Part shown: positions 1 through 64,000 of the stretch, piece after piece
Layout of the letters: each line of letters begins with the position of its first letter
Position numbering within the stretch: the first letter of the stretch is position 1
Source of the DNA: Terriglobales bacterium
Lineage (GTDB): Bacteria; Acidobacteriota; Terriglobia; Terriglobales; Acidobacteriaceae
NCBI GenBank assembly: GCA_035573675.1
Contig: DATMAB010000010.1
Span: 248,001 to 312,000 of the forward strand
Direction of reading: 5' to 3'
Length of the DNA: 64,000 nucleotides
The notes under the pieces: generated by a model
Databases searched by the model: none
The model's input: the letters and a program-made list of their open reading frames with translations, nothing else
What the model was told of the DNA's origin: nothing
Translations under genes and position numbers: made by a program

Positions 1-264
1 GGGCCAGACGTGGTCGCGCACCCAGGGCTTGGACTTATCGCCGATCCAGCGCGCTTCCGCAGGGAAAATGAGGGTGAGTTCCCCTTCCATGGGAATGAGG
101 ACGTAACAGTAGCGGTGAACGATCTCGAAGCCGGAAACGTAGCGGACCGCGCCCTCGAAACCGGCATACTGGTTGCCGCAGACGATGAGGGCGTCCACGT
201 TTTCGGCCTGCATGGCCTTGCGGATGTTCTGGTAGCGACGGACGATCTCCTGTTGAGAAGGCAT
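1..264 (-). CDS. M24-type (Xaa-Pro/creatinase) peptidase, N-terminal part only
   Basis: The 88 codons present run off the left edge of the window. Reading begins MPSQQEIVRRYQNI and contains NVDALIVCGNQYAG and RYVSGFEIVHRYCYVLIP, the pattern of a creatinase/prolidase N-terminal domain (short helix, then a beta strand ending in the substrate-side loop). The metal-binding pita-bread domain lies outside the window, so activity cannot be judged. The ATG is the first in frame after an A/T-rich intercistronic repeat that separates it from the M20 gene upstream at 354-1616. A second M24 gene lies at 2318-3505, so the locus carries at least two such proteins. Family call from the N-terminal domain only. 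Confidence 0.7.
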   Translation of the reverse strand, partial: MPSQQEIVRRYQNIRKAMQAENVDALIVCGNQYAGFEGAVRYVSGFEIVHRYCYVLIPMEGELTLIFPAEARWIGDKSKPWVRDHVWP

Positions 265-370
265 GGGAGCAGATCAAAAATGAAATTCAAAATGCAAAAT
301 TCAAAATGCAAAAAGGGAAGTACATGCGAACGCCCGTTTGCATTTTCAATCTTTCATTCTGCATTGCACA
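265..370. repeat. A/T-rich intercistronic inverted repeat (copy A)
   Basis: In GC-rich surroundings this stretch is strongly A/T-rich and made of repeats of AAAATGCAAAATTCAAAATG on the left (about 279-312) and their inverse (TTTGCATTTTCAATCTTTC) on the right (about 337-366). It fills the gap between the M20 gene and the following M24 gene, and its right arm supplies the last codons and TGA stop of the M20 gene. Similar stretches fill the gaps after frdD (31509-31646) and frdC (near 32160-32206). Confidence 0.7.
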
Positions 371-1616
371 AATCGGCGGCCGTCAGGGCGTAGACGCGGG
401 TCATGTCGACGAGGGTCTTGATGCGTACCTTCTCGCCCTGCTGGTCGCGTGGGCCGCTCGATGGCCCGTAGTTCACCGTCGGCACGCCGTAGCGGGTAAG
501 CACGCTGGCGTCGGAGGACCAGAGCACGGTGTCGCGCTTTGGCCGCTCACCCATGATCTGGCGGTGGTTCTTTTCGATGGCGCGGACCATGGGGTGGTCC
601 TCGGCAATCTCGGCGCCGGGCACGGAGACGTAGGTCTCGAACTCGAGGCCCCAGTCCGGGTACTTCCGGCGCAGGTCGAGGAAGAACTTCTTGAATTCGC
701 GGCGGGCTTCAGCCATAGGCATGGTGGGCGGGACACGGACGTCGAGATAGAGGTCGGTGCGCTCGGGAGTGCGGCTGGCGCGCCAGGCATGCCCGCCGCG
801 AATCCCGCCCAGGTTCACAAAGCCTTTCTTGTTGCCGTAGGCCGTGCGCTCCTGCCAGCCGGGGATCCATTGCATGAGATCGGCCATGACCCGGTGCATG
901 CGGCGCAAGGAGTTCTCGCCTTCGCGGCCGGGGCCGAAGGCGGTGTGCACGTAGAGACCGGTGGTCGAGAGACGGACCCACATGGAGCCGTAGTGGCCGA
1001 GCACGAGCTGCATATCCGTGGGCTCGCCCAGGATGCACATGTCGGGCAACGTGCCGTGGTTCACCAGGTAGTGCGTGCCACAACCGTACCCGCGGAATTC
1101 GCGGCCCTGGTAGTCGCCGATCTGGGACTTTTCAATCTCGCCGGCGACAGCGGCGATGACCACGTCGCCCTCGAGCTTCACGCCGGCGGCCTGCAGCGCG
1201 CGCACGGCATGGGTGTAGCAGACCAGGGCGCCCTTCATGTTGTAGATGCCGAGGCCGTAGATCATCTCGTTGCGGATGATAGCGTGCGGCTTGTAGCCGA
1301 TGCCCGTGAGGAAGGGCTCGCGACCGGTGTTGGAAGTGTCCATGTGGCCGTTGAACATCAGCGTCCTGCCATTGCCGGAGCCCTGCAGCCGGCCGATGAC
1401 ATTGGCGCGGCCGGTTTCGACCTCCTGCCAGGTGACATCCAGCCCCATACGGTCGAAGGTCTGGGCCATGTACTCGGCCATAGCCTGCTCCTCGCCGGTG
1501 GGACTGGGGATGTTCACCACATCGCAGGCCATGGTGACCAGCGCCTCTTCGTCGATCTGAGCGAGGATGGAGTGGGTGAGGTCGGGCTTTTTCTTCTTGG
1601 CGACGGATTTGGGCAT
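354..1616 (-). CDS. M20 family metallohydrolase (ArgE/DapE/CPG2-like) with atypical metal motifs
   Basis: 420 residues. The M20 fold is shown by MFNGHMDTS (H91, D93), GLGIYNMKGAL (121-131), AVAGEIEKSQIG (E160/E162) and ILGEPTDMQLVLGHYGSMWV. In known M20 deacylases the second motif is GxGxxDxKG, whose Asp bridges two zinc ions; here it is Asn126. The usual late His before the conserved Glu is also not obvious: the end reads GPSSGPRDQQGEKVRI. It may therefore be a divergent hydrolase or bind only one metal. It lies upstream of an M24 gene on the same strand, which suggests hydrolysis of an amide or peptide bond in a catabolic pathway. The substrate cannot be told. Confidence 0.8.
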   Translation of the reverse strand: MPKSVAKKKKPDLTHSILAQIDEEALVTMACDVVNIPSPTGEEQAMAEYMAQTFDRMGLDVTWQEVETGRANVIGRLQGSGNGRTLMFNGHMDTSNTGREPFLTGIGYKPHAIIRNEMIYGLGIYNMKGALVCYTHAVRALQAAGVKLEGDVVIAAVAGEIEKSQIGDYQGREFRGYGCGTHYLVNHGTLPDMCILGEPTDMQLVLGHYGSMWVRLSTTGLYVHTAFGPGREGENSLRRMHRVMADLMQWIPGWQERTAYGNKKGFVNLGGIRGGHAWRASRTPERTDLYLDVRVPPTMPMAEARREFKKFFLDLRRKYPDWGLEFETYVSVPGAEIAEDHPMVRAIEKNHRQIMGERPKRDTVLWSSDASVLTRYGVPTVNYGPSSGPRDQQGEKVRIKTLVDMTRVYALTAADLCNAE

Positions 1617-1760
1617 GTTCGGCGGCGTCAGGTCTCAGGACGCGAAGAAAGAATCTACTCCTTCGGCCCGCTCGGCGTCACGGGCAATTCACGAGGGGAT
1701 GAGCGAAAGTCGTCGGGGGACGTGATGATCCTGTGAACCGCGGTGTAAGTTCTAACGCCC

Positions 1761-1800
1761 GTAAGGTCCTTCGCCCGCCACGGCGGGCTCAGGATGACAC
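1761..1800 (+). repeat. Palindromic dispersed repeat, copy 1 (GTAAGGTCCTTCG...CTCAGGATGACA type)
   Basis: Begins GTAAGGTCCTTCGCCCGCC and ends GGCTCAGGATGACAC, with an internal GCCCGC/GCGGGC hairpin. It pairs with the inverted copy at 1825-1866 across a 24-base spacer, so the two together could form one long cruciform or RNA hairpin. Confidence 0.75.
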
Positions 1801-1824
1801 GGTGGAGGAAGGTGCATTTCACGG

Positions 1825-1866
1825 GTGTCATCCTGAGTCCGTCGCAGACCCACGAAGGACCTTACG
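1825..1866 (-). repeat. Palindromic dispersed repeat, copy 2 (inverted)
   Basis: Reads GTGTCATCCTGAGTCCGTCG at its left end and GAAGGACCTTACG at its right end, the inverse of the copies at 1761-1800 and 2246-2285. With copy 3 it brackets the GIY-YIG gene as an inverted pair. Confidence 0.75.
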
Positions 1867-1889
1867 AGCGCGGGGCTCGCCAACATCGT

Positions 1890-2228
1890 TCACGGGGTCT
1901 GCTTGGGACGCTGCGCAACCGGACGGACGTACCAACCAGCACTCAGGTCGCGCCACTTCGGATTCACGGACTCGATCAGCGCAATCTTGCGGTCCCGACG
2001 CCAGCCTTTGAGTTCCTTCTCGCGGTCAATGGCGCTGCGAATATCGGCATAGCGTTCGAAGTAAACGAGTTTGTTGGCCTGGTACTGGGCGACAAAGCCC
2101 TCGGGTTCGAACTTGTGGTGCCAGACGCGCCTGTGCAGGTTCCCGGTGACGCCGATGTAGAGCACACGGCGCTGGCTGGCCATGATGTAGGCGCAGGAGA
2201 ATTTTCGTGGTGAGCCTGTCAACCGCAT
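1890..2228 (-). CDS. Small GIY-YIG nuclease-superfamily protein
   Basis: 112 residues from the chosen ATG. The N-terminal half reads FSCAYIMASQRRVLYIGVTG, i.e. an AYI...LYIG version of the GIY-YIG motif, followed by NLHRRVWHHKF (catalytic-type Arg and His) and, further on, a Glu in DREKELKGWRRDRKIALIE. This is the full single-domain UPF0213-like size. A longer reading would start inside the repeat at 2246-2285, so I prefer ATG 2228; the later Met in YIMAS would cut the first motif. The gene is bracketed by inverted copies of the same 40-base repeat (1825-1866 and 2246-2285), which raises the possibility that gene and repeats move or are maintained together. Proteins of this class are usually of unknown function. 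Confidence 0.8.
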   Translation of the reverse strand: MRLTGSPRKFSCAYIMASQRRVLYIGVTGNLHRRVWHHKFEPEGFVAQYQANKLVYFERYADIRSAIDREKELKGWRRDRKIALIESVNPKWRDLSAGWYVRPVAQRPKQTP

Positions 2229-2245
2229 TGTGAGTTCCCGCAGTC

Positions 2246-2285
2246 GTAAGGTCCTTCGCCCGCCGCGGGCGGGCTCAGGATGACA
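2246..2285 (+). repeat. Palindromic dispersed repeat, copy 3
   Basis: Nearly identical to copy 1: GTAAGGTCCTTCGCCCGCC, then a GC palindrome, then GGCTCAGGATGACA. It lies between the start of the GIY-YIG gene and the end of the M24 gene at 2318. Confidence 0.75.
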
Positions 2286-2317
2286 ATCGCAACCATCGAA
2301 TCCATCCAACGACATTG

Positions 2318-3505
2318 TCACGACGGGATGAGGACGCGAAAGTCGTCCGGGAAGGTGCAGAGTTTCTCGCTGCCGGCGGCGGTGATGAGGAAGTCGTCCT
2401 CCAGGCGGAGGCCGCCGCCGCCTTCCCAGTAGATGCCGGGCTCGATGGCCAGCACCATGTTCCGGCGGATGGTGCCGGTGCCGGCCTGATGGGCGTAAGG
2501 CGGTTCATGGGCGCGGGCGCCCACACCGTGGCAGACGGGGTGCGAGGGCTGGCCGGGATAGCCGCCTTCGGCGATGCGGGCGCGGATGAGGCGGTCGAGT
2601 TCGGGGAGGCTGGCGCCATCACGGGCGAAGGCGACGGCTTCGTTGAAGACGCTGAGCAACAGGTCGAGGAGTTTCTCGTAGCGCGGCGTGAGCCTGCCGG
2701 GACTGAGGTTCTTGGTGAGGTCGTTCCAGTATCCGTCCACGCACACCCAGATCTCGAACAAAGTGGGCTCGTGCTCCTGGATGGGACGGTTGCCGGTAGC
2801 GGTGAAGGTGGCGATGCCGGGTCCGGACCAGACCAGGGTGAAGGCGCGGGCCATCTCCACCTTGCCCTGGTAGCCGACACCGACGCCGTGCACGAAGCCC
2901 TCGAACATGGCGCCGACTTCACTCTCCTTCATGCCCGGCCGCATGTTCTGGCGGCAGTGCTCCATGGCGAGCGCGGCCAGCTCATTGGCCAGACGCATGC
3001 GCTCGATCTCCTGCGGCGTTTTGATGGCACGCGCCTCGATGAGCAAGGGCATGGCGTCCACCACCTGCCCGGAGATCTTGCGGAAGGCGTCGAAGTAGGG
3101 CTGGGAATACACGGTGGGCTCGCCCACCATGCGGTCGGCGGCCTGGGTGTGGTTGGTGAGTTCGATGCCGACCTTGTCGGTGAGGCCGCGCTCTTTCAGC
3201 ACGGCGAGCGCCATATCGAGCGCGCGGAAGTTGGGCGGGCGCGGGTCACGCTCGTCGTAGCCCTTGAACAGGCGGATGTCGGACGTCCAGGAGTTGCGGC
3301 GGGCATCGTTCAACTGCGGCTCTAGCGTGATGAGCGTGGGCTCGCCTTCGCGCGGAAAGACGACCGCGTCGTATCCCTTCATGCACCAGTAGTTGGTGAG
3401 ATAGAGGATGTTGTCGGGGGCGCGGCAGACGAGGGCGGACAGGTCCTGCGCCTTCATGAGGGCGCGGACGCGGTCGAGCTTGGCGGTGTCAACAGGCCAG
3501 GGCAT
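2318..3505 (-). CDS. M24 family peptidase (Xaa-Pro aminopeptidase/creatinase-like)
   Basis: 395 residues: a creatinase N-domain (about 1-150, with APDNILYLTNYWCMKGYDAV) and the pita-bread domain (about 165-395). C-terminal metal motifs visible are VDGYWNDLTKN, HPVCHGVGARAHEPP, AIEPGIYW and LRLEDDF. In typical M24 enzymes the first metal Asp sits 11 residues before the second; here that place is Glu (in LFEIWVCVDG), so the metal site may be altered or the enzyme may act as a non-peptidase such as a creatinase-like hydrolase. It starts five bases after the stop of the ketopantoate-reductase-like gene, so the two are likely co-translated. The substrate is unknown. Confidence 0.85.
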   Translation of the reverse strand: MPWPVDTAKLDRVRALMKAQDLSALVCRAPDNILYLTNYWCMKGYDAVVFPREGEPTLITLEPQLNDARRNSWTSDIRLFKGYDERDPRPPNFRALDMALAVLKERGLTDKVGIELTNHTQAADRMVGEPTVYSQPYFDAFRKISGQVVDAMPLLIEARAIKTPQEIERMRLANELAALAMEHCRQNMRPGMKESEVGAMFEGFVHGVGVGYQGKVEMARAFTLVWSGPGIATFTATGNRPIQEHEPTLFEIWVCVDGYWNDLTKNLSPGRLTPRYEKLLDLLLSVFNEAVAFARDGASLPELDRLIRARIAEGGYPGQPSHPVCHGVGARAHEPPYAHQAGTGTIRRNMVLAIEPGIYWEGGGGLRLEDDFLITAAGSEKLCTFPDDFRVLIPS

Positions 3506-3510
3506 GTGTT

Positions 3511-4458
3511 TCAGCTTTCCCGTTTTTCGTTACTCGTTTCACGAGTCCAGGACAGCTCCAGGCCCTTGATGAGCCGGTAGAGCGCCGTGTGCAGCGGCGC
3601 AGGAATGCCGGCGCGCGCGGCCTCGCGGGCGATGGCGCCGCCGAGGAAGTCCACCTCGGTCGGAAGCTGATGCCGAACATCATAAAGCATAGAAGTCGGG
3701 TGATCGGTCTGCGCGCCGATCTTGTTCATCTCCCACGGATCCTCGTGAAGCTGAACCCCGAGCGCGGCAGCCACGGCCTTGCCTTCGTTGATCAAATCAT
3801 GGAGCAGGTGGCCGAGGTCGGAGAACTGGTGCTCATGGGCGAACTCCGGGCAGTGGGGCAACTGCGAGAGCGCCGAGACGCTGTTCACTGAAGCATTGAA
3901 GATCAGCTTGGACCACTGCGCGGGCCTGGCGTCGTGGAGGGCTTCGGCCTTGAGGCCGCCGGCGATGAGGAGGTCGGCCAACTCCTTTACGAGTTCGTAG
4001 GGCGTGTGGGTGGGCTCGAACGGGCCCATCCAGGTGGGCGTGTCGAGCTCATACTGGACGTGGGTGTCGCTGTGGCGCGTGCCGCTCATGAAGGTGGTGC
4101 CGCGGATCACGTAGCCGCGGGTGTGCTGGGCCAGGATCTCCTCGCTGCCCAGTCCGTTCTGCGCCGAGAGCACGGCGCCCTGGTCGAAGCGGCGTCCGAT
4201 GGGGGCGAATGCCTCCGCGGTCTGCGTGGCCTTGGTGGCCACGATGCCGAAGTCGAACGCGGGGAGCTCGCGGAGGTCATGGGTGGCGCGGAGCCGGACG
4301 TGAAAATCATGGCGGCCGGAAACCCGCAGACCCTGTTCATTCAGCGCGCGGGCGTGCTCGGGGCGGCGGACAAAGCACCACACTTCGGCCACGCGGGCAA
4401 GGTGCGCCGCGTAAAGACTGCCGATGGAACCAGCACCGACGATGCAGATGCGCTTCAT
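3511..4458 (-). CDS. Ketopantoate reductase family (PanE/ApbA-like) NAD(P)H oxidoreductase
   Basis: 315 residues. The N-terminus is a Rossmann nucleotide fold with ICIVGAGSIGSLYAAHLAR (3-21), and the C-terminal helical domain has the family's catalytic Lys in WSKLIFNASVNSVSALS plus a later TEVDFLGGAI. These fit 2-dehydropantoate 2-reductase, which makes pantoate for CoA. The setting (between a molybdenum hydroxylase subunit and an M24 protein, same strand) is not a CoA locus, so this may be a paralogue that reduces a 2-keto acid formed in the local catabolic pathway. Family certain, substrate open. Confidence 0.85.
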   Translation of the reverse strand: MKRICIVGAGSIGSLYAAHLARVAEVWCFVRRPEHARALNEQGLRVSGRHDFHVRLRATHDLRELPAFDFGIVATKATQTAEAFAPIGRRFDQGAVLSAQNGLGSEEILAQHTRGYVIRGTTFMSGTRHSDTHVQYELDTPTWMGPFEPTHTPYELVKELADLLIAGGLKAEALHDARPAQWSKLIFNASVNSVSALSQLPHCPEFAHEHQFSDLGHLLHDLINEGKAVAAALGVQLHEDPWEMNKIGAQTDHPTSMLYDVRHQLPTEVDFLGGAIAREAARAGIPAPLHTALYRLIKGLELSWTRETSNEKRES

Positions 4459-4499
4459 GAGGGCAGTGGTCCGTGGCTAGTGGACAGTGGCTGGCATTC

Positions 4500-7019
4500 T
4501 CATCGGCGGCGGGCGCGGGCCGGCTGCCGCTGCTCCACGCGCACGTTCGACTCGCGCTGGCCTGCGGCGATGGCCTGCAGTCGCCGGAACAGGCTGTCGG
4601 CGGTGTTGTGCGAGTCGTCGATGTAGACGCCGGCCGAGTAGAGCGCGTCCTGCAGCGCGGCGCAGACCGTGTGCAGAGGAGCCGCTCCGCCTTCGCCCAT
4701 CCCCTTGGTGCCCGCGAAGGTGAAGGGGGACGGGCTTTCGATGTGGCCATATTTCACCATGGGCATGTTCACTGGCGTGATGGGCGTGTAGTCGCTGAAG
4801 GTGGCGGTGAGCATGTTGCCGGAGGCGGCGTCGTAGACGCAGCTCTCCATCAACGCCGCGCCGATGCCGTGGGCGGTAGCGCCCATCACCTGTCCGTAGA
4901 CGATGGCGGGATTGACGACGCGGCCGCAGTCATCGACGGCAGCATAGTCGAGGATCTTCGGCTGGAACGTCTCACGGTCCACTTCGATCACGCAGATGTG
5001 AAGCTGCGCGGAATAGGTGAGCGTCAGGTTGCCGTACTTGCGCTTGACGTCAGGAACCTTGAAGGGCGCGCGGTAGACATGACGGCAGTTCAAGGTGACG
5101 TCGCGCAGGTTCTCGGGCAGTTCGGCGCTGTTCACGTTCACCAGGTTGGCCAGCCGCCAGTAGTTCACCGACTGTCCCTTCTTGCCGCGGACCCGGACTT
5201 CCGGGCCCTGGTCGCCGAGGCCGAACTCGAGCTGGCTTTCCTTGGCCTTGAGCGCGAAGGCGGCGACGCGGCTCATTTCCTTCTTGAGCTTCAGCGCGGC
5301 GCCATGGACCGCCGAGAGTCCGGAGACGGCGAACTGACTGGCGTAGGTGCCGGAAGTGCCGGTGTGGGCGTTACGCTCGGTGTCGAAGCCGACGCGGACA
5401 TCCACGTGCTCGGGTGAGACGTTGAAGACGTCGGCCACGACCTGGGCGGCGACGGTCTCGTGGCCCTGGCCTTGCGGGACCGAGCCGACGGAGACGACCA
5501 GTTCGCCGTACATATCGAGCTTGACGATGGCGGCCTGTGAGTTCCCGGAGAAGGGAGCGTGGGGGTTCAGAATGCGGGACTGGCCGAAGTTGTTGGTGCC
5601 CGAGTCGAGCGTGGTGCCGATGCCGATGCCCAACCAGCGTCCCTGGCGGCGCGCTTCGGCCTGCTGGCGCTTCCAGTCGTCCCAGCCGATGAGTTCCTGC
5701 GCCAGCTTGAGCATGCGGGGATAGTCGCCGGAGTCGTAGACGCAGCCGTTGGGCGTGGTGTAGGGAAACTCTTTCGGCTGGATGTAATTGCGCAAGCGCA
5801 TCTCGTCGGAGGGAATGCCGAGTTCGTGGGCGCAGATATCCAGGCAGCGCTCGAGAAACCACAGGTGCTGCATGCGCGAATAGCCGCGATTGGGAGCGAC
5901 CGGACACTTGTTCGAGACGACCTGGGCAAAGTCGACGCGGAAGTTCTTGAAGCGGTAGGCGCCGGGCAGCACCTGGGCCCAGATGACGCAGCCCAGAGGC
6001 TCGTAACGCGGGTAGGCGCCGCAGTCGTCGATGTGGCGGGACTCGATAGCGAGGATGCGGCCGTCCTTATCCAGCGCGACGCGCGTGTCGCGGAAGGTGC
6101 GCTCGTTGCCGTGCGCGCTGGCGATCATGTGCTCGGAGCGCGTCTCGATCCACTTCACCGGACGCCCGCCGCACTTGCGTGAGGCCAGCGCGCACACCGC
6201 CATCTGCGGGTAGCTGGCGATCTTGATGCCGAAGCCGCCGCCGATGTCGTGCGTAGTGGCGCGAATGCGGTCGATGGGCACGCCCAGCACCGGCGACAGA
6301 AACAGGATGGCGAACATGGGGAACTGGTTGTTGCACCAGTAGCGGATCACGTCGTCGCCGGCGTCCCACTGGCCGATGACACCCGCGCACTCCAGCGGCG
6401 TGGACGAAAAGCGATGGAAGTGCATCCTGTCGATGGAGACGACGTAGGCCGCGTCGCGGAAGGCCTTGTCGACGTCGCCGTACTCGAACGTGCCGCGGTA
6501 GACGAGGTTGGTGCCGGCGGATTCGTGCAGGATGCTCTTGTCGGCGAGCGCATCCTCGGTGTCGATGACCGGATCGAGGGCTTCGTAATCGACGCGAACC
6601 AGTTCGGCAGCATCGTCGGCCGCGACCTGGGTTTCGGCGACCACGGCAGCCACGGGCTCGCCCTGGTAACGCACCTTGTCCACGGCCATGGGAAAGTCCT
6701 TGATGTTTGCGCCGGGCGGAGGGCCGATTTCCGGGAAGGGCTGCTTGCACAGGCCGGCCACCTCCGGGCCGGTCAACGTGCACACCACGCCCGGATGAGC
6801 CGCGGCTTCGGAAACATCGATGCCGGTGACACGGGCGTGCGCGTAGGGCGAACGCACAAAACGCAGGAACAACATGCCGGGAAGCTTGTAGTCGTCGACG
6901 AATTTCCCCTGACCGCGCAACAAACGGCCTTCCTCTTTGCGCGGCACCGGCTTTCCGACCCAGTGTGCTCCGTTGCCCTTTTGCGGCGCGCCCGTTTTTC
7001 GCGCTTTGCGTCCTGCCAC
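4500..7019 (-). CDS. Xanthine dehydrogenase-family molybdopterin-binding large subunit (CoxL-like, not CO-specific)
   Basis: 839 residues from GTG 7019, which is preceded by GGGGAGA seven bases upstream; longer readings would run into the divergent LLM gene. The first part (EGRLLRGQGKFVDDYKLPGMLFLRFVRSPYAHA) is the a/b hammerhead domain; the rest binds molybdopterin. GTKGMGEGGAAP near the C-terminus carries the catalytic Glu of the family. The loop that reads AYxCSFR in true aerobic CO dehydrogenase here reads APNRGYSRMQH, so CO oxidation is unlikely and hydroxylation of an organic carbon (aromatic, heterocycle or aldehyde) is more probable. Partner FAD and iron-sulfur subunits lie at 9494-10871. 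Confidence 0.9.
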   Translation of the reverse strand: MAGRKARKTGAPQKGNGAHWVGKPVPRKEEGRLLRGQGKFVDDYKLPGMLFLRFVRSPYAHARVTGIDVSEAAAHPGVVCTLTGPEVAGLCKQPFPEIGPPPGANIKDFPMAVDKVRYQGEPVAAVVAETQVAADDAAELVRVDYEALDPVIDTEDALADKSILHESAGTNLVYRGTFEYGDVDKAFRDAAYVVSIDRMHFHRFSSTPLECAGVIGQWDAGDDVIRYWCNNQFPMFAILFLSPVLGVPIDRIRATTHDIGGGFGIKIASYPQMAVCALASRKCGGRPVKWIETRSEHMIASAHGNERTFRDTRVALDKDGRILAIESRHIDDCGAYPRYEPLGCVIWAQVLPGAYRFKNFRVDFAQVVSNKCPVAPNRGYSRMQHLWFLERCLDICAHELGIPSDEMRLRNYIQPKEFPYTTPNGCVYDSGDYPRMLKLAQELIGWDDWKRQQAEARRQGRWLGIGIGTTLDSGTNNFGQSRILNPHAPFSGNSQAAIVKLDMYGELVVSVGSVPQGQGHETVAAQVVADVFNVSPEHVDVRVGFDTERNAHTGTSGTYASQFAVSGLSAVHGAALKLKKEMSRVAAFALKAKESQLEFGLGDQGPEVRVRGKKGQSVNYWRLANLVNVNSAELPENLRDVTLNCRHVYRAPFKVPDVKRKYGNLTLTYSAQLHICVIEVDRETFQPKILDYAAVDDCGRVVNPAIVYGQVMGATAHGIGAALMESCVYDAASGNMLTATFSDYTPITPVNMPMVKYGHIESPSPFTFAGTKGMGEGGAAPLHTVCAALQDALYSAGVYIDDSHNTADSLFRRLQAIAAGQRESNVRVEQRQPARARRR

Positions 7020-7055
7020 GTTGATTCTCCCCAACCTTCGATTTCCGAGCGTGCG

Positions 7056-7115
7056 AGTATACCGCACCTCTACCGGGGCCGCGCTGTGATTGATACGCAG
7101 CCAAGGCAGTATGAT
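7056..7115. promoter_or_regulatory. Divergent promoter region between coxL-like gene and LLM oxidoreductase
   Basis: On the minus strand TATACT (7056-7061) lies about 37 bases before the GTG of the large subunit gene. On the plus strand TATGAT (7110-7115) lies 30 bases before the LLM ATG. Both match -10 boxes, but neither has a clear -35 hexamer at normal spacing, so an activator may be needed. Confidence 0.4.
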
Positions 7116-7145
7116 GAAGCGCGTTTCGCTGCGAGAGGAAAGCGC

Positions 7146-8138
7146 ATGAGAACTCAGTTCGACATCGGCGTTCTGCCGCAGGGTCCCGCGGAGCAAAGCG
7201 TGCAGCTCATGGTGGCGGCGGAGGCGGTGGGGTTCGACGGCGTCTGGGTGGCCGACTCACAATCCATCTTTCGGGACGCATTCGTCACCCTGGCGCTGGG
7301 AGCGCTGCGCACCGAGCGGCTGATGCTGGCCACAGGAGTGACCAATCCGGTGACGCGGCATCCCGCCGCAATCGCGTCCAGCATCGCCACCATCGACGAA
7401 CTCTCCGGAGGACGTGCCGTTCTGGGCATCGGAACAGGTTTCAGCGCAGTGCGCACCGTCGGCCTCAAGCCCGCTTCGCTCAAGGCACTGGAAGAAGCCA
7501 CGCTGGCTCTGCGCGCGCTGATGGCCGGCCAGACCGCTAGGTACCAGGGCAACGAGATGCGGATGACCTGGGCGACGCGGCCGGTGCCGATCTATTTCGC
7601 TGCGTCCGGGCCCAAGTCGTTGCATCGGGCGGGGCGCGTCGCCGACGGAGTGCTGTTCCAGGTGGGTTGCGAGCCGGCGCTGATACGCCGCGCCATCGAC
7701 GGCGTGCGGGCCGGAGCCCAGGAGGCGGGCCGCGATCCGAGCGACGTAAAGCTCTGCGTCCGGTTGGGGTGCTCGGTCTCGCGGAACGGGCAAACGGCGC
7801 GGGAGGAAGCCCGGCCGTATGCCGCGGCGGCAGCGGAAACGGTCTTCCAGTCCAACCCGGAGGAGACGCTGCCGCCCGATCTGGTGTCGGACTTGAAGGC
7901 CTTGCAGGAGCACTACAACTACTATCAGCACGTCAGCCAGCAGGCCAGCCACGGCAGCCTGGTGACGGACCGCATAGTGGACGCGATGGTGATCGCCGGG
8001 ACGCCGGAAGAGGCCATCCCCAGATTCCGCGCCATTCTGGAGCTGGGAGTGGACCGCGTAGTCATCCCGCTCACGACGCGGGAACCGGTGGCGCTGCTGC
8101 GGACCTTGGCCGAAGACGTGATCCCGCACCTGGTCTGA
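7146..8138 (+). CDS. LLM class (luciferase-like, probably F420-dependent) oxidoreductase
   Basis: 330 residues; ATG preceded by GAGAGGAAAGCGC. The TIM-barrel luciferase family is shown by AEAVGFDGVWVADS, LATGVTNPVTRHPA, TIDELSGGRAVLGIGTG and the late GTPEEAIPRFRAILELGVDRV. The pattern is closest to methylenetetrahydromethanopterin-reductase-like proteins, many of which use F420; complete F420 synthesis genes lie at 24138-28940. The gene sits divergently inside the molybdenum hydroxylase cluster and is followed after 25 bases by a substrate-binding-like protein. I infer a hydride transfer or oxygenation step in the same catabolic route. The exact cofactor (FMN or F420) is not visible. Confidence 0.85.
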   Translation: MRTQFDIGVLPQGPAEQSVQLMVAAEAVGFDGVWVADSQSIFRDAFVTLALGALRTERLMLATGVTNPVTRHPAAIASSIATIDELSGGRAVLGIGTGFSAVRTVGLKPASLKALEEATLALRALMAGQTARYQGNEMRMTWATRPVPIYFAASGPKSLHRAGRVADGVLFQVGCEPALIRRAIDGVRAGAQEAGRDPSDVKLCVRLGCSVSRNGQTAREEARPYAAAAAETVFQSNPEETLPPDLVSDLKALQEHYNYYQHVSQQASHGSLVTDRIVDAMVIAGTPEEAIPRFRAILELGVDRVVIPLTTREPVALLRTLAEDVIPHLV

Positions 8139-8163
8139 GCCAGTGCGGTCCGAGGAGCGTGAC

Positions 8164-9039
8164 ATGCCCAGAGCAGCGGATCCGGAGGCCGTCATACTCG
8201 GATTCCGAGCTTTCGATCCCCACGAACTGCTTTTGCACTTTGTGGCCGAGCGCATGGGCCACTACGAGCGCGCCCGCCTGGCAGTGTGCCTCAGCGACCT
8301 CACGTTCACACCCGAAGACAAACTAGCGCGGCGCACCTTCAGCACGGCGTGCGGAGCGACGATTGTGGGGCGAGCGCAAGGAACGCGACGCAAAGTCGTG
8401 TTGGTGGCCACGGAGCGGCCGATGTTCTGGATGTACGCCCGCGCCGGGACGGATTGGCAGCAGTTGCGAGGGGCGCGTATCGCGACCTTCCCGCCGGGCT
8501 CACCTCCGTGGCTCATTCATCGTGCCATCCTAAGCGGTCGGGGCCTCGATCCCGACCAGGATGTGCGGCTGGATGCGGCCCGCGATGACGTGGCGCGCCT
8601 GGGCTTGCTGCGATCCGGCAACGTCGCCGCTGCCGTGCTCAGCTCGCATGTGCCTCCTGCCAGGGCGCACTCGCTCGGCCTGACGACGCTGCTGTTCTTC
8701 GGCGACGAGATATGCATGCCGACAACCGGCTTGGCGGTATCCGAAGAGATCCTGAGCGAGAAGCCGGGCCTCGCGCGCCGAATGGTCGAAGCGCTCCGCA
8801 GCAGCCTGACGACTGTGCACGAGTCCGCGAGCGAGGTCCTGCCGGTGCTAGAGGAGCTGCTGGATTGCGGTCCGGAAATCGCCGAAAGCACACTCGGGAT
8901 CGTGCGTGCCTGCTTCACTCGAGATGGAAGGGCGAGCGCCGACGCGCGCCGGAACGCGATCGACCTGGTGAATCGAGAGTACCCGGGAGCGGGAATGAAG
9001 CCGGAGGACGTCTATGACGATTCGCTCCTGCCCGCCTGA
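8164..9039 (+). CDS. NMT1/THI5-like (ABC substrate-binding fold) protein without signal peptide
   Basis: 291 residues from ATG 8164, chosen because GAGGAG lies eight bases before it. The protein begins MPRAADPEAVILGFRAFD and shows a periplasmic-binding type II pattern: RVxxxxTDWQQLRGARIATFPPGSPPW, GLDPDQDVRLDAARDD, RSGNVAAAVLSSHVPPARA and a late EILSEKPGLARRMVEALRSS, typical of nitrate/taurine/THI5-like binding proteins. No signal peptide or lipobox is seen and no permease or ATPase lies nearby, so it could be a cytoplasmic ligand sensor or enzyme of the THI5 type. Transcribed with the preceding LLM gene. Confidence 0.55.
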   Translation: MPRAADPEAVILGFRAFDPHELLLHFVAERMGHYERARLAVCLSDLTFTPEDKLARRTFSTACGATIVGRAQGTRRKVVLVATERPMFWMYARAGTDWQQLRGARIATFPPGSPPWLIHRAILSGRGLDPDQDVRLDAARDDVARLGLLRSGNVAAAVLSSHVPPARAHSLGLTTLLFFGDEICMPTTGLAVSEEILSEKPGLARRMVEALRSSLTTVHESASEVLPVLEELLDCGPEIAESTLGIVRACFTRDGRASADARRNAIDLVNREYPGAGMKPEDVYDDSLLPA

Positions 9040-9051
9040 GCGGTAGCGACT

Positions 9052-9492
9052 TCAGCTCAGGGCCTTCTGCAAACCGTCGATGACCTGCTGGATGTTCTTC
9101 TTGGCCATGGGTTCGAGCAGCCCTCCGGCCATGGAGGCCAGCCCGCCGAAAATCTGCGACTCGCCCTTCCAGGCTACCTTGGTCCCAGCGCCGGTCTTGC
9201 TCAGGTCGAAGCCGGCGTTGAGGCTGATGCTGGAGCCGGCCATGCGTCCCTGGCCCTCGTAGCGGGCGCGGCGGGGTTTCTCGGCTTCGGCCAGGCGGAG
9301 TTTCACGTCGGCCGTGCCGCGGATGTGCGAGACGCCGACGTTCACCTTCACGGTGAAGTTCTTATCGTCCACGATGGTCGAGCCCTGGTAACCGGGCAGA
9401 AGCGGGCAGAAGCGCTTGGGGTCGGTGAGGAACTCGTAGACTTCCTCGGGGGATTTCTTGACTTCGAATTCGCCCGACAGGCTGATGGGCAT
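9052..9492 (-). CDS. CoxG-family SRPBCC protein (carbon monoxide dehydrogenase subunit G-like)
   Basis: 146 residues. ISLSGEFEVKKSPEEVYEFLTDPKRFCPLLPGYQG at the start and the C-terminal helix MAGGLLEPMAKKNIQQVIDGLQKAL match the CoxG/START-like helix-grip fold. In Oligotropha CoxG helps recruit CO dehydrogenase to the membrane; many homologues accompany other molybdenum hydroxylases. It directly follows the iron-sulfur subunit gene with a one-base gap. Convergent with the substrate-binding-like gene. Confidence 0.9.
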   Translation of the reverse strand: MPISLSGEFEVKKSPEEVYEFLTDPKRFCPLLPGYQGSTIVDDKNFTVKVNVGVSHIRGTADVKLRLAEAEKPRRARYEGQGRMAGSSISLNAGFDLSKTGAGTKVAWKGESQIFGGLASMAGGLLEPMAKKNIQQVIDGLQKALS

Positions 9493-9493
9493 G

Positions 9494-9982
9494 TCAGCGC
9501 CCCCTCATGGATGCAGCGGCCGCACGGACGGCCTTGAAAATGTTCTGGTAACCGGTGCAGCGGCAGGTGTTGCCCGCAATCCCCTTGCGGATGGCCTTCT
9601 CGTCCGGGTCCTTGTTCTTCTCCAACAGTTGGACCGCAGACATCAGGAAGCCAGGGGTGCAATAGCCGCACTGCAACCCGTGATTCTCCAGGAAAGCCTG
9701 CTGGATGGGATGGAGGCTGGATTCACCTGCCAGCCCTTCGACCGTCCGCACCTCACCTTGATCGGCTTGCACGGCGAACACGGTGCACGATTTGACGCTG
9801 CGCCCGTTCAACAGGACGGTACAGGCGCCGCAGTAGGTGGTGTCGCAGCCGATGTGGGTGCCAGTGAGCCCGAGCGCTTCCCGCAGGAAGCTCACCAGCA
9901 GCATGCGTGGCTCGACGGAGAGCGAGTGCCGCTGCCCATTGACGGTCACGGTGATGGGCACCATCTGGACCTGGTCAGGCAT
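9494..9982 (-). CDS. [2Fe-2S] small subunit of molybdenum hydroxylase (CoxS-like)
   Basis: 162 residues. The plant-type ferredoxin cluster ligands are C46, C51, C54 (GCDTTYCGAC) and C66; the second, helical cluster uses C105, C108 (CGYC) and C140, C142 (CRC). This is a complete CoxS/XdhC-type electron-transfer subunit passing electrons from molybdenum to FAD. It overlaps the end of the FAD subunit gene by eight bases, showing translational coupling. Confidence 0.95.
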   Translation of the reverse strand: MPDQVQMVPITVTVNGQRHSLSVEPRMLLVSFLREALGLTGTHIGCDTTYCGACTVLLNGRSVKSCTVFAVQADQGEVRTVEGLAGESSLHPIQQAFLENHGLQCGYCTPGFLMSAVQLLEKNKDPDEKAIRKGIAGNTCRCTGYQNIFKAVRAAAASMRGR

Positions 9983-10871
9983 ACAGGTGGCTCACCTCCA
10001 CGGGCTCTCCGCGGCTGCGGCGCAACGCGGCTTCCAGCGCGCGCTTGACCAGGGCGCGTACGAGCACGCGCTTGTACTCGGCCGAGCCCCGCATGTCGGA
10101 TTGCGGATCGGCGGCGCGCATGGCGGCTTCCGCGGCCTCCTCAATGGCCCTGGAGTCCACGCTCTTGCCGTTCAGGACTTTTTCGGCTTCGCGGGCGCGG
10201 ATGGCGGTGAGCCCGACGGCGCCCAGAGCGATCCCGGCCTCGCGGCAGACACTGGAGTCTTCCATCGCGAGCTGCACCGCCACGCTGGCGGAGGCGTACA
10301 CGGGCGCGGAGCGCTTGGCGGCGATGTAAGCGCCGCCGCTCTTCTTCGGCGGCTGCGTGATCCGGACCTCCTTCACCAGTTCGTTGGGCGCCAGCGTGGT
10401 CACGAAGGCGTCGACCAGGAAATCCTCCAGCTTCACGGTGCGCTCGCCGTCCGGGCCCTGGCAGACGACCTCGGTCCCCAGCACCAGCAGGACCGGCGCC
10501 CAGTCGCCGGTGGGATCGGCTTCAGCGAGCGAGCCGCCGAGCGTGCCGCGGTTGCGCACCTGAATGTCGGCGATCCCCGAGGCGCAATCGTGCACGATGG
10601 GGACGCGCGCAGCTTCCGCGGATTCCTCGATCTGCGCATGGCGAGTGAGCGCTCCGACGCGCAGTTCGTTCCCCTGCTCACGGACGTACTCGAGACCAGG
10701 AATGAAGTTCAGGTCCACCAGATGAGCGGGGCTGGCCAGGCGCAGCTTCATCAACGGGATCAGGCTTTGCCCACCGGCCAGCAGGCGGGCCTCTTCCCCC
10801 AGGTCGGTGAGCATGGAAACCGCCTCCGAAAGCGATGTGGCACGGTGATAGTGAAAAGCGCGTGGGTACAT
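9975..10871 (-). CDS. FAD-binding medium subunit of molybdenum hydroxylase (CoxM-like)
   Basis: 298 residues from ATG 10871 (MYPRAFHYHRATSLSEAV); longer readings pass through a palindrome and lack family similarity. FAD-binding motifs are EEARLLAGGQSLIPLMKLRLA (about 29-49) and RNRGTLGGSLAEADPTGDW (the TxGG loop). The C-terminal CO_deh_flav_C domain follows (ISAx...GLTAIRAREAEKVLNGK). First gene of the M-S-G order; the large subunit gene lies 2 kb further on, past two divergent genes. Confidence 0.92.
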   Translation of the reverse strand: MYPRAFHYHRATSLSEAVSMLTDLGEEARLLAGGQSLIPLMKLRLASPAHLVDLNFIPGLEYVREQGNELRVGALTRHAQIEESAEAARVPIVHDCASGIADIQVRNRGTLGGSLAEADPTGDWAPVLLVLGTEVVCQGPDGERTVKLEDFLVDAFVTTLAPNELVKEVRITQPPKKSGGAYIAAKRSAPVYASASVAVQLAMEDSSVCREAGIALGAVGLTAIRAREAEKVLNGKSVDSRAIEEAAEAAMRAADPQSDMRGSAEYKRVLVRALVKRALEAALRRSRGEPVEVSHLYA

Positions 10872-10909
10872 TCGGATGCCGGTTCCTGCGACGCCGTAGG
10901 GCCGGAGTC

Positions 10910-10932
10910 GCCCGGGATTCTCAATCCCGGGC
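10910..10932. repeat. Perfect 10-bp inverted repeat in the leader of the CoxM-like gene
   Basis: GCCCGGGATT, loop CTC, AATCCCGGGC. It lies about 40 bases upstream of the CoxM-like start on the minus strand and could be a leader hairpin or a member of a dispersed palindrome family. Confidence 0.7.
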
Positions 10933-11030
10933 CCAACAATGTACCAGAGGCAGTCAAGCGTGTGCAGTGAAGGAAGGCGATTTCCCACTGACCATGACAG
11001 GACGGCGAGGATGGTTTAGTTTGGAGACCG

Positions 11031-11666
11031 GTGACTCGGCGAGTGATTCATCCCATCATCCTGGCCGCGGGCCGCTCGTCGCGGCTGGGATTTCCCAAGG
11101 CCACCGCACGCTTCGGGGACCGCACGGCAGCGGAGATCGCGGTGGAGAACTGCGCCGGACTGGCGCGGCCCATCGTGGTGCTTGGGTACGACGCGGCCAG
11201 GCTGCGGAGCGCCGTGCCACGCGCCGCTCGCGTGGTAGTGAATCGCCGCTGGCGGCAGGGACAGACCACTTCCCTGCTGGCCGGCCTGCGACGTGTTCCG
11301 CGGAACGCCGACTTCATGCTCTACCCGGTGGACTTTCCTCTGCTGACGCCCAAGGTGGTCCGTCGGCTGGTAGCGGAGTTCCGGCGGAGGAGCAAGGCGC
11401 AGGTGATTGCGGCTCCCAGCTTCCGGCATCGAGCCGGACACCCGGTGATCTTCGCCGCCAAGCTGCGCCAGGAATTCGAGCAAGCCGAATCTGCGCGCGA
11501 TGTTGTCTATCGCGATTTATCGCGCATCCGGTTCGTTGCCGTGCGCACGCCGGCCATTTGGCTGGATTTCGACACGCTCGCCTCCTACCGGCGTAGAGTG
11601 CGGGACTACGCGCGCTATCATGGGCAGCGCAACAGCAAGACTGCAAGAAAGGGCAGAACACCATGA
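11031..11666 (+). CDS. MocA/MobA-like molybdenum cofactor nucleotidyltransferase
   Basis: 211 residues, GTG start with GGAG four bases before it. The nucleotidyltransferase signature is HPIILAAGRSSRLGFPKAT (7-25), followed by the metal-binding loop YPVDFPLLTP and AGHPVIFAAKL. The family attaches CMP or GMP to molybdopterin; xanthine-oxidase-family enzymes need the cytosine dinucleotide form, so CTP:molybdopterin cytidylyltransferase is the natural call beside a CoxL-like enzyme. Its last codon overlaps the start of the selenoprotein gene (ATGA). The divergent spacing from coxM (159 bases) suggests joint control. Confidence 0.85.
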   Translation: MTRRVIHPIILAAGRSSRLGFPKATARFGDRTAAEIAVENCAGLARPIVVLGYDAARLRSAVPRAARVVVNRRWRQGQTTSLLAGLRRVPRNADFMLYPVDFPLLTPKVVRRLVAEFRRRSKAQVIAAPSFRHRAGHPVIFAAKLRQEFEQAESARDVVYRDLSRIRFVAVRTPAIWLDFDTLASYRRRVRDYARYHGQRNSKTARKGRTP

Positions 11667-12259
11667 AGCCGATGTTCCTCGAAGAAATCGAACAGGCGCA
11701 AGGCTCGGGCCCGCACGCGGATGCGGTCCGGATGATGCAGTCCGCGGGCATGGTGGTGCCGCAGATCCTGCACCTGTTCAAGTACAAGCCCGAGGCGACG
11801 CAACACCTGGCGCGCTTCACGCAGGCGGTGATGCGCGGCCCCTCGCCGCTCGCGCCCGGCATGCGCGAACTCATCGCAGCCTTCACTTCTGCCCAAAACC
11901 ACTGCCCGTTTTGAACCGGGAGCCACGCCGCGGTCGCGGCGGAACTGCTGGGAGGCCGGGCGCTGGTCGATGCGGTGCTGCGCGACTACCGTTCTTCCCC
12001 GCTGGCGGAGAGGGACAAGGCGCTCTTCGCGTTCCTTGCCAAAGTAAACAGCAAGTCCTATGAGATTGAGCCCTCGGACGTGGAGGCCGCGCGCCAGGCC
12101 GGATGCAGCGAGGAAGCGCTCTACGACGCCATCACGGTCTGCTCGCTGTTCAACTTCTACAATCGCTGGTGCGACGCCGCCGGCGTGCAGGACATGCCGC
12201 CGGAGGCCTACGCCGCCTCCGGGAAGCGCCTGGCGAAACACGGCTATACCGGCGGCTAA
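11663..12259 (+). CDS. AhpD/carboxymuconolactone decarboxylase-like selenoprotein (in-frame UGA read as Sec84)
   Basis: The frame is open for 198 codons except for one TGA at 11912-11914. Around it the protein reads RELIAAFTSAQNHCPF-U-TGSHAAVAAE: this is the AhpD-family motif E-x11-C-x2-C-x3-H with the second Cys replaced by UGA, giving C81-x-x-U84. Sequence similarity to the family continues after the TGA in the same frame to the proper C-terminus, so this is not a random stop. A hairpin with a GGUC loop lies 18-21 bases after the TGA, as in bacterial SECIS elements. AhpD-type proteins are peroxidatic or disulfide-relay enzymes. The start overlaps the MocA-like stop. Automatic annotation would split it at 11914. 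Confidence 0.85.
11915..11946 (+). promoter_or_regulatory. Candidate bacterial SECIS element
   Basis: Stem CGCCGC (11926-11931) and GCGGCG (11936-11941) closes a GGUC loop (11932-11935); AG/CU (11921-11922 with 11945-11946) may extend it below a small internal loop. In E. coli fdhF the SelB-binding loop also contains GGUC at nearly the same distance (about 19-22 bases) from the UGA; this comparison is from memory. Located inside the coding frame, as bacterial SECIS elements are. Confidence 0.75.
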
Positions 12260-13173
12260 CGGATCCGCTTGGGGCGCCGAGAAGCGGCTCCTTCCGCCAC
12301 GTTCAGCTCCGCCACCTGGTTCATGGTCTTCGGGACCCAGGTCGGGTGTCTTTCCCAGAGGATGGGATCATGGCCGGGCACGATGCGCCGCGTCTCTCCC
12401 TTCAGCGTCTGCCGGATGCGGTGGTAGGTGTAGATCTGATTGAAAGCGTTGCCCTGGTTGTAGCCGGGCGGCCACATCATTTCGACATTCGAGTACCAGT
12501 AAATCGTGTCGCCGACAATGGCGAAGGGCCCGTTGCGTGTACGCACCTGGAACCACTGGGTTCCGAACGTGTGCGAATCCTTGGCCAGATGTGCGGTAAC
12601 GCCGGGCAGGACCTCGGCGTCCCCGTGGATGAAAATGATACGGCCATCGGCTGCACCCTTGGAGGCCTTCTTGAGATCTTCGGGATCGAAGGAGGAGAAG
12701 ATCCAGGAGGTCTCTTCTTTTTCGCCGATCTGGCGCGCGAAGCTCACCGCCTGCAGCCACCCCATGTACTCGTCGAGCTGGACGTACAGCTTGGCATTGG
12801 GAAAGGCCTCGAAGTTCCCTATGTGATCGAAGTGCATGTGCGTGCACAGGATCACTTCGACATCCGCCGGTGAGAACCCCACGCGGCCGAGCACCGTCTT
12901 GGGCTCCTCCCAGTGGGAGAAGGCATAGCGCTTGAGCCACTTGCGTTGTTTGAAGCCGCAATCCACCAGCGCGATGTGCTTTTTCCCGCCTACCTCCCCA
13001 CCCACGAGCAGGGTGTAAATCATAGGGATCTTGATGATGCCTTTGTTACTGAAGGGACCTGAGCCACCGAAGAAGTCGTACGGCATATCGGCCTGGCAGT
13101 AAGCCAGGGACCAGATGGAATAGTCGGTGTCGCCGGCGGGATGAACGGCGGACCTGCGGGCAGCGGGAGTCAT
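12256..13173 (-). CDS. Metallo-beta-lactamase-fold hydrolase (N-acyl homoserine lactonase-like)
   Basis: 305 residues. Metal motif THMHFDHIGN gives H112, H114, D116, H117; GDAEVLPGVTAHLAKDSHTFGTQ and IVGDTIYW supply the later His and Asp, and RIVPGHDPILWERHP the last His. The layout resembles lactonases of the AHL lactonase family. AAGGACCAAAAG precedes the ATG. It is the last gene of the ring-cleavage cassette, 13 bases after the aldehyde dehydrogenase, so hydrolysis of a lactone or enamide intermediate is a reasonable guess. Its end overlaps the selenoprotein end by four bases (convergent). Confidence 0.85.
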   Translation of the reverse strand: MTPAARRSAVHPAGDTDYSIWSLAYCQADMPYDFFGGSGPFSNKGIIKIPMIYTLLVGGEVGGKKHIALVDCGFKQRKWLKRYAFSHWEEPKTVLGRVGFSPADVEVILCTHMHFDHIGNFEAFPNAKLYVQLDEYMGWLQAVSFARQIGEKEETSWIFSSFDPEDLKKASKGAADGRIIFIHGDAEVLPGVTAHLAKDSHTFGTQWFQVRTRNGPFAIVGDTIYWYSNVEMMWPPGYNQGNAFNQIYTYHRIRQTLKGETRRIVPGHDPILWERHPTWVPKTMNQVAELNVAEGAASRRPKRIR

Positions 13174-13186
13174 CTTTTGGTCCTTT

Positions 13187-14677
13187 CTAGAGCTTCACGC
13201 AGACGGTCTTGGCTTCCGTAAAGAATTCCAGGCTGTGGCGGCCGCCTTCGCGGCCGATGCCGCTTTTCTTGTAGCCGCCGAAGGGCGTGCGCAGGTCGCG
13301 CACCATCCAGCAGTTGATCCACACAATGCCGCTGCGCAGGCCGGCCGCTACCCGATGAGCGCGCGCCAGGTCGCGAGTGCAGATCACGTTGGACAAGCCG
13401 TACTGGGTAGCGTTCACAAGGCGCACGGCTTCCTGCTCTTCGCGGAACGGCTGCACGGTCACCACGGGACCGAAAATCTCCTCGCAACAGACGCGGCTTT
13501 CTTCGTTCACCCCCGTGATGACCGTGGGCAGGTAGAAATTCCCGCGCGGCAGATCCGGGGGAGGCCCTCCGCCGCAATGCAGGTGCGCGCCTTCTTCGGC
13601 CGCGAGGCGGACGTAACCCGCCACCTTCTCGCGATGTTCTTGGCTGATGAGCGCCCCCATCTCCGTGGCCGGGTCGAGCGGATCGCCGAGGCGGATCACC
13701 CGCGCCGCCGCGGCCAGCCGTTCGACCAGCGCGTCGAGAATCCCTGCCTCGGCCAAAATGCGTGAGCCAGCCAGGCAAACTTCCCCCTGGTTCTGGAATG
13801 CGGCCCGTTGGAGGATGGGCAGCGTCTGCTCGAGGTCAGCGTCAGCAAAGACGACGACGGCGCCCTTCCCGCCCAGTTCGAACGAAAGCCGCTTGAGGCT
13901 GGAGGATGCGGCTGCCATGATGGCCCTGCCGGTGGCGGTTTCGCCGGTGAAGGAGATCAAGTCCACGTCCGGATGGCGGCTCAGCGCTTCCCCGGCGGAT
14001 TGCGGGCCGAATCCCTGAACGACGTTGAGCACACCAGGGGGAAGACCCGCATCGCGGCCGATGTCGGCCAGCCGCGCGGCGGTCAGCGGTGTCAGCTCCG
14101 CCGGCTTCAGCACGCAGGTGTTTCCCGCCGCCAGGCACGGAGCGACCTTCCACGTGGCCAGGTACAGCGGAAGGTTCCAGGGCGTGATCAGCGCGGCCAC
14201 TCCCGTCGGCTCGCGCAGCACGTAGTTCATGGCCCGGCCGTCCATGGAGAAGAATTCAGTGTTCGTGCTTTTGATGAGGTCGGCGAAGAAGTGGAAGTTG
14301 TAGGAGGCGCGCGGGACGTCTATTTCCAGGCTTTCGCGGATGGGCTTGCCGGTGTCGAGAGTCTCCAGGCGCGCCAACTCCTCGCGCCTCTGTTCAATGA
14401 GATCGCCGATGCGGTGGAGCACCCGGGAGCGCTCGGCCACAGCCATGTGCGGCCAGGGACCGCCCTCGAAAGCCTGGCGCGCGGCACGGACGGCGGCGTC
14501 GACGTCCGCGTCACCGGCTTCGTGGACCAGCGCCAGACGCTCGCCGGTAGCCGGATTCGTGGTTGCGAACATGCGGCCGCTGCGTGCTTCCACCCACTCG
14601 CCGCCGATGAACAAGCGCACGTCGGCGCGCGCTACCTCTTCTCCACGGTCGACATGAGGGACCGGGCTGGCGCTCAT
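13187..14677 (-). CDS. Aldehyde dehydrogenase (2-aminomuconic/2-hydroxymuconic semialdehyde type)
   Basis: 496 residues, full length. NAD-binding TPWNLP (N168), K191 in VLKPAE, the general base E267 in FELGGKG and the nucleophile C301 in NQGEVCLAGSRI are all present. The context (directly after a RidA-type deaminase and class III ring-cleavage dioxygenase) fits 2-aminomuconate 6-semialdehyde dehydrogenase (AmnC-like), oxidising the ring-cleavage product with NAD+. The start overlaps the RidA stop by four bases. Related hydroxymuconic semialdehyde dehydrogenases cannot be told apart by eye. Confidence 0.9.
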   Translation of the reverse strand: MSASPVPHVDRGEEVARADVRLFIGGEWVEARSGRMFATTNPATGERLALVHEAGDADVDAAVRAARQAFEGGPWPHMAVAERSRVLHRIGDLIEQRREELARLETLDTGKPIRESLEIDVPRASYNFHFFADLIKSTNTEFFSMDGRAMNYVLREPTGVAALITPWNLPLYLATWKVAPCLAAGNTCVLKPAELTPLTAARLADIGRDAGLPPGVLNVVQGFGPQSAGEALSRHPDVDLISFTGETATGRAIMAAASSSLKRLSFELGGKGAVVVFADADLEQTLPILQRAAFQNQGEVCLAGSRILAEAGILDALVERLAAAARVIRLGDPLDPATEMGALISQEHREKVAGYVRLAAEEGAHLHCGGGPPPDLPRGNFYLPTVITGVNEESRVCCEEIFGPVVTVQPFREEQEAVRLVNATQYGLSNVICTRDLARAHRVAAGLRSGIVWINCWMVRDLRTPFGGYKKSGIGREGGRHSLEFFTEAKTVCVKL

Positions 14678-15114
14678 TGCGGCTCACCTTCGCGAAGCAG
14701 GCAGGCTACCGCCTTGATCTCGATGGCGTTGTTCCCAGGTAAAGACGCGGCCCCGACCGTAGTTCGCGCCGGGCGACGGCTGCCGAACACCTCCGCATAA
14801 ACCTCGTTGTAGGCAGGGAAATCCGTCATGTGGAGCAGGAACACGGTGACGTCCACGATGTCCTCGAGTGTGCCGCCGGCCGCGCGAACCACGGCTTCCA
14901 GGTTGGCGAGGGCAGCGCGAGTCTGCTCGCGGATGTCATAGGATTGCAGGCTGCCATCCGCGTTGAGGACCACGCCGCGTTCGCGGCCGGTGGCGGGATC
15001 GCGCGCTCCCTGCCCGGAAATGAACAGCAGTTGCCCTGCCCGGGCGGCGTGCGCATAGGCGCCCAGAGGCCTGGGCGCAGCCTGGGTATCGATGCGCTGG
15101 GGATCCTGTTTCAC
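14674..15114 (-). CDS. RidA/YjgF-family protein (2-aminomuconate deaminase-like)
   Basis: 146 residues. RidA features: GAYAHAARAGQLLFISGQGARDP, EQTRAALANLEAVVRAAGGTLEDIVDVTVFL, FPAYNEVYAEVFGSRRPARTTVG (the Arg before TT binds the substrate carboxylate) and NNAIEIKAVACL. RidA proteins deaminate enamines or imines; the AmnD deaminase of 2-aminophenol degradation belongs to this broad group. Its place between the dioxygenase and the dehydrogenase genes supports removal of ammonia from 2-aminomuconate. Confidence 0.88.
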   Translation of the reverse strand: MKQDPQRIDTQAAPRPLGAYAHAARAGQLLFISGQGARDPATGRERGVVLNADGSLQSYDIREQTRAALANLEAVVRAAGGTLEDIVDVTVFLLHMTDFPAYNEVYAEVFGSRRPARTTVGAASLPGNNAIEIKAVACLLREGEPQ

Positions 15115-15125
15115 CTGCTCTCCTG

Positions 15126-16872
<1,747 letters not shown>

Positions 16873-17067
16873 TTAGGGAATCCACCCGGGCAAGCACCTT
16901 CGACTCTCGTTGTGCCCAGGAAGTCTCGGGGGCCCGGTGAGGGCCTGCACTATAGCGAACGCGAGGGCAAAACTCAAAAGCAGTTGGTGGTGCGGTTCGG
17001 TATGGGCAATGTAAAGGTAATCGGTTTCGTCTGGTCACATTCAGTTGTGACCTCGGTTCCAAAAAGC

Positions 17068-17096
17068 TTGACAGTGCACTCGGTTTTTAGTTAACT
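17068..17096 (+). promoter_or_regulatory. Sigma-70-type promoter of the TonB receptor gene
   Basis: TTGACA (17068-17073), a 17-base spacer, TTAACT (17091-17096), 72 bases before the receptor ATG. The rest of the 316-base gap (16852-17167) between the divergent dioxygenase cassette and the receptor shows no ORF or repeat I can support; it contains CACATTCAGTTGTGACC just upstream of the -35 box, a possible imperfect operator. Confidence 0.7.
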
Positions 17097-17167
17097 CGCT
17101 CCACTCCAACGGCTTAGACGGGGTTTTGCTTTTGGGGCCAACCAAGGGAAGTGGGAGAGGCAAGGCT

Positions 17168-20100
17168 ATGACACGCTCGGCTGCAGTCGTGGTGTTCGTG
17201 TTGCTATGTGTGGTGGTTTCCGCCATTCCGTCGCTCGCCCAGCAGATCAACGCCACACTGGAAGGCAAAGTGCTGGACGCCAGCGGCGCCGCTCTGCCGG
17301 AGGCCAAGGTCACCGCGGTCAACAACGCCACTGGACTCTCGCGATCGGCGACCAGCAGCGGGAACGGCGACTATCAGATTGCGGGCCTTCCGGCCGGCGA
17401 ATACACCGTCAAGGCGGAGCGCAGCGGCTTCAAGCCGGACTCGAAGAGAGTGGTGCTTACCGTCGGGCAAACCGCAGTGCTCGCCTTCGCCCTGGCAGTA
17501 GGCGCCGTGGAGCAAGAAGTAACCGTACAGGCGCAGAGTGAACTGGTCGAGCCGACGCGGACGTCGGTGAGCTCGGTGATCAGCGAGGTGCAGATCGAGA
17601 ACCTGCCGGTCAACGGCCGCCAGTTCATCGATTTTGCGCTGCTGGCGCCCGGCGTGACCGTGGGCGAGACCACTTCCGGCTCCACGGACGTGATCATCGA
17701 ACCGGTGACCAAGATCTCCTTCGCGGGACAGAACATCCACTACAACCTGGTGGCCATCGACGGGGCGGACAACATGTCCACGGCCTCAGGCGTGCAGAAG
17801 ACCACGCCGTCGCAGGAGGCGGTGCAGGAGTTCCGCGTCATCAACACCCAGTACAGCGTGGAAGCAGGACGGGCAGTCGGCGGCATCGTGAACATCATCA
17901 GCAAGAGCGGCACCAACAACTGGCACGGCGGCGCGTACTGGTTCCATCGCAACGACGCCGTGGACGCGAAGAGCCTGCTGCAGTCCCCCAACTTGGACCG
18001 GCTGGACACCTGCAATACGCCCGGCGTTCTCGCTTCAGGGGGCTGCGAATTGCTGGACAAGCTGATCCAGAACCAGTACGGCTTCACGCTCGGCGGCCCC
18101 ATCAAGAAGGAAAAGGTCTGGATCTTCGGAAACTACGAGGGCCAGCGGCGGCGGGAGAATCCGTTCTACAACTCGGTGATCAACAGCAACATCACGGCCA
18201 TCAACAACATCAAGTGCACGTTGTTCGGGAACCTGGCGCCACTGCCTGCCGACCCCAACTCGGTGGACGTGTGCGCGGGCGTGGCGGGCGGCCTGCCGAC
18301 CGAGCAATTGCGGCAGGTACGCAGCTTTGACTACGACCAGTTCCTGATCAAGCTGGACGCCGCCCTCTCCGACCGGCAGTACCTGTTTATCCGCTACTTC
18401 TTCAACGACGCCGAGCAGATCAACGTTTCGCCGCTGAACGACGGCTTCGATCTGCCCTCGGCGTTCAAGAACAACTTCTTCCGCGACCAATCGCTGGTCG
18501 GCAGCCTGACCTCCACCCTGCGCAGCAACCTGCTGAACGACCTTCGCGTCCAGTACGCCAACCGGTTTTTCGATTTCCCCACTGTGACCACGCAGCCGCA
18601 CCTGGAGGTGGCCAATACGTTTGCGGTGGGCGTGAACCGCGGCAACCCGGATTTCTATCGCGAGCCGCGCTTCGAGATTGCCGATGCCATGACCTGGACC
18701 AAGGGTAAACACACCCTCAGTTTCGGCGGCAACTTCAACTGGGTGAGCACCGAGGAATCGTTCCCGCTGTTCTATCCGGCCGAGGCGACGTTTGCATGCC
18801 TGTATGCCAGCCAATGTGCATTCAGCTTCGAAAACGGGTTCCCCTTCGTAATCTTCTTCCAGCGCAACGACGCCAACAGCGGACCTAGCCTGGATCCGCG
18901 CATGAACACGACGTTGTCCGGGGCGCCGGTGGGCTTCAACGAGCCGACGCTACTGCCCTCTACAGGGGTCTTTACCGGCGGCGCCATCCCGACCGAGATC
19001 CGCAACCTGGCGAAAGGGGAACTGAATCACACGTACTGGGGATTCTTTATCCAGGACAAGTGGCGAGCCACGGACAAGCTGACGCTGAATTTCGGCGTGC
19101 GGTATGAGTTCGAGACCTGGCCGGATGAGGCGCTGGATACGGACGCGGACAACGTAGATCCTCGGTTCGGGTTCGCCTATAGCGTCGGCACCAGCAAGAA
19201 CATCGTGTTCCGCGGCGGCATCGGACTGTTCCACGGCATTCTGCCCTCGAACCTCCTGCACTGCCAGAGGCCGTCGTGCGGCGGCGTAATCGGCCAGTTC
19301 CCGGGGCGTGAAAACAAGGAAGACCTCCTAGATGCGGCCGTTCGTCTGCCCACGTATGCCGCCGGACCGCTCAGCGGTGGTGCGGCGCTGTTCAATTTCT
19401 TGAACAGCGGCACCTACCCCGACGCCATTGTGACTGCCAACTGTCCTGAGGGCTTCCCGGCCGGCTTCGGACTGCTTTCCGGTTGCGGCTTCTTCGGCGA
19501 CTCCGTAATCGTGCGCTTCGCCCAGGATCACCAGGCGCCCTACGGCATCCAGATGAGCTTCGGGATGGAGATGGAGCCGTTCAAAGATGCAGCCCTGAAC
19601 CTGAGCTACCTGCGGGTGCGCGGCGTGCAGCTCTCCAGCTTCTTCAATATCAACCAGCCCTCTCCGTTCTGCCAGGTAGACCGGCACGATTCCCTGGGAA
19701 GAGTGGGGCCCAAGGACGACTATCACCCGCTCCTGTTCTCTCCGGTCTGCGGGGATCCAGCCAACTTTCTCCCGGGGACCGCGCTGCCCACCGTGGCGGT
19801 ATATTTCGAGGCCGACTCCCGCTGGAGCTCCACCTATGACGGCTTGCTGGTGAACTTCCAGAAGCGGCCCGGCAAGCACTTTGGGTTCGGCGCGAGCTAC
19901 ACCTGGTCCAAGGGCATCGACAACGGCCCCAACCCCAGCTTCGTATTGATCCCGCAGGATAGCGACGTGATCGGCTTCCGGCGTGAGCGAGCAATCTCTT
20001 CCGACCACATCGCCCACCGTTTTGTGGGGAACTTCACGGTTTTTGGGCCGAAGGATGTCAACCCCATCGTGAACGACTGGCAGTTGGGCAGCATCATCAG

Positions 20101-20497
20101 CCTGCAGTCCGCCCGGTTCTTCACCAAGTTCGCCGGGTTCGACGCCAATGGCGATGTCTTCGGCGTGAACGATCGCGTAGGCATCGAGCCGCGCAATACC
20201 TTCAAGGGCGACGGCTTCTACAGCGTGGATATGCGCGTCTCACGCGTGTTCAACCTGAGCGAAAAAGTGAAGCTGGAGGGAATTGTCGAGGCCTTCAACC
20301 TGTTCAACACGCTGAACGTGCGATTCTTTAACACGACCTACGGGGCGGCGGATTTCTGCAACTTCACCGGACCCGATCCGACCGTGGGCTGCAATGCCCC
20401 GTTCTTCCTTGAAGGATCGCCCAATCCGAACTACGGCTCGCCGCGGGCCATCTTCAACCCGCGTCAGTTGCAGTTCGCATTGCGCCTGTCGTTCTAG
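17168..20497 (+). CDS. Oar-like TonB-dependent outer membrane receptor with carboxypeptidase-regulatory N-domain
   Basis: 1109 residues from ATG 17168. Signal peptide: MTRSAAVVVFVLLCVVVSAIPSLAQQ. Then a carboxypeptidase regulatory-like domain (about 25-115: INATLEGKVLDASGAALPEAKVTAV ... GDYQIAGLPAGEYTVKAERSGF), a plug domain (VSSVISEVQIENLPVNGRQFIDFALLAPG ... GRAVGGIVNIISKSGTN) and a long beta-barrel ending in RQLQFALRLSF with C-terminal Phe. This Oar-type layout is abundant in Acidobacteriota. It probably imports or exports a large ligand with TonB energy; being next to an aromatic-cleavage cassette it may bring in the substrate, but that is a guess. It has its own promoter and terminator, so it is a single transcription unit. 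Confidence 0.92.
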   Translation: MTRSAAVVVFVLLCVVVSAIPSLAQQINATLEGKVLDASGAALPEAKVTAVNNATGLSRSATSSGNGDYQIAGLPAGEYTVKAERSGFKPDSKRVVLTVGQTAVLAFALAVGAVEQEVTVQAQSELVEPTRTSVSSVISEVQIENLPVNGRQFIDFALLAPGVTVGETTSGSTDVIIEPVTKISFAGQNIHYNLVAIDGADNMSTASGVQKTTPSQEAVQEFRVINTQYSVEAGRAVGGIVNIISKSGTNNWHGGAYWFHRNDAVDAKSLLQSPNLDRLDTCNTPGVLASGGCELLDKLIQNQYGFTLGGPIKKEKVWIFGNYEGQRRRENPFYNSVINSNITAINNIKCTLFGNLAPLPADPNSVDVCAGVAGGLPTEQLRQVRSFDYDQFLIKLDAALSDRQYLFIRYFFNDAEQINVSPLNDGFDLPSAFKNNFFRDQSLVGSLTSTLRSNLLNDLRVQYANRFFDFPTVTTQPHLEVANTFAVGVNRGNPDFYREPRFEIADAMTWTKGKHTLSFGGNFNWVSTEESFPLFYPAEATFACLYASQCAFSFENGFPFVIFFQRNDANSGPSLDPRMNTTLSGAPVGFNEPTLLPSTGVFTGGAIPTEIRNLAKGELNHTYWGFFIQDKWRATDKLTLNFGVRYEFETWPDEALDTDADNVDPRFGFAYSVGTSKNIVFRGGIGLFHGILPSNLLHCQRPSCGGVIGQFPGRENKEDLLDAAVRLPTYAAGPLSGGAALFNFLNSGTYPDAIVTANCPEGFPAGFGLLSGCGFFGDSVIVRFAQDHQAPYGIQMSFGMEMEPFKDAALNLSYLRVRGVQLSSFFNINQPSPFCQVDRHDSLGRVGPKDDYHPLLFSPVCGDPANFLPGTALPTVAVYFEADSRWSSTYDGLLVNFQKRPGKHFGFGASYTWSKGIDNGPNPSFVLIPQDSDVIGFRRERAISSDHIAHRFVGNFTVFGPKDVNPIVNDWQLGSIISLQSARFFTKFAGFDANGDVFGVNDRVGIEPRNTFKGDGFYSVDMRVSRVFNLSEKVKLEGIVEAFNLFNTLNVRFFNTTYGAADFCNFTGPDPTVGCNAPFFLEGSPNPNYGSPRAIFNPRQLQFALRLSF

Positions 20498-20540
20498 CAG
20501 AAAGCGGGGCGGATGCCGGTCCGCCCCGCTCTGCTTTCTC
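20496..20540 (+). terminator. Rho-independent terminator after the TonB receptor
   Basis: AGCAGA, AA bulge, GCGGGGCGGA (20504-20513), loop TGCCGG, TCCGCCCCGC (20520-20529), TCTGCT, then TTCTCTC. Sixteen paired bases beginning at the stop codon; the T-tract is short. Confidence 0.85.
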
Positions 20541-20672
20541 TCGGAGCCGTTGCTGAAGGAAAACCTGAGGATTTCCTGCCCAATCAACTGCAAGGAAGGA
20601 ATTCCGCACGGCGCGCAGGCGTGTTAAGGTGTGGGGCTTTGCAGGAACCAGTGAAACGGAGCTGACCCAGGG

Positions 20673-21734
20673 ATGCGATTCGGAATCTACTGTGAGATGC
20701 AGACGCCGCCCGGAAAATCCCATCAGGAGCTGACGTGGGAAATCTTCCGGCAGATCGAACACGCCGATGCCGTCGGGTTCGACGTGTACTCCATCATCGA
20801 CCATCACTTCTTCCAGAAGTTCTCCATCTCCGCCAACCCGCTGGCCATGTTCGCGGCGGCGGCACAGCGCACCGGACGGATCCGCTTCCGCACCGCGCTG
20901 CACACGCTGCCGCTGGAGAATCCCATGCGGCTGGCGGGCATGATCGCGGAAACCGACATTCTGACGCACGGCCGCCTGGAATGCGGCCTGGGACGCGGCC
21001 ACGCCTGGCTGTTCCCGAACTCCAACGTGCCGCTGGAGGAAAGCCGCCCGCGCTACGACGAGGCCATCGACATCCTGCTGCTGGCCTGGACCAAGGACAA
21101 GTTCTCCTACGACGGCAAGTACTACAAGCTGAAGAATCTCTCGGTCGTGCCCAAGCCGGTACAGAAGCCGTACCCGCGACTGTTCACCGGCGGCACAAGT
21201 GAGGTCACCTACCAGATGGCGGGAGAACGGGGCTGGGGAATTTTCGTTCCGCCGCTCCTGCCGTGGGGTGTGCTGGAAGGGCCGCTGAACATCTACAAGA
21301 AAGCCTGCGCCGAGCACGGCCACACGCCCGACATCGTGTACATCCGTCCCGTGTACCTGGACGAGGATGAGAAGGTGATCCGCACAGAAGTGGAGCAGGC
21401 GCTCTACAACTTCCTGGCCTTCAACGCCTCGCCGGTCGAATCGCTGCAGGACGAGGAGATGAAGAAGGAGTTGCGGGCCAAGGGCTACGGTTTCTACGCC
21501 AGCGGAGCGCTCGAGTCGCTGACCAAGCTGACCTACGAGCAGATCGTGGAACAGGAGATCGGGTTCATCGGAACGCCCGAGAAAGTCATCCGGCAGATCC
21601 GCGAGCTCGAAAAGAAGGGCGGCATCGGGGAGCTGGCCATCGTGGCCAACTTCGGCGGCCTGGAGCACTGGAAGTCGATCAAGACGCAGCAATTGTTCGC
21701 CGACAAAGTGATGCCGGCGTTCCGTAAAAGCTAA
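20673..21734 (+). CDS. LLM class flavin-dependent oxidoreductase (bacterial luciferase family)
   Basis: 353 residues. MRFGIYCEMQTPPGKSHQE, AVGFDVYSIIDHHFF, LENPMRLAGMIAETDILTHGRLECGLGRG, EESRPRYDEAIDILLLAWT and FIGTPEKVIRQIRELEKKGGIGEL show an alkanal monooxygenase-like LLM enzyme. The EHH/DHHF-type segment is typical of the SsuD/LuxA branch rather than Mer. It heads a run of plus-strand genes that ends with F420 synthesis (to 29617), with nine bases to the next gene, so it is a likely F420 or FMN user made together with the cofactor. The substrate is unknown; it is only distantly similar to the LLM protein at 7146. Confidence 0.88.
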   Translation: MRFGIYCEMQTPPGKSHQELTWEIFRQIEHADAVGFDVYSIIDHHFFQKFSISANPLAMFAAAAQRTGRIRFRTALHTLPLENPMRLAGMIAETDILTHGRLECGLGRGHAWLFPNSNVPLEESRPRYDEAIDILLLAWTKDKFSYDGKYYKLKNLSVVPKPVQKPYPRLFTGGTSEVTYQMAGERGWGIFVPPLLPWGVLEGPLNIYKKACAEHGHTPDIVYIRPVYLDEDEKVIRTEVEQALYNFLAFNASPVESLQDEEMKKELRAKGYGFYASGALESLTKLTYEQIVEQEIGFIGTPEKVIRQIRELEKKGGIGELAIVANFGGLEHWKSIKTQQLFADKVMPAFRKS

Positions 21735-21742
21735 GGGAGCCA

Positions 21743-22867
21743 ATGGCGAGCCGCCAGGAGGCGATGGCCGGAACAGTGCCCGTGGGAGTGGCTCAGGCGT
21801 TCGTCCCCATGAGCGCTGCGCGGCTGCTGGTGTTCGGCGGGATCGGGCTCATTCTTGCAGGCCTGATCTTCGGAGACATTTTTGCCGTCTTCATCCTGCA
21901 CCAGAACGCCGGACGCATCGGCGAACACCTGCTGGCTGCCACACGTGCGGTGGCGGCGGAGCAACCGCAGGCTGTATTCGAGCACTTCGGCGCCATCGGC
22001 CGGCTGCTGGAGAACCGCGGCACCAAGGTGGACACGCACGTTCACATCATTGCCTTTGGCTACCTGGCCATCGTCCTCGCCCTCATGCAGCCCTACGTGG
22101 CCTTGGCCGAGGCGGCCCGGAGGCGGCTGGCCAAGCTGTTCCTGGCCGGAGCTATCCTGCTGCCGCCCTCGGTGTTCCTCATCCACTACGTGGGACTGAA
22201 GTACAGCCCTCTGGAGGCCATCGGGTGGGCCAGCATCACGGCGGACTTCGGTGGATTCCTGGTGATCCTGGCCTGCGCGGGGGAACTGTGGGGACTGCTG
22301 CGCTATGCACGGGGCGAGCGCGCCGTTCCGCCGGAGGAGGATCTTCTCCGCGATCGCAGTTGGTCGAGCCGCACGTTGCTGGCCGGCGGCACGCTTCTGG
22401 TCCTGGCCGGTTTCCTGCACGGCGGCTACTATGCCTGGACCGACCTTTACCATCACGCTGCCGAGGACACCCGGCTGTTGCGCGCCATGTCCGTGAGCGC
22501 CGCTTCCGACGACCTGGCCGGAGCGGAACAGGCGGTGGCGGACTACGGCGCGCTGCAGGGCGACAAGGCTGTCAAAGTCGCGGCCCACGCCCACATCATC
22601 GAGTTCGGGTTGCTGGCCATGATGCTGGCCTTCGTTCAGCCCTACGTGTATCTCAGCGAGCGCTGGAAGCGACGCTGGGTGATGGTGCTGCTGGCCGGTT
22701 CGGTCGTGCTGCCCGTATTCGTGCTGGCGGAGATCCGGCTGGGCCTGCTGGCCGGGGCCATTGCCGATATCGGCGGACTGCTGGTGGTGATTGCGCTGGC
22801 CGGCATGCTGGTGGGCATCCTGCGCTACACCGGCGCCGCCGACTCGGGAAGGGAAGCGCCGGCATGA
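21743..22867 (+). CDS. Membrane protein with two tandem HxH repeats, unknown family
   Basis: 374 residues, ATG preceded by AAGGGAGCCA. I do not recognise a named family. It consists of two similar halves, each with a first membrane helix, a hydrophilic segment of about 50 residues, a DxHxH-like motif (DTHVHIIAFG with H99 and H101; AAHAHIIEFG with H282 and H284) at the start of a helix that continues into MQPYV/VQPYV, and then two further helices. About eight membrane helices in all. The paired His at a membrane boundary suggest metal or heme binding. The next gene is a single copy of the same unit. It lies between an LLM oxidoreductase and a cupin in the F420 operon. Confidence 0.75.
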   Translation: MASRQEAMAGTVPVGVAQAFVPMSAARLLVFGGIGLILAGLIFGDIFAVFILHQNAGRIGEHLLAATRAVAAEQPQAVFEHFGAIGRLLENRGTKVDTHVHIIAFGYLAIVLALMQPYVALAEAARRRLAKLFLAGAILLPPSVFLIHYVGLKYSPLEAIGWASITADFGGFLVILACAGELWGLLRYARGERAVPPEEDLLRDRSWSSRTLLAGGTLLVLAGFLHGGYYAWTDLYHHAAEDTRLLRAMSVSAASDDLAGAEQAVADYGALQGDKAVKVAAHAHIIEFGLLAMMLAFVQPYVYLSERWKRRWVMVLLAGSVVLPVFVLAEIRLGLLAGAIADIGGLLVVIALAGMLVGILRYTGAADSGREAPA

Positions 22868-23352
22868 GCGGATCGCGCAGGCTCCTGCTGGCCGGCGGGC
22901 TCGCCCTGCTCCTGTGGAGCATGAGCTACGGGCTGTGGTACGCCGTGTTCGACGAGCACCAGACGCTGGAGAAGATGGGCGGCTCGCTGGCCACCGGCTT
23001 CGCGCGCGCCGCGGAGCGCAAGCTCCCCGAAGCCAACGCCGCCATCGACGAATACGCCGCCACCCGCTTCGAGTACGTTCGTGAAGTGGACGTCCACTCG
23101 CATTGGGGTGGACTGGCCACGCTGCTCCTGCTGCTGGGACTGGTGTTTGATCGCGTGGGTTATGCCGAGCACCAACGCAAGATTCTGGCCCTTCTGCTGG
23201 TAGCGGGGTCGGTTCTCTTCCCGCTGGGTGTGATCCTGCAGACCTTCGACCAGGGCATGGGACCCAAGGCTTTGGCAGCAGCGGGTTCTGCGATGGTGAT
23301 CGTCGCTCTGGGTGTGGTGGCCCTGGGTCTTGCCCGCGAGGAAGCTCCCTAG
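22864..23352 (+). CDS. Single-repeat HxH membrane protein, partner of the preceding gene
   Basis: 162 residues; ATG overlaps the previous stop (ATGA). One membrane helix (RLLLAGGLALLLWSMSYGLW), a hydrophilic part of about 45 residues, then REVDVHSHWGGLATLLLLLG with H78 and H80 in the same place as in the repeats of the preceding protein, and two more helices. It therefore looks like a third repeat unit encoded separately, and the two proteins probably form a complex. Function unknown. Confidence 0.75.
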   Translation: MSGSRRLLLAGGLALLLWSMSYGLWYAVFDEHQTLEKMGGSLATGFARAAERKLPEANAAIDEYAATRFEYVREVDVHSHWGGLATLLLLLGLVFDRVGYAEHQRKILALLLVAGSVLFPLGVILQTFDQGMGPKALAAAGSAMVIVALGVVALGLAREEAP

Positions 23353-23369
23353 GAGGAGGCCGAAGAGAC

Positions 23370-24125
23370 ATGCGCGAACTCTCCGGCGGCGTGCGCGTGC
23401 TGGTGGAGGGTGACGGCGAAGCCGTCCGAGAAGGAACGCGCACCTACCGCACCCTCATCTCCTCCCGCACGGGAGCACAGCACCTGGCACAGTCGGTCAG
23501 CGAATACAGCCAGGGGCGCTCGCTGGTGCGCGTGAATCCCGTGGGAGAGGAAGTCCTGTACGTGGTGAGCGGGCGGGGCGTATGTACCATCGGCGCCGCC
23601 GACTACGAGATCGAGCCGGATGCAGGCATTTTTATCCCGCCCCGCGCCGAGTACAGCGTAGAGAATCGCGGGGAGGCGAGGCTGGTGATGGTCAGCGTGA
23701 TGTCGCCCGAGGACGACCTTGCGCACGTGGTCACCAAGCCCGTGCAGGAGCCGCGGCCTGGACGCAAGCTGCCCTGGCGCGTGGTGCGCGAGCAGGAGCG
23801 ACCCATCGAGGGCATGCGGAACCGGGAGTTTCGCGTCTTGGTCAACCAGGAAATGGGTTGCCAGAACATGACCCAGTTCGTGGGGCTCATCCCGCCGGGC
23901 AGCGACGAGGCGCACGCCCATCCTTACGAGCTGGCGCTCTACATTCTGGACGGCTCCGGCATCGTGCATACGGAGACGGACAGCAGCCAATTCTTCCCCG
24001 GGACCAGCATCCACATCCCGGCCGGTGTCACCCACTACCTGGAGAATCCGCTGAGGACCGCCATCCGACTGCTGGGCGTCTTCTATCCCTCGGGGAACCC
24101 GGCCGCACGCTATCATAGGCGCTAG
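23370..24125 (+). CDS. Two-domain cupin protein
   Basis: 251 residues. First cupin (about 60-110: GEEVLYVVSGRGVCTIG ... GIFIPPRAEYSVEN) lacks the usual His pair; the second (about 170-230: DEAHAHPYELALYILDGSG ... GTSIHIPAGVTHYLEN) keeps HxH, Glu and a late His for a metal. This resembles bicupins such as ureidoglycine aminohydrolase or quercetinase-like proteins, but no specific match is clear. GGAGGAGG lies about ten bases before the ATG. It is co-transcribed with the HxH membrane proteins and cofG. Confidence 0.82.
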   Translation: MRELSGGVRVLVEGDGEAVREGTRTYRTLISSRTGAQHLAQSVSEYSQGRSLVRVNPVGEEVLYVVSGRGVCTIGAADYEIEPDAGIFIPPRAEYSVENRGEARLVMVSVMSPEDDLAHVVTKPVQEPRPGRKLPWRVVREQERPIEGMRNREFRVLVNQEMGCQNMTQFVGLIPPGSDEAHAHPYELALYILDGSGIVHTETDSSQFFPGTSIHIPAGVTHYLENPLRTAIRLLGVFYPSGNPAARYHRR

Positions 24126-24137
24126 TTCGCAAAGACC

Positions 24138-25352
24138 GTGAGTTTCCCCTCGGAACAGAACGTCCTGGAAGCTCTGCGCCCGGCGACGGCGCGCGAACGG
24201 GCGGCCCTGCGCAACGCGCTGGCGGAAGCGAGCGCCGGTCGCCGGCTGACCCGCGATGAGGCCTGTCGCCTGATTGAGGCGGAAGGTGAATTGTTGTCCG
24301 ATCTTTTGGCCGCGGCGTGCGCCGCCAAGGAGCGGTTCCGGCCGCGGGTCGTCACCTATTCGCCCAAGGTCTTTCTGCCGCTGACCAATCTCTGCCGTGA
24401 CTACTGTGGATACTGCCTCTTCCGGCGCGATCCTGGGCAGCCCGGCGCACACACCATGACGCCGGAAGAAGTGCTGGAGGTCGCACGGGCCGGGGAACGC
24501 CTGGGCTGCCACGAAGCGCTGTTCTCGCTCGGCGACAAGCCGGAACTGATCTTCCCGGAGATGCGCGACACTCTGCGCCGCCTGGGCTACCGGTCCACGC
24601 TGCACTATCTGGAAGCCATGTGCGAGCTGGTGCTGCGCGAAACCTCGCTGCTTCCGCACGCCAATCCCGGGCTAATGAGCGCGGAATGGATCGCGCGGCT
24701 GCGCGAAGTCTCTCCCAGCCTGGGCCTGATGCTGGAAACCACCAACGCCGCACTGGAGGCTCACAAGCCGGCACCGGACAAGCTGCCGGCGCGGCGGCTG
24801 GAGACCCTCGAGGAAGCGGGCCGCCAGAGGGTGGCCTTCACGACCGGCATCCTGATCGGGATCGGCGAATCGCTCGCCGACCGGGTGGATGCGCTGCTCG
24901 CCATCCGTCAGCTGCACGACCGCTACGGCCATGTGCAGGAAGTGATCGTGCAGAACTTTCGCGTCAAGTCCGGCATCCCCATGTCCGGCTGGCCGGAACC
25001 TTCGCGCCTCGACATGTTGCGCACCGTGGCTGTGGCGCGGCTGCTGTTACAAGAGATGAACGTGCAAGCGCCGCCGAACCTTTTCGCGCCCGGGTACGAA
25101 GAGCTCCTTTCGGCCGGCATCAACGACTGGGGTGGCGTCTCGCCGCTGACCCCCGACTTCATCAATCCGGAAGCGCCGTGGCCGCATCTGGAAGAGTTGG
25201 AGCGCAAGACGACCGCGGCTGGGTTCGTGCTCATGCCGCGCCTGACGGTCTATCCGGAGTTCGTCCCTGCGGTGACCGCGCGGTCGGGACTGGTCGCGGA
25301 GAAAGTGCGGGCGGCCGCGGATCCCGCCGGCTACGCGCGGAAGGTTGCATGA
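24138..25352 (+). CDS. cofG: CofG: 7,8-didemethyl-8-hydroxy-5-deazariboflavin (FO) synthase subunit 1
   Basis: 404 residues, GTG start. Radical SAM motif C86-x3-C90-x2-C93 (NLCRDYCGYC). With CofH it makes FO, the deazaflavin chromophore of coenzyme F420, from tyrosine and 5-amino-6-ribitylamino-uracil. Family blocks seen: TPEEVLEVARAGERLGCHEALFSLGDKPE, LGLMLETTN, TTGILIGIGESLADRVDALL and QAPPNLFAPGYEELLSAGINDWGGVSPLTPD. Separate cofG and cofH genes are the archaeal/cyanobacterial form, not the fused FbiC of Actinobacteria. Its stop overlaps cofD. Confidence 0.95.
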   Translation: MSFPSEQNVLEALRPATARERAALRNALAEASAGRRLTRDEACRLIEAEGELLSDLLAAACAAKERFRPRVVTYSPKVFLPLTNLCRDYCGYCLFRRDPGQPGAHTMTPEEVLEVARAGERLGCHEALFSLGDKPELIFPEMRDTLRRLGYRSTLHYLEAMCELVLRETSLLPHANPGLMSAEWIARLREVSPSLGLMLETTNAALEAHKPAPDKLPARRLETLEEAGRQRVAFTTGILIGIGESLADRVDALLAIRQLHDRYGHVQEVIVQNFRVKSGIPMSGWPEPSRLDMLRTVAVARLLLQEMNVQAPPNLFAPGYEELLSAGINDWGGVSPLTPDFINPEAPWPHLEELERKTTAAGFVLMPRLTVYPEFVPAVTARSGLVAEKVRAAADPAGYARKVA

Positions 25353-26296
25353 TCACAGTTCTGACCGGCGGAACCGGAGGGGCCAAGTTTATTGAAGGAC
25401 TGGCGCGCGTGGTCGCTCCGCCCGACCTCACGCTCATCGTCAATACCGGTGACGACTTTACCTGCTGGAACCTGCACATTTCCCCCGATATCGACTCCAT
25501 CACCTACGCGCTGGCGGGCATGCTGAGCCGCGAGCGGGGCTGGGGCGTCAAGGGCGATACCTTCGAGTGCCTAGCGATCATGGAGCGGCTGGGCGAGCCT
25601 GCGTGGTTCCGGCTCGGCGACCGCGATTTGGCGACGCACATCACGCGCACCGGCATGCTGGCAGCAGGAAAGGCATTGAGCGAAGCCACGAGAGCCATCT
25701 CCACGCGCCTGGGAGTGCGGCAGCGCGTCCTCCCCATGAGCGACCAGCGCGTCGAGACGCGCCTGGTGACGCCAAAGGGTGAGCTTACCTTCCAGGAGTA
25801 TTTTGTGCGCGAGCGTTACCGCGTGCCGGTAGGCGCGGTGCGGTTCGACGGAGCCGAGGCTGCCCGGCCGGCGCCCGGCGTCCTTGAAGCCATTCGTGGC
25901 GCTGACGCGGTGCTCATCGCGCCGAGCAATCCGGTGACCAGCATCTGGCCCATCCTGGCAGTGCCGGGAATCCGCGAAGCGCTGCGGCAGACCGAAGCGC
26001 CGGTTGTGGCCATCAGTCCAATCGTCGGCGGCGCAGCGGTCTCCGGACCGGCGGCAGAGCTTATGCGAACACAAGGCCTCCCGGCTTCTTCTGTGGGAGT
26101 TGCACGCGCCTACGAGGACTTCCTCAGTGCCCTGATCGCTGATCTGAAGGATAAGGATGAAGCTGGAGCAGGGGATCTTGCATCCATGAACATCCAGTTC
26201 CACTTCGCGCGAACCATCATGCGGACGGACGAGGACAAGGTCGCGCTGGCGGAAGCTGCCTTGCGGGCGGCAGGTGTAGGAGCGGCAGCACGATGA
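25349..26296 (+). CDS. cofD: CofD: 2-phospho-L-lactate transferase (FO transferase)
   Basis: 315 residues, ATG overlapping the cofG stop (ATGA). MITVLTGGTGGAKFIEGL, LIVNTGDDFTCWNLHISPDIDS, GDRDLATHITRTGML, VETRLVTPKGELTFQEYFV and APSNPVTSIWPILAVPGIR are CofD/FbiA signatures. It transfers the phospholactyl (or phosphoenolpyruvyl) group from its GDP carrier to FO to give F420-0. Second step after FO synthesis; the order D-C-E follows. Confidence 0.95.
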   Translation: MITVLTGGTGGAKFIEGLARVVAPPDLTLIVNTGDDFTCWNLHISPDIDSITYALAGMLSRERGWGVKGDTFECLAIMERLGEPAWFRLGDRDLATHITRTGMLAAGKALSEATRAISTRLGVRQRVLPMSDQRVETRLVTPKGELTFQEYFVRERYRVPVGAVRFDGAEAARPAPGVLEAIRGADAVLIAPSNPVTSIWPILAVPGIREALRQTEAPVVAISPIVGGAAVSGPAAELMRTQGLPASSVGVARAYEDFLSALIADLKDKDEAGAGDLASMNIQFHFARTIMRTDEDKVALAEAALRAAGVGAAAR

Positions 26297-26949
26297 TCCT
26301 GGTTCCGGTCAAGAACCTAGCCAGCGCGAAGCAGCGGCTCTCGCCGGTGCTGGATGCCGCCGAACGCTTCGCTCTGGCCGAAGCCATGCTGGCGGACGTG
26401 CTCACGGCTATCGCGGCCTGGCGCGCGCGACCTGCAGTTGCTGTCGTCACCAGCGACGCGGTTGCCATGGGGATGGCGAGCGCACTCGGTTTCGAAATCA
26501 TCGAGGAGGTGGAAAACCGCAGCGAGACCGACGCCATCGAAATGGCCACGCATTTGTGCGTCGCGCGCGGCGCGCCAGAAACACTGGTGCTCCCGGGTGA
26601 CATCCCGCTGGTGACCAGCGCAGAGCTGGAGCAGATGGCGGCGGCCGTGCCCTCCCAGGGAACCCTGTTCGTCCCCGCCGCCGATGGGCGCGGAACCAAC
26701 GCGGTGTGGCGGCGGCCGGCAGCGCTGTTCCCGCTTCGCTTCGGGAATGACAGCTTTCTGCCGCACCACGCGGCTGCGGAAGCCAGCGGTCTGCCGGTGG
26801 TGGTGGTGAAGCTGGCCGGCATCGGTCTCGACGTGGACAATCCTTCGGATCTGGCGGCGCTGCTGGGGGCACAGCGCGAGTGCCGCACGCTGCGCCTGCT
26901 GCGCTCCTGGCGCATGGAGCAACGCCTGCTGCCAGCGCGAGGGGCGTAA
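26293..26949 (+). CDS. cofC: CofC/FbiD: 2-phospho-L-lactate (or PEP) guanylyltransferase
   Basis: 218 residues, start overlaps the cofD stop. MILVPVKNLASAKQRLSPVLDAAERFALAEAML is the family's nucleotide-binding start; LVLPGDIPLVTSAELEQM gives the metal Asp, and GRGTNAVWRRP and LDVDNPSDLAAL the later blocks. It makes the GDP-activated three-carbon donor used by CofD. Bacteria often use phosphoenolpyruvate, giving dehydro-F420-0; sequence alone does not decide which is used here. Confidence 0.92.
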   Translation: MILVPVKNLASAKQRLSPVLDAAERFALAEAMLADVLTAIAAWRARPAVAVVTSDAVAMGMASALGFEIIEEVENRSETDAIEMATHLCVARGAPETLVLPGDIPLVTSAELEQMAAAVPSQGTLFVPAADGRGTNAVWRRPAALFPLRFGNDSFLPHHAAAEASGLPVVVVKLAGIGLDVDNPSDLAALLGAQRECRTLRLLRSWRMEQRLLPARGA

Positions 26950-26953
26950 CGCC

Positions 26954-27706
26954 GTGGGCGAGCTGCGTGCGATCCCGCTCCGCGGCCTCGGCGAGATTCG
27001 TCCCGGCGACGACCTGGTCCCAGCCCTGCTGCGCGCTTTGCGCGCCAGCCGGCAGACACTTGAACGCGGCGACATCCTGGTGGTCACGCACAAAATCGTC
27101 TCCAAGGCGGAGGGACAGATCGTTCGCCTGGCGGATGTGCGGCCATCGCGGGTGGCGCGACGTTGGGCCCGCAAGCACGGCAGCGATGCACGGGTGGTGG
27201 AGCTGGCTCTGGCCCAGGCCCGCCGTGTCGTGCGAATGCAGCGCGGCGTCCTCATCACGCAGACCCGCCACGGATTGGTTTGCGCCAATAGCGGAGTGGA
27301 TCTCTCGAATGTTGATGGCGGAAAGAGCGCGGTCCTGCTGCCGGTCGATCCGGATCGCTCCGCCGAGCGGCTCCATCGCGCGCTCCGCGCACGCCTCGGG
27401 CTGCACGTGCCAGTGATCATCACGGACAGTTTTGGCAGGCCTTGGCGCCGGGGACTGACCGAGGTGGCTATCGGCACGGCGGGGCTGAAGGTTTTCCGCG
27501 ACTTTCGCGGGCGGCGCGACGCTGCGGGATACAAGTTGCGAGCCACGCTGGAAGCAGTGGCCGATGAACTGGCCGGGATGGCCGGACTGGCAGCCGGGAA
27601 GCTCTCCCGCACGCCCGCGTGTATCATTCGGGGGTTCCGCTCCGAGCGGGGTAAAGGGCGGGCGCGCGACCTGGTGCGTCCCGCTGCCGAGGACCTGTTC
27701 CGTTGA
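26954..27706 (+). CDS. cofE: CofE: coenzyme F420-0:L-glutamate ligase
   Basis: 250 residues, GTG start five bases after cofC. RPGDDLVPALLRAL, DILVVTHKIVSKAEGQIVRL, RHGLVCANSGVDLSNVDGG and VIITDSFGRPWRRGLTEVAIG are CofE signatures; the ITDSFGRPWR segment is metal/GTP-binding. It adds glutamates to F420-0. It has the size of the stand-alone archaeal enzyme and lacks the C-terminal FMN-binding reductase domain of mycobacterial FbiB, so if a dehydro-F420 reductase is needed it must be elsewhere. Confidence 0.95.
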   Translation: MGELRAIPLRGLGEIRPGDDLVPALLRALRASRQTLERGDILVVTHKIVSKAEGQIVRLADVRPSRVARRWARKHGSDARVVELALAQARRVVRMQRGVLITQTRHGLVCANSGVDLSNVDGGKSAVLLPVDPDRSAERLHRALRARLGLHVPVIITDSFGRPWRRGLTEVAIGTAGLKVFRDFRGRRDAAGYKLRATLEAVADELAGMAGLAAGKLSRTPACIIRGFRSERGKGRARDLVRPAAEDLFR

Positions 27707-27713
27707 ACGGGAT

Positions 27714-28940
27714 ATGAAACGGGCACTAAGCAACGTCGAGCTGGAGAACTTCTTCGCGGCGGATTGGCGGAGAGTGGCACCGCGCATGAGTCACGAGGTG
27801 CGGTCTTCCATCGAGAAGCTGGAGGACGCGCTCGACGGCGGCGTGCTCACTCGCGAGGAATGTCTGCGACTAGCCCAGGCTGAGGGCGATGATCTTATCG
27901 GGCTGCTGCTGGCCGCCGACCGGCTGCGCCGAACGCTCGTCGGCGACACGGTAACCTACGTCGTCAATCGCAACATCAACTTCACCAACATCTGCTTCGT
28001 GGGATGCAAGTTCTGCGCCTTCGCCACCGGGCCACGCCAGCCGGACGCCTATTTTCTCTCCCTCGCGGAGGTTGAGCGCAAAACGCTCGAGGCCGCCGTA
28101 CGTGGCGCGACGGAAGTCTGCATCCAGGGCGGCCTGCCGCGCGAACTGCCCGTGTTCTACTACCGCGACATCCTGCGCGCGGTAAAGCGCGCCGTCCCCG
28201 CCATGCACGCCCATGCGTTCTCGCCTATGGAGATGGTGTACGGAGTGGAGCTCACCGGCATGCCGCTCCGCGAGTACCTGATGATGCTGAAGGGCAGCGG
28301 CCTCGATACGCTGCCGGGAACGGCTGCGGAAATCCTCGACGACGACGTCCGCCATGTGCTCTCCCGCAACAAGCTCAGAGTGGCCCAGTGGCGCGAAGTG
28401 ATCACCACGGCGCACCGCTGCGGCATCCGCTCGACTTCGACGCTGATGTACGGCCACCTGGAAACTCCGGCGCACTGGGTGAACCAGTTGCTGTTGCTGC
28501 GAGAGATCCAGGCGGAAACCGGCGGTTTCACCGAGTTTGTGCCGCTCGGCTTCGTGCACCAGAACACGCTGCTGTTCCACCAGGGGTTGTCGCGCCCCGG
28601 CCCCACTCTTGCCGAGCATCTGAAAATCCACGCTCTGGCCCGCCTGCTGCTGGCCGGCTCGATTGAGAACATCCAGGTGTCGTGGGTCAAGCTGGATCGC
28701 GCGGTGGCACAACTCTGCCTGCGGGCTGGCGCCAACGACTACGGAGGCACGCTGATGGAGGAAAACATCTCGCGCCTGGCCGGCTCCACCTCCGGCCAGT
28801 TTGTCAGCCCCGAGGAGTTCCAGCAGCGCATCCGTGAGCTCGACCGCGTCCCGGCGGAACGGAACACGGTCTACACGCGCTTGCGCTATACGGGTGGGGA
28901 CGGCGCATGGCAGGAAGCCGGCGCCCGGAGGATCGCGTGA
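27714..28940 (+). CDS. cofH: CofH: FO synthase subunit 2
   Basis: 408 residues from ATG 27714. Radical SAM motif C94-x3-C98-x2-C101 (NICFVGCKFCAF). VTYVVNRNINFTN, EVCIQGGLP, HAFSPMEMVYG, LPGTAAEILDDDVRHVL, STSTLMYGHLE, TEFVPLGFVHQNT and GANDYGGTLMEENIS are CofH signatures. It condenses a tyrosine-derived radical with 5-amino-6-ribitylamino-uracil, feeding CofG. The stop overlaps the npdG GTG start. Confidence 0.95.
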   Translation: MKRALSNVELENFFAADWRRVAPRMSHEVRSSIEKLEDALDGGVLTREECLRLAQAEGDDLIGLLLAADRLRRTLVGDTVTYVVNRNINFTNICFVGCKFCAFATGPRQPDAYFLSLAEVERKTLEAAVRGATEVCIQGGLPRELPVFYYRDILRAVKRAVPAMHAHAFSPMEMVYGVELTGMPLREYLMMLKGSGLDTLPGTAAEILDDDVRHVLSRNKLRVAQWREVITTAHRCGIRSTSTLMYGHLETPAHWVNQLLLLREIQAETGGFTEFVPLGFVHQNTLLFHQGLSRPGPTLAEHLKIHALARLLLAGSIENIQVSWVKLDRAVAQLCLRAGANDYGGTLMEENISRLAGSTSGQFVSPEEFQQRIRELDRVPAERNTVYTRLRYTGGDGAWQEAGARRIA

Positions 28941-29617
28941 GCCGCATCGCCATTGTGGGCGGCACGGGTCCGGAGGGCCGTGGCCTCGCGCTGCGCTGGG
29001 CTCGTTCGGGCGAGAGCGTCGTCATCGGCTCACGGGACGCCGAGCGCGCCAAGGCCAAGGCTGCCGAGGTCGCCGGCAAGGCGGCAGGCGGCACGATCGA
29101 GGGCATGGAAAACTCTGCCGCTGTCGCCGCGGCTGACGTTGTGGTCATCACGGTGCCGTTCGAAGCCCAGGCCAGCACACTCAAGCAGCTCAAGCCGGCA
29201 TTTCGGAGCGGCACCGTCGTGATCGACTGCACGGTCCCGCTGGCCGCAGCCATTGGCGGACGCCCTTCGCGCGTCCTGGGCGTCTGGCAGGGCTCGGCGG
29301 CGCAGCAGGCAGCCGAACTTTTGCCCGAGGGTGTCGCCGTCGCTGCCGCCTTCCACAACGTCTCCGCGGAGCTGCTGGAAGGCGCTGGCGACGTGGATGC
29401 TGACGTCATCGTGTGCAGCGACGACCCCCGCGCCCGCCAGGTAGCCATGGACCTCGCCGGGAAGATCCCCGGAGTGAGGGCCGTGGATGGCGGCCGGCTG
29501 GAGAACGCCCGCATCGTCGAGCAGCTCACCGCGCTGCTCATCACCATCAACACACGCTACAAGGTGCACACTGCGGCCATTCGCATCACCGGCCTGCCAC
29601 CCACGGGGCCGTCCTAG
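28937..29617 (+). CDS. npdG: NADPH-dependent F420 reductase (F420H2:NADP+ oxidoreductase)
   Basis: 226 residues from GTG 28937 (GGAGG five bases upstream, overlapping the cofH stop). SRIAIVGGTGPEGRGLALRWARSGESVVIGSRD is the Rossmann domain with the NADP-type GSRD turn; GAVxx DVVVITVPFEAQ, AFHNVSAELLEG and DVIVCSDDP match the NpdG/Fno family. It recharges oxidised F420 with hydride from NADPH, so the operon both makes and reduces the cofactor. NpdG of this name is known from picrate and nitrophenol degraders, where it serves F420-dependent hydride transferases. Confidence 0.93.
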   Translation: MSRIAIVGGTGPEGRGLALRWARSGESVVIGSRDAERAKAKAAEVAGKAAGGTIEGMENSAAVAAADVVVITVPFEAQASTLKQLKPAFRSGTVVIDCTVPLAAAIGGRPSRVLGVWQGSAAQQAAELLPEGVAVAAAFHNVSAELLEGAGDVDADVIVCSDDPRARQVAMDLAGKIPGVRAVDGGRLENARIVEQLTALLITINTRYKVHTAAIRITGLPPTGPS

Positions 29618-30075
29618 CGCGGCAAGTTCATCCCCTCCGCCAGGATGCTGACAATCGGCCCTTCACCGGCATGCAGAGCCGCCCGCCGTTCGTGTTTGGC
29701 CCGAGCGCGATAGACGAACTCATGCCCTTCCTTTTCGCCCGGGAAGAACCACTCCCGGATGCGCTCGGGAGAGTGAGCCATGGGTTCATACAGATCCACC
29801 TCGGCGTTATCGGTGGCGTGGGCGCGCTCCACCGGCTCCACCAGGAACCAGCCGTAGTTCTGAGTGCGGTCGCGAGCCCAAACCCTCATCAGCGCAGGAC
29901 CGTCGGAGTCCACGTAGTATTGGAACTCGTACACGCCCGGACTCAGTACCTTGCCGGGGATCTCAACCGGAGCGTTGGTCGTAACAACCAGCCTGCGTCC
30001 GTCCGCACGCACTTGCGGCAGGCAGAAGAGGCTGAACAGCACAGACACACATAGTGCGAACATTTTCCGATTCAT
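29614..30075 (-). CDS. Secreted hypothetical protein
   Basis: 153 residues; AAAGGAAAT precedes the ATG. Signal peptide MNRKMFALCVSVLFSLFCLPQVRADG. The mature part (RRLVVTTNAPVEIPGKVLSPGVYEFQY ... RVWARDRTQNYGWFLVEPVE) looks like a small beta-sandwich of the kind found in many acidobacterial secreted proteins that begin VEIPGxVLxPGTYxF. No function is known to me. It overlaps the npdG end by four bases in the convergent direction. Confidence 0.75.
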   Translation of the reverse strand: MNRKMFALCVSVLFSLFCLPQVRADGRRLVVTTNAPVEIPGKVLSPGVYEFQYYVDSDGPALMRVWARDRTQNYGWFLVEPVERAHATDNAEVDLYEPMAHSPERIREWFFPGEKEGHEFVYRARAKHERRAALHAGEGPIVSILAEGMNLPR

Positions 30076-30197
30076 ATTTCCTTTCCTCCGTCAGCACACG
30101 GGCTGACTCGTTTGCAAGAACTGGGTGGTCCTCGTTTGCAGTGGGCATCAACAACTCACACACCGGAAACGGGACAGGTGTTGAGCGGACTGAAGAA

Positions 30198-30497
30198 TCA
30201 GGCGGACGGAGGCGAGCGGGCGTCGATCCGGTCGAACGCCAGCCCTTGCCAGGCTAGCGGAGCATGAATTTCCTGAGGTTGGAAGACGGGCAGCGGAACA
30301 TTCAGCGCACAGGGGGCCGCGGTCAGCGCAGCGTCCAGTTCGGCCTTACCCACCGCGGCGGCTACTTCGTAGTAGTCCGGCGCATCAAACGAGCGGCCGG
30401 CGGAAGGCAGCACCACAAGCACTGCTCCCGGCGCCAGCGACCAGATCAGAAGCGCCAGGATGACCACACAGCTCTGTGCCTTGAGGCCTCGGTGCAT
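30198..30497 (-). CDS. Small hypothetical protein with N-terminal membrane or signal segment
   Basis: 99 residues from ATG 30497. One hydrophobic stretch (VVILALLIWSLAPGAVLVVL) then a short soluble tail (DYYEVAAAVGKAELDAALTAAPCALN). No family recognised and no supporting neighbour, but it is followed on the same strand by another small secreted protein. It may not be a real gene. Confidence 0.4.
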   Translation of the reverse strand: MHRGLKAQSCVVILALLIWSLAPGAVLVVLPSAGRSFDAPDYYEVAAAVGKAELDAALTAAPCALNVPLPVFQPQEIHAPLAWQGLAFDRIDARSPPSA

Positions 30498-30607
30498 GCT
30501 CTCTGTCACTCTTCCCTTGGGATGCCCGGGCCACGGCCTAGCGTTGCCTTCGCGAGTGGCGCGGCAGGGACTAGAATCTCTGCTTCCGATCGTGCGGGAG
30601 GTGTCGC

Positions 30608-30993
30608 ATGCCGAAAGCGAAGCAGATCACGGTCTGGGTAGCCGACCGCCCGGGCGTGCTGGGCGATGTGGCCGCCACCTTGGGCGAGAAGAAGATCAAT
30701 ATCGAGGCGTTTCTGGCGCACGTCACGGGTGACGAGGGCGCCATCCGGCTTATCGTGGACAAGCCGGCTGCGGCGAAAAAAGCGCTGACCGGCCGCGGCT
30801 GGCGCGTTACCGAAGAAGAAATCGTCAGAGTAGCGCTGGTGGACAAGCCGGGCACGCTGGGCCGCACCGCAGAAAAGTGGGCCGCGCGGGAATCAACATC
30901 CGCTATGGCTACACGGGCAGCGCGAAAGGTAGGAAGGTGAACGCATACTTGGCCGTTGCCAATGTGACAGCGGCACTGAAGGCGCTGCGCTGA
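30608..30993 (+). pseudogene. Tandem-ACT-domain protein interrupted by a frameshift
   Basis: The first frame (from ATG 30608) reads KQITVWVADRPGVLGDVAATLGEKKINIEAFLA, a regulatory ACT domain, and starts a second one (EEEIVRVALVDKPGTLGRTAEK). At 30871-30877 (AGAAAAG) the frame is lost; in the -1 frame the protein continues VGRAGINIRYGYTGSAKGRK ... LAVANVTAALKALR and stops at 30991-30993. Together they make about 128 residues, the usual two-ACT size. Most likely a one-base loss after the A run, either an assembly error or a recent mutation; programmed slippage is possible but unsupported. ACT proteins usually sense amino acids. Confidence 0.75.
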
Positions 30994-30995
30994 GA

Positions 30996-31508
30996 TCAGA
31001 CCGGCGGGCTGTCGTGGGCGTCGAAGACCTCGGCGGCCTCGCGCTCCAGGTCCACGCCGGGCAGCTTCTCCAGCAGGCGCACACAGCGGTTCCAGCGCAA
31101 CAGGGCGTCGTCGTTGCCGGCGGGCCGGATCTTCTCCGCTTCGTCGAAGCGGCGCATGGCTTCCTCGAACAGCGGCAGTACGCTTTGCACCGGACGTCCG
31201 GCGCTGAGCTGAGCCTTGGCGCGCCGCTCATAGAGCAACCCCGTGTAGTAAAGGCGCTCGTAAGGGCTGGTCAGGCTCTCCAGCACGGCTTCGGCCTCGC
31301 CGACGCGGTCCGACGGCTCCCCGGTGAACTGGTCGGTGATGCACATCCCCAGAAGCCGGATGGCAGCCTGGTTTTCAGGCTCAATCGCCAGGATGTCCCG
31401 GCAGATGGATTCCGCCTCCTCCGGCTCGTTCAGGTAGCGATACAGCTCCACTTTCTCCAAAGCCTCGGGGATGCCATTGTGTGAGATGGGCTTGAGTACC
31501 AATTCCAT
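30996..31508 (-). CDS. TPR-like hypothetical protein
   Basis: 170 residues from ATG 31508 with AGGAG seven bases upstream. Helix-pair pattern LEKVELYRYLNEPEEAESICRDILAIEPENQAAIRLLGMC is one clear tetratricopeptide-like unit; a second follows (VLPLFEEAMRRFDEAEKIRPAGNDDALLRWNRCVRLLEK). No signal peptide, so a cytoplasmic scaffold. It follows frdD on the same strand after an A/T-rich repeat, but nothing shows a role in respiration. Confidence 0.75.
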   Translation of the reverse strand: MELVLKPISHNGIPEALEKVELYRYLNEPEEAESICRDILAIEPENQAAIRLLGMCITDQFTGEPSDRVGEAEAVLESLTSPYERLYYTGLLYERRAKAQLSAGRPVQSVLPLFEEAMRRFDEAEKIRPAGNDDALLRWNRCVRLLEKLPGVDLEREAAEVFDAHDSPPV

Positions 31509-31646
31509 ACGCGACTCCTGTTCCACAATTCAAAATGCAAAAGGACAAATGAAAAATAGGCTGCGCCTTCGGTTTTCCGGGCCAGGCTTTGATCGACTCG
31601 ACGTTTATTCATTCTTCATTCTGCATTTCGCATTTCATTCAAATTG
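31509..31646. repeat. A/T-rich intercistronic inverted repeat (copy B)
   Basis: AATTCAAAATGCAAAAGGAC at 31526-31545 and its approximate inverse (TTCATTCTGCATTTCGCATT) at 31614-31633, separated by a GC-rich core. The repeat fills the frdD-TPR gap and its right arm contains the frdD stop codon, as in copy A. Confidence 0.7.
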
Positions 31647-31986
31647 CCAGCAGTAAGTATGCCGCAATCACGGTGCCGGCGATGGCTCCACCGTAGCAGC
31701 CCGCGAAAATGACTTCCGTCAGGTGCTTGATCTGCAAACCGTCGTAGAGCGTGTAACGGAAGCGATGCGCCCAGTGGAACAGCGGCAAGGAACACAGCAC
31801 GAAAAGATAGACACGCACCAAAGGATGCCGCGCCAGCTCCATGAGCCTGTCGTAGCCCGGGCCTTGAAGCCATCCCAACGGCAATGCCAGTCCGAACAGG
31901 AACAGGTGCACGGGCACCAGGAAGGCGGCCACGACGCCGCCGGCGCTGAACAGTCCCCAGAAGAATGGATCGTTCGACCGAGCCAT
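31639..31986 (-). CDS. frdD: Fumarate reductase membrane subunit D
   Basis: 115 residues, three membrane helices (WGLFSAGGVVAAFLVPVHLFLFGLALPLG; LVRVYLFVLCSLPLFHWAHRFRYTLYDGL; GCYGGAIAGTVIAAYLLLAI). FHWAHRFRYTLYDGLQ is the FrdD block holding the quinone-side His-Arg residues. It anchors FrdAB to the membrane. GAGGT precedes the ATG. A 216-base gap separates it from frdC, unlike the overlapping frdB-frdC pair. Confidence 0.88.
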   Translation of the reverse strand: MARSNDPFFWGLFSAGGVVAAFLVPVHLFLFGLALPLGWLQGPGYDRLMELARHPLVRVYLFVLCSLPLFHWAHRFRYTLYDGLQIKHLTEVIFAGCYGGAIAGTVIAAYLLLAI

Positions 31987-32159
31987 GGCTACCTCACGAA
32001 TGCAAGATTAGGAACAGGCCGCCCGCAAGGGCTGTCGGAAGAAAGTCGCATTGACTCCTGGCCTCCCATCCAGGCTCTTGCACAGTCTCACCGTGCTTAC
32101 CGCAAAGGCGAAGGTCCGCTCACATATATCGCGTGGCTTCACATCAGCTTGCATGATGT

Positions 32160-32206
32160 TTGTGGCCTTCTCTTTGCATTTTGCGCTTTGCATTTTTCAT
32201 TTTCAT
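32160..32206. repeat. A/T-rich intercistronic repeat (copy C) in the frdC-frdD gap
   Basis: TTTGCATTTTGCGCTTTGCA followed by TTTTTCATTTTCATTG, carrying the frdC stop. The rest of the 216-base gap (31987-32159) has no ORF I support; it contains TGTGAGCGGACCTTCGCCTTTG on the minus strand, similar to the core of copy A. Confidence 0.6.
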
Positions 32207-32616
32207 TGACGTACCACCGTCCAAATCACGAACGCCGTCACTACCGCCCAGGCCACGTAATTGGGAGCCGCCACCGCAGCGTCCGGCAGGCGCCGGCCCC
32301 GAAACCGGACTGCCATCGCGCTGGGCGCCAGGTTGAACCAGGTGATGGTATGAAACAGCGCGAACGCCAGCGCCAGCAGGTTCACCACCACGATGATCGG
32401 ATTCCGCAGAAACTGCTGCAGCTGCGCGTAGGACTCCGGCCCCGCTCTCAGGGCGCAAATCTGCACCAGCGTGAGCACCACGGAATAGGCGACCGCCAGG
32501 CTGGTGAGCTCGCGCAGGATGAATCGCAGGTACGGCCAGCGTCCCAGCCACCAATACGTCGAGACGCGCTTGCGGTACCAGCGCGGATGGTATTCCGTGT
32601 AGTGCGGCGCGCTCAT
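32203..32616 (-). CDS. frdC: Fumarate reductase membrane subunit C
   Basis: 137 residues from ATG 32616, overlapping the frdB stop (ATGA). Begins [39 protein letters not shown], the FrdC cytoplasmic start, then three membrane helices. [13 protein letters not shown] is the FrdC quinone-site block. Heme-axial His residues are not arranged as in SdhC, so this is the heme-less two-small-anchor (type D) complex as in E. coli FrdCD. Confidence 0.88.
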
Positions 32617-33365
32617 GGCCTTGTCCCCCAGGGCATCAGGAACTTCCTGAACCACTCGCCGGCGGCGCGCAGCTTGTACTGCTGGATGGCGCCCGCCGGA
32701 TCCACGTGCTTCGGACACGCCTGTGTGCACTCGCCCACGAAGGTGCATCCCCAGATGCCCTCGTGGTCGGATAGCAGGTCGGTTCGCTCGCTCCCGCCCT
32801 GATCGCGGGAATCCTTGTTGTAGCGCTGGGCCAGCGCCAGCGCCGCCGGCCCCACGAACAGCGGGTCCAAGCCGACCACCGGACAGGCGGCGTAGCACAG
32901 CAGGCAATTGATACACATGCTGAACTGCTTGAACTCATCGAGCTGCTCGGGGGTCTGCAGGTATTCACCCTCGGCCAGCGGCTTCTCTTCCCGGCGCATG
33001 AGCCAGGGTTTGGCTTTCTTCAGCTTGCGCATGAAGTCGGTGATCTCCACCACCAGGTCGCGGACCACCGGAAAGTAGCGCAGAGGCTCCACGCGCACCG
33101 GCTTTCCTTCCTGTGCGTAGCTGGTGAGAAACGTGGCGCAGGTGAGCTTGGGCTCGCCGTTGACCATCATGCCGCAGCTCCCGCAGATGCCCATGCGGCA
33201 CGACCAGCGATAGGAGAGCGAGCCGTCGCGCTGGTCCTTAATATAGTTGAGCGCGTCCAGCACCACCCACTCCTTGCGGCACGGCACCTCATGCCGCTCG
33301 AAGTAAGGCGCAGCATCCCGCTCGGGCGAATAGCGGGCGACTTCCAGCGTGATCGTGTCCGGCAT
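32613..33365 (-). CDS. frdB: Fumarate reductase iron-sulfur subunit B
   Basis: 250 residues. [2Fe-2S] ligands C56, C61, C64, C76 ([20 protein letters not shown]); [4Fe-4S] ligands C151, C154, C157 and C161 ([13 protein letters not shown]); [3Fe-4S] ligands C207, C213, C217 ([12 protein letters not shown]). It relays electrons between quinol at FrdCD and FAD in FrdA. Three bases separate it from frdA. Confidence 0.95.
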
Positions 33366-33368
33366 CGC

Positions 33369-35123
33369 CTACGCCTCCTTCACAGTCTGCCCGTACACGC
33401 GCTCCCCCGGCGGCCAGCGGGTGATGGTTACCGGCTGATACTCCACCCGCGCCGTACCATCGGCATTACGGTACACCAGCGAGTGCGCCAGGAACCTTTC
33501 GTCATCGCGCTTGGGAAAATCTGTGCGCTGGTGAGCGCCACGTGACTCGGTGCGCCGCAATGCGCTTTCGACAATACACTCCGCCACGTCCAGCATGAAC
33601 CCCAGCTCCAATGCCGCCAGCAGTTCGGTGTTGAAGGTGCGGCTATGGTCGTCGAGTTGGATCGCCCCGCAGCGTTCCTGCAGGCTGCGCAGTTTGGCGG
33701 CGGCTTCCGTCAGCGAGGCGCCTGTGCGGTAAATGCCGGCGCCCTTCTCCACCGCCTTCTGCATCTCCTCGCGCACGGTGGAGATGCGTTCCCCGCCTGC
33801 GGATCGCCGAAGTAACGCCTCGATCCGTTCCTTTTCATCGAGCACCTGCGCTTCCAGGTGATCCCGCTTTGCTTCGTGGGTGGAAGCGAACTCCGCCGCC
33901 GCACGGCCTGCTCGCGCCCCGAACACCAGCAGTTCGGGCAACGAGTTCGAGCCGAGCCGGTTGGCGCCGTTGATGCTCACGCAGGCCACCTCGCCCGCGG
34001 CATAGAGTCCGGCCAGGGGCGTGGCGCCATGAATGTCGGTCGAAACGCCGCCCATCATGTAATGCACCACCGGCCGCACCGGGACCAGTTCTTTCACCGG
34101 GTCGATGTTCTGATACTTGAGGCAAAGTTCGCGCACAAAGGGAAGCTTGGCATTGATGAGCTTCTCACCCAAATGGCGCAGATCCAGATGGACCACCGGC
34201 CCGTACGGCGTCGGGATGGTGCGGCCCTTCTGGTCCTCTTTCACGAACGCCTGGGAAAGCCGGTCGCGCGGACCCAGTTCCATCGAGCGCAGTACCGGCT
34301 TCGGTTGCGGCGTGCCCAGGTTATAGTCCTGCAGGTAGCGGTATCCATCCTTGTTCAGCAGGTAGCCGCCCTCGGCGCGCGCCGCTTCCGTGATCAGGAT
34401 GCCGGTGAAAGGTAATCCCGTCGGATGGTACTGCACGAACTCCATGTCTTTCAGAGGCGCTCCGGCGCGATAGGCCAGCGCCATGCCGTCGCCATTCTTG
34501 ATGTTGGCATTGGTAGTGAAGGGGAAGATTTTGCCGCATCCGCCCGTGCACAGGATCACGGCCTTGGCCGCGATCGCCTGGATGCGCCCGGTCATGATCT
34601 CGATAGCGACTACGCCCTGTACGCGCCCATCGTCCACCAGCAGCCGGGTGACGAACCACTCGTCGTAGCGGGTAATGGCGTTGTACTTCAGCGACGTCTG
34701 GAACAGCGTGTGCAGCATATGGAAGCCGGTCTTGTCGGCGGCAAACCAGGTGCGCATCTTCTTCATGCCGCCGAACGCGCGCACCGCGATGTGCCCGTCC
34801 GGGTCGCGGCTCCACGGGCATCCCCAGTGCTCCAGTTGCAGCAATTCCTGCGGGGCTTCGCGCACGAACGCCTCCACAGCGTCCTGGTCGCAAAGCCAGT
34901 CGCCTCCGGAGATGGTGTCGTAGGCGTGGTCGTCGAGCGAGTCGCCCGGCTTCGTGACCCCGGCCGCGCCTCCTTCTGCGGAGACCGTGTGGCTGCGCAT
35001 GGGGTACACCTTGGAGACCACGGCCACGTTCAGGCGGGGATTGACCTCGGCCACGGCGATAGCGGCCCGAAGGCCTGCGCCTCCGCCGCCGACCAGCAGC
35101 ACGTCGTGAATCGGGAGATCCAT
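33369..35123 (-). CDS. frdA: Fumarate reductase flavoprotein subunit A
   Basis: 584 residues from ATG 35123 (a GTG six bases earlier is possible). FAD-binding [19 protein letters not shown], the flavin-linkage block [27 protein letters not shown], the active-site block around [23 protein letters not shown] and the [18 protein letters not shown] end are all present and closest to E. coli-type FrdA. The gene order A-B-C-D also favours quinol:fumarate reductase, pointing to anaerobic fumarate respiration, though such enzymes can run as succinate dehydrogenase. Confidence 0.95.
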
Positions 35124-35146
35124 GCCCACCGAATCCCGGAGCGGTG

Positions 35147-35175
35147 AAACTAGCCCCCAGCCGTAGCCTTGTCAA
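35147..35175 (-). promoter_or_regulatory. Promoter of the frd operon
   Basis: On the minus strand TTGACA (35175-35170), a 17-base spacer, TAGTTT (35152-35147), about 24 bases before the frdA ATG. Perfect -35, weak -10. Confidence 0.6.
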
Positions 35176-35216
35176 GGTTTCGCCTGCCGGTTCTCCTCGC
35201 CGCCCGAACCGCTTTG

Positions 35217-35225
35217 TGCTACATT
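35217..35225 (+). promoter_or_regulatory. Extended -10 promoter of the NfeD gene
   Basis: TGC-TACATT, an extended -10 box, 26 bases before the ATG at 35251; GGAGGTGA follows as ribosome site. It faces away from the frd promoter. Confidence 0.5.
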
Positions 35226-35250
35226 CTCCGACCGCGCTGGAGGTGACGCC

Positions 35251-35679
35251 ATGCAGTGGTGGGCCTGGATGATCCTGGGCTTTATCCTGATCGCTGCTGA
35301 GTTGCTGACTCCCGGCGGTTTCTTTGTCCTGTTCTTCGGCCTCGCTGGCGTGATCGTAGGATTCCTGCGCCTGGCCGATGTCGCCGGGCCACCGTGGGTG
35401 CAGTGGCTGCTGTTCTCCGGCATCTCCGTTGCCAGCATCGTACTGTTCCGCAAGCCGCTGATGGCGCGTTTCGGCATGGCGGCGCCCAAACAGGTGGACC
35501 AACTCGTGGGCGAGATCGGGAACGCCCTGGATGACATCGCCGTCAACGTGATCGGCAAGGTGGAGCTGCGCGGCACGCCCTGGACCGCGCGCAACGTCGG
35601 TGAAACCCCGCTCACCCGGGGCCAGCGCTGCAAGGTGGAGAAACAGGAAGGCTTGACGCTGTTCGTGCGCGCGGAGTAG
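35251..35679 (+). CDS. NfeD-like membrane protein
   Basis: 142 residues with GGAGGTGA before the ATG. Membrane helices at about 3-25 (WAWMILGFILIAAELLTPGGFFVLFFGLAG) and 48-65, then a C-terminal OB-fold (GKVELRGTPWTARNVGETPLTRGQRCKVEKQEGLTLFVRAE). The short NfeD form without the ClpP-like protease domain. It is almost always next to an SPFH protein, as here, and the pair is thought to organise membrane microdomains. Confidence 0.92.
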   Translation: MQWWAWMILGFILIAAELLTPGGFFVLFFGLAGVIVGFLRLADVAGPPWVQWLLFSGISVASIVLFRKPLMARFGMAAPKQVDQLVGEIGNALDDIAVNVIGKVELRGTPWTARNVGETPLTRGQRCKVEKQEGLTLFVRAE

Positions 35680-35722
35680 TTCGGCGCGCTTTCCACTCTT
35701 TTTCTGCGAGAGGAGAAATCGT

Positions 35723-36646
35723 ATGGATGCCGCGCTCTTTGTCACGTTCCTTCTGGCGCTTTTGGTCATCATCACGCTGTGGAAGACGGCGGTGGTCGTG
35801 CCGCAGCAGAACGCCTACATCGTCGAGCGGCTGGGCAAGTACCACGACACCAAAGGTGCGGGATTTCACATCCTGGTCCCCTTCGTGGATGTCATCCGCT
35901 ACCGGCACTCGCTGAAGGAGACGGCCGTCGACATTCCCGAGCAGATCTGCATCACCCGCGACAACGTTCAGGTGGCGGTGGATGGCATCCTGTATCTGCG
36001 CATCCTTGATCCCCACCGCGCCTCGTACGGCATCTCCAACTACACATTTGCCATCACCCAGCTTGCGCAGACCACGCTGCGCAGCGAAGTGGGCAAGATC
36101 GATCTCGATCGCACCTTCGAAGAGCGCGCCAACATCAACACCTCGGTGGTCAGCGAACTCGACAAGGCCACCGAGCCCTGGGGCATCAAGGTGTTGCGGT
36201 ACGAGATCAAGAACATCACTCCACCGCGTGACGTGCTGGCCGCCATGGAGAAGCAGATGCGCGCCGAGCGGGAAAAGCGCGCCACCATTTTGAACTCCGA
36301 GGGCGTCCGCGACGCCGCCATCAACACGGCCGAAGGCGAGAAGCAGCAGGTCATCAAAGCCTCCGAAGCGCGCCGCCAGCAGCAGATCAACGAAGCGGAA
36401 GGCCAGGCCGCCGCCATCCTGGCCGTGGCCACCGCCACCGCCGAAGGCATCCGCAAGGTGGCCGAGACCATCGAGGCGCCGGGCGGCATGCAGGCCGTCC
36501 AGTTGCGCGTTGCCGAGCAGTACATCACCCAGTTCGGCAACCTGGCCAAGGCGGCCAACAGCATCATCATGCCCGCCAACGTGGTCGATATCGCCGGGAT
36601 GATCGCCACCGCCATGAGCGTGATCCAGCGCCCGCAAGCGCGCTGA
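35723..36646 (+). CDS. SPFH/band 7 (stomatin-like, QmcA/paraslipin) protein
   Basis: 307 residues, GAGAGGAG before the ATG. N-terminal membrane segment (FVTFLLALLVIITLWKTAVVV), then the SPFH domain (QNAYIVERLGKYHDTKGAGFHILVPFVDV ... DICITRDNVQVAVDGILYLRI) and an Ala/Glu-rich coiled coil (EKRATILNSEGVRDAAINTAEGEKQQVIKASEA). Partner of the NfeD protein 43 bases upstream. Confidence 0.95.
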   Translation: MDAALFVTFLLALLVIITLWKTAVVVPQQNAYIVERLGKYHDTKGAGFHILVPFVDVIRYRHSLKETAVDIPEQICITRDNVQVAVDGILYLRILDPHRASYGISNYTFAITQLAQTTLRSEVGKIDLDRTFEERANINTSVVSELDKATEPWGIKVLRYEIKNITPPRDVLAAMEKQMRAEREKRATILNSEGVRDAAINTAEGEKQQVIKASEARRQQQINEAEGQAAAILAVATATAEGIRKVAETIEAPGGMQAVQLRVAEQYITQFGNLAKAANSIIMPANVVDIAGMIATAMSVIQRPQAR

Positions 36647-36650
36647 CGCC

Positions 36651-37214
36651 GTGGTCAGCCGCAGTGTGCAGCGGCGGATCGGGTGGCTGGTGTTGCTTGC
36701 GCTCGTCCTCCACGCCTGGTCCAAGGGCGAAACCTACCGCTGGGAGATGCTCTGGGGATGTCACGTCGCGTCCCTCATCCTGGCCCTCGGATTCGTTTTC
36801 GGCTCGACGCGCGCCATCGCAATCGGATTTCTTTTCCACATCGCTCTGGGCTTCCCCATGTGGGCTATCGAGTGCATCACCAAGCGCTGGATCTCCCCTA
36901 CCTCGGTCCTGGTGCATGTGCTGCCGCCCCTGGCAGGATGGCTGCACATCCGCCATACCGGCCTTCCGCAGCACACCGCCCTCACGGCCTGGGGGCTGTA
37001 CCTCGTCCTCATCCCTGTGAGCGCTTGGCTGACGCCGCCCGATCTGAACGTGAACCTGGCCTTCTCTCCTTGGGGATTCTTTAAGGACTACGTGCCGCAG
37101 TTACGTTGGTTTCAGGGCGGCGCCGCTGGCATCGCATTGGCGCTGCTGGTTGTCTGGAATGTGCTTCTCGACCGCTGGTTGAACAGACGCCGTCCGGCCC
37201 CGTCTGCGAGCTAG
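36651..37214 (+). CDS. Polytopic membrane protein of unknown function
   Basis: 187 residues, GTG start four bases after the SPFH gene. About six membrane helices (IGWLVLLALVLHAW, VASLILALGFVFGSTRAIAIGFLFHIALGFPMWAI, SVLVHVLPPLAGWLHI, ALTAWGLYLVLIPVSAWL, GIALALLVVWNVLLD). Conserved-looking polar residues H21-like in LVLHAW, HIALGFP and VHVLPP lie within helices. No family recognised. Convergent with the FAD oxidoreductase (four-base overlap). Confidence 0.75.
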   Translation: MVSRSVQRRIGWLVLLALVLHAWSKGETYRWEMLWGCHVASLILALGFVFGSTRAIAIGFLFHIALGFPMWAIECITKRWISPTSVLVHVLPPLAGWLHIRHTGLPQHTALTAWGLYLVLIPVSAWLTPPDLNVNLAFSPWGFFKDYVPQLRWFQGGAAGIALALLVVWNVLLDRWLNRRRPAPSAS

Positions 37215-38488
37215 CCCGGCATTCGGTCAGCAAACCGTCGCTGCGAACGGAACTTCGGCTCGCCGACAGACGCTTTCTGGGCGAAGCGCCTTAGCTGGAA
37301 GAAGGGTTCGGGCGCTCGCTTCCCCAGCACCACGTCGGCCGCCATCTCGCCCAGCGCCGGGCCCATCTTGTAGCCGTGGCCGGAACCGCCGCCCAGCAGC
37401 CACACATTCTCAGCCCCAGGGTGACGATCGAGGATGTAGTGGCCGTCGCGCGAGTTCTCGTACTGGCACACGCGGGCCTCGACGAGCGGCGCGTCTTTTA
37501 GTCCGGGGAAGCGCACGCCCAGGTATCGCCGCGCGTCCGCGATGCGCTCCGGCGTCGGCGTCCGGTCGCCGCGGGTGGGGTCGAATTCCGGGCCGCGCGA
37601 GTCGTCAGCCAGTTTGAAGCCGCGGTGCTGGTTGCCCGGAATCCCGTAGAAGATGCGCTCGCCGTTGTCGATCCAGGCCGGGAACCGGTCCTCGTTGTAG
37701 CGCGAATCGCCTGCCGGAGTGCCGAAGAAAAACACCTCCTGCCGCGTGGGATGGATCACGTCGCCGAGTACGTCGGGGAAGAGTTCGGGGAGCCAGGGCC
37801 CGCAGGCGAAGAGGTAGAGGTCGGCGGAGAGCGTCGAGCCGTCCGAGAGCTTGATCTCCTGCAACCGTCCGCCCTGGATTGCTCCGGGCGCAACTGCAGC
37901 CTCCCGATACTCACCGCCCTCCATCACGAAACCATCCATCACTGCCTGGCAGTTAACGCGCGCCGTCAGATAGCCCGCGTCCTTCTCCAGGATGGCCCAT
38001 TCCACGCCCTCGACGCCCATCTGCGGGTAACGCGCCGCCACCTGCGTTGCGGTCAGCTCTTCGAACGGCAATCCGGCTTCACGCATGACCGAAAGTGCTG
38101 CGCGCTCGTAGCGATCGTCCTTGCCCGCCAGCCACAGTACTCCGATGCGGTGGTACAGCCGCCGCTTCCAGCGCTCTTCATGCTCGGGCCACAGCTTCAG
38201 GGCCCGCGCCACCAGTTGTGTGTAGATTTTGTCCGGGCCGTAGGTGGCGCGGATGACGCGCGTCTCTCCGCCGGAGCTGGCGCGGGAATTGCCCGGCCCC
38301 CACGCGTCGAGCAGCGTGACGCGGGCGCCGCGACGCAGCAGGTAGAGCGCCGTCCACCCGCCGAACACGCCCGCGCCGATCACGGCGACATGCATCTTGC
38401 TTCCTCCTGCGCCCGGCGTCCCCCAGCCGCGCAGCGCGGCGAAGCCTGCCGCGCACGCGCCCAGAAAGGTTCTCCGAGACCAGTGCAT
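37211..38488 (-). CDS. FAD-dependent amino acid/sarcosine oxidase-like oxidoreductase with Tat signal
   Basis: 425 residues. MHWSRRTFLGACAAGFAALRG is a twin-arginine signal; a start at the later Met (MHVAVIGAGVFGG) would give a cytoplasmic form. VAVIGAGVFGGWTALYLLRRGARVTLLDA is the FAD Rossmann motif, with SSGGETRVIRATYG and the C-terminal LLGGGSGHGYKMGPALGEMAADV typical of the sarcosine/solA (DAO) family. It begins seven bases after the M20 gene, which also has a Tat signal, so the two probably work together outside the cytoplasm, perhaps hydrolysing an acyl or peptidyl amine and then oxidising it. Confidence 0.88.
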   Translation of the reverse strand: MHWSRRTFLGACAAGFAALRGWGTPGAGGSKMHVAVIGAGVFGGWTALYLLRRGARVTLLDAWGPGNSRASSGGETRVIRATYGPDKIYTQLVARALKLWPEHEERWKRRLYHRIGVLWLAGKDDRYERAALSVMREAGLPFEELTATQVAARYPQMGVEGVEWAILEKDAGYLTARVNCQAVMDGFVMEGGEYREAAVAPGAIQGGRLQEIKLSDGSTLSADLYLFACGPWLPELFPDVLGDVIHPTRQEVFFFGTPAGDSRYNEDRFPAWIDNGERIFYGIPGNQHRGFKLADDSRGPEFDPTRGDRTPTPERIADARRYLGVRFPGLKDAPLVEARVCQYENSRDGHYILDRHPGAENVWLLGGGSGHGYKMGPALGEMAADVVLGKRAPEPFFQLRRFAQKASVGEPKFRSQRRFADRMPG

Positions 38489-38495
38489 TCAGGCC

Positions 38496-40070
38496 CTATT
38501 CCGGCCAATTCCCGTAGGCGTACAGCAGGTCCACGATGGACTGCTCGCATTTAACGAGCCCGGCCACCTGCTCGTTGCCCTCGATGACGAAGTACTCATC
38601 GATGGAGTGCGCGCGGCCGCCGTGTCCCATGCCCGCCGAAGCGGCCGGCAGGTTGAGCGGCGGACGCGTGTACTGCGCCTGCGGGCTCGATCCCGCCGAG
38701 CGCGGCCAGATGGCCGGCTCGATGCCGTAGTGCTTGTACACCGAAAGCGCCGCCTGCACCGGCGCTGCCTTCACCGACGTGCGCGCCCATTCGTCGCCCC
38801 CGCCCATCTTCTTCAGCTCGATGTCCGTAAAGCCCTGCTTGTCCAGGTGCTGCCGGACGAGCGCGATCTGCTTGTCGATTTCCTGGTTGGGCACCAGCCG
38901 CGAATCGATCTTGCACGCCGCTTTCTCCGGCAGGATGGTGGCCGTGCCCGGCCCGGTGTACCCCGACCAGATGCCGTCGATGTTCAGGCTGGTGTCGAAC
39001 GTCAGGTGGCGGATGGCCTCGGCGTCGCTCCAGTTGTTCATCCACACCTTGGCGTTCTCCTTGTCGCTGGCCAGCGCCCGGCCGCCGATCTTCTGGATGA
39101 GCGTCGCAATCAGCATCTCCTCTTCTTCGTTGGGAGGCACGATAGCGTCGTAGTAGTTGGGGATCAGGATGCGGTTCGACGCCGGGTCGAACATGGTGCG
39201 CAGCGCCTCGATCAGCCGCCAGGTGGGCGAATCCAGGATGGCCTTGCGCGAAGAATGGATGGGGATTTTTTGCGGGCCTCGTCCCCACCTGGCTCCGTGG
39301 GTGTGCAGCTCGAAGTACGCGATGCCCTTGTTCCCCAGGCTCATGTTCACCTGGCCCTGGCTGTTCTGCGAAGGGCCGGCGTCCAGGTGCGCGTTGCACT
39401 TCTTCAGCTTGTCCATATAGGGCTCAAGCACCTGGTGGAAGTGCGGCGAACCCTGCTCCTCCTCGCCGTCGCAGGTGAACACGATGTTCACCGGCAGTTT
39501 GCCTTCCACCGCGATGATGGCCTCGCAGGCGTTCAGGAACGCAACCAGCGGCCCTTTGGAGTTGATGGCCCCTCGCGCAATGATCGACTTGCCGAACGGA
39601 GGGCGGTCCACCAGGTTGGCCGCCAGCGGCGGCGACGACCACTCCTTCTCGTCGAAGGGCTGGGTGTCATACATGAAGTAATGCGAGATCGTCTTTCTTG
39701 CCCCACAGTCGTAGCCCGCGGCTGCGCCGGGCAATCCGTCCGTCTTCACCAGCTCCGCCCACTGGCAGCCCATATGCTTGAACAGGCCCAGCAGCGCGTC
39801 GGCGCACTCCGCCATGTTTTCGCGCCCGTTGACCTTCGTTCCCCAACCCCAACTGGAAACGCTCGGCAGACGCAGGAACTCCTGGATGCGCGCAATGTGC
39901 TCGGCCTGATGATCAGCGATGTACTGATGAATCTTGCGCACCGCCGCGCTCTCCAGCACATCTTCCGCGAATCCCAGCGGCACGTTGAGGAACTGGAACG
40001 CGCTGGCGGTTGCGCCCAGCGCTATGCCCCGGCTTACGGCCCGGTTGAATTCACGCCGCGTGATTTCCAT
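38496..40070 (-). CDS. M20 family metallohydrolase with Tat signal, atypical metal ligands
   Basis: 524 residues from ATG 40070. Signal MEITRREFNRAVSRGIALGA is twin-arginine type. M20 blocks: HYFMYDTQP (131-139), ARGAINSKGPLVAFLNA, TCDGEEEQGSP (E203-E205) and RAHSIDEYFVI. The first metal His of the usual GHxD is Met133, and the bridging Asp of GxxDxKG is Asn170, the same exchange as in the M20 protein at 354-1616. The catalytic Glu and last His are kept. It may bind metal differently or cleave an unusual substrate. Operon with the FAD oxidoreductase downstream. Confidence 0.85.
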   Translation of the reverse strand: MEITRREFNRAVSRGIALGATASAFQFLNVPLGFAEDVLESAAVRKIHQYIADHQAEHIARIQEFLRLPSVSSWGWGTKVNGRENMAECADALLGLFKHMGCQWAELVKTDGLPGAAAGYDCGARKTISHYFMYDTQPFDEKEWSSPPLAANLVDRPPFGKSIIARGAINSKGPLVAFLNACEAIIAVEGKLPVNIVFTCDGEEEQGSPHFHQVLEPYMDKLKKCNAHLDAGPSQNSQGQVNMSLGNKGIAYFELHTHGARWGRGPQKIPIHSSRKAILDSPTWRLIEALRTMFDPASNRILIPNYYDAIVPPNEEEEMLIATLIQKIGGRALASDKENAKVWMNNWSDAEAIRHLTFDTSLNIDGIWSGYTGPGTATILPEKAACKIDSRLVPNQEIDKQIALVRQHLDKQGFTDIELKKMGGGDEWARTSVKAAPVQAALSVYKHYGIEPAIWPRSAGSSPQAQYTRPPLNLPAASAGMGHGGRAHSIDEYFVIEGNEQVAGLVKCEQSIVDLLYAYGNWPE

Positions 40071-40199
40071 GATTTCTGCCCCCTGGAGGAAAAAGCTGAC
40101 GACCCGAAGAGGGCAGGGATTGTAGCAAAGGTGAGGTTGAGGCAGGCAGGAAAGGCGATGCGCTCGCTTCTTCATTTCTCGCGAAAGGCAGAAGCGGCC

Positions 40200-42086
40200 T
40201 CAGTTCTGCTTGTCTTTCGGTTCGTCCAGCACTTCGCGGACTTTCACCGCCAGGTCGAGCGGCCGGAACGGCTTCTGGAGGAACGCAATGCCCGCGTCGA
40301 GCACGCCGCGGTGCACGATGGTGTTCTCCGTGTAGCCGGAGACGTACAGCACGCGGATCTCCGGGCGCCGGGCGTTGACCCGCCGCGCCAGTTGCCGGCC
40401 GTCCAGGCCGGGCATGATGACGTCGGTCATGAGCAGGTGAATGGTCTGGTCGTAACGGTCGCAGATCTCCAGCGCCTGGTTGCTGTTGGCGGCTTCGAGC
40501 ACGGTGTATCCCTGCTCCTCCAGGCACTTGCGCGCCAGCTTGCGCACCGACTCCTCGTCCTCCACCAGCAGCACGGTCTCCGTGCCTCGAGGCGGCTCGA
40601 TCGCCTTCCACACGCCGGAAGGCCGGTCGCTTTTCTCCACCGGCTCGGCCACCCGGGGCAGGTAGATCTTGAAGGTCGTGCCCTTGCCCACTTCGCTGTA
40701 CACCCAGATGTAGCCGCCGGTCTGCTTGACGATGCCGTAGACCGTCGCCAGCCCCAGTCCCGTTCCCTTGCCCTTTTCTTTGGTGGTGAAGAACGGTTCG
40801 AAGATGCGCGCCTGCGTTTCCGGTGACATGCCGATCCCGTTATCGCTCACCGCCAGCATGACGTAGGAACCGGGCTTCATGGTGACGTGCTGGGCCGCAT
40901 CGGCCTCGCCCAGCTCGACGTTGGCCGTTTCGATGGTCAGCTTTCCGCCGCCCGGCATGGCATCGCGCGCATTCACCGCCAGGTTCATGATGACCTGCTC
41001 CATCTGGCCCGGATCAGTGCGCACATTCCACAACTCCGGCTCCGCGATCACCACCAGGTCGATGTCTTCCCCGATGATCCGCCGCAGCATGCGGTCGGTA
41101 TCGGCCACCACCTGGTTCAGGTCAAGCACCTTCGGCGCCATCACCTGCTTGCGGCTGAAGGCCATGAGCTGCCGCGTCAGGGCGACGGCTCGGTCGCCCG
41201 CCTTGCGGATCTCCTTCACATGTTTCATCTGCGAGCTGTTGGGGTCCAGCTCGTCCATCAGCAGGTCGGTATAGCCGATCACGATGGCCATCAGATTGTT
41301 GAAGTCGTGGGCCACCCCGCCGGCCAGTTGCCCGATGGCTTCCATCTTTTGGGCTTGCAGAAGCTGGCGTTCCAGTTGCCGGCGCTCGGTGATGTCCAGC
41401 GCCATGCCCATGGTTCCTTCGACTTCGCCCTGCGGGCCCAGCCGCGGCTCCACGTGCGCCTGGAAAACCCGCCCGCCCCATTGCACCTCGAAGGCCACCG
41501 ACTCGCCGCGCAGCGCGCGCGTGTGCGCTCGCACGGCTTCGGTATCGGGCTCCGCGATTTGCAGGAAGCTGGCCAGGTGGACGCCGACCACCTCCGTCGG
41601 AGTCAGGTGCAACGCCTGCAGACCCGCGCCCGCCGTCGACGTGATGCGCAGGTCGCGGTCCGTCGTCCACAAAATGACGGGGAGCTGCTGCACCATCAGG
41701 CGCAACCCGTGTTCGGTGTGCGGCCGCGGCTCCATGGCCGCACGCATCTGCGCCTGCAGCGAGTAGTCGGAGATGGCTGCCGCGAAGCCCGGGAGCATTT
41801 CCGGCGCCGTCGGTTGAACTGTGCGCACGATGTATCCGCCGCAGTTCACCACCGCCCCGGCGCCGAACGTGCCCGCAGGGAGCAGGACCGTAAGTTCCAC
41901 CGGTGTCTTTGGTTCCAGCACGTCCTGTGCCCGGAACAACACCCCGGACCGGCTGATGTTTTCCGTCAGTCCTTCGTGCCACTCCGGCTCACCCGGACGC
42001 CGGTAACGCAGCGGGAGGCTCAGCGGGAATCGCGTCGCCCGCGGCCCTTGTCCCGTTCTGCCTGCTGACCCGGCAGCCGTCGCCAT
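40200..42086 (-). CDS. PilZ-PAS-histidine kinase-receiver hybrid sensor protein
   Basis: 628 residues. PilZ domain (about 16-115; [11 protein letters not shown] keeps the NxSxxG half of the c-di-GMP site, the RxxxR half is imperfect), PAS domain (about 128-240), HisKA with phospho-accepting H260 in [12 protein letters not shown], HATPase ([38 protein letters not shown]) and a C-terminal receiver with phospho-acceptor D555 ([13 protein letters not shown]). No membrane segment, so it is cytoplasmic. AAGGA precedes the ATG. No separate response regulator lies next to it. It may link c-di-GMP or redox state to a phosphorelay. Confidence 0.92.
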
Positions 42087-42302
42087 TTGGTCCTTGCCTC
42101 GTTCCCTCCGCGAGCCTTGTGCCCCTCACCTTGGGGAGTAGGTGCGAGAAAGTTTCTGCCTATAGCATCGGGTAACCCTCCCGAATTGAAAACATTACAG
42201 AAGGGCGAGCCGGCGTTGTCCAAAGTAACGCCCGCATCTGCTTGAAATATTTGGGCTTATCGCCTCTCCCGGTGATACACTCCGGGTCCGCTTCCGTCCG
42301 CC

Positions 42303-43619
42303 ATGAACGCCACCCAACAGAGCGACCTGCTGCGTGATATCGGGCGTTGGAGCCTGGTTGGTTTGATGCTGAATGCCACCATCGGGAGTGCTGTGTTCGG
42401 ACTTCCTTCTCTGGTGGCCCAACATCTGGGAGGCGCGGCCCTCTGGGCTTATCCGATCGCCGCCGCGGGCATGGGCGTCATCATGGCTTGCTTTGCGGAG
42501 GTGGCCTCGCGATTCCGCGAGGCTGGCGGCCCTTACCTCTACGCCCGCGAAGCCTTTGGCCGTTTCGCCGGCCTGCAAATCGGATGGCTGGCCTGGCTGG
42601 TCCGCATCGCCGCCGCCGCCGCCAACGCCAACCTTTTCGTTCAGTATGCCGCTGAGTTCTGGCCGCAGGCCGGGCATCGGCTGCCGCGCCTCACCATCTT
42701 GGTGCTGCTGCTGGGGATTCTGGCGATCATCAACTACCGGGGCGTGCGGGCCGGCGCCGGCGCCAGCAACGTCTTCATCGTGGGCAAGCTCATACCGCTC
42801 GTGCTCTTCGCCCTGATCGGCGGCGCCTTCGCGGCATTCGGACCGGAAACTGCGCCGCCGCTCGCTTCCCGCGGCTCAGGCGCGGACTGGTTCGCGGTGG
42901 TCATCCTGCTGGTCTATGCCTATGGCGGATTCGAGGCGGTGCTGATTCCCATGTCTGAGGCCAGGGATCCGCAGCGCGATGCGCCGCTCGCGTTAGGCAT
43001 CGCGCTGGCCAGCGCCGCCTTTCTCTACATGCTCGTGCAGTATGTGGTAATCGCCGTCCTCCCCGGCCCTGAAAGCAGCACCCGGCCTCTGGCTGATGCG
43101 GCTCGCGTCTTCCTGGGCGCGCCCGGCGCTGCGCTCATCAGCCTGGGTGCATTGCTCTCCGTCTACGGCTACTTCACGGCCACCATGCTGGTAACGCCCC
43201 GCCTTACCTATGCCTTCGCCCAGGCTGGCGACTTCCCGCGTTGGTTCGCCGCTGTGCATCCACGCTTCCACACTCCGCACGTATCCATCCTGGTGTTCAC
43301 CGCACTGGTGTTCCTCCTGGCCGTGATCGGCGACTTTCGCTGGAACCTCACCCTGTCCGCTGTCGCCCGGCTCTTCACCTACGCCGCCATCTGCGGCGCC
43401 GTCGTGGTGTTCCGGCGCAAGCCCTCCGCCCCGCCCGCAGTGTTCCGCCTCCCGGCCGCTTGGCTGTTCGTGGCGGCGGGAATCGCCTTCTGCGGGATCC
43501 TGGTGACCCGCATGGGCGAGGGCGAACTCGCCATCATCGCGGCCACTACGACGTTGGCCTTCATTCATTGGCTGGTGGCCGTTCTCTTTCGAAACACTCC
43601 GGCTCAAGCCTCAAGGTAA
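42303..43619 (+). CDS. APC-superfamily amino acid permease
   Basis: 438 residues with about twelve membrane helices. The start LLRDIGRWSLVGLMLNATIGSAVFGLPSLVA contains the family's unwound first helix (GSAVFGLP), followed by FAEVASRFREAGGPYLYAREAFG. This matches the amino acid-polyamine-organocation family. Substrate not predictable. The 216-base gap before it (42087-42302) contains TTGGGC and TGATACACT as weak promoter elements only. Confidence 0.9.
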   Translation: MNATQQSDLLRDIGRWSLVGLMLNATIGSAVFGLPSLVAQHLGGAALWAYPIAAAGMGVIMACFAEVASRFREAGGPYLYAREAFGRFAGLQIGWLAWLVRIAAAAANANLFVQYAAEFWPQAGHRLPRLTILVLLLGILAIINYRGVRAGAGASNVFIVGKLIPLVLFALIGGAFAAFGPETAPPLASRGSGADWFAVVILLVYAYGGFEAVLIPMSEARDPQRDAPLALGIALASAAFLYMLVQYVVIAVLPGPESSTRPLADAARVFLGAPGAALISLGALLSVYGYFTATMLVTPRLTYAFAQAGDFPRWFAAVHPRFHTPHVSILVFTALVFLLAVIGDFRWNLTLSAVARLFTYAAICGAVVVFRRKPSAPPAVFRLPAAWLFVAAGIAFCGILVTRMGEGELAIIAATTTLAFIHWLVAVLFRNTPAQASR

Positions 43620-43695
43620 TGCTTGCCTCTGGAGGATGGCTCTACGATTCGCCGCTTGTTCCGCCTCACAGCGCAGTGCTACCCTGCTGCGTTTC

Positions 43696-45435
43696 ATGCG
43701 CGCCCGACTCGCCACGCTGGTCTTTCTGCTCGGGTTTGTTGCCTTCCCGTCTCCTTCGGAAGACGATTCCATTCGTGAATCGGACGTAGCCGTTCCCATG
43801 CGCGATGGCGTCGTCCTGCGTGCCGACGTCTGGCGTCCGCGCGGTCCCGGTCCGTTCCCCACGCTGGTCTATCGCACGCCTTACGATCGCCGTGAAGCCG
43901 TCAAGGACTACACCACGTTTTCTGCCGCCGTCGAGCGCGGTTACGCCGTGGTCATTCAGGACGTGCGCGGACGCTACGGCTCCGGGGGCGAGTACGTCGC
44001 GTATCAAAATGAAGGCCGGGACGGCTACGAGACCATCGAGTGGGCCGCGCAACAGCCCTGGTCGAACGGCAAGGTGGGAACCTTCGGTCTTTCTTATCCG
44101 GGCGCCGTGCAGTGGCTGGCCGCCATGGAATCGCCGCCGCACCTTGTCGCCATGGTGCCGGCCATGACCTACCACACACCGCGCAACTTCTTCTATTCCG
44201 GCGGTGTCTTCGACCTCTCCTGGATCGGGTGGATCTGGAACAACATCGCGCCCGACGTGCGCGCGAAAAAGAACCTGCCCGGGCCGCGCTCGGACGACGA
44301 AGTCGCCGCCCAGTGGGAGCGTTCCCGCGATCGCATGCGCCGACATCTGCCGCTCGCCACGCTACCCGACCTCAAAGACGTCGCACCCTCCTATTACGAA
44401 TGGATGCGCCACCCGCCCAGCGACCCCTGGTGGGATTGGGCTGAACTGCGGGGCAAGTTCGGCGGGACGCAAGCCGCCATCCTCAATCTCTCCGGCTGGC
44501 ACGACGAAGCCTATGGCCCCGATGGCGCGGTCAACAATTTCGCCGGGCTGGTCGCCGCACGCGGCGGCCCGCACCGCACCGCTGTCATCGTCGGTCCGTG
44601 GGTGCATGGGGTGAAAGCCGTCGGCCGTACCAAGTCCGGTGAGCGCGAGTTCGGACCCGATGCCGCTCTCGACTATGACCAGGTCGTGCTTCGCTGGATG
44701 GACCATTACGTGCGTGGTCTCCAGAACGGCGTGGAGCGCGAAAAACCTGTACGCGTCTTCACCATGGGCGCCAATCGCTGGCACGAGTACGAGACTTGGC
44801 CTCCACCCGCTACCCAGACCTCGTTCTTTCTGGCCACGCGTGCGGCGAAAGCCCGTTCGCTGGAGTCGCGGCCGGTGCGTACGAGTCGTTCCTTCAGTGA
44901 GTTCGTTTCCGACCCCTCCGCTCCTGTCTCCGACCCCTTCGCTCAGACGACCGGTGCGCACGACTACCGCGCGCTCGCGGAGCGTCCCGACGTCCTGGTG
45001 TTTGACTCGGCGCCGTTGACACACGCCATGGACGTCACCGGACCCATCCGCGCCGAAATCTATTTTTCCTGCGATGCGCCCGATACCGACCTCTGGGTCC
45101 GCCTGCTCGACGTCGCTCCCGACGGCGCAGCCTTCAACCTGATGAGCCCCGGCCTTGACGTCCTCCGCGCCAGCCATGCCCTCGGGCACAAGCTGGTGCC
45201 CGGCCGCATCTATCGGCTCGATTTCACCAATCTGCTGACCAGCAATCGCTTCGAGAAAGGACACCGCGTGCGCGTGCAGATTTCGACCGCATTCTTCCCG
45301 CATATGTCGCACAACCTGCACACCGGCAAGTCAGAGATCGACTCCGCCGAGATGCGCAAAGCCGTCCTTCGCATTCATCACGACCGTCTGCGGCGCTCAC
45401 GAATCGTGCTCCCCGTGGTCGGCAAGGGAGATTGA
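43696..45435 (+). CDS. Secreted CocE/NonD-type hydrolase (X-Pro dipeptidyl-peptidase family)
   Basis: 579 residues from ATG 43696, chosen because it begins a normal signal peptide (MRARLATLVFLLGFVAFPSPSE); an ATG at 43636 gives 20 more residues. Alpha/beta-hydrolase domain: VAVPMRDGVVLRADVWRP, TPYDRREA, VIQDVRGRYGSGGEY, nucleophile Ser in GLSYPGAVQW, later GWHDEAYGPDG (Asp) and VGPWVHG (His). C-terminal jelly-roll domain (MDVTGPIRAEIYFSCDAPDTDLWVRLLDV). The family includes cocaine esterase, glutaryl acylases and X-Pro dipeptidyl peptidases. Confidence 0.9.
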   Translation: MRARLATLVFLLGFVAFPSPSEDDSIRESDVAVPMRDGVVLRADVWRPRGPGPFPTLVYRTPYDRREAVKDYTTFSAAVERGYAVVIQDVRGRYGSGGEYVAYQNEGRDGYETIEWAAQQPWSNGKVGTFGLSYPGAVQWLAAMESPPHLVAMVPAMTYHTPRNFFYSGGVFDLSWIGWIWNNIAPDVRAKKNLPGPRSDDEVAAQWERSRDRMRRHLPLATLPDLKDVAPSYYEWMRHPPSDPWWDWAELRGKFGGTQAAILNLSGWHDEAYGPDGAVNNFAGLVAARGGPHRTAVIVGPWVHGVKAVGRTKSGEREFGPDAALDYDQVVLRWMDHYVRGLQNGVEREKPVRVFTMGANRWHEYETWPPPATQTSFFLATRAAKARSLESRPVRTSRSFSEFVSDPSAPVSDPFAQTTGAHDYRALAERPDVLVFDSAPLTHAMDVTGPIRAEIYFSCDAPDTDLWVRLLDVAPDGAAFNLMSPGLDVLRASHALGHKLVPGRIYRLDFTNLLTSNRFEKGHRVRVQISTAFFPHMSHNLHTGKSEIDSAEMRKAVLRIHHDRLRRSRIVLPVVGKGD

Positions 45436-45515
45436 CCATTGTCATTCCGTTGGCAGCACGCGTTGTCACTTCGAGCGAAGCATGGGTACCATGCCGGGCG
45501 TAGCGAGGCATTCCT
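45436..45515. repeat. Intergenic repeat remnant (GTCATTCCG / GCGTAGCGAGG type)
   Basis: TTGTCATTCCGTTGGCAGC, then CACTTCGAGCGAAGCATGGG and GCCGGGCGTAGCGAGGCATTC. Related in style to the elements at 46018-46086 and 48654-48760. Confidence 0.5.
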
Positions 45516-45989
45516 ATGAGCTGCATTGCCGCACCGGGCACGAAGAGGGGCCTGGCGCTCATCGTGTTCTTCGCCCTCTGCCCGTTCATGCTCGCCGACG
45601 ACCTCAACCCGCCGGCTTCTCGCGCCGCGCTGGAGCAGACCGTCCGCGACTACGTCGCCCTGTACCGGCGCGAAACCCTCGAGCAGTGGAAGACGCTCTT
45701 CCATCCCCTGCTGACTGTCGCTCACCCGCGCGACGATGGCTCCATCCGCGTCCGCAACCTTGAAGAGTTCTACGGCGCCCAGAAGGGCTATTTCGAAACC
45801 GGCCGCAGGGTCAGCGAGCGCCTGGAGAATGTCCGCATCGAGGAAGGCCGCCGCATCGCTCGCGTCACCGCCGATTTCATCTTCGTGGATGAGGGCGAAG
45901 AATCCCGCGGCAAGCTGGGCTTGCACCTGGTCGAAAGCACAGAGGGATGGAAGATCGTCGCCATCGTCTTCTCCTATGACAAACCCTAG
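45516..45989 (+). CDS. Secreted NTF2/SnoaL-like small protein
   Basis: 157 residues. Signal peptide (RGLALIVFFALCPFMLADD). The mature part (ALEQTVRDYVALYRRETLEQWKTLFHPLLTVAHPRDDGSIRVRNLEEFYGAQKGYF ... GKLGLHLVESTEGWKIVAIVFSYD) has the cone-shaped NTF2-like pattern of helix, helix and strands ending in WKIVAIxFSY. Function unknown; such proteins may bind small ligands or be lumazine-like carriers. Confidence 0.75.
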   Translation: MSCIAAPGTKRGLALIVFFALCPFMLADDLNPPASRAALEQTVRDYVALYRRETLEQWKTLFHPLLTVAHPRDDGSIRVRNLEEFYGAQKGYFETGRRVSERLENVRIEEGRRIARVTADFIFVDEGEESRGKLGLHLVESTEGWKIVAIVFSYDKP

Positions 45990-46017
45990 GTCCTTTCGAG
46001 TTTCATTTCTTTGGTGC

Positions 46018-46086
46018 CGTCATCCTGAGCGAGGGAGGGCTCGCGCGCGCAGTTACCGGCGCGGGACAATCGAGCGAAGAATCTCG
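46018..46086. repeat. Intergenic repeat (CGTCATCCTGAGCGAGGGAG ... GCGAAGAATCTCGG)
   Basis: Begins CGTCATCCTGAGCGAGG, contains a GC palindrome, ends GAGCGAAGAATCTCGG. Shares the TCATCCTGAG head with copies near 1761-2285. It lies directly before the coding start chosen for the next gene. Confidence 0.6.
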
Positions 46087-48642
46087 GTGTTCTTCCGCGC
46101 AGCGCAGTCGCTCGTGCTTCTCACAGCGCTGATCTTTCCCCTTCCTCTCCTCGCCCAGCGCGAACCCGTCCTCAAACAGATTGATCTGCCGCACTCCTAC
46201 TACTTCCGCGAGATGTATCTGCCGCAGCTCACTACCGGGCCCAGTTCCGTTGCCTGGTCGCCCGACGGCAAGTGGCTGGTGTATTCCAGGGCGGGCTCGC
46301 TCTGGCGCCAGCGGCCGGACTCCGAGATCGCCGTGCAGCTCACCGCCGGTCCCGGCTACGACTATCAGCCCGACTGGTCGCCCGACGGCCGCTGGATCGT
46401 CTTCTCGCGCTACGACGGCGGCGCCATCGAGCTCTGGCGGCTCGACGTCGAAAGCGGCGCGCAGAAACAGCTCACGCAGGGCGGGCACGTCAACGTCGAG
46501 CCGCGCTGGTCGCCGGACGGCTCGCGCATCGTTTACGTTTCCACCGCATACAACCGCCGCTTCCACATCTTTGTGCTGCACCTGAAGGATGGCGAACCCG
46601 CGCCCGTTCAGTTCCCCACCGAGCGCCTCACCGGCGAAACACGCAGCGACAAGCCGCGTTATTACTACAGCCAGTTCGACCACGAGATCAGCCCTACGTG
46701 GTCGCCGGACGCGAGGGAGATCATCTTCGTCTCCAATCGCGGGCATTTCTATGGCACTGGCGGTTTCTGGCGCATGGAAGCGAAAACCGGCGCGGAGGCC
46801 CGCGAGTTCCACTCGGAAGAGACCACCTGGAAAGCCCGTCCCGACTGGTCGCGCGACGGGAAAAGGCTCGTCTTCAGTTCCTATCTCGGCCGGCAGTGGC
46901 ATCAGCTTTGGGTGACGACGCCGGACGGAGGCAGCGCTTTCCCGCTGACCTACGGCGAATACGACAACACAGCCGCGCGCTGGTCGCCCGACGGGTCGCG
47001 CGTCGCCTTCATTTCCAACCGTGACGGCAACACCTCGCTGTGGATCATGGACCTGCCCGGCGGGGCGCAACGCCAGGTGATTGCCCGCGAGCGCAAATAC
47101 CTGCGGCCCATGGGAAAGCTGCGCATCAGCGTGCTCGATGCCGCAGGCCGGCCGACAGCCGCGCGCGTTTCAGTGACGGATTCCGACGGCCGTGCCTATG
47201 CTCCCGATGACGCCTGGATGCACGCCGATGACGGCTTCGTCCGCGCCCAACGCAGGTTCGAGGCTCACTACTTCCATATCACCGGCCAGGCCGAGCTTTC
47301 AGTTCCCGCGGGTCGCGTGCATATCGAAGTAATGAAAGGTTTCGAGCATCACTTGGAGCAGCGCCGCGCCGATGTCTTTGCCGACCGCGTCACCACCGTG
47401 CCCGTGCGCTTGCGTCCGCTCGCGCCACTGCCCGCCGATACCGGCAAGCGCTGGGCCAGCGGCGACCTGCACGTGCACATGAACTACGCCGGCGCTTACC
47501 GCAACACACCCGCGCGCCTGGCGCAGCAGGCCGCGGCGGAAAACCTGAGCGTCGTGCACGACCTTATCGTCAACAAGGAACAGCGCATCCCTGATATTTC
47601 GTATTTCACCGGCAAGCCGGATCCCGTTTCGCACGCAAACTTTCTCCTGCTGCATGACCAGGAGTTTCACACCAGCTACTGGGGTCACATGGGCCTGCTC
47701 GGAATGACACGCAACTACCTGATTCCCGATTACGCCGGTTATCCGGAGACCGCCGCTGCCAGCCTGTGGCCGACGAACTCGTTCATCGCCGATCTCGCGC
47801 ACCAGCAGGGCGCTCTGGTCGGTTACGTTCATCCCTACGAGATCGAGGATGCTCCCGATCCCGCCAAGGACCGTCCGCTGCGCCACGCCTTCGTCGTCGA
47901 TGCGGCGCTCGGCAAGGCCGATTACGTCGAGGTCCTCGGCTTCAGCGACCATCATTCGACGGCGAGCATTTGGTACCGGCTGCTCAACCTGGGCTTCCGC
48001 ATTCCCGCCGGCGCAGGCACGGATGCGATGGCCAACTACGCTTCGCTCCACGGACCGGTCGGGCTGAACCGGGTCTATGCGCGCGTATCGGTGGGACCGC
48101 TGAAGCGCGAAGAGTGGCTCGACGCAGTGCGCCGCGGCAACGGCTTCGCCACCAACGGGCCGCTGCTCGACTTCACACTCGGCGGCCAGGCCATCGGCGG
48201 AGAGCTCAAGCTGGCAACCCCTGATCCGGAAGTGCGCTTCACCGCTTCCATGCGCTCGCTGGTTCCGCTCGACCACCTCGAGGTGGTGTGCAACGGCAGG
48301 GTCGTGCGCACGCTGGAGATGAACGCGACGCGCGACCAGGCCGACGTGCGCGGATCCATTCCCCTCGACGCCAGCGGCTGGTGCTTGTTGCGTGCCTGGA
48401 GCGAGAAGCCGCAGCATCCTATTCTTGACATCTATCCGTACGCGACTACCAGTCCCATCTATGTGAGCGTAAGCGGCGAGCGCCCGCGCTCACCCGAAGA
48501 TGCGAAGTTCTGCATCGCCTGGATCGACCGTATCCGCGAATCGGTGGAAAAGTTCACTGACTGGAACACCGACGCCGAGCGCGAGGAGACCTTCAAGACC
48601 TTGAGCGAGGCGCGCAACGTGTACGAAGGAATGTTGAAGTAG
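46087..48642 (+). CDS. Secreted TolB-type propeller fused to CehA/McbA-type (PHP-like) metallohydrolase
   Basis: 851 residues from GTG 46087; the frame is open further upstream, but that would be through the repeat at 46018-46086, so the start is uncertain. Signal peptide around SLVLLTALIFPLPLLAQ. Six PD40 blades (SVAWSPDGKWLVYS, PDWSPDGRWIVFS, PRWSPDGSRIVYV, PTWSPDAREIIFV, PDWSRDGKRLVFS, ARWSPDGSRVAFI). After about residue 340 a linker, then a PHP-like domain: GDLHVHMNYAG, FLLLHDQEFHTSYWGHMGLLG, GYVHPYE and EVLGFSDHHST, supplying metal His and Asp. CehA relatives hydrolyse carbamates or phosphoesters. Substrate unknown. Confidence 0.85.
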   Translation: MFFRAAQSLVLLTALIFPLPLLAQREPVLKQIDLPHSYYFREMYLPQLTTGPSSVAWSPDGKWLVYSRAGSLWRQRPDSEIAVQLTAGPGYDYQPDWSPDGRWIVFSRYDGGAIELWRLDVESGAQKQLTQGGHVNVEPRWSPDGSRIVYVSTAYNRRFHIFVLHLKDGEPAPVQFPTERLTGETRSDKPRYYYSQFDHEISPTWSPDAREIIFVSNRGHFYGTGGFWRMEAKTGAEAREFHSEETTWKARPDWSRDGKRLVFSSYLGRQWHQLWVTTPDGGSAFPLTYGEYDNTAARWSPDGSRVAFISNRDGNTSLWIMDLPGGAQRQVIARERKYLRPMGKLRISVLDAAGRPTAARVSVTDSDGRAYAPDDAWMHADDGFVRAQRRFEAHYFHITGQAELSVPAGRVHIEVMKGFEHHLEQRRADVFADRVTTVPVRLRPLAPLPADTGKRWASGDLHVHMNYAGAYRNTPARLAQQAAAENLSVVHDLIVNKEQRIPDISYFTGKPDPVSHANFLLLHDQEFHTSYWGHMGLLGMTRNYLIPDYAGYPETAAASLWPTNSFIADLAHQQGALVGYVHPYEIEDAPDPAKDRPLRHAFVVDAALGKADYVEVLGFSDHHSTASIWYRLLNLGFRIPAGAGTDAMANYASLHGPVGLNRVYARVSVGPLKREEWLDAVRRGNGFATNGPLLDFTLGGQAIGGELKLATPDPEVRFTASMRSLVPLDHLEVVCNGRVVRTLEMNATRDQADVRGSIPLDASGWCLLRAWSEKPQHPILDIYPYATTSPIYVSVSGERPRSPEDAKFCIAWIDRIRESVEKFTDWNTDAEREETFKTLSEARNVYEGMLK

Positions 48643-48653
48643 ACTCGTGGTTT

Positions 48654-48760
48654 TGTCATGCCGAGCGTAGCGAGGTACCTTTATAGCCACAACGTATCTG
48701 GGCTTGCGGACACCGCAGCCATAGGGATTCCTCGTCCGCCGCGGCGCACTCGGAATGACA
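48654..48760. repeat. 107-bp intergenic element with terminal inverted repeats
   Basis: Left end TGTCATGCCGAGCGTAGCGAGG style, right end ACTCGGAATGACA; the outermost bases TGTCAT-CCGAG and CTCGG-ATGACA are inverted copies. It looks like a small non-autonomous or REP-like element in the gap before cstA. Confidence 0.6.
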
Positions 48761-48817
48761 ATCGACGGTCAGTGGTAACCTGATTCGCGTGAGCGCATCC
48801 TTCCGTCAAGAGCTACC

Positions 48818-50548
48818 ATGAGCCTTCTTCTGCTCTCCGCGCTGGTGATGGCGGCACTGATTGCCGGATACACGCTGTACGGCAGCTTCATCGCGCGGCA
48901 GTATCGGCTGGACGATGCGATCGCGACGCCCGCCACGCGGCTGAACGACGGCATCGACTTCGTCCCCGCGCGGCCCTTCTACCTGATGGGGCAGCACTTC
49001 AGCGCCATCGCCGCAGCCGGACCCATCGTCGGACCCATCGCCGCCTGCCTGGCCTTCGGCTGGCTGCCCAGCATCCTCTGGATCACGCTCGGTGTCATCT
49101 TCATCGGCGCCGTGCATGACTTCTCTGCCCTCGTTGCGTCCGTCCGCCACGGCGCCAACTCCATCGCCGAGATCGCCCGGCAGAACCTCGGACGGCGCGC
49201 CTGGCTGGCCTTCATCGCCTTCATCTGGATCGCGCTGTTGTACGTCATCGTCGCCTTTGCCGACGTCACCGCCTCCACCTTCCTCGGTCAAACCGAGGAA
49301 CTCCAGGCCGCATTTTCCTTCAATGCCGGAGGCGCCGTCGCGGCAGCCAGCACCATGTACCTCTTGCTGGCGTTGTTGATGGGCATTGTGCAGCGCAGGC
49401 TCAACCCGCCCATGTGGCTGATGACGGTCGCCTTTGTGCCCGCGACGTTGGGCGTGGTGTGGCTGGGCACAAGAGTCTCGACCGTGCTGGTGTTCGATCT
49501 GCACGTCTGGCACGTCGCCATCCTCGTCTATTGCTTCGTCGCTTCCCTGCTTCCCATGTGGCTGCTGCAGCAGCCGCGCGGCTACCTTGGTGGCTTTGTG
49601 CTCTACCTCGTGCTGGGCATCGGCGTCATCGGCATCCTGTTCGGCGGATTCCAGATCCAGCAGCCGGCGGTGATACAGACGCGTACCGGTTCGGTGGTCG
49701 AACAACTGCTGTTTCCTTTCCTGTTTGTCACCATTGCGTGTGGCGCCTGCTCCGGATTCCACGGCCTGGTATGTGGTGGAACCACTTCCAAGCAGGTGGC
49801 GCGCGAAAGCCACTGCAAGCCCATCGGCTACGGAACCATGCTGCTCGAAGGCCTGGTGGCGCTGATCGCGCTGGCCACGGTGATGGTGGTGCTGCCCGCG
49901 GACATCGCCGGGCGCGCGCCGGGAAAGCTCTATGGCGATGGCATCGCGCGTTTTCTGGCTGTGCTCGTGGGTGAGCGCTGGTTCACCTTCGCGGCGACCT
50001 TTGGCGCCATGGCTTTCTCCACCTTCGTCTTCGATACGCTCGACGTGGCTACGCGCCTCGGCCGCTATCTGCTGCAGGAACTGGCCGGCGGCCTGGGCTG
50101 GCGCGCCAGCAGTCGCATCGGAGGAATCCTCGCAGCCGCGTTGACGGCGTTCGTTCCGTTGCTCGTCCTGCTCTCGGCGCGCGAAGGGGCGTGGCGGCAC
50201 TTCTGGGTGCTGTTCGGGACCTCGAACCAGTTGCTGGCGTCGCTCACCTTGCTGGGCGTGAGCGTGTGGCTCTACCGCTCCGGCCGCCGCACCTGGTACA
50301 CCGTGTTGCCCATGCTGTTCGTGATGACGGCGACCGTCAGCGCCCTGCTGGTGCAGATGGCCGAGGGCGCAAAGGAGATCGCAAACGGCGGGCTGCGCCT
50401 GCATCCCTCGATCGTCAACGGATTCGTGGCTGTGGGGCTGCTGGTGCTGGCCATCATCTTCATCCTCGAAGGACTGCGCGCGATCCGCGATGTGCGTCGT
50501 GCCCGTGGCCTCCAATCGCTGGCAACGGAACCGTCGGCTGGCGACTAG
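48818..50548 (+). CDS. cstA: CstA family pyruvate/peptide transporter (carbon starvation protein)
   Basis: 576 residues, many membrane helices. MSLLLLSALVMAALIAGYTLYGSFIARQYRLDD, the RPFYLMGQHFSAIAAAGPIVGPI block, GVIFIGAVHDFSALVASVRH and ACGACSGFHGLVCGGTTSKQVA are CstA signatures. The protein has a shortened C-terminus compared with the 700-residue E. coli CstA, close to the BtsT-type short forms. Family members import pyruvate or peptides, often on carbon limitation. No regulatory gene nearby. Confidence 0.93.
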   Translation: MSLLLLSALVMAALIAGYTLYGSFIARQYRLDDAIATPATRLNDGIDFVPARPFYLMGQHFSAIAAAGPIVGPIAACLAFGWLPSILWITLGVIFIGAVHDFSALVASVRHGANSIAEIARQNLGRRAWLAFIAFIWIALLYVIVAFADVTASTFLGQTEELQAAFSFNAGGAVAAASTMYLLLALLMGIVQRRLNPPMWLMTVAFVPATLGVVWLGTRVSTVLVFDLHVWHVAILVYCFVASLLPMWLLQQPRGYLGGFVLYLVLGIGVIGILFGGFQIQQPAVIQTRTGSVVEQLLFPFLFVTIACGACSGFHGLVCGGTTSKQVARESHCKPIGYGTMLLEGLVALIALATVMVVLPADIAGRAPGKLYGDGIARFLAVLVGERWFTFAATFGAMAFSTFVFDTLDVATRLGRYLLQELAGGLGWRASSRIGGILAAALTAFVPLLVLLSAREGAWRHFWVLFGTSNQLLASLTLLGVSVWLYRSGRRTWYTVLPMLFVMTATVSALLVQMAEGAKEIANGGLRLHPSIVNGFVAVGLLVLAIIFILEGLRAIRDVRRARGLQSLATEPSAGD

Positions 50549-50577
50549 CGATGCTCGGTGGCCCTGTGTCTTTGTGG

Positions 50578-51528
50578 CTACTTTCCTCCAAACGCCCGCG
50601 AATGGAACGTCAGTGAAGCGTCGAAGTGGCGCGCCACGTACTGCCAGCCGTGTCCGCCGGGAAAGAGGTGGAACTCATGCGGGATGCGGCGTGCTTCGAG
50701 CACCTCGTGCAGGGCCTGCGTACCGGCGTCGAATCCGTACTCATCCTCGGTGCCGCAATCGAAGTAGATTCTGACGCGCTGGAGACCCGCGCCCTGCCGC
50801 GCCAGGGTGAGGGGATTCTGCCGCTGATAGAACGCGTGGTCCAGCGGTGACCCGAACACCGTGCCCAGCAGCGAGCTGCGGCCGCCGCCGATGCCGGGCG
50901 CGGCCTCGGCTCCGCGCGGCAAGTCTTTCATCACCGCGGCGCTGTGGGCGCTGACCGAGCCGAACTGTTGCGGATATTTGAAGGCGAAGCGCAGCGCGCC
51001 GTATCCGCCCATGGAGACGCCGCTCAGGCCACGGCCCGCGCGCGTGGCGAGAGTGCGGTATTTCTTGTCGATGAACGGCACGAACTCCCGGACAAAGAAA
51101 TCCTCATAGCGGGTGCGGCCGTCGTGGGAGTTGATGTAGAAGCTGCGACCGCCGTCGGGGGTGACGACGATCATCTCCCCGATCTTCTTTTCTTCCTGCA
51201 GGCGCTCGATCATGTTCCATCCGCCGCCGTTGACCAGGGACTGCTCGTTGTCGCCCAGGCCGTGCAGAAAGTAGAGCACGGGGTAGCGACGCGCTTTGTC
51301 AGCGTCGTAGCTCGAGGGAAGCAGGGCGCAGTAGCGGACGGAAGCCTTCATAAACCTGCTTGGCACCGTGGAACATTCGACACGGGAGGCAGCGCGCGCT
51401 GGGGCGCAAAGCAAGATCAAGAGACTCAATGCAGAGAGCACAGAGAAAAGATGCCGAGGGCGGAGAGAAAAACCGATCCCTCGGCGTGCTCGGGATGACC
51501 ATCCGGAAGAGTGAACCCGATCACTCAT
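50578..51528 (-). CDS. Secreted alpha/beta-hydrolase esterase (esterase D/feruloyl esterase-like)
   Basis: 316 residues as drawn. The N-terminus overlaps the MacB-like permease stop and repeat-like DNA, and the true start may be an internal GTG just before the hydrophobic signal (LSLLILLCAPARAA). Catalytic parts: nucleophile Ser in GLSGVSMGGYGALRFA, Asp in FDCGTEDEYGFD and His in FPGGHGWQYVARH; oxyanion loop FLHGLGDNEQS. Resembles putative tributyrin esterase/S-formylglutathione hydrolase-like secreted enzymes. Confidence 0.85.
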   Translation of the reverse strand: MSDRVHSSGWSSRARRGIGFSLRPRHLFSVLSALSLLILLCAPARAASRVECSTVPSRFMKASVRYCALLPSSYDADKARRYPVLYFLHGLGDNEQSLVNGGGWNMIERLQEEKKIGEMIVVTPDGGRSFYINSHDGRTRYEDFFVREFVPFIDKKYRTLATRAGRGLSGVSMGGYGALRFAFKYPQQFGSVSAHSAAVMKDLPRGAEAAPGIGGGRSSLLGTVFGSPLDHAFYQRQNPLTLARQGAGLQRVRIYFDCGTEDEYGFDAGTQALHEVLEARRIPHEFHLFPGGHGWQYVARHFDASLTFHSRAFGGK

Positions 51529-52870
51529 AGCGCAGCGCCTGCACGGGATCCAGGCGGGCGGCGCGCGCGGCAGGATAGAGTCCGGAGATCAGGCTCACGA
51601 GCACGGCAAAGGCGAGCGCGGCCAACACCAGCCACCAGGGCACGGACCAGATCTGTTCCGGAGGCAGTTGCTGGCGGGCCAGATAGACATTGGCGCCCCA
51701 GTTGATGAGCCGTCCGATGGCCCATCCCAGCACTACGCCCAGCGCGCCGCCGAAAGCGCCCATCACTCCGGCCTCGACGAAAAAGAGCGTCTTGACGTCG
51801 CCGTCGCTTGCGCCCAGCGCCTTAAGGATGCCGATCTCGCGCCTGCGTTCCAGAATGGCCATCACCAGCGTGTTCACGATGCCCAGCGAAGCGACGGCCA
51901 GCGCCAGGCTGCCGAAGATGCCCAGGAACAGGTCGAAGATGGCGAAGAAGCGGCGCAGGCTCTTGGTGGCGTCGAGCACGGAGAAGGTTCGGAAGCCCAT
52001 CTTCTTGATGGCGTTCTGCACGGACTCGACGCGCGACGGGCTGTCCACGCGTACCACCAGGCTGATGTAGGTCCGGGCGGGATTGTCGCGCGTAGCGCCG
52101 CGCAAATCGGAAAACTGCAGGACGTTGAGGCTTTCGGCGAAGGCTGTGGGAATGAAGATGCGGCCGCGCGATACGGTGCGCAGGCCGCTGTAAGGCTCGC
52201 GCTCGATCAGCCCGACGATCTTCAGGGGCTGCTCCCGCCGCACCACGGAGAAGCCGAAGGACTCGCCGGCATCGTCGTCGCCCGAGGAAGCGGCGCCGCC
52301 ACCGGCCAGGGGCTGGCGCTCCGCGTAGCGCACGATCACTTCCTTGCCGAGCAGCGAATCCGGATCGGGCGTGAGTTCCCTGGCGAATTCGGTGGCCAGA
52401 ATCGCCTCCTGCGCCGTAGGGCTGGAGAAGAACTGGCCGCGCATGTCTTCGAAGGCCTCGTTGTAACGCGCCGAAGGCGGCAGGGCGGCCACGAAAGCGA
52501 AGTTCATCTTCCCTTCGTAACGCACCTCGGTCATCAGGCGGATCTCAGGGAAGGTCTCGACCACGCCGGGGAGATTGCGCATCTCCTGCCGTGCATTGTC
52601 GTCGAGCGCCCGAAACTCCTCCGGCTTCGCCATGCGATCCTCGTCGCGGTCGAAGCCGCGGAAATCCTGCCTCGAAGTCACGAAGATGGTGTCGAAGAGT
52701 CCGGAGCCGGCCAGGCGGCGCCCGGCCATTTCCTGCAGGCCGATGCCCAGCGAAAGCATCGCGACGAGCGATGCCACGCCTACGGCAATGCCGAGGGTAG
52801 TGAGCGAATTGCGCAGGATGGATTCGCGCAGGTTGCGCGCGGCCAGCTCGACGAGGTCCGGCGTCTTCAT
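51521..52870 (-). CDS. MacB-like ABC transporter permease
   Basis: 449 residues. N-terminal helix (LTTLGIAVGVASLVAMLSLGIGLQ), a periplasmic MacB_PCD domain (about 45-290), then FtsX-type helices (LFLGIFGSLALAVASLGIVNTLVMAILERRREIGILKALGA, AGVMGAFGGALGVVLGWAIGRLI and WLVLAALAFAVLVSLISGLYPAARAARLDPVQALRYE). Four helices in all, the type VII/MacB mechanotransmission design. Overlaps the ATPase gene by four bases. No MacA-type adaptor is next to it. Confidence 0.92.
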   Translation of the reverse strand: MKTPDLVELAARNLRESILRNSLTTLGIAVGVASLVAMLSLGIGLQEMAGRRLAGSGLFDTIFVTSRQDFRGFDRDEDRMAKPEEFRALDDNARQEMRNLPGVVETFPEIRLMTEVRYEGKMNFAFVAALPPSARYNEAFEDMRGQFFSSPTAQEAILATEFARELTPDPDSLLGKEVIVRYAERQPLAGGGAASSGDDDAGESFGFSVVRREQPLKIVGLIEREPYSGLRTVSRGRIFIPTAFAESLNVLQFSDLRGATRDNPARTYISLVVRVDSPSRVESVQNAIKKMGFRTFSVLDATKSLRRFFAIFDLFLGIFGSLALAVASLGIVNTLVMAILERRREIGILKALGASDGDVKTLFFVEAGVMGAFGGALGVVLGWAIGRLINWGANVYLARQQLPPEQIWSVPWWLVLAALAFAVLVSLISGLYPAARAARLDPVQALRYE

Positions 52871-53574
52871 GCGCGTACTCCTGCACTCTCGCCGAAAAGC
52901 TTGCCGTCGGCCAGGAACACGATGCGATCGGCATAGCGCTCCGCCAAGGGACGCTCGTGCGTGACCATGATGACCGTCATCCCCAGCGACTGGTTGAGCT
53001 CGCGAATGAGATTGAGGATGTCTTCGCCGGTCTGGCTGTCGAGATTCCCGGTGGGCTCGTCGGCCAGCAGAAGGGAGGGACGGTTCACCAGCGCCCGGGC
53101 CAGAGCCACGCGTTGCTGTTCGCCGCCGGAGAGCTCGGTGGGCCGGTGCCCCATGCGCGGGGTCAGGTGCACGCGCTCGATGGCCTCGCGCACGCGCTCG
53201 CGGCGTTCGCCGCGGTCCACCTCCGCCAGGCGCAGAGGCAGGTCGACATTCTCCTCCAGCTTCATCGAAGGAATCAGGTTGAAGTTCTGGAAGACCATGC
53301 CGACGGTATGACGGCGATAGCGCGCCAGTTCTTCCCCGTTCATGCGTGCGAGGTCGCGGCCATCCACCACGATCGAGCCGGAGGTCGGGCGGTCGAGTCC
53401 GGCGACCAGGTTCAGCAGCGTGGACTTGCCGGATCCGGAGCTGCCGAGCAGCGCCAGGAACTGGCCCCGCTGAACCTCAAGCGTGACTCCATCCAGAGCC
53501 CGTACTTCGCCCTGCCCGATGCGGTAGTGGCGGGAGACGTTCTCGGTGCGGATGGCGGGACCGTTGGTGGGCAT
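52867..53574 (-). CDS. ABC transporter ATPase of the MacB/LolD family
   Basis: 235 residues. Walker A GSSGSGKSTLLN, Q-loop MVFQNFNLIPSM, signature LSGGEQQRVALARAL, Walker B LLLADEPTGNLDS and the H-loop in VIMVTHERPLA. Couples to the permease next to it; such pairs extrude lipoproteins, peptides or toxins from the inner membrane or periplasm. Confidence 0.95.
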   Translation of the reverse strand: MPTNGPAIRTENVSRHYRIGQGEVRALDGVTLEVQRGQFLALLGSSGSGKSTLLNLVAGLDRPTSGSIVVDGRDLARMNGEELARYRRHTVGMVFQNFNLIPSMKLEENVDLPLRLAEVDRGERRERVREAIERVHLTPRMGHRPTELSGGEQQRVALARALVNRPSLLLADEPTGNLDSQTGEDILNLIRELNQSLGMTVIMVTHERPLAERYADRIVFLADGKLFGESAGVRA

Positions 53575-54115
53575 CGATCGTCTTGATGTTACTACGCGCG
53601 CGGGGGACTCAGAGTTCGCGGCGGGCCGGCGTGCCGACGCTCCACCCCCTACCCCTCCCCTCCTAATGGAATCAACGGGTTAGGGTGGGCAGATCCCTGA
53701 TCATCCCCGAAAACAAAGGACTTAGAGGCAAGTTCCCCGCAAATAAGGAGCTTAGTCGATTGTTATATTCCCATAGTCAATACCTCATAGAGAATATAGC
53801 ACTAAGATGCGGATGTCAAGGAGAAAGTTGCACGTGCTGCCCCTCCCCGTCCGCCCTTCTTTCCCCGTCCACCGCAGCCGAGTCGGGCGGGCTGGGAAGC
53901 AGCGGGAAGGCATGATTTCTTTCGACGCAAGGCCCGAAAGGTGTTTGCTGCCCCTTCGGGGCTCGACCTTTCTTCCACTGCCTACCCAGCGCATCCGCGT
54001 TGGGATCACATGAATGCCGCCCAGCGGGCTGAAGCTCTGTGGCTCATTCACCTTGCGAATCCGATCGTGGGTTACGACACCAGACATCGAAAGGGACAGA
54101 GAGGTCCACGAGTTT
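53575..54115. other. Intergenic region without supported genes; A/T-rich segment with repeats
   Basis: Short frames occur here but lack family features. Notable parts: AACAAAGGACTTAGAGGC (about 53711) and AAATAAGGAGCTTAG (about 53741) form an imperfect direct repeat; TATATTC (53764-53770) and GAATATA (about 53793) an inverted repeat in unusually A/T-rich sequence; after 53940 CCCCTTCGGGGCTCGACC and GCCGCCCAGCGGGCTGAAGC look like dispersed palindromic repeat DNA. Confidence 0.5.
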
Positions 54116-54152
54116 CCCATGTCTGCGCGGAAGAGCATCGCGCAGACATGGG
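54116..54152 (-). terminator. Perfect 14-bp hairpin after the cysteine dioxygenase gene
   Basis: CCCATGTCTGCGCG (54116-54129), nine-base loop, CGCGCAGACATGGG (54139-54152), 12 bases past the stop of the minus-strand gene. No T-tract follows, so it may stabilise the mRNA end rather than terminate alone. Confidence 0.6.
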
Positions 54153-54164
54153 GCACCGTCAGCG

Positions 54165-54761
54165 CTACTGGTTGCGCGGCTGCCGGGAGGGGACGCCGTA
54201 CTCGGTGGTGTACCAAAGGCGGATGCTGCCACAGGTTCCCTGCTCGGCCGAGTAGACATCGCAGGTATCGAAGGGCCGGGAGTAAACATGCAGGCTGACG
54301 GCGCGCTGGGCGAACTGAACCGGGTTGTAGACCTTGTGCACGGGCTCGGCGGGATTGACGGCGCAGGGATGGGCGGGATCGAGCTGGAATTCATCGGTGG
54401 GCTCGAGCTTGCACTTTCCTGCGGCCAGGTCCTGGAAAAGGACACGATAGTTCTGCACCAGCAGGCGCCCGATGGGCACGGCCATCCAGCAGTTCTGTTC
54501 GCGATGGTTGTGGACGGAACTGTGCTGGTCCACTTCCCAGCAGATGGCGATCAGCTCATAGAGCGGGGTCTTGTCGATGAGGTTGCGGGTGTAGTGCTGG
54601 CGGTCCCAGGTGAGATAGGGTTCGAGCGACGCCGGCTCCACGCGGTTCCGCTGGAGGAACGTGCGGACGGCATCCAGTTCCGAGAACGCCGCTTCGGGGA
54701 AGCGGCGCAGCCCCTGGACGAAATCGGCAATGGAGACGGTTTGCGCAGTTGCGACGTCCAT
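54165..54761 (-). CDS. Cysteine dioxygenase (type I, cupin)
   Basis: 198 residues from ATG 54761 (GGGGGATGCC upstream; earlier Mets add 13 or 20 residues). Iron ligands H84 and H86 (SVHNHREQ) and H142 (PVHKVYN). C91, five residues after the second His, and Y160 (LHVYSRP) lie where mammalian enzymes form a Cys-Tyr crosslink; most bacterial homologues have Gly at the first place. It oxidises cysteine to cysteine sulfinate with O2. Divergent from yggX. Confidence 0.88.
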   Translation of the reverse strand: MDVATAQTVSIADFVQGLRRFPEAAFSELDAVRTFLQRNRVEPASLEPYLTWDRQHYTRNLIDKTPLYELIAICWEVDQHSSVHNHREQNCWMAVPIGRLLVQNYRVLFQDLAAGKCKLEPTDEFQLDPAHPCAVNPAEPVHKVYNPVQFAQRAVSLHVYSRPFDTCDVYSAEQGTCGSIRLWYTTEYGVPSRQPRNQ

Positions 54762-54862
54762 GGCATCCCCCAGCCTGAAACGATGCAGGAAATTCTGCAT
54801 TATCCGGAGCGAATTTGCCAATGGGAAAACCGAGGCGGTAGCATACGAGCGGGAGCCTGAAA

Positions 54863-55132
54863 ATGCCTCGAACGGTGAAATGCGCGAAGCTGGGCCGGGA
54901 GTTGCCGGGACTGGAGGAGCCTCCTTTCGACGGCCCCATGGGCCAGAAGGTGTTTGAGAATATCTCCCAGGAAGCCTGGCGCATGTGGATGGAGCACCTG
55001 AAGATGGTGATCAACGAATACCGGCTGAATCCCGCCAACAAGCAGCACCAGGAGCTGATCTTGCAGCACATGGAAGAGTTCTTTTTCGGCCAAGGGGCGG
55101 CTCCGCCGCCGGAGTATAAGCCGCTGGGGTAG
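54863..55132 (+). CDS. yggX: YggX: Fe(2+)-trafficking / oxidative damage protection protein
   Basis: 89 residues. MPRTVKCAKLGRELPGLEEPPFDGPMGQKVFENISQEAWRMWMEHLKMVINEYRLNP is the complete YggX signature, including the conserved Cys near the N-terminus and the QxxLIxQMEEFFF end. It protects iron-sulfur proteins and helps iron handling. GGAG precedes the ATG. Confidence 0.93.
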   Translation: MPRTVKCAKLGRELPGLEEPPFDGPMGQKVFENISQEAWRMWMEHLKMVINEYRLNPANKQHQELILQHMEEFFFGQGAAPPPEYKPLG

Positions 55133-55180
55133 TTGACGTGAACGCTATGAGAGTTCCTTCGCTTCACTCAGGATTTCGGC

Positions 55181-55247
55181 GCGCGGCTCAGACGCCGCGC
55201 AAACGCCTCAACTTGGCTTGTAGCTTCTAGCTGCCAGCTTCTAGCTC
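55181..55247. repeat. Hairpin and short repeat between yggX and sucA
   Basis: GCGCGGC (55181-55187), six-base loop, GCCGCGC (55194-55200); then TAGCTTCTAGCTGCCAGCTT and CTAGCT (55221-55247), a tandem of AGCTTCTAGCT. The hairpin has no T-tract. A small dispersed repeat is likely. Confidence 0.55.
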
Positions 55248-55272
55248 AAACACCTTCAGAATCGGGACTGTC

Positions 55273-57741
55273 ATGGCGACGCGCTCAATTCGGTCCGAAA
55301 AGACGGCTTCTGAGCGCGAAGCTGTGTTCGATGTCTTCCGGCGGTGGGGATATCTGGAAGCCGATCTCGACCCTCTCGGTCACTTTGAGCCGCAGCCGCA
55401 TCCTGAGTTGGACGGCTTGACGGGCCCGTGGGCTGACGAAGCGCGACGCTTCTACTGCAGCTCCGTCGGAGCCCAATTCATGCACATCGCCGACCCGGAA
55501 CGGCGGAGATGGATCCAGGAGCGCATGGAAACCGCCGCGCCCGGGCCTGACAATCCGGCACACATCCTCGAGCGCCTGATCTCGGCCGAGCTGTTCGAGC
55601 AGGTTTTGCAGACGCGCTACCTGGGCACCAAGCGGTATTCGCTGGAAGGCAACACGGCGCTGATACCGCTGCTGGACGAGATGCTGGAGACAGGTTCCGG
55701 GCTGGGGGCGGAAGAGGCGCTCATCGCCATGGCGCACCGCGGACGACTGAACGCCATCGTGCACATCGCCGGGCGGCCGGCGCGCGACGTCTTCGCGGGC
55801 TTCGAGGACGTAGACCCGCGCAGCGTGCTGGGCTCGGGCGACGTGAAGTATCACCTGGGCGCAACTGGACATTACAAGACGCGCACGGGACGCACGGTGC
55901 GCATCCACCTGGTCTCCAATCCCAGCCACCTGGAGGCGGTCGATCCGGTGGCGGTGGGGCGGCTGCGCGCGAAGCAGCGGCGATTGGGCGAAGACGGACA
56001 GGCGCGCTCGATCGCCTTCCTCCTGCATGGCGACGCAGCCTTCGCCGGACAAGGTATCACGGCGGAGACACTGGCTTTTTCCGGGCTGCGCGGCTATGAC
56101 GTGGGCGGCGTCGTGCATGTGATCGTGAACAATCTCATCGGGTTCACGACCAATCCGAGCGAACTGCACAGTTCGCGTTTTTCCGCCGACCTGGCGAAGC
56201 GGCTCCCCATCCCTATCTTGCATGTCAACGCCGAAGACCTCGACGCGGTGGTGCGCGTTGCACGCATGGCGATGGACTACCGCTATGAGTTCGGCACCGA
56301 CGTGGTGGTGGACCTGATCGGGTATCGGCGGCATGGGCACAGCGAGGTGGACGATCCCACCATCACGCAGCCGCGTCTGTATCGCCGCATCAAGGAACAT
56401 CCGGTGGCGTGGCAAGTCTATGCGACGAAGATCGGCGCCGATCCGGAGCCGGTGGTGCAGAGGGTGCGCGCAGAGTTTGAAGAGGCCCAGAAGCAGGCCG
56501 CGAAGCTCACGGAGAAACCTGTGCTGGCGCAGCTTCCCGGCTACTGGTCGCGCTTCAAAGGCGGCCCGTATGACCCGGCGTCCGAGGTGGATACGGGCGT
56601 GACCGAGGAGGAGCTGCGCCAAGTCACCGACGGATTGACGCAGTGGCCGGACGGTTTCCACATCCATCCCAAGGTGCAGAAACTGTTGGAACAGCGGGCG
56701 GAGATGGGGTATGGCAAGCGGCCGGTGGACTTCGGCATGGCGGAAGCGCTGGCCTTCGGCACGCTGGTGCGCGCCGGCGTCCCCGTTCGCCTGAGCGGGC
56801 AGGACAGCCGCCGCGGCACGTTCAATCAGCGGCACGCCGTGCTGATCGACACCGAGGACGAGCATGAATACATCCCGCTGAGCCACCTGGCACGGGACCA
56901 GGCGACGTTCGAGGTCTACAACTCCATCCTTTCCGAGAACGCGGTGCTGGGATTTGAATACGGCTACAGCCGCGACTTCCCTGAGGCCTTGGTGCTGTGG
57001 GAAGCGCAGTTCGGCGATTTCGCCAACGGCGCGCAGGTGATCATCGACCAGTTCATCAGCGCGGGGGAGGACAAGTGGGGGCTGCTTTCGGGGCTGGTCC
57101 TGCTGTTGCCGCACGGCTTCGAGGGCCAGGGGCCGGAGCACTCCAGCGCGCGCATCGAGCGCTACCTGCAACTGGCGGCACGCGACAACCTCCAGGTCTG
57201 CCAGCCTTCGACGGCAGCACAATATTTCCATCTGCTGCGGCGGCAGGCGCTGCGTGCGTGGCGCAAGCCGCTGGTGGCGTTCACGCCCAAGAGCATGCTG
57301 CGGCATCCGGATGCCAGCTCTCCGGTAGCAGACCTCAGCCGGGCGCGCTTCCAGAACGTGATCGGCGATGCCGAAGTCGAAAGCGCGGAAACTGTACTGC
57401 TGTGCACGGGCAAGATCGGGCATGAACTCCGACGAGAGCGTCGCGAGCGCGGGGCAAAGCAGACGGCCATCGTATCCGTGGAGCAGTTGTATCCCTTTCC
57501 GCAGCAGGAGCTGGCGGCGGAACTGGTGCGACATCCCCAGGCGCGTGACCTGGTGTGGGTGCAGGAAGAGCCGGCCAACCAGGGGGCGCTGGGCTACATG
57601 ATGCCGCGGTTGACGCGCATGGCCCGGGACCGCCACGTGCGCACGGTGAAGCGCTCGCCCAGCCCCAGCCCGGCCACGGGCTCCGCCAAGGCGCATGAGC
57701 TGGAGCAGAAGGCGCTGCTGGCGCTGGCGTTCACGCGATAA
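55273..57741 (+). CDS. sucA: 2-oxoglutarate dehydrogenase E1 component
   Basis: 822 residues, shorter than the 933 of E. coli SucA, mainly at the N-terminus. ALIAMAHRGRLNAIVHIAGRP, DVKYHLGATG, LVSNPSHLEAVDPVAVG, the thiamine diphosphate block HGDAAFAGQGITAETLAFSG ... VIVNNLIGFTT, IGYRRHGHSEVDDPTITQP, SGQDSRRGTFNQRHAVL and FEYGYS...LVLWEAQFGDFANGAQVIIDQFI are diagnostic. It decarboxylates 2-oxoglutarate in the TCA cycle. No sucB or lpd follows here, so partners lie elsewhere. Confidence 0.95.
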   Translation: MATRSIRSEKTASEREAVFDVFRRWGYLEADLDPLGHFEPQPHPELDGLTGPWADEARRFYCSSVGAQFMHIADPERRRWIQERMETAAPGPDNPAHILERLISAELFEQVLQTRYLGTKRYSLEGNTALIPLLDEMLETGSGLGAEEALIAMAHRGRLNAIVHIAGRPARDVFAGFEDVDPRSVLGSGDVKYHLGATGHYKTRTGRTVRIHLVSNPSHLEAVDPVAVGRLRAKQRRLGEDGQARSIAFLLHGDAAFAGQGITAETLAFSGLRGYDVGGVVHVIVNNLIGFTTNPSELHSSRFSADLAKRLPIPILHVNAEDLDAVVRVARMAMDYRYEFGTDVVVDLIGYRRHGHSEVDDPTITQPRLYRRIKEHPVAWQVYATKIGADPEPVVQRVRAEFEEAQKQAAKLTEKPVLAQLPGYWSRFKGGPYDPASEVDTGVTEEELRQVTDGLTQWPDGFHIHPKVQKLLEQRAEMGYGKRPVDFGMAEALAFGTLVRAGVPVRLSGQDSRRGTFNQRHAVLIDTEDEHEYIPLSHLARDQATFEVYNSILSENAVLGFEYGYSRDFPEALVLWEAQFGDFANGAQVIIDQFISAGEDKWGLLSGLVLLLPHGFEGQGPEHSSARIERYLQLAARDNLQVCQPSTAAQYFHLLRRQALRAWRKPLVAFTPKSMLRHPDASSPVADLSRARFQNVIGDAEVESAETVLLCTGKIGHELRRERRERGAKQTAIVSVEQLYPFPQQELAAELVRHPQARDLVWVQEEPANQGALGYMMPRLTRMARDRHVRTVKRSPSPSPATGSAKAHELEQKALLALAFTR

Positions 57742-58070
57742 CGTTCCAATCCGAGGGAGCGCCCTTTTGAGAGCAGCAACCCCAAAGGTCCCTCGACTCG
57801 GGTTTCCCGCGCACGACCACGCCCGCGCTGCGCGCAATGGGCGTGTGGCGTATGCGCGGCGGGGCCCTCCCTCGCTCGCGATGACGGCTCTGTAGAACGT
57901 TGGAGTTTCCTAACCGGCCCGCGAGGGCAAAGGCATGTTGCGCGGGCAAGTGGCCCGCAAAACAGCACGGCGAGACGCCGCTGCTACACGATCCGGGAAC
58001 GCCACGGCGGCGGCGAATCCGGTACAATCTTGGCCTACTAACGCCCGCTCCCGGGCCAGAAGCAACGCTC
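57742..58070. other. Intergenic region before the fatty acyl reductase operon, with repeat DNA and a -10 box
   Basis: 57788-57893 contains GTCCCTCGACTCGGGTTTCC and CCCTCGCTCGCGATGACGGC, the style of the dispersed repeats seen elsewhere; 57930-58010 holds GCGGGCAAGTGGCCCGC (a palindrome) and GGCGAGACGCCGCTGCTACA. TACAAT at 58023-58028 is a likely -10 box for the operon; no clear -35. Confidence 0.45.
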
Positions 58071-60407
58071 TTGCAGGCACACGAACAAAAAAACGGGCAG
58101 CCCGGCTCGGCGTTGGAGCCGGTCTATTGGCGAGTGGAAGGCAGCCTGCTTGACCTGAGCGCTGTGCGGCCGCTCATCTTCATCACCCGCAACACGCAAA
58201 GCTTCCTGGAGCGCTGGGCGCGTCGCTGGGGCCTGGCGGTGCTGGTACTGGTACGGCCTCTGCTGTACGCCCTGCATCGCAGATCCGCCACCCGCGTGCT
58301 GCACACCATGCTGCGGGGGGTGAGCGCCGACCGGCTCGATCTGCTGGGTGAGGAGTATTTTCAGTACCAGCAGAAGCCGCGGCTGAAGCCGCAGGGCGTG
58401 GCGAAGGTGAAGGAAGCGATGGCGGACGGGCGGCCTGTCGTGCTGGTGAGCCAGGGGCTGGAGCAGGTGATGCGCCCGCTGGCGGAGTACCTGGGCGCCG
58501 CCGGGCTGATAGCAAACCGGCTGGAGTTCCGCGATGGCCTGGCGACCGGGCGGCTGCTGGAGCCGGTAATCCGCCCGCGCGGAGGCCTGGCGCGAATTTT
58601 CGGCGGGAATCCCGATGGCAGCGTGCCGCTGGAGAAGCTGGCACGCGATTTGGGACATCCGCCCGACGTCTTGCGCGCCGCCGTGCGTCCGGCACGGCGG
58701 GTATCGGTGAAATACGCGCGTCCGGTGGTGGTGTTCGACGATCGGCAGCGCCTGGGGCCGCTTTCGGTGCGGCAGTCGCTCGCGGGCAGGCACATCCTGC
58801 TGATCGGGGTGACGGGATTCATCGGCAAGGTATGGCTGGTGAACGCTCTGCGCGACCTGCCCGAGATCGGCCGCATCTATCTGCTGGTCCGGCGGCAGAA
58901 ATCGAACAGCGCTCTGCGGCGCTTCGAAAAGCTTGTGGAAGAGTCGCCGCTGTTCGATCCGTTGCACACCGAGCACGGCGACGGGCTGGCACAATTCCTC
59001 TCGGAGCGTGTCGAGGTGGTCGAGGGCGACGTGTCAAAGCCCGGCCTCGGCCTGGACGAGGCCACGCGAGCGCGCCTGCAGCAGAAACTGGACCTGGTCA
59101 TCAACAGCTCCGGCCTGACCGACTTCAATCCCGACCTGCGCGATGCGCTGGCGGTGAACGTCGAGGCGACCATCCACCTGCTTGATTTCCTGCGCGCCTG
59201 CGACCACGCGGCGCTGCTTCACCTTTCGACCTGCTACGTGGCGGGCTACGTGGATGGACGCGTGCGCGAAGAGCTGGTGCCGAACTACACACCCAAGCGC
59301 GTCGCGGACTTCGACGCCGAGCGCGAGCGGCTGGCGCTCCACGAACTGGTGAGGGAGACGGAGCAGCGAGCGGCCAGCCCGGAAGTGACGGCCGAGCTGA
59401 AAAAGGAGATCGCGGAACGGCGCTCGGCAGGACTGAGCGGAGAAGCGCTGGAGAACCAGTTGCGCAAGGCCCGCATTCGCTGGGTACGCAGCGCGCTGAT
59501 CGAGGCGGGCATGCGGCGCGCGCAGCAATTCGGCTGGCCGAACACCTACACCTTCACCAAGAGCCTGGCGGAATCGCTGATCGCCACGCGCGGCGGCGAC
59601 CTGCCCATCGCCGTGGTGCGGCCGTCCATCGTCGAAACTTCGACGCACAGCCCGTTTTCCGGGTGGAACGAGGGCATCAATACTTCGGCGTCGCTTTCCT
59701 ACCTTCTGGGGACGTACTTCCGGCAACTTCCGTCGAACGAACGCAAGCGTCTGGACATTGTGCCGGTGGACCTGGTGTGCCGGGGCATGACGCTGATCGC
59801 CGCGGCGCTCATCGGGCGGCGACACCAGCGCATGTATCAACTGGCCAGTTCGGAGAGCAATCCCTGCGACATGCGGCGCTCGATCGAGCTTACCGGCCTG
59901 GCCCACCGCAAGCATTACCGCGCGCAGGAAGGGCTGGAGCACTGGCTGCGGCTGCGGTTCGACACCATCGCCGTGTCGAAGACGCGCTACCAGCGGCTCT
60001 CCGCGCCGGGACAGAAGGCCATCGTGCGCAGCATCCGGCTGCTGGCTTCGCCCATCCCCTTCATGGAGCAGAAACTGGTGAAGCGGGAACGGGCGCTGGA
60101 CCGGGTGGCGCGGCTCATCGAGCTGTACGAGCCCTTCATCCTGCACAACGAACAGGTGTTCGAGGCGGGCAACATCGAGCTGCTGGCGGCGGCGCTCGAG
60201 CCGGAAGAGCGCGAGCGGTTCGGCTACGACGCGCGCTCGATCGACTGGTGGGAGTACTGGATCAACATCCATATTCCAGCGCTGCGCAAGTGGTCGTATC
60301 CGCTGATCGAGGGTCGCCTGCCGGAGTCGCGCTCGGGACGCACGTTCCGCATGGCGCCGGCGGGCAATCCGAGCGTTCCCACGGGAGCGACATGGCCATC
60401 TTCCTGA
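58071..60407 (+). CDS. Degenerate HAD-IB domain fused to fatty acyl-CoA/ACP reductase (male-sterility/SDR type)
   Basis: About 778 residues from TTG 58071; the start is uncertain because the frame stays open to 57900 through repeat-like DNA. First 220 residues: HAD-IB fold with motif I reading [13 protein letters not shown] instead of the usual DxD (FDxDGTLL), motif II intact in style ([21 protein letters not shown]), so phosphatase activity is probably lost. Then a fatty acyl reductase: [20 protein letters not shown] (NADPH), [30 protein letters not shown], active-site [11 protein letters not shown] and [20 protein letters not shown]. It would reduce acyl-CoA/ACP to a fatty aldehyde or alcohol. 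It overlaps the next gene by 16 bases. Confidence 0.85.
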
Positions 60408-61525
60408 CCGGGTCCACCGGGTACATCGGCGCGCACCTGGCTGCCGGACTGCTCGAAAACCACAAGGACACGCTGAACCTGCTGGTCCGCGCCAGGAACC
60501 AGCAGGAAGGCGCCGAGCGCTTGTGGCGGTCGCTGCAACTGCACATGGACTTCCCCAAGTTCCATGAGTACCTGCAGTCGCGGATCCAGGTGTTCCTGGG
60601 CGATCTGACCGAGCGGCGCTTCGGCCTGAATGACCGCGATTATGAACGGCTGACGAAGACGACCGATTCGGTGATTCACTGCGCGGCGTCGCTCAACCGG
60701 AAGTCCGAGAAGCAGTGCCTGAACGTGAACCTGCGCGGAACGCTGGAAGTGGTGCAACTGGCGCGGCGGGCACAGCAGGACCACGGTCTGCGGCGCATCA
60801 GTCATGTGAGCACCGTGGCCGTGGCCGGACACCGGCAGAACGAAGTCGTCGAAGAGGACCAGGCGGTCGACTGGCAGCGTTCGGATTACGATCCGTACGC
60901 GCGCACGAAGAAATTCTGCGAGCACATGATCCGCGAGCTGCTGCCGGAGGTGCCGCGCACCATCTTCCGGCCGAGCATCGTGCTGGGCGACAGCCGGCGC
61001 GGCGAAACCACGCAGTTCGACATGGTGCGCGCGTTTGTGTTCCTGGCGGGGCTGCCCGTGCTCCCTTTCCGCGCCGAGGACAAAATCGACATCGTGCCGG
61101 TGGATTACGTGGCCGACGCCATCGTCACGCTGCACCAGAAGGAGAAGCCGGGGCACGAGATCTATCATCTTTCCTCCGGAACCGGGTCGCAGACCTACCG
61201 AGAGCTGACGCAGGCGCTGGCGCGGGCGCAGCGCAAGAGCGCGCCGTGGTTCATGCCGTCGCTCGAGGGGCCGTTCCGCTGGACAGTCGAGTGGCTTTCG
61301 AACCGCAAGGGGAACCTGGGCTACGGGGCTTCCCTGCTGAAAGTTTTCCTTCCGTATCTCGTCTGGAACACCGTATTCGACAACACCCGCGTGGTGGCGG
61401 AGCTGGGGCGGCGGCCGGCTCCGTTTTCCGAGTACAGCTATCCCCTGCTGAAGTTCAGCCGGGAGACGCGCTTCACCTATCCCTACCGCGAGTGGCCCAG
61501 TCCGGCCGGAGGACGGGTCGGATGA
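60392..61525 (+). CDS. NAD-dependent epimerase/fatty acyl reductase-like SDR protein
   Basis: 377 residues from ATG 60392. [35 protein letters not shown] is the nucleotide-binding start; [61 protein letters not shown], active-site [15 protein letters not shown] and [17 protein letters not shown] identify a thioester-reductase/NAD_binding_4 protein. Similar in type to the C-terminal part of the preceding protein but shorter. Possibly the second reduction step or a partner subunit. Confidence 0.85.
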
Positions 61526-62964
61526 TGGACCTGGTGCTCGAGGCCTGGGTGGCCGGGCTGATCGAGATCACCAAGCTGGGCTGGATGCTGGGCGCCGGCC
61601 AGACGTGGCGCCCCGGCGAAAAGCTCCGCCTCCTGTTCGCCGGCTACAACGGCACGCGCAACACCGGCTCCGACGTGCGCGTGGAGGAGATGCTGCGCCA
61701 GGTGCGGCGCATCCTGGGAGCGGAGAACTGCCGGCTGGCCGTGATGACGCAGAGCTTCGAACGCTCGCGCGGCTACTTCGGCGACGCCGAACAGGTCCAC
61801 CTGCCCGACATCTTCCCGCCCTTCCTTTTCCGCGAAGTGCGCAAGCATCACGGCGTGGTGGCCTGCGAAGGCTCCATGTTCAAGAGCAAGTTCGCCAACG
61901 CCCTGACCACCATGATGATCGGCTCCCTCGGCATCGCCACGGCGGAGAACAAGCTCTCCATCGGCTACGGCGCGGAAGCCGGAGACATGGACAAGCTGCT
62001 GGCCAGGATGTGCGGGCGGTATTGCGCGCAGTCGCTCATCATCACCCGCAATGAAGAATCACGCTCGGTGCTGCGCGCCCTGGGTGTCCCCACCGAACCG
62101 GGCACGGATACGGCGTGGACGTTCGAGCCGCACCGCCCGGAATATGGCCGGAGAGCCCTGCGTGACCTGGGCTGGGACGGGCAGCGCGAAGTGCTGGTGG
62201 TGTGTCCCATCAATCCCTTCTGGTGGCCGGTGAAGGCGTCGGTGACGAAATATGCGGCGCATTTGCTGTTCGGCGCCTATGAGCAGAGCCACTATCGCAC
62301 GGTGTACTTCCACAACTCCGGCCCGCAGGTGGACGCGGCGTATCAGCGCTATCTGAAGGCCATCGCCAACGCTGTCGAGCGTTTCCGCAAACAGCACGGC
62401 GTCTTCGTGGTGCTGGCGGCGATGGAGCGGCTGGATGCGCGCGCCTGCCGCGAACTGGCGACAATGCTGGGCGGCGTTCCCGTGGCAACGTCCGATGACT
62501 ACGACATGTACCAGTTGGTCAGCATCCTGCGGGCGTGCCACTTGATGGTGTCGTCGCGCTACCACGGCATCGTGACTTCGATGCCCGGGCTGGTCGCTTC
62601 GGCCGGCATCACCATGGACGAGCGCATCCGCAACCTGATGCACGAGCGTGGACATCGGCACCTGCTGCTCGAGGTGGACGATTCTGAACTGGAACCCAAA
62701 CTGTACGAAATGATGGAGCGGTTGCGCCGCGAGCGCGAGGCCGTGGCAGCGGGAATCGGGCAGACCGTGGTGCGCAACCTGAAGACCATGGCCCGCATGG
62801 GCGTCTACTTCGAAGAGCACGTTCAGCAACGCTATCCTGAATTTCCAGTGCGAACCGGCCAACTGAGCTGGGAGGACTACCTGCCGCCGCTCAGCCCCAA
62901 TCTGCGCCGTCTGGTCGAGCAGTACGAAGGCGCGACAGTCCGGCCGGGCGCATCGTGCGCATGA
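61522..62964 (+). CDS. Polysaccharide pyruvyl transferase family protein
   Basis: 480 residues from ATG 61522 (overlapping the previous stop; ATG 61525 also possible). [30 protein letters not shown] matches the family's N-terminal loop, and [22 protein letters not shown] the donor-site SxRxHG block. These enzymes add pyruvate from PEP to sugars or, in some families, act as GT-B-like transferases. The N-terminal helix ([20 protein letters not shown]) may touch the membrane. The setting between acyl reductases and an acyl-CoA synthetase suggests a lipid-linked sugar substrate. Confidence 0.82.
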
Positions 62965-64000
62965 ACTTCCTCGAAAACATCTTTCGAAGATTGGGAGCCG
63001 ATCCGGCGCGTCCGGTGCTTGCCGAGGCGCGGGATGGGAAGCTACTCAGCGCAACGGCCGGCAAGGTGCTGGCGCACGTGCGCGCCGCGCGGGGCTTTCT
63101 GCGCTCGGCAGGCCTGAAAAAGGGCGACCGATGCGCGCTGCTGGCGAACAACAGCATTTGCTGGACGGCGCTGGATCTGGCGCTGATGGCGGAAGGCGTG
63201 ATCGTCGTGCCGCTCTACGCGCGGCAGGCGCCGGCAGAACTGGTCGGCATGATGAAGGACAGCGGCGCTTCGCTCGTCCTTTGCGGCGACGCCGCACTGC
63301 GCGAGGCCGTTGCGCGCGAGTGGCCACAAGCGCCGCGGCAATGCCTCTTCGACGAAGTCTTCACCGCTCCGCCCATCCATGAAGACGACCCGCTGCCGCG
63401 AACCGATGGCGACCCGGTGACCATCATCTATACCTCGGGCACGTCGGGCGAGCCCAAAGGCGTCATCCTGAACACCGCGAACCTGAACCACATGGTGCCT
63501 TGCACGGTGGGCCGGCTGGACCAGTTGATGGGCCCGCGCCCGGTGGCTGACCGCATCTTCCACTACCTGCCCTTCTGTTTCGCCGGCTCGTGGATCCTGA
63601 TGCTGACGGCGTTGTCGCGGCACAGCGTCCTGACGCTCTCGACCGATCTGACCAAGCTCGCAGACGAAATGAAGCTCGCCGCGCCGGATTATTTTCTGAA
63701 TGTGCCGGCGCTGCTGGAACGCGTGCGCAGAGGGATCGAGGAACAGGTGGCCAAGCGTGGCGGTTTCGCGCTGAAGCTGTTCGGGAGGGGCAAGCAGGCA
63801 TGGTTCGAGCGTGCGATGAGAAGGCCCGGATCCTTCACTCAGGATGACGGCATCCTGGGTTTCTTCTGGCTCAAACTGGCCCAAGCCTCTGTGTTCCCTG
63901 CCATCCGCAAAAAAATCGGCCCCAACCTGAAGGCGCTGATCTGCGGTTCAGCGCCGCTGGCGGTCGAGACGCAGCTCTTCTTCATGATGCTGGGCATCCC
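62961..64000 (+). CDS. AMP-dependent acyl-CoA synthetase (long-chain type), C-terminus beyond the window
   Basis: First 346 codons, ATG overlapping the previous stop (ATGA). Motif A10-A5 region: GDRCALLANNSICWTALDLALMAEGVIVVPLYAR, VTIIYTSGTSGEPKGVILN (P-loop), HYLPFCFAGSWI, LKALICGSAPLAVETQLFF. It would activate fatty acids for the reductases encoded upstream. In the variable loop, GATCCTTCACTCAGGATGAC (63829-63848) is the inverse of the dispersed repeat head TCATCCTGAGTGAAGGATC, so repeat DNA may have entered the coding sequence without breaking the frame. Confidence 0.9.
   Translation, partial: MNFLENIFRRLGADPARPVLAEARDGKLLSATAGKVLAHVRAARGFLRSAGLKKGDRCALLANNSICWTALDLALMAEGVIVVPLYARQAPAELVGMMKDSGASLVLCGDAALREAVAREWPQAPRQCLFDEVFTAPPIHEDDPLPRTDGDPVTIIYTSGTSGEPKGVILNTANLNHMVPCTVGRLDQLMGPRPVADRIFHYLPFCFAGSWILMLTALSRHSVLTLSTDLTKLADEMKLAAPDYFLNVPALLERVRRGIEEQVAKRGGFALKLFGRGKQAWFERAMRRPGSFTQDDGILGFFWLKLAQASVFPAIRKKIGPNLKALICGSAPLAVETQLFFMMLGI

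Follow-up and report, generated by a model that had tools for sequence, protein, structure and literature searches.

Does the UGA codon within the AhpD-like gene at positions 11663-12259 (plus strand) of the window, i.e., the whole 64,000-nucleotide stretch of DNA analysed here, terminate translation, or does it encode selenocysteine (Sec)? We conclude that residue 84 is almost certainly Sec, with the UGA decoded via SelB and a downstream hairpin to give an AhpD-fold enzyme with a CxxU site. Comparisons of sequences suggest that the selenoprotein is actually made.

An AhpD-like gene with an in-frame UGA

Translation of 11663-12259 with TGA treated as a residue yields a single frame of 198 amino acids, a peroxidase-related protein of the TIGR01926 type, with one TGA at codon 84 (11912-11914, plus strand); the same codon is UGA in relatives. 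The residues around it are ELIAAFTSAQNHCPF-U-TGSHAAVAAELL, and translation and alignment place a C-P-F-U active-site motif, Cys81 to Sec84, at 11903-11914 (plus strand). The first-pass annotation of this DNA had put the single in-frame TGA on the second Cys of the AhpD motif, with a Glu 12 residues before the first Cys, a His four residues after the UGA, and a frame that stays open to 12259; the translation bears out each of these, with Glu69 12 residues N-terminal of Cys81, and His88 four past U84. AhpD active sites have the spacing Glu-x11-Cys-x2-Cys-x3-His. The protein thus has the CxxU motif, preceded by a Glu and followed by a His (E69, C81, U84, H88), that marks membership of the family, and C81, C84 (with Sec taken as Cys) and H88 are invariant columns in the orthologue alignment. 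With Cys at the UGA residue, the joined protein scores 98.3 bits against the TIGR01926 "peroxidase-related enzyme" model, for which the cut-off is 81.8, and the matched region, residues 10-177, runs across the UGA codon; Pfam CMD is also matched, and all 26 members of an alignment of orthologues match TIGR01926.

A mechanical ORF scan with the standard table cuts the gene into two ORFs, the two broken pieces that had been predicted for standard pipelines, and any gene caller that stops at UGA would split such genes in the same way. A second mechanical scan found 13 sites in the window where a C-x-x-TGA or TGA-x-x-C type motif is flanked in both directions by 50 or more open codons; judging from their translations, the other 12 are off-frame shadows of other genes. 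Given 13 comparable open frames, and a fold energy for the downstream RNA that is unremarkable (see below), the weight of the argument comes from the family match and from conservation rather than from the open frame.

The gene had been proposed to encode a selenoprotein of an unannotated type, a description that does not hold, since the AhpD-like/TIGR01926 CxxU family has already been published. AhpD-like selenoproteins were first reported from the Sargasso Sea in 2005 (PMC1088965), were found to be frequent in GOS in 2008 (PMC2398784), and appear as "AhpD-like protein, TIGR01926, CxxU" among the selenoprotein families listed in a 2026 review (PMC13188914). The protein described here is a well-supported addition to this family, and not a new type. 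It shares with the family (COG2128/TIGR01926) a TIGR01926 score above the cut-off, a CxxU motif with Sec in second position, and a SECIS directly downstream; we found no difference of kind in a comparison with the published descriptions of the family, whose deposited exemplar is MCB9421940.1. Members of the present orthologue group come mainly from MAGs of Acidobacteriota and Gemmatimonadota, and the gene is a clean, well-conserved example of a family of selenoproteins that is common among the uncultured representatives of these phyla in soil and groundwater. The NF041238 family (AhpD_rel_CFYUT) belongs to the same superfamily and has a CxxU site, but the similarity is partial: the protein scores 45.3 bits against a cut-off of 175, and the NF041238 model has 357 positions, compared to 198 amino acids here.

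A covarying hairpin downstream of the UGA

A SECIS-type hairpin lies at 11926-11941 (plus strand), with a 6-bp stem, CGCCGC/GCGGCG, formed by 11926-11931 and 11936-11941, and a GGUC loop at 11932-11935. The loop occupies nucleotides 18-21 past the UGA, with 17 nt separating the two, as in the first-pass annotation. The published bSECIS model calls for a 3-9 nt loop with G in the first two loop positions, a 4-16 bp stem, a distance of 16-37 nt from the UGA, and an MFE of -7.5 kcal/mol or lower, and has an N1-N2 pair around G[G/U]N (PMC13188914). The hairpin at 11926-11941 agrees with all four bSECIS criteria and has the flanking N1-N2 loop pair of this model. It differs from the Escherichia coli fdhF SECIS, which has a bulged U17, in having no such bulge. 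In the folding check proposed alongside the hairpin, the 57 nt 3' of the UGA have an MFE of -28.5 kcal/mol. The folding energy is unremarkable for such GC-rich DNA (z = -0.98), and the hairpin is not unusually stable given its composition.

Energy alone could not settle whether the hairpin arose by chance, and we reject that explanation on the basis of covariation, which supports the proposal that the hairpin is a SECIS. Across 84 distinct sequences, every one of the six stem pairs is present in 81-84, with compensatory changes such as C-G to U-A, and in one relative the stem has been rebuilt through several paired changes (CACAGC/GCUGUG). The second loop base is G in all 84 sequences. The two bases that flank and close the loop are G-C, A-U or G-U in 82 of the 84, compared to a mean of 67 after shuffling, and none of 5000 shuffles reached 82, although the sequences are related and the figure is hence not a strict probability. 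The same coupling can be seen at the level of codons: among 63 sequences coding for HAAVAA, GCG occurs with GTC in 46/46 cases, and GCA with GTT in 17/17. This switch between G-C and A-U at the loop-flanking positions, across 84 distinct sequences, provides support from natural variation for the published N1-N2 loop pair. A regular hairpin is not kept in Cys-form orthologues.

Selenocysteine machinery and conservation of the UGA

The genome that holds the window (3.16 Mb, 99% complete) was searched for Sec machinery one family at a time. It encodes SelA (564.8 bits), SelB (357.6 bits; cut-off 242), SelD (369.2 bits) and a tRNA-Sec with anticodon UCA, the last identified with Rfam (69 bits) as well as with ARAGORN. 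A search for selA, selB, selC and selD had been recommended, and their absence named as grounds for giving up a Sec reading; the full set is present in the same genome. The selD gene (L021, contig C27, 396936-397865) itself carries a UGA within its frame, as part of an AGUASK motif, which we take to be the known Sec form of SelD. Two more AhpD/CMD-type genes in this genome have a UGA at CxxU (L002, 1501-1752, HCPYU, on contig C12; L003, 1501-1683, GCPFU, on contig C27), which, from sequence, puts the apparent number of AhpD-type selenoproteins in this genome at three or more. Among the genome's matches to a molybdopterin-binding domain, none contained a UGA.

Among the 100 related genomes searched, ten have an orthologue (54-89% identity) whose aligned codon is likewise UGA, and five more distant orthologues in this set have Cys at that position; alignment with these Cys-containing homologues, as had been suggested, places the UGA on a Cys of the redox site. 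All 11 UGA-form genomes, including the one studied here, have selA above the cut-off, and selA is missing from three of the five Cys-form genomes. A TGA-containing AhpD-like match was found in 51 of 77 genomes with selA, compared to 1 of the 23 that lack it (Fisher p = 7e-8), a count for which the TGA position was inspected in only part of the more distant matches. The lone genome with a TGA but without selA, G018, has a Cys form in which the TGA is an ordinary terminator. With the alignment as the query, 80 loci (55-65% identity) were retained from the GTDB contigs, and all but one, 79 in total, have UGA at codon 84. Record titles assign these loci to Acidobacteria, Gemmatimonadetes, Deltaproteobacteria, Planctomycetota and others, although the name of a single MAG contig is no proof of phylum.

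These data bear on two alternatives to Sec. The first is that the UGA is decoded in some other way, by near-cognate readthrough to Trp or Cys, or through genome-wide reassignment of UGA. We regard this as very improbable, because the UGA aligns with Cys solely at the redox site, the genome has complete Sec machinery that includes tRNA-Sec with anticodon UCA, the SECIS-like hairpin obeys the published loop rule, and, among the searched genomes, absence of selA goes with a Cys form or with no match at all. The second and even less credible alternative, that the gene is a pseudogene or the product of a sequencing error, with the UGA a true stop, has in its favour the standard table and the two ORFs of the mechanical scan, but is refuted by the occurrence of the same UGA in orthologues from many independent assemblies, by the covarying hairpin, and by conservation downstream, where dN/dS relative to the sister species is 0.14 (0.04 upstream of the UGA), indicating purifying selection. 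The decay of the reading frame past the TGA that might have been expected in close relatives was not seen in any. Hence, the proposal that the UGA encodes Sec in an AhpD-like CxxU enzyme is strongly supported by the sel genes, conservation of the codon, and the covarying hairpin.

In a gene tree, Cys forms are nested within UGA clades, which suggests loss of Sec to Cys within the AhpD-like family; given a low support of 0.66 and a poorly rooted tree, we make no claim of such loss. In one relative (L144, 1738-2325) the first Cys is gone and the motif reads Thr-x-x-Cys (TPFC) rather than Cys-x-x-Sec, and several relatives have tandem Cys-form AhpD-like paralogues (G091:C9, G036:C12, G056:C34, G035:C11).

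Predicted function and gene neighbourhood

An AlphaFold2 model of the protein is all-helical (pLDDT 93.7) and matches the AhpD-type peroxidase-related structures 3C1L, 2PRR, 6K40 and 2PFX. These share with it the fold and the E...CxxC...H site, at ~24-28% identity, but have Cys where the present protein has Sec. Mycobacterium tuberculosis AhpD (1GU9) has the same Glu/Cys/Cys/His spacing, but is a weak match to the model (E 0.48); AhpD works with a lipoylated partner. By homology and from the model, the protein has an AhpD fold. We propose that SelB, loaded with Sec-tRNA(UCA), binds the hairpin, which lies 12-27 nt past the UGA, and that this complex would insert Sec at the UGA instead of allowing termination, yielding an all-helical AhpD-fold TIGR01926 enzyme with the redox pair Cys81-Pro-Phe-Sec84. 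By analogy, the enzyme is likely to be a thiol/selenol peroxidase or a disulfide reductase. Sec84, the partner nearest His88, would most likely be the attacking residue, acting on a peroxide or disulfide substrate, and Cys81 the resolving one, converting the selenenyl intermediate to an Se-S bond that a cellular thiol system would then reduce.

The gene start is overlapped, by ATGA, by a gene for a MocA-like nucleotidyltransferase (11031-11666, plus strand), an arrangement kept in the sister species, G001. Adjacent in the window are CoxL/M/S-type molybdenum hydroxylase genes and CoxG. It is conceivable, though unlikely, that the selenoprotein is a dedicated accessory factor of this hydroxylase, in cofactor maturation or peroxide protection, a role that would be compatible with Sec; the overlap in both species and the adjacent CoxL/M/S/G genes would fit. 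By contrast, in the flanks examined (up to about 6-10 kb, less where a contig ends), neither mocA nor hydroxylase genes accompany a single one of the 80 named orthologues, and the same is true of the more distant UGA-form relatives among the searched genomes. We therefore reject a conserved operon with molybdenum genes, and a role as hydroxylase accessory cannot hold for the family in general. The overlap had been taken to tie the gene to the molybdenum hydroxylase locus; that link holds for both members of the genus and fails for the 80 distant orthologues, and is thus local to the genus.

The minus strand at 12256-16872 encodes a metallo-beta-lactamase-fold hydrolase, a 2-hydroxymuconic semialdehyde dehydrogenase-like enzyme, RidA, and two LigB-type extradiol dioxygenases. 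Beside the Cox-type hydroxylase, this cluster looks like one for the catabolism of an aromatic compound by meta-cleavage, the substrate possibly being a nitrogen heterocycle. A more specific scenario, to which we give slightly less credence than to an accessory role as such, is that within this genus translation of the selenoenzyme is coupled to that of MocA, and that the enzyme specifically serves the adjacent molybdenum hydroxylase of an aromatic meta-cleavage-type pathway; if so, a Sec enzyme would have been recruited to the maturation or protection of a molybdoenzyme. Lastly, five relatives have a same-strand MFS transporter gene ~2.4 kb or less from the AhpD-like gene, which is a UGA form in two of them (L063, L064) and a Cys form in three (L065, L066, L067).
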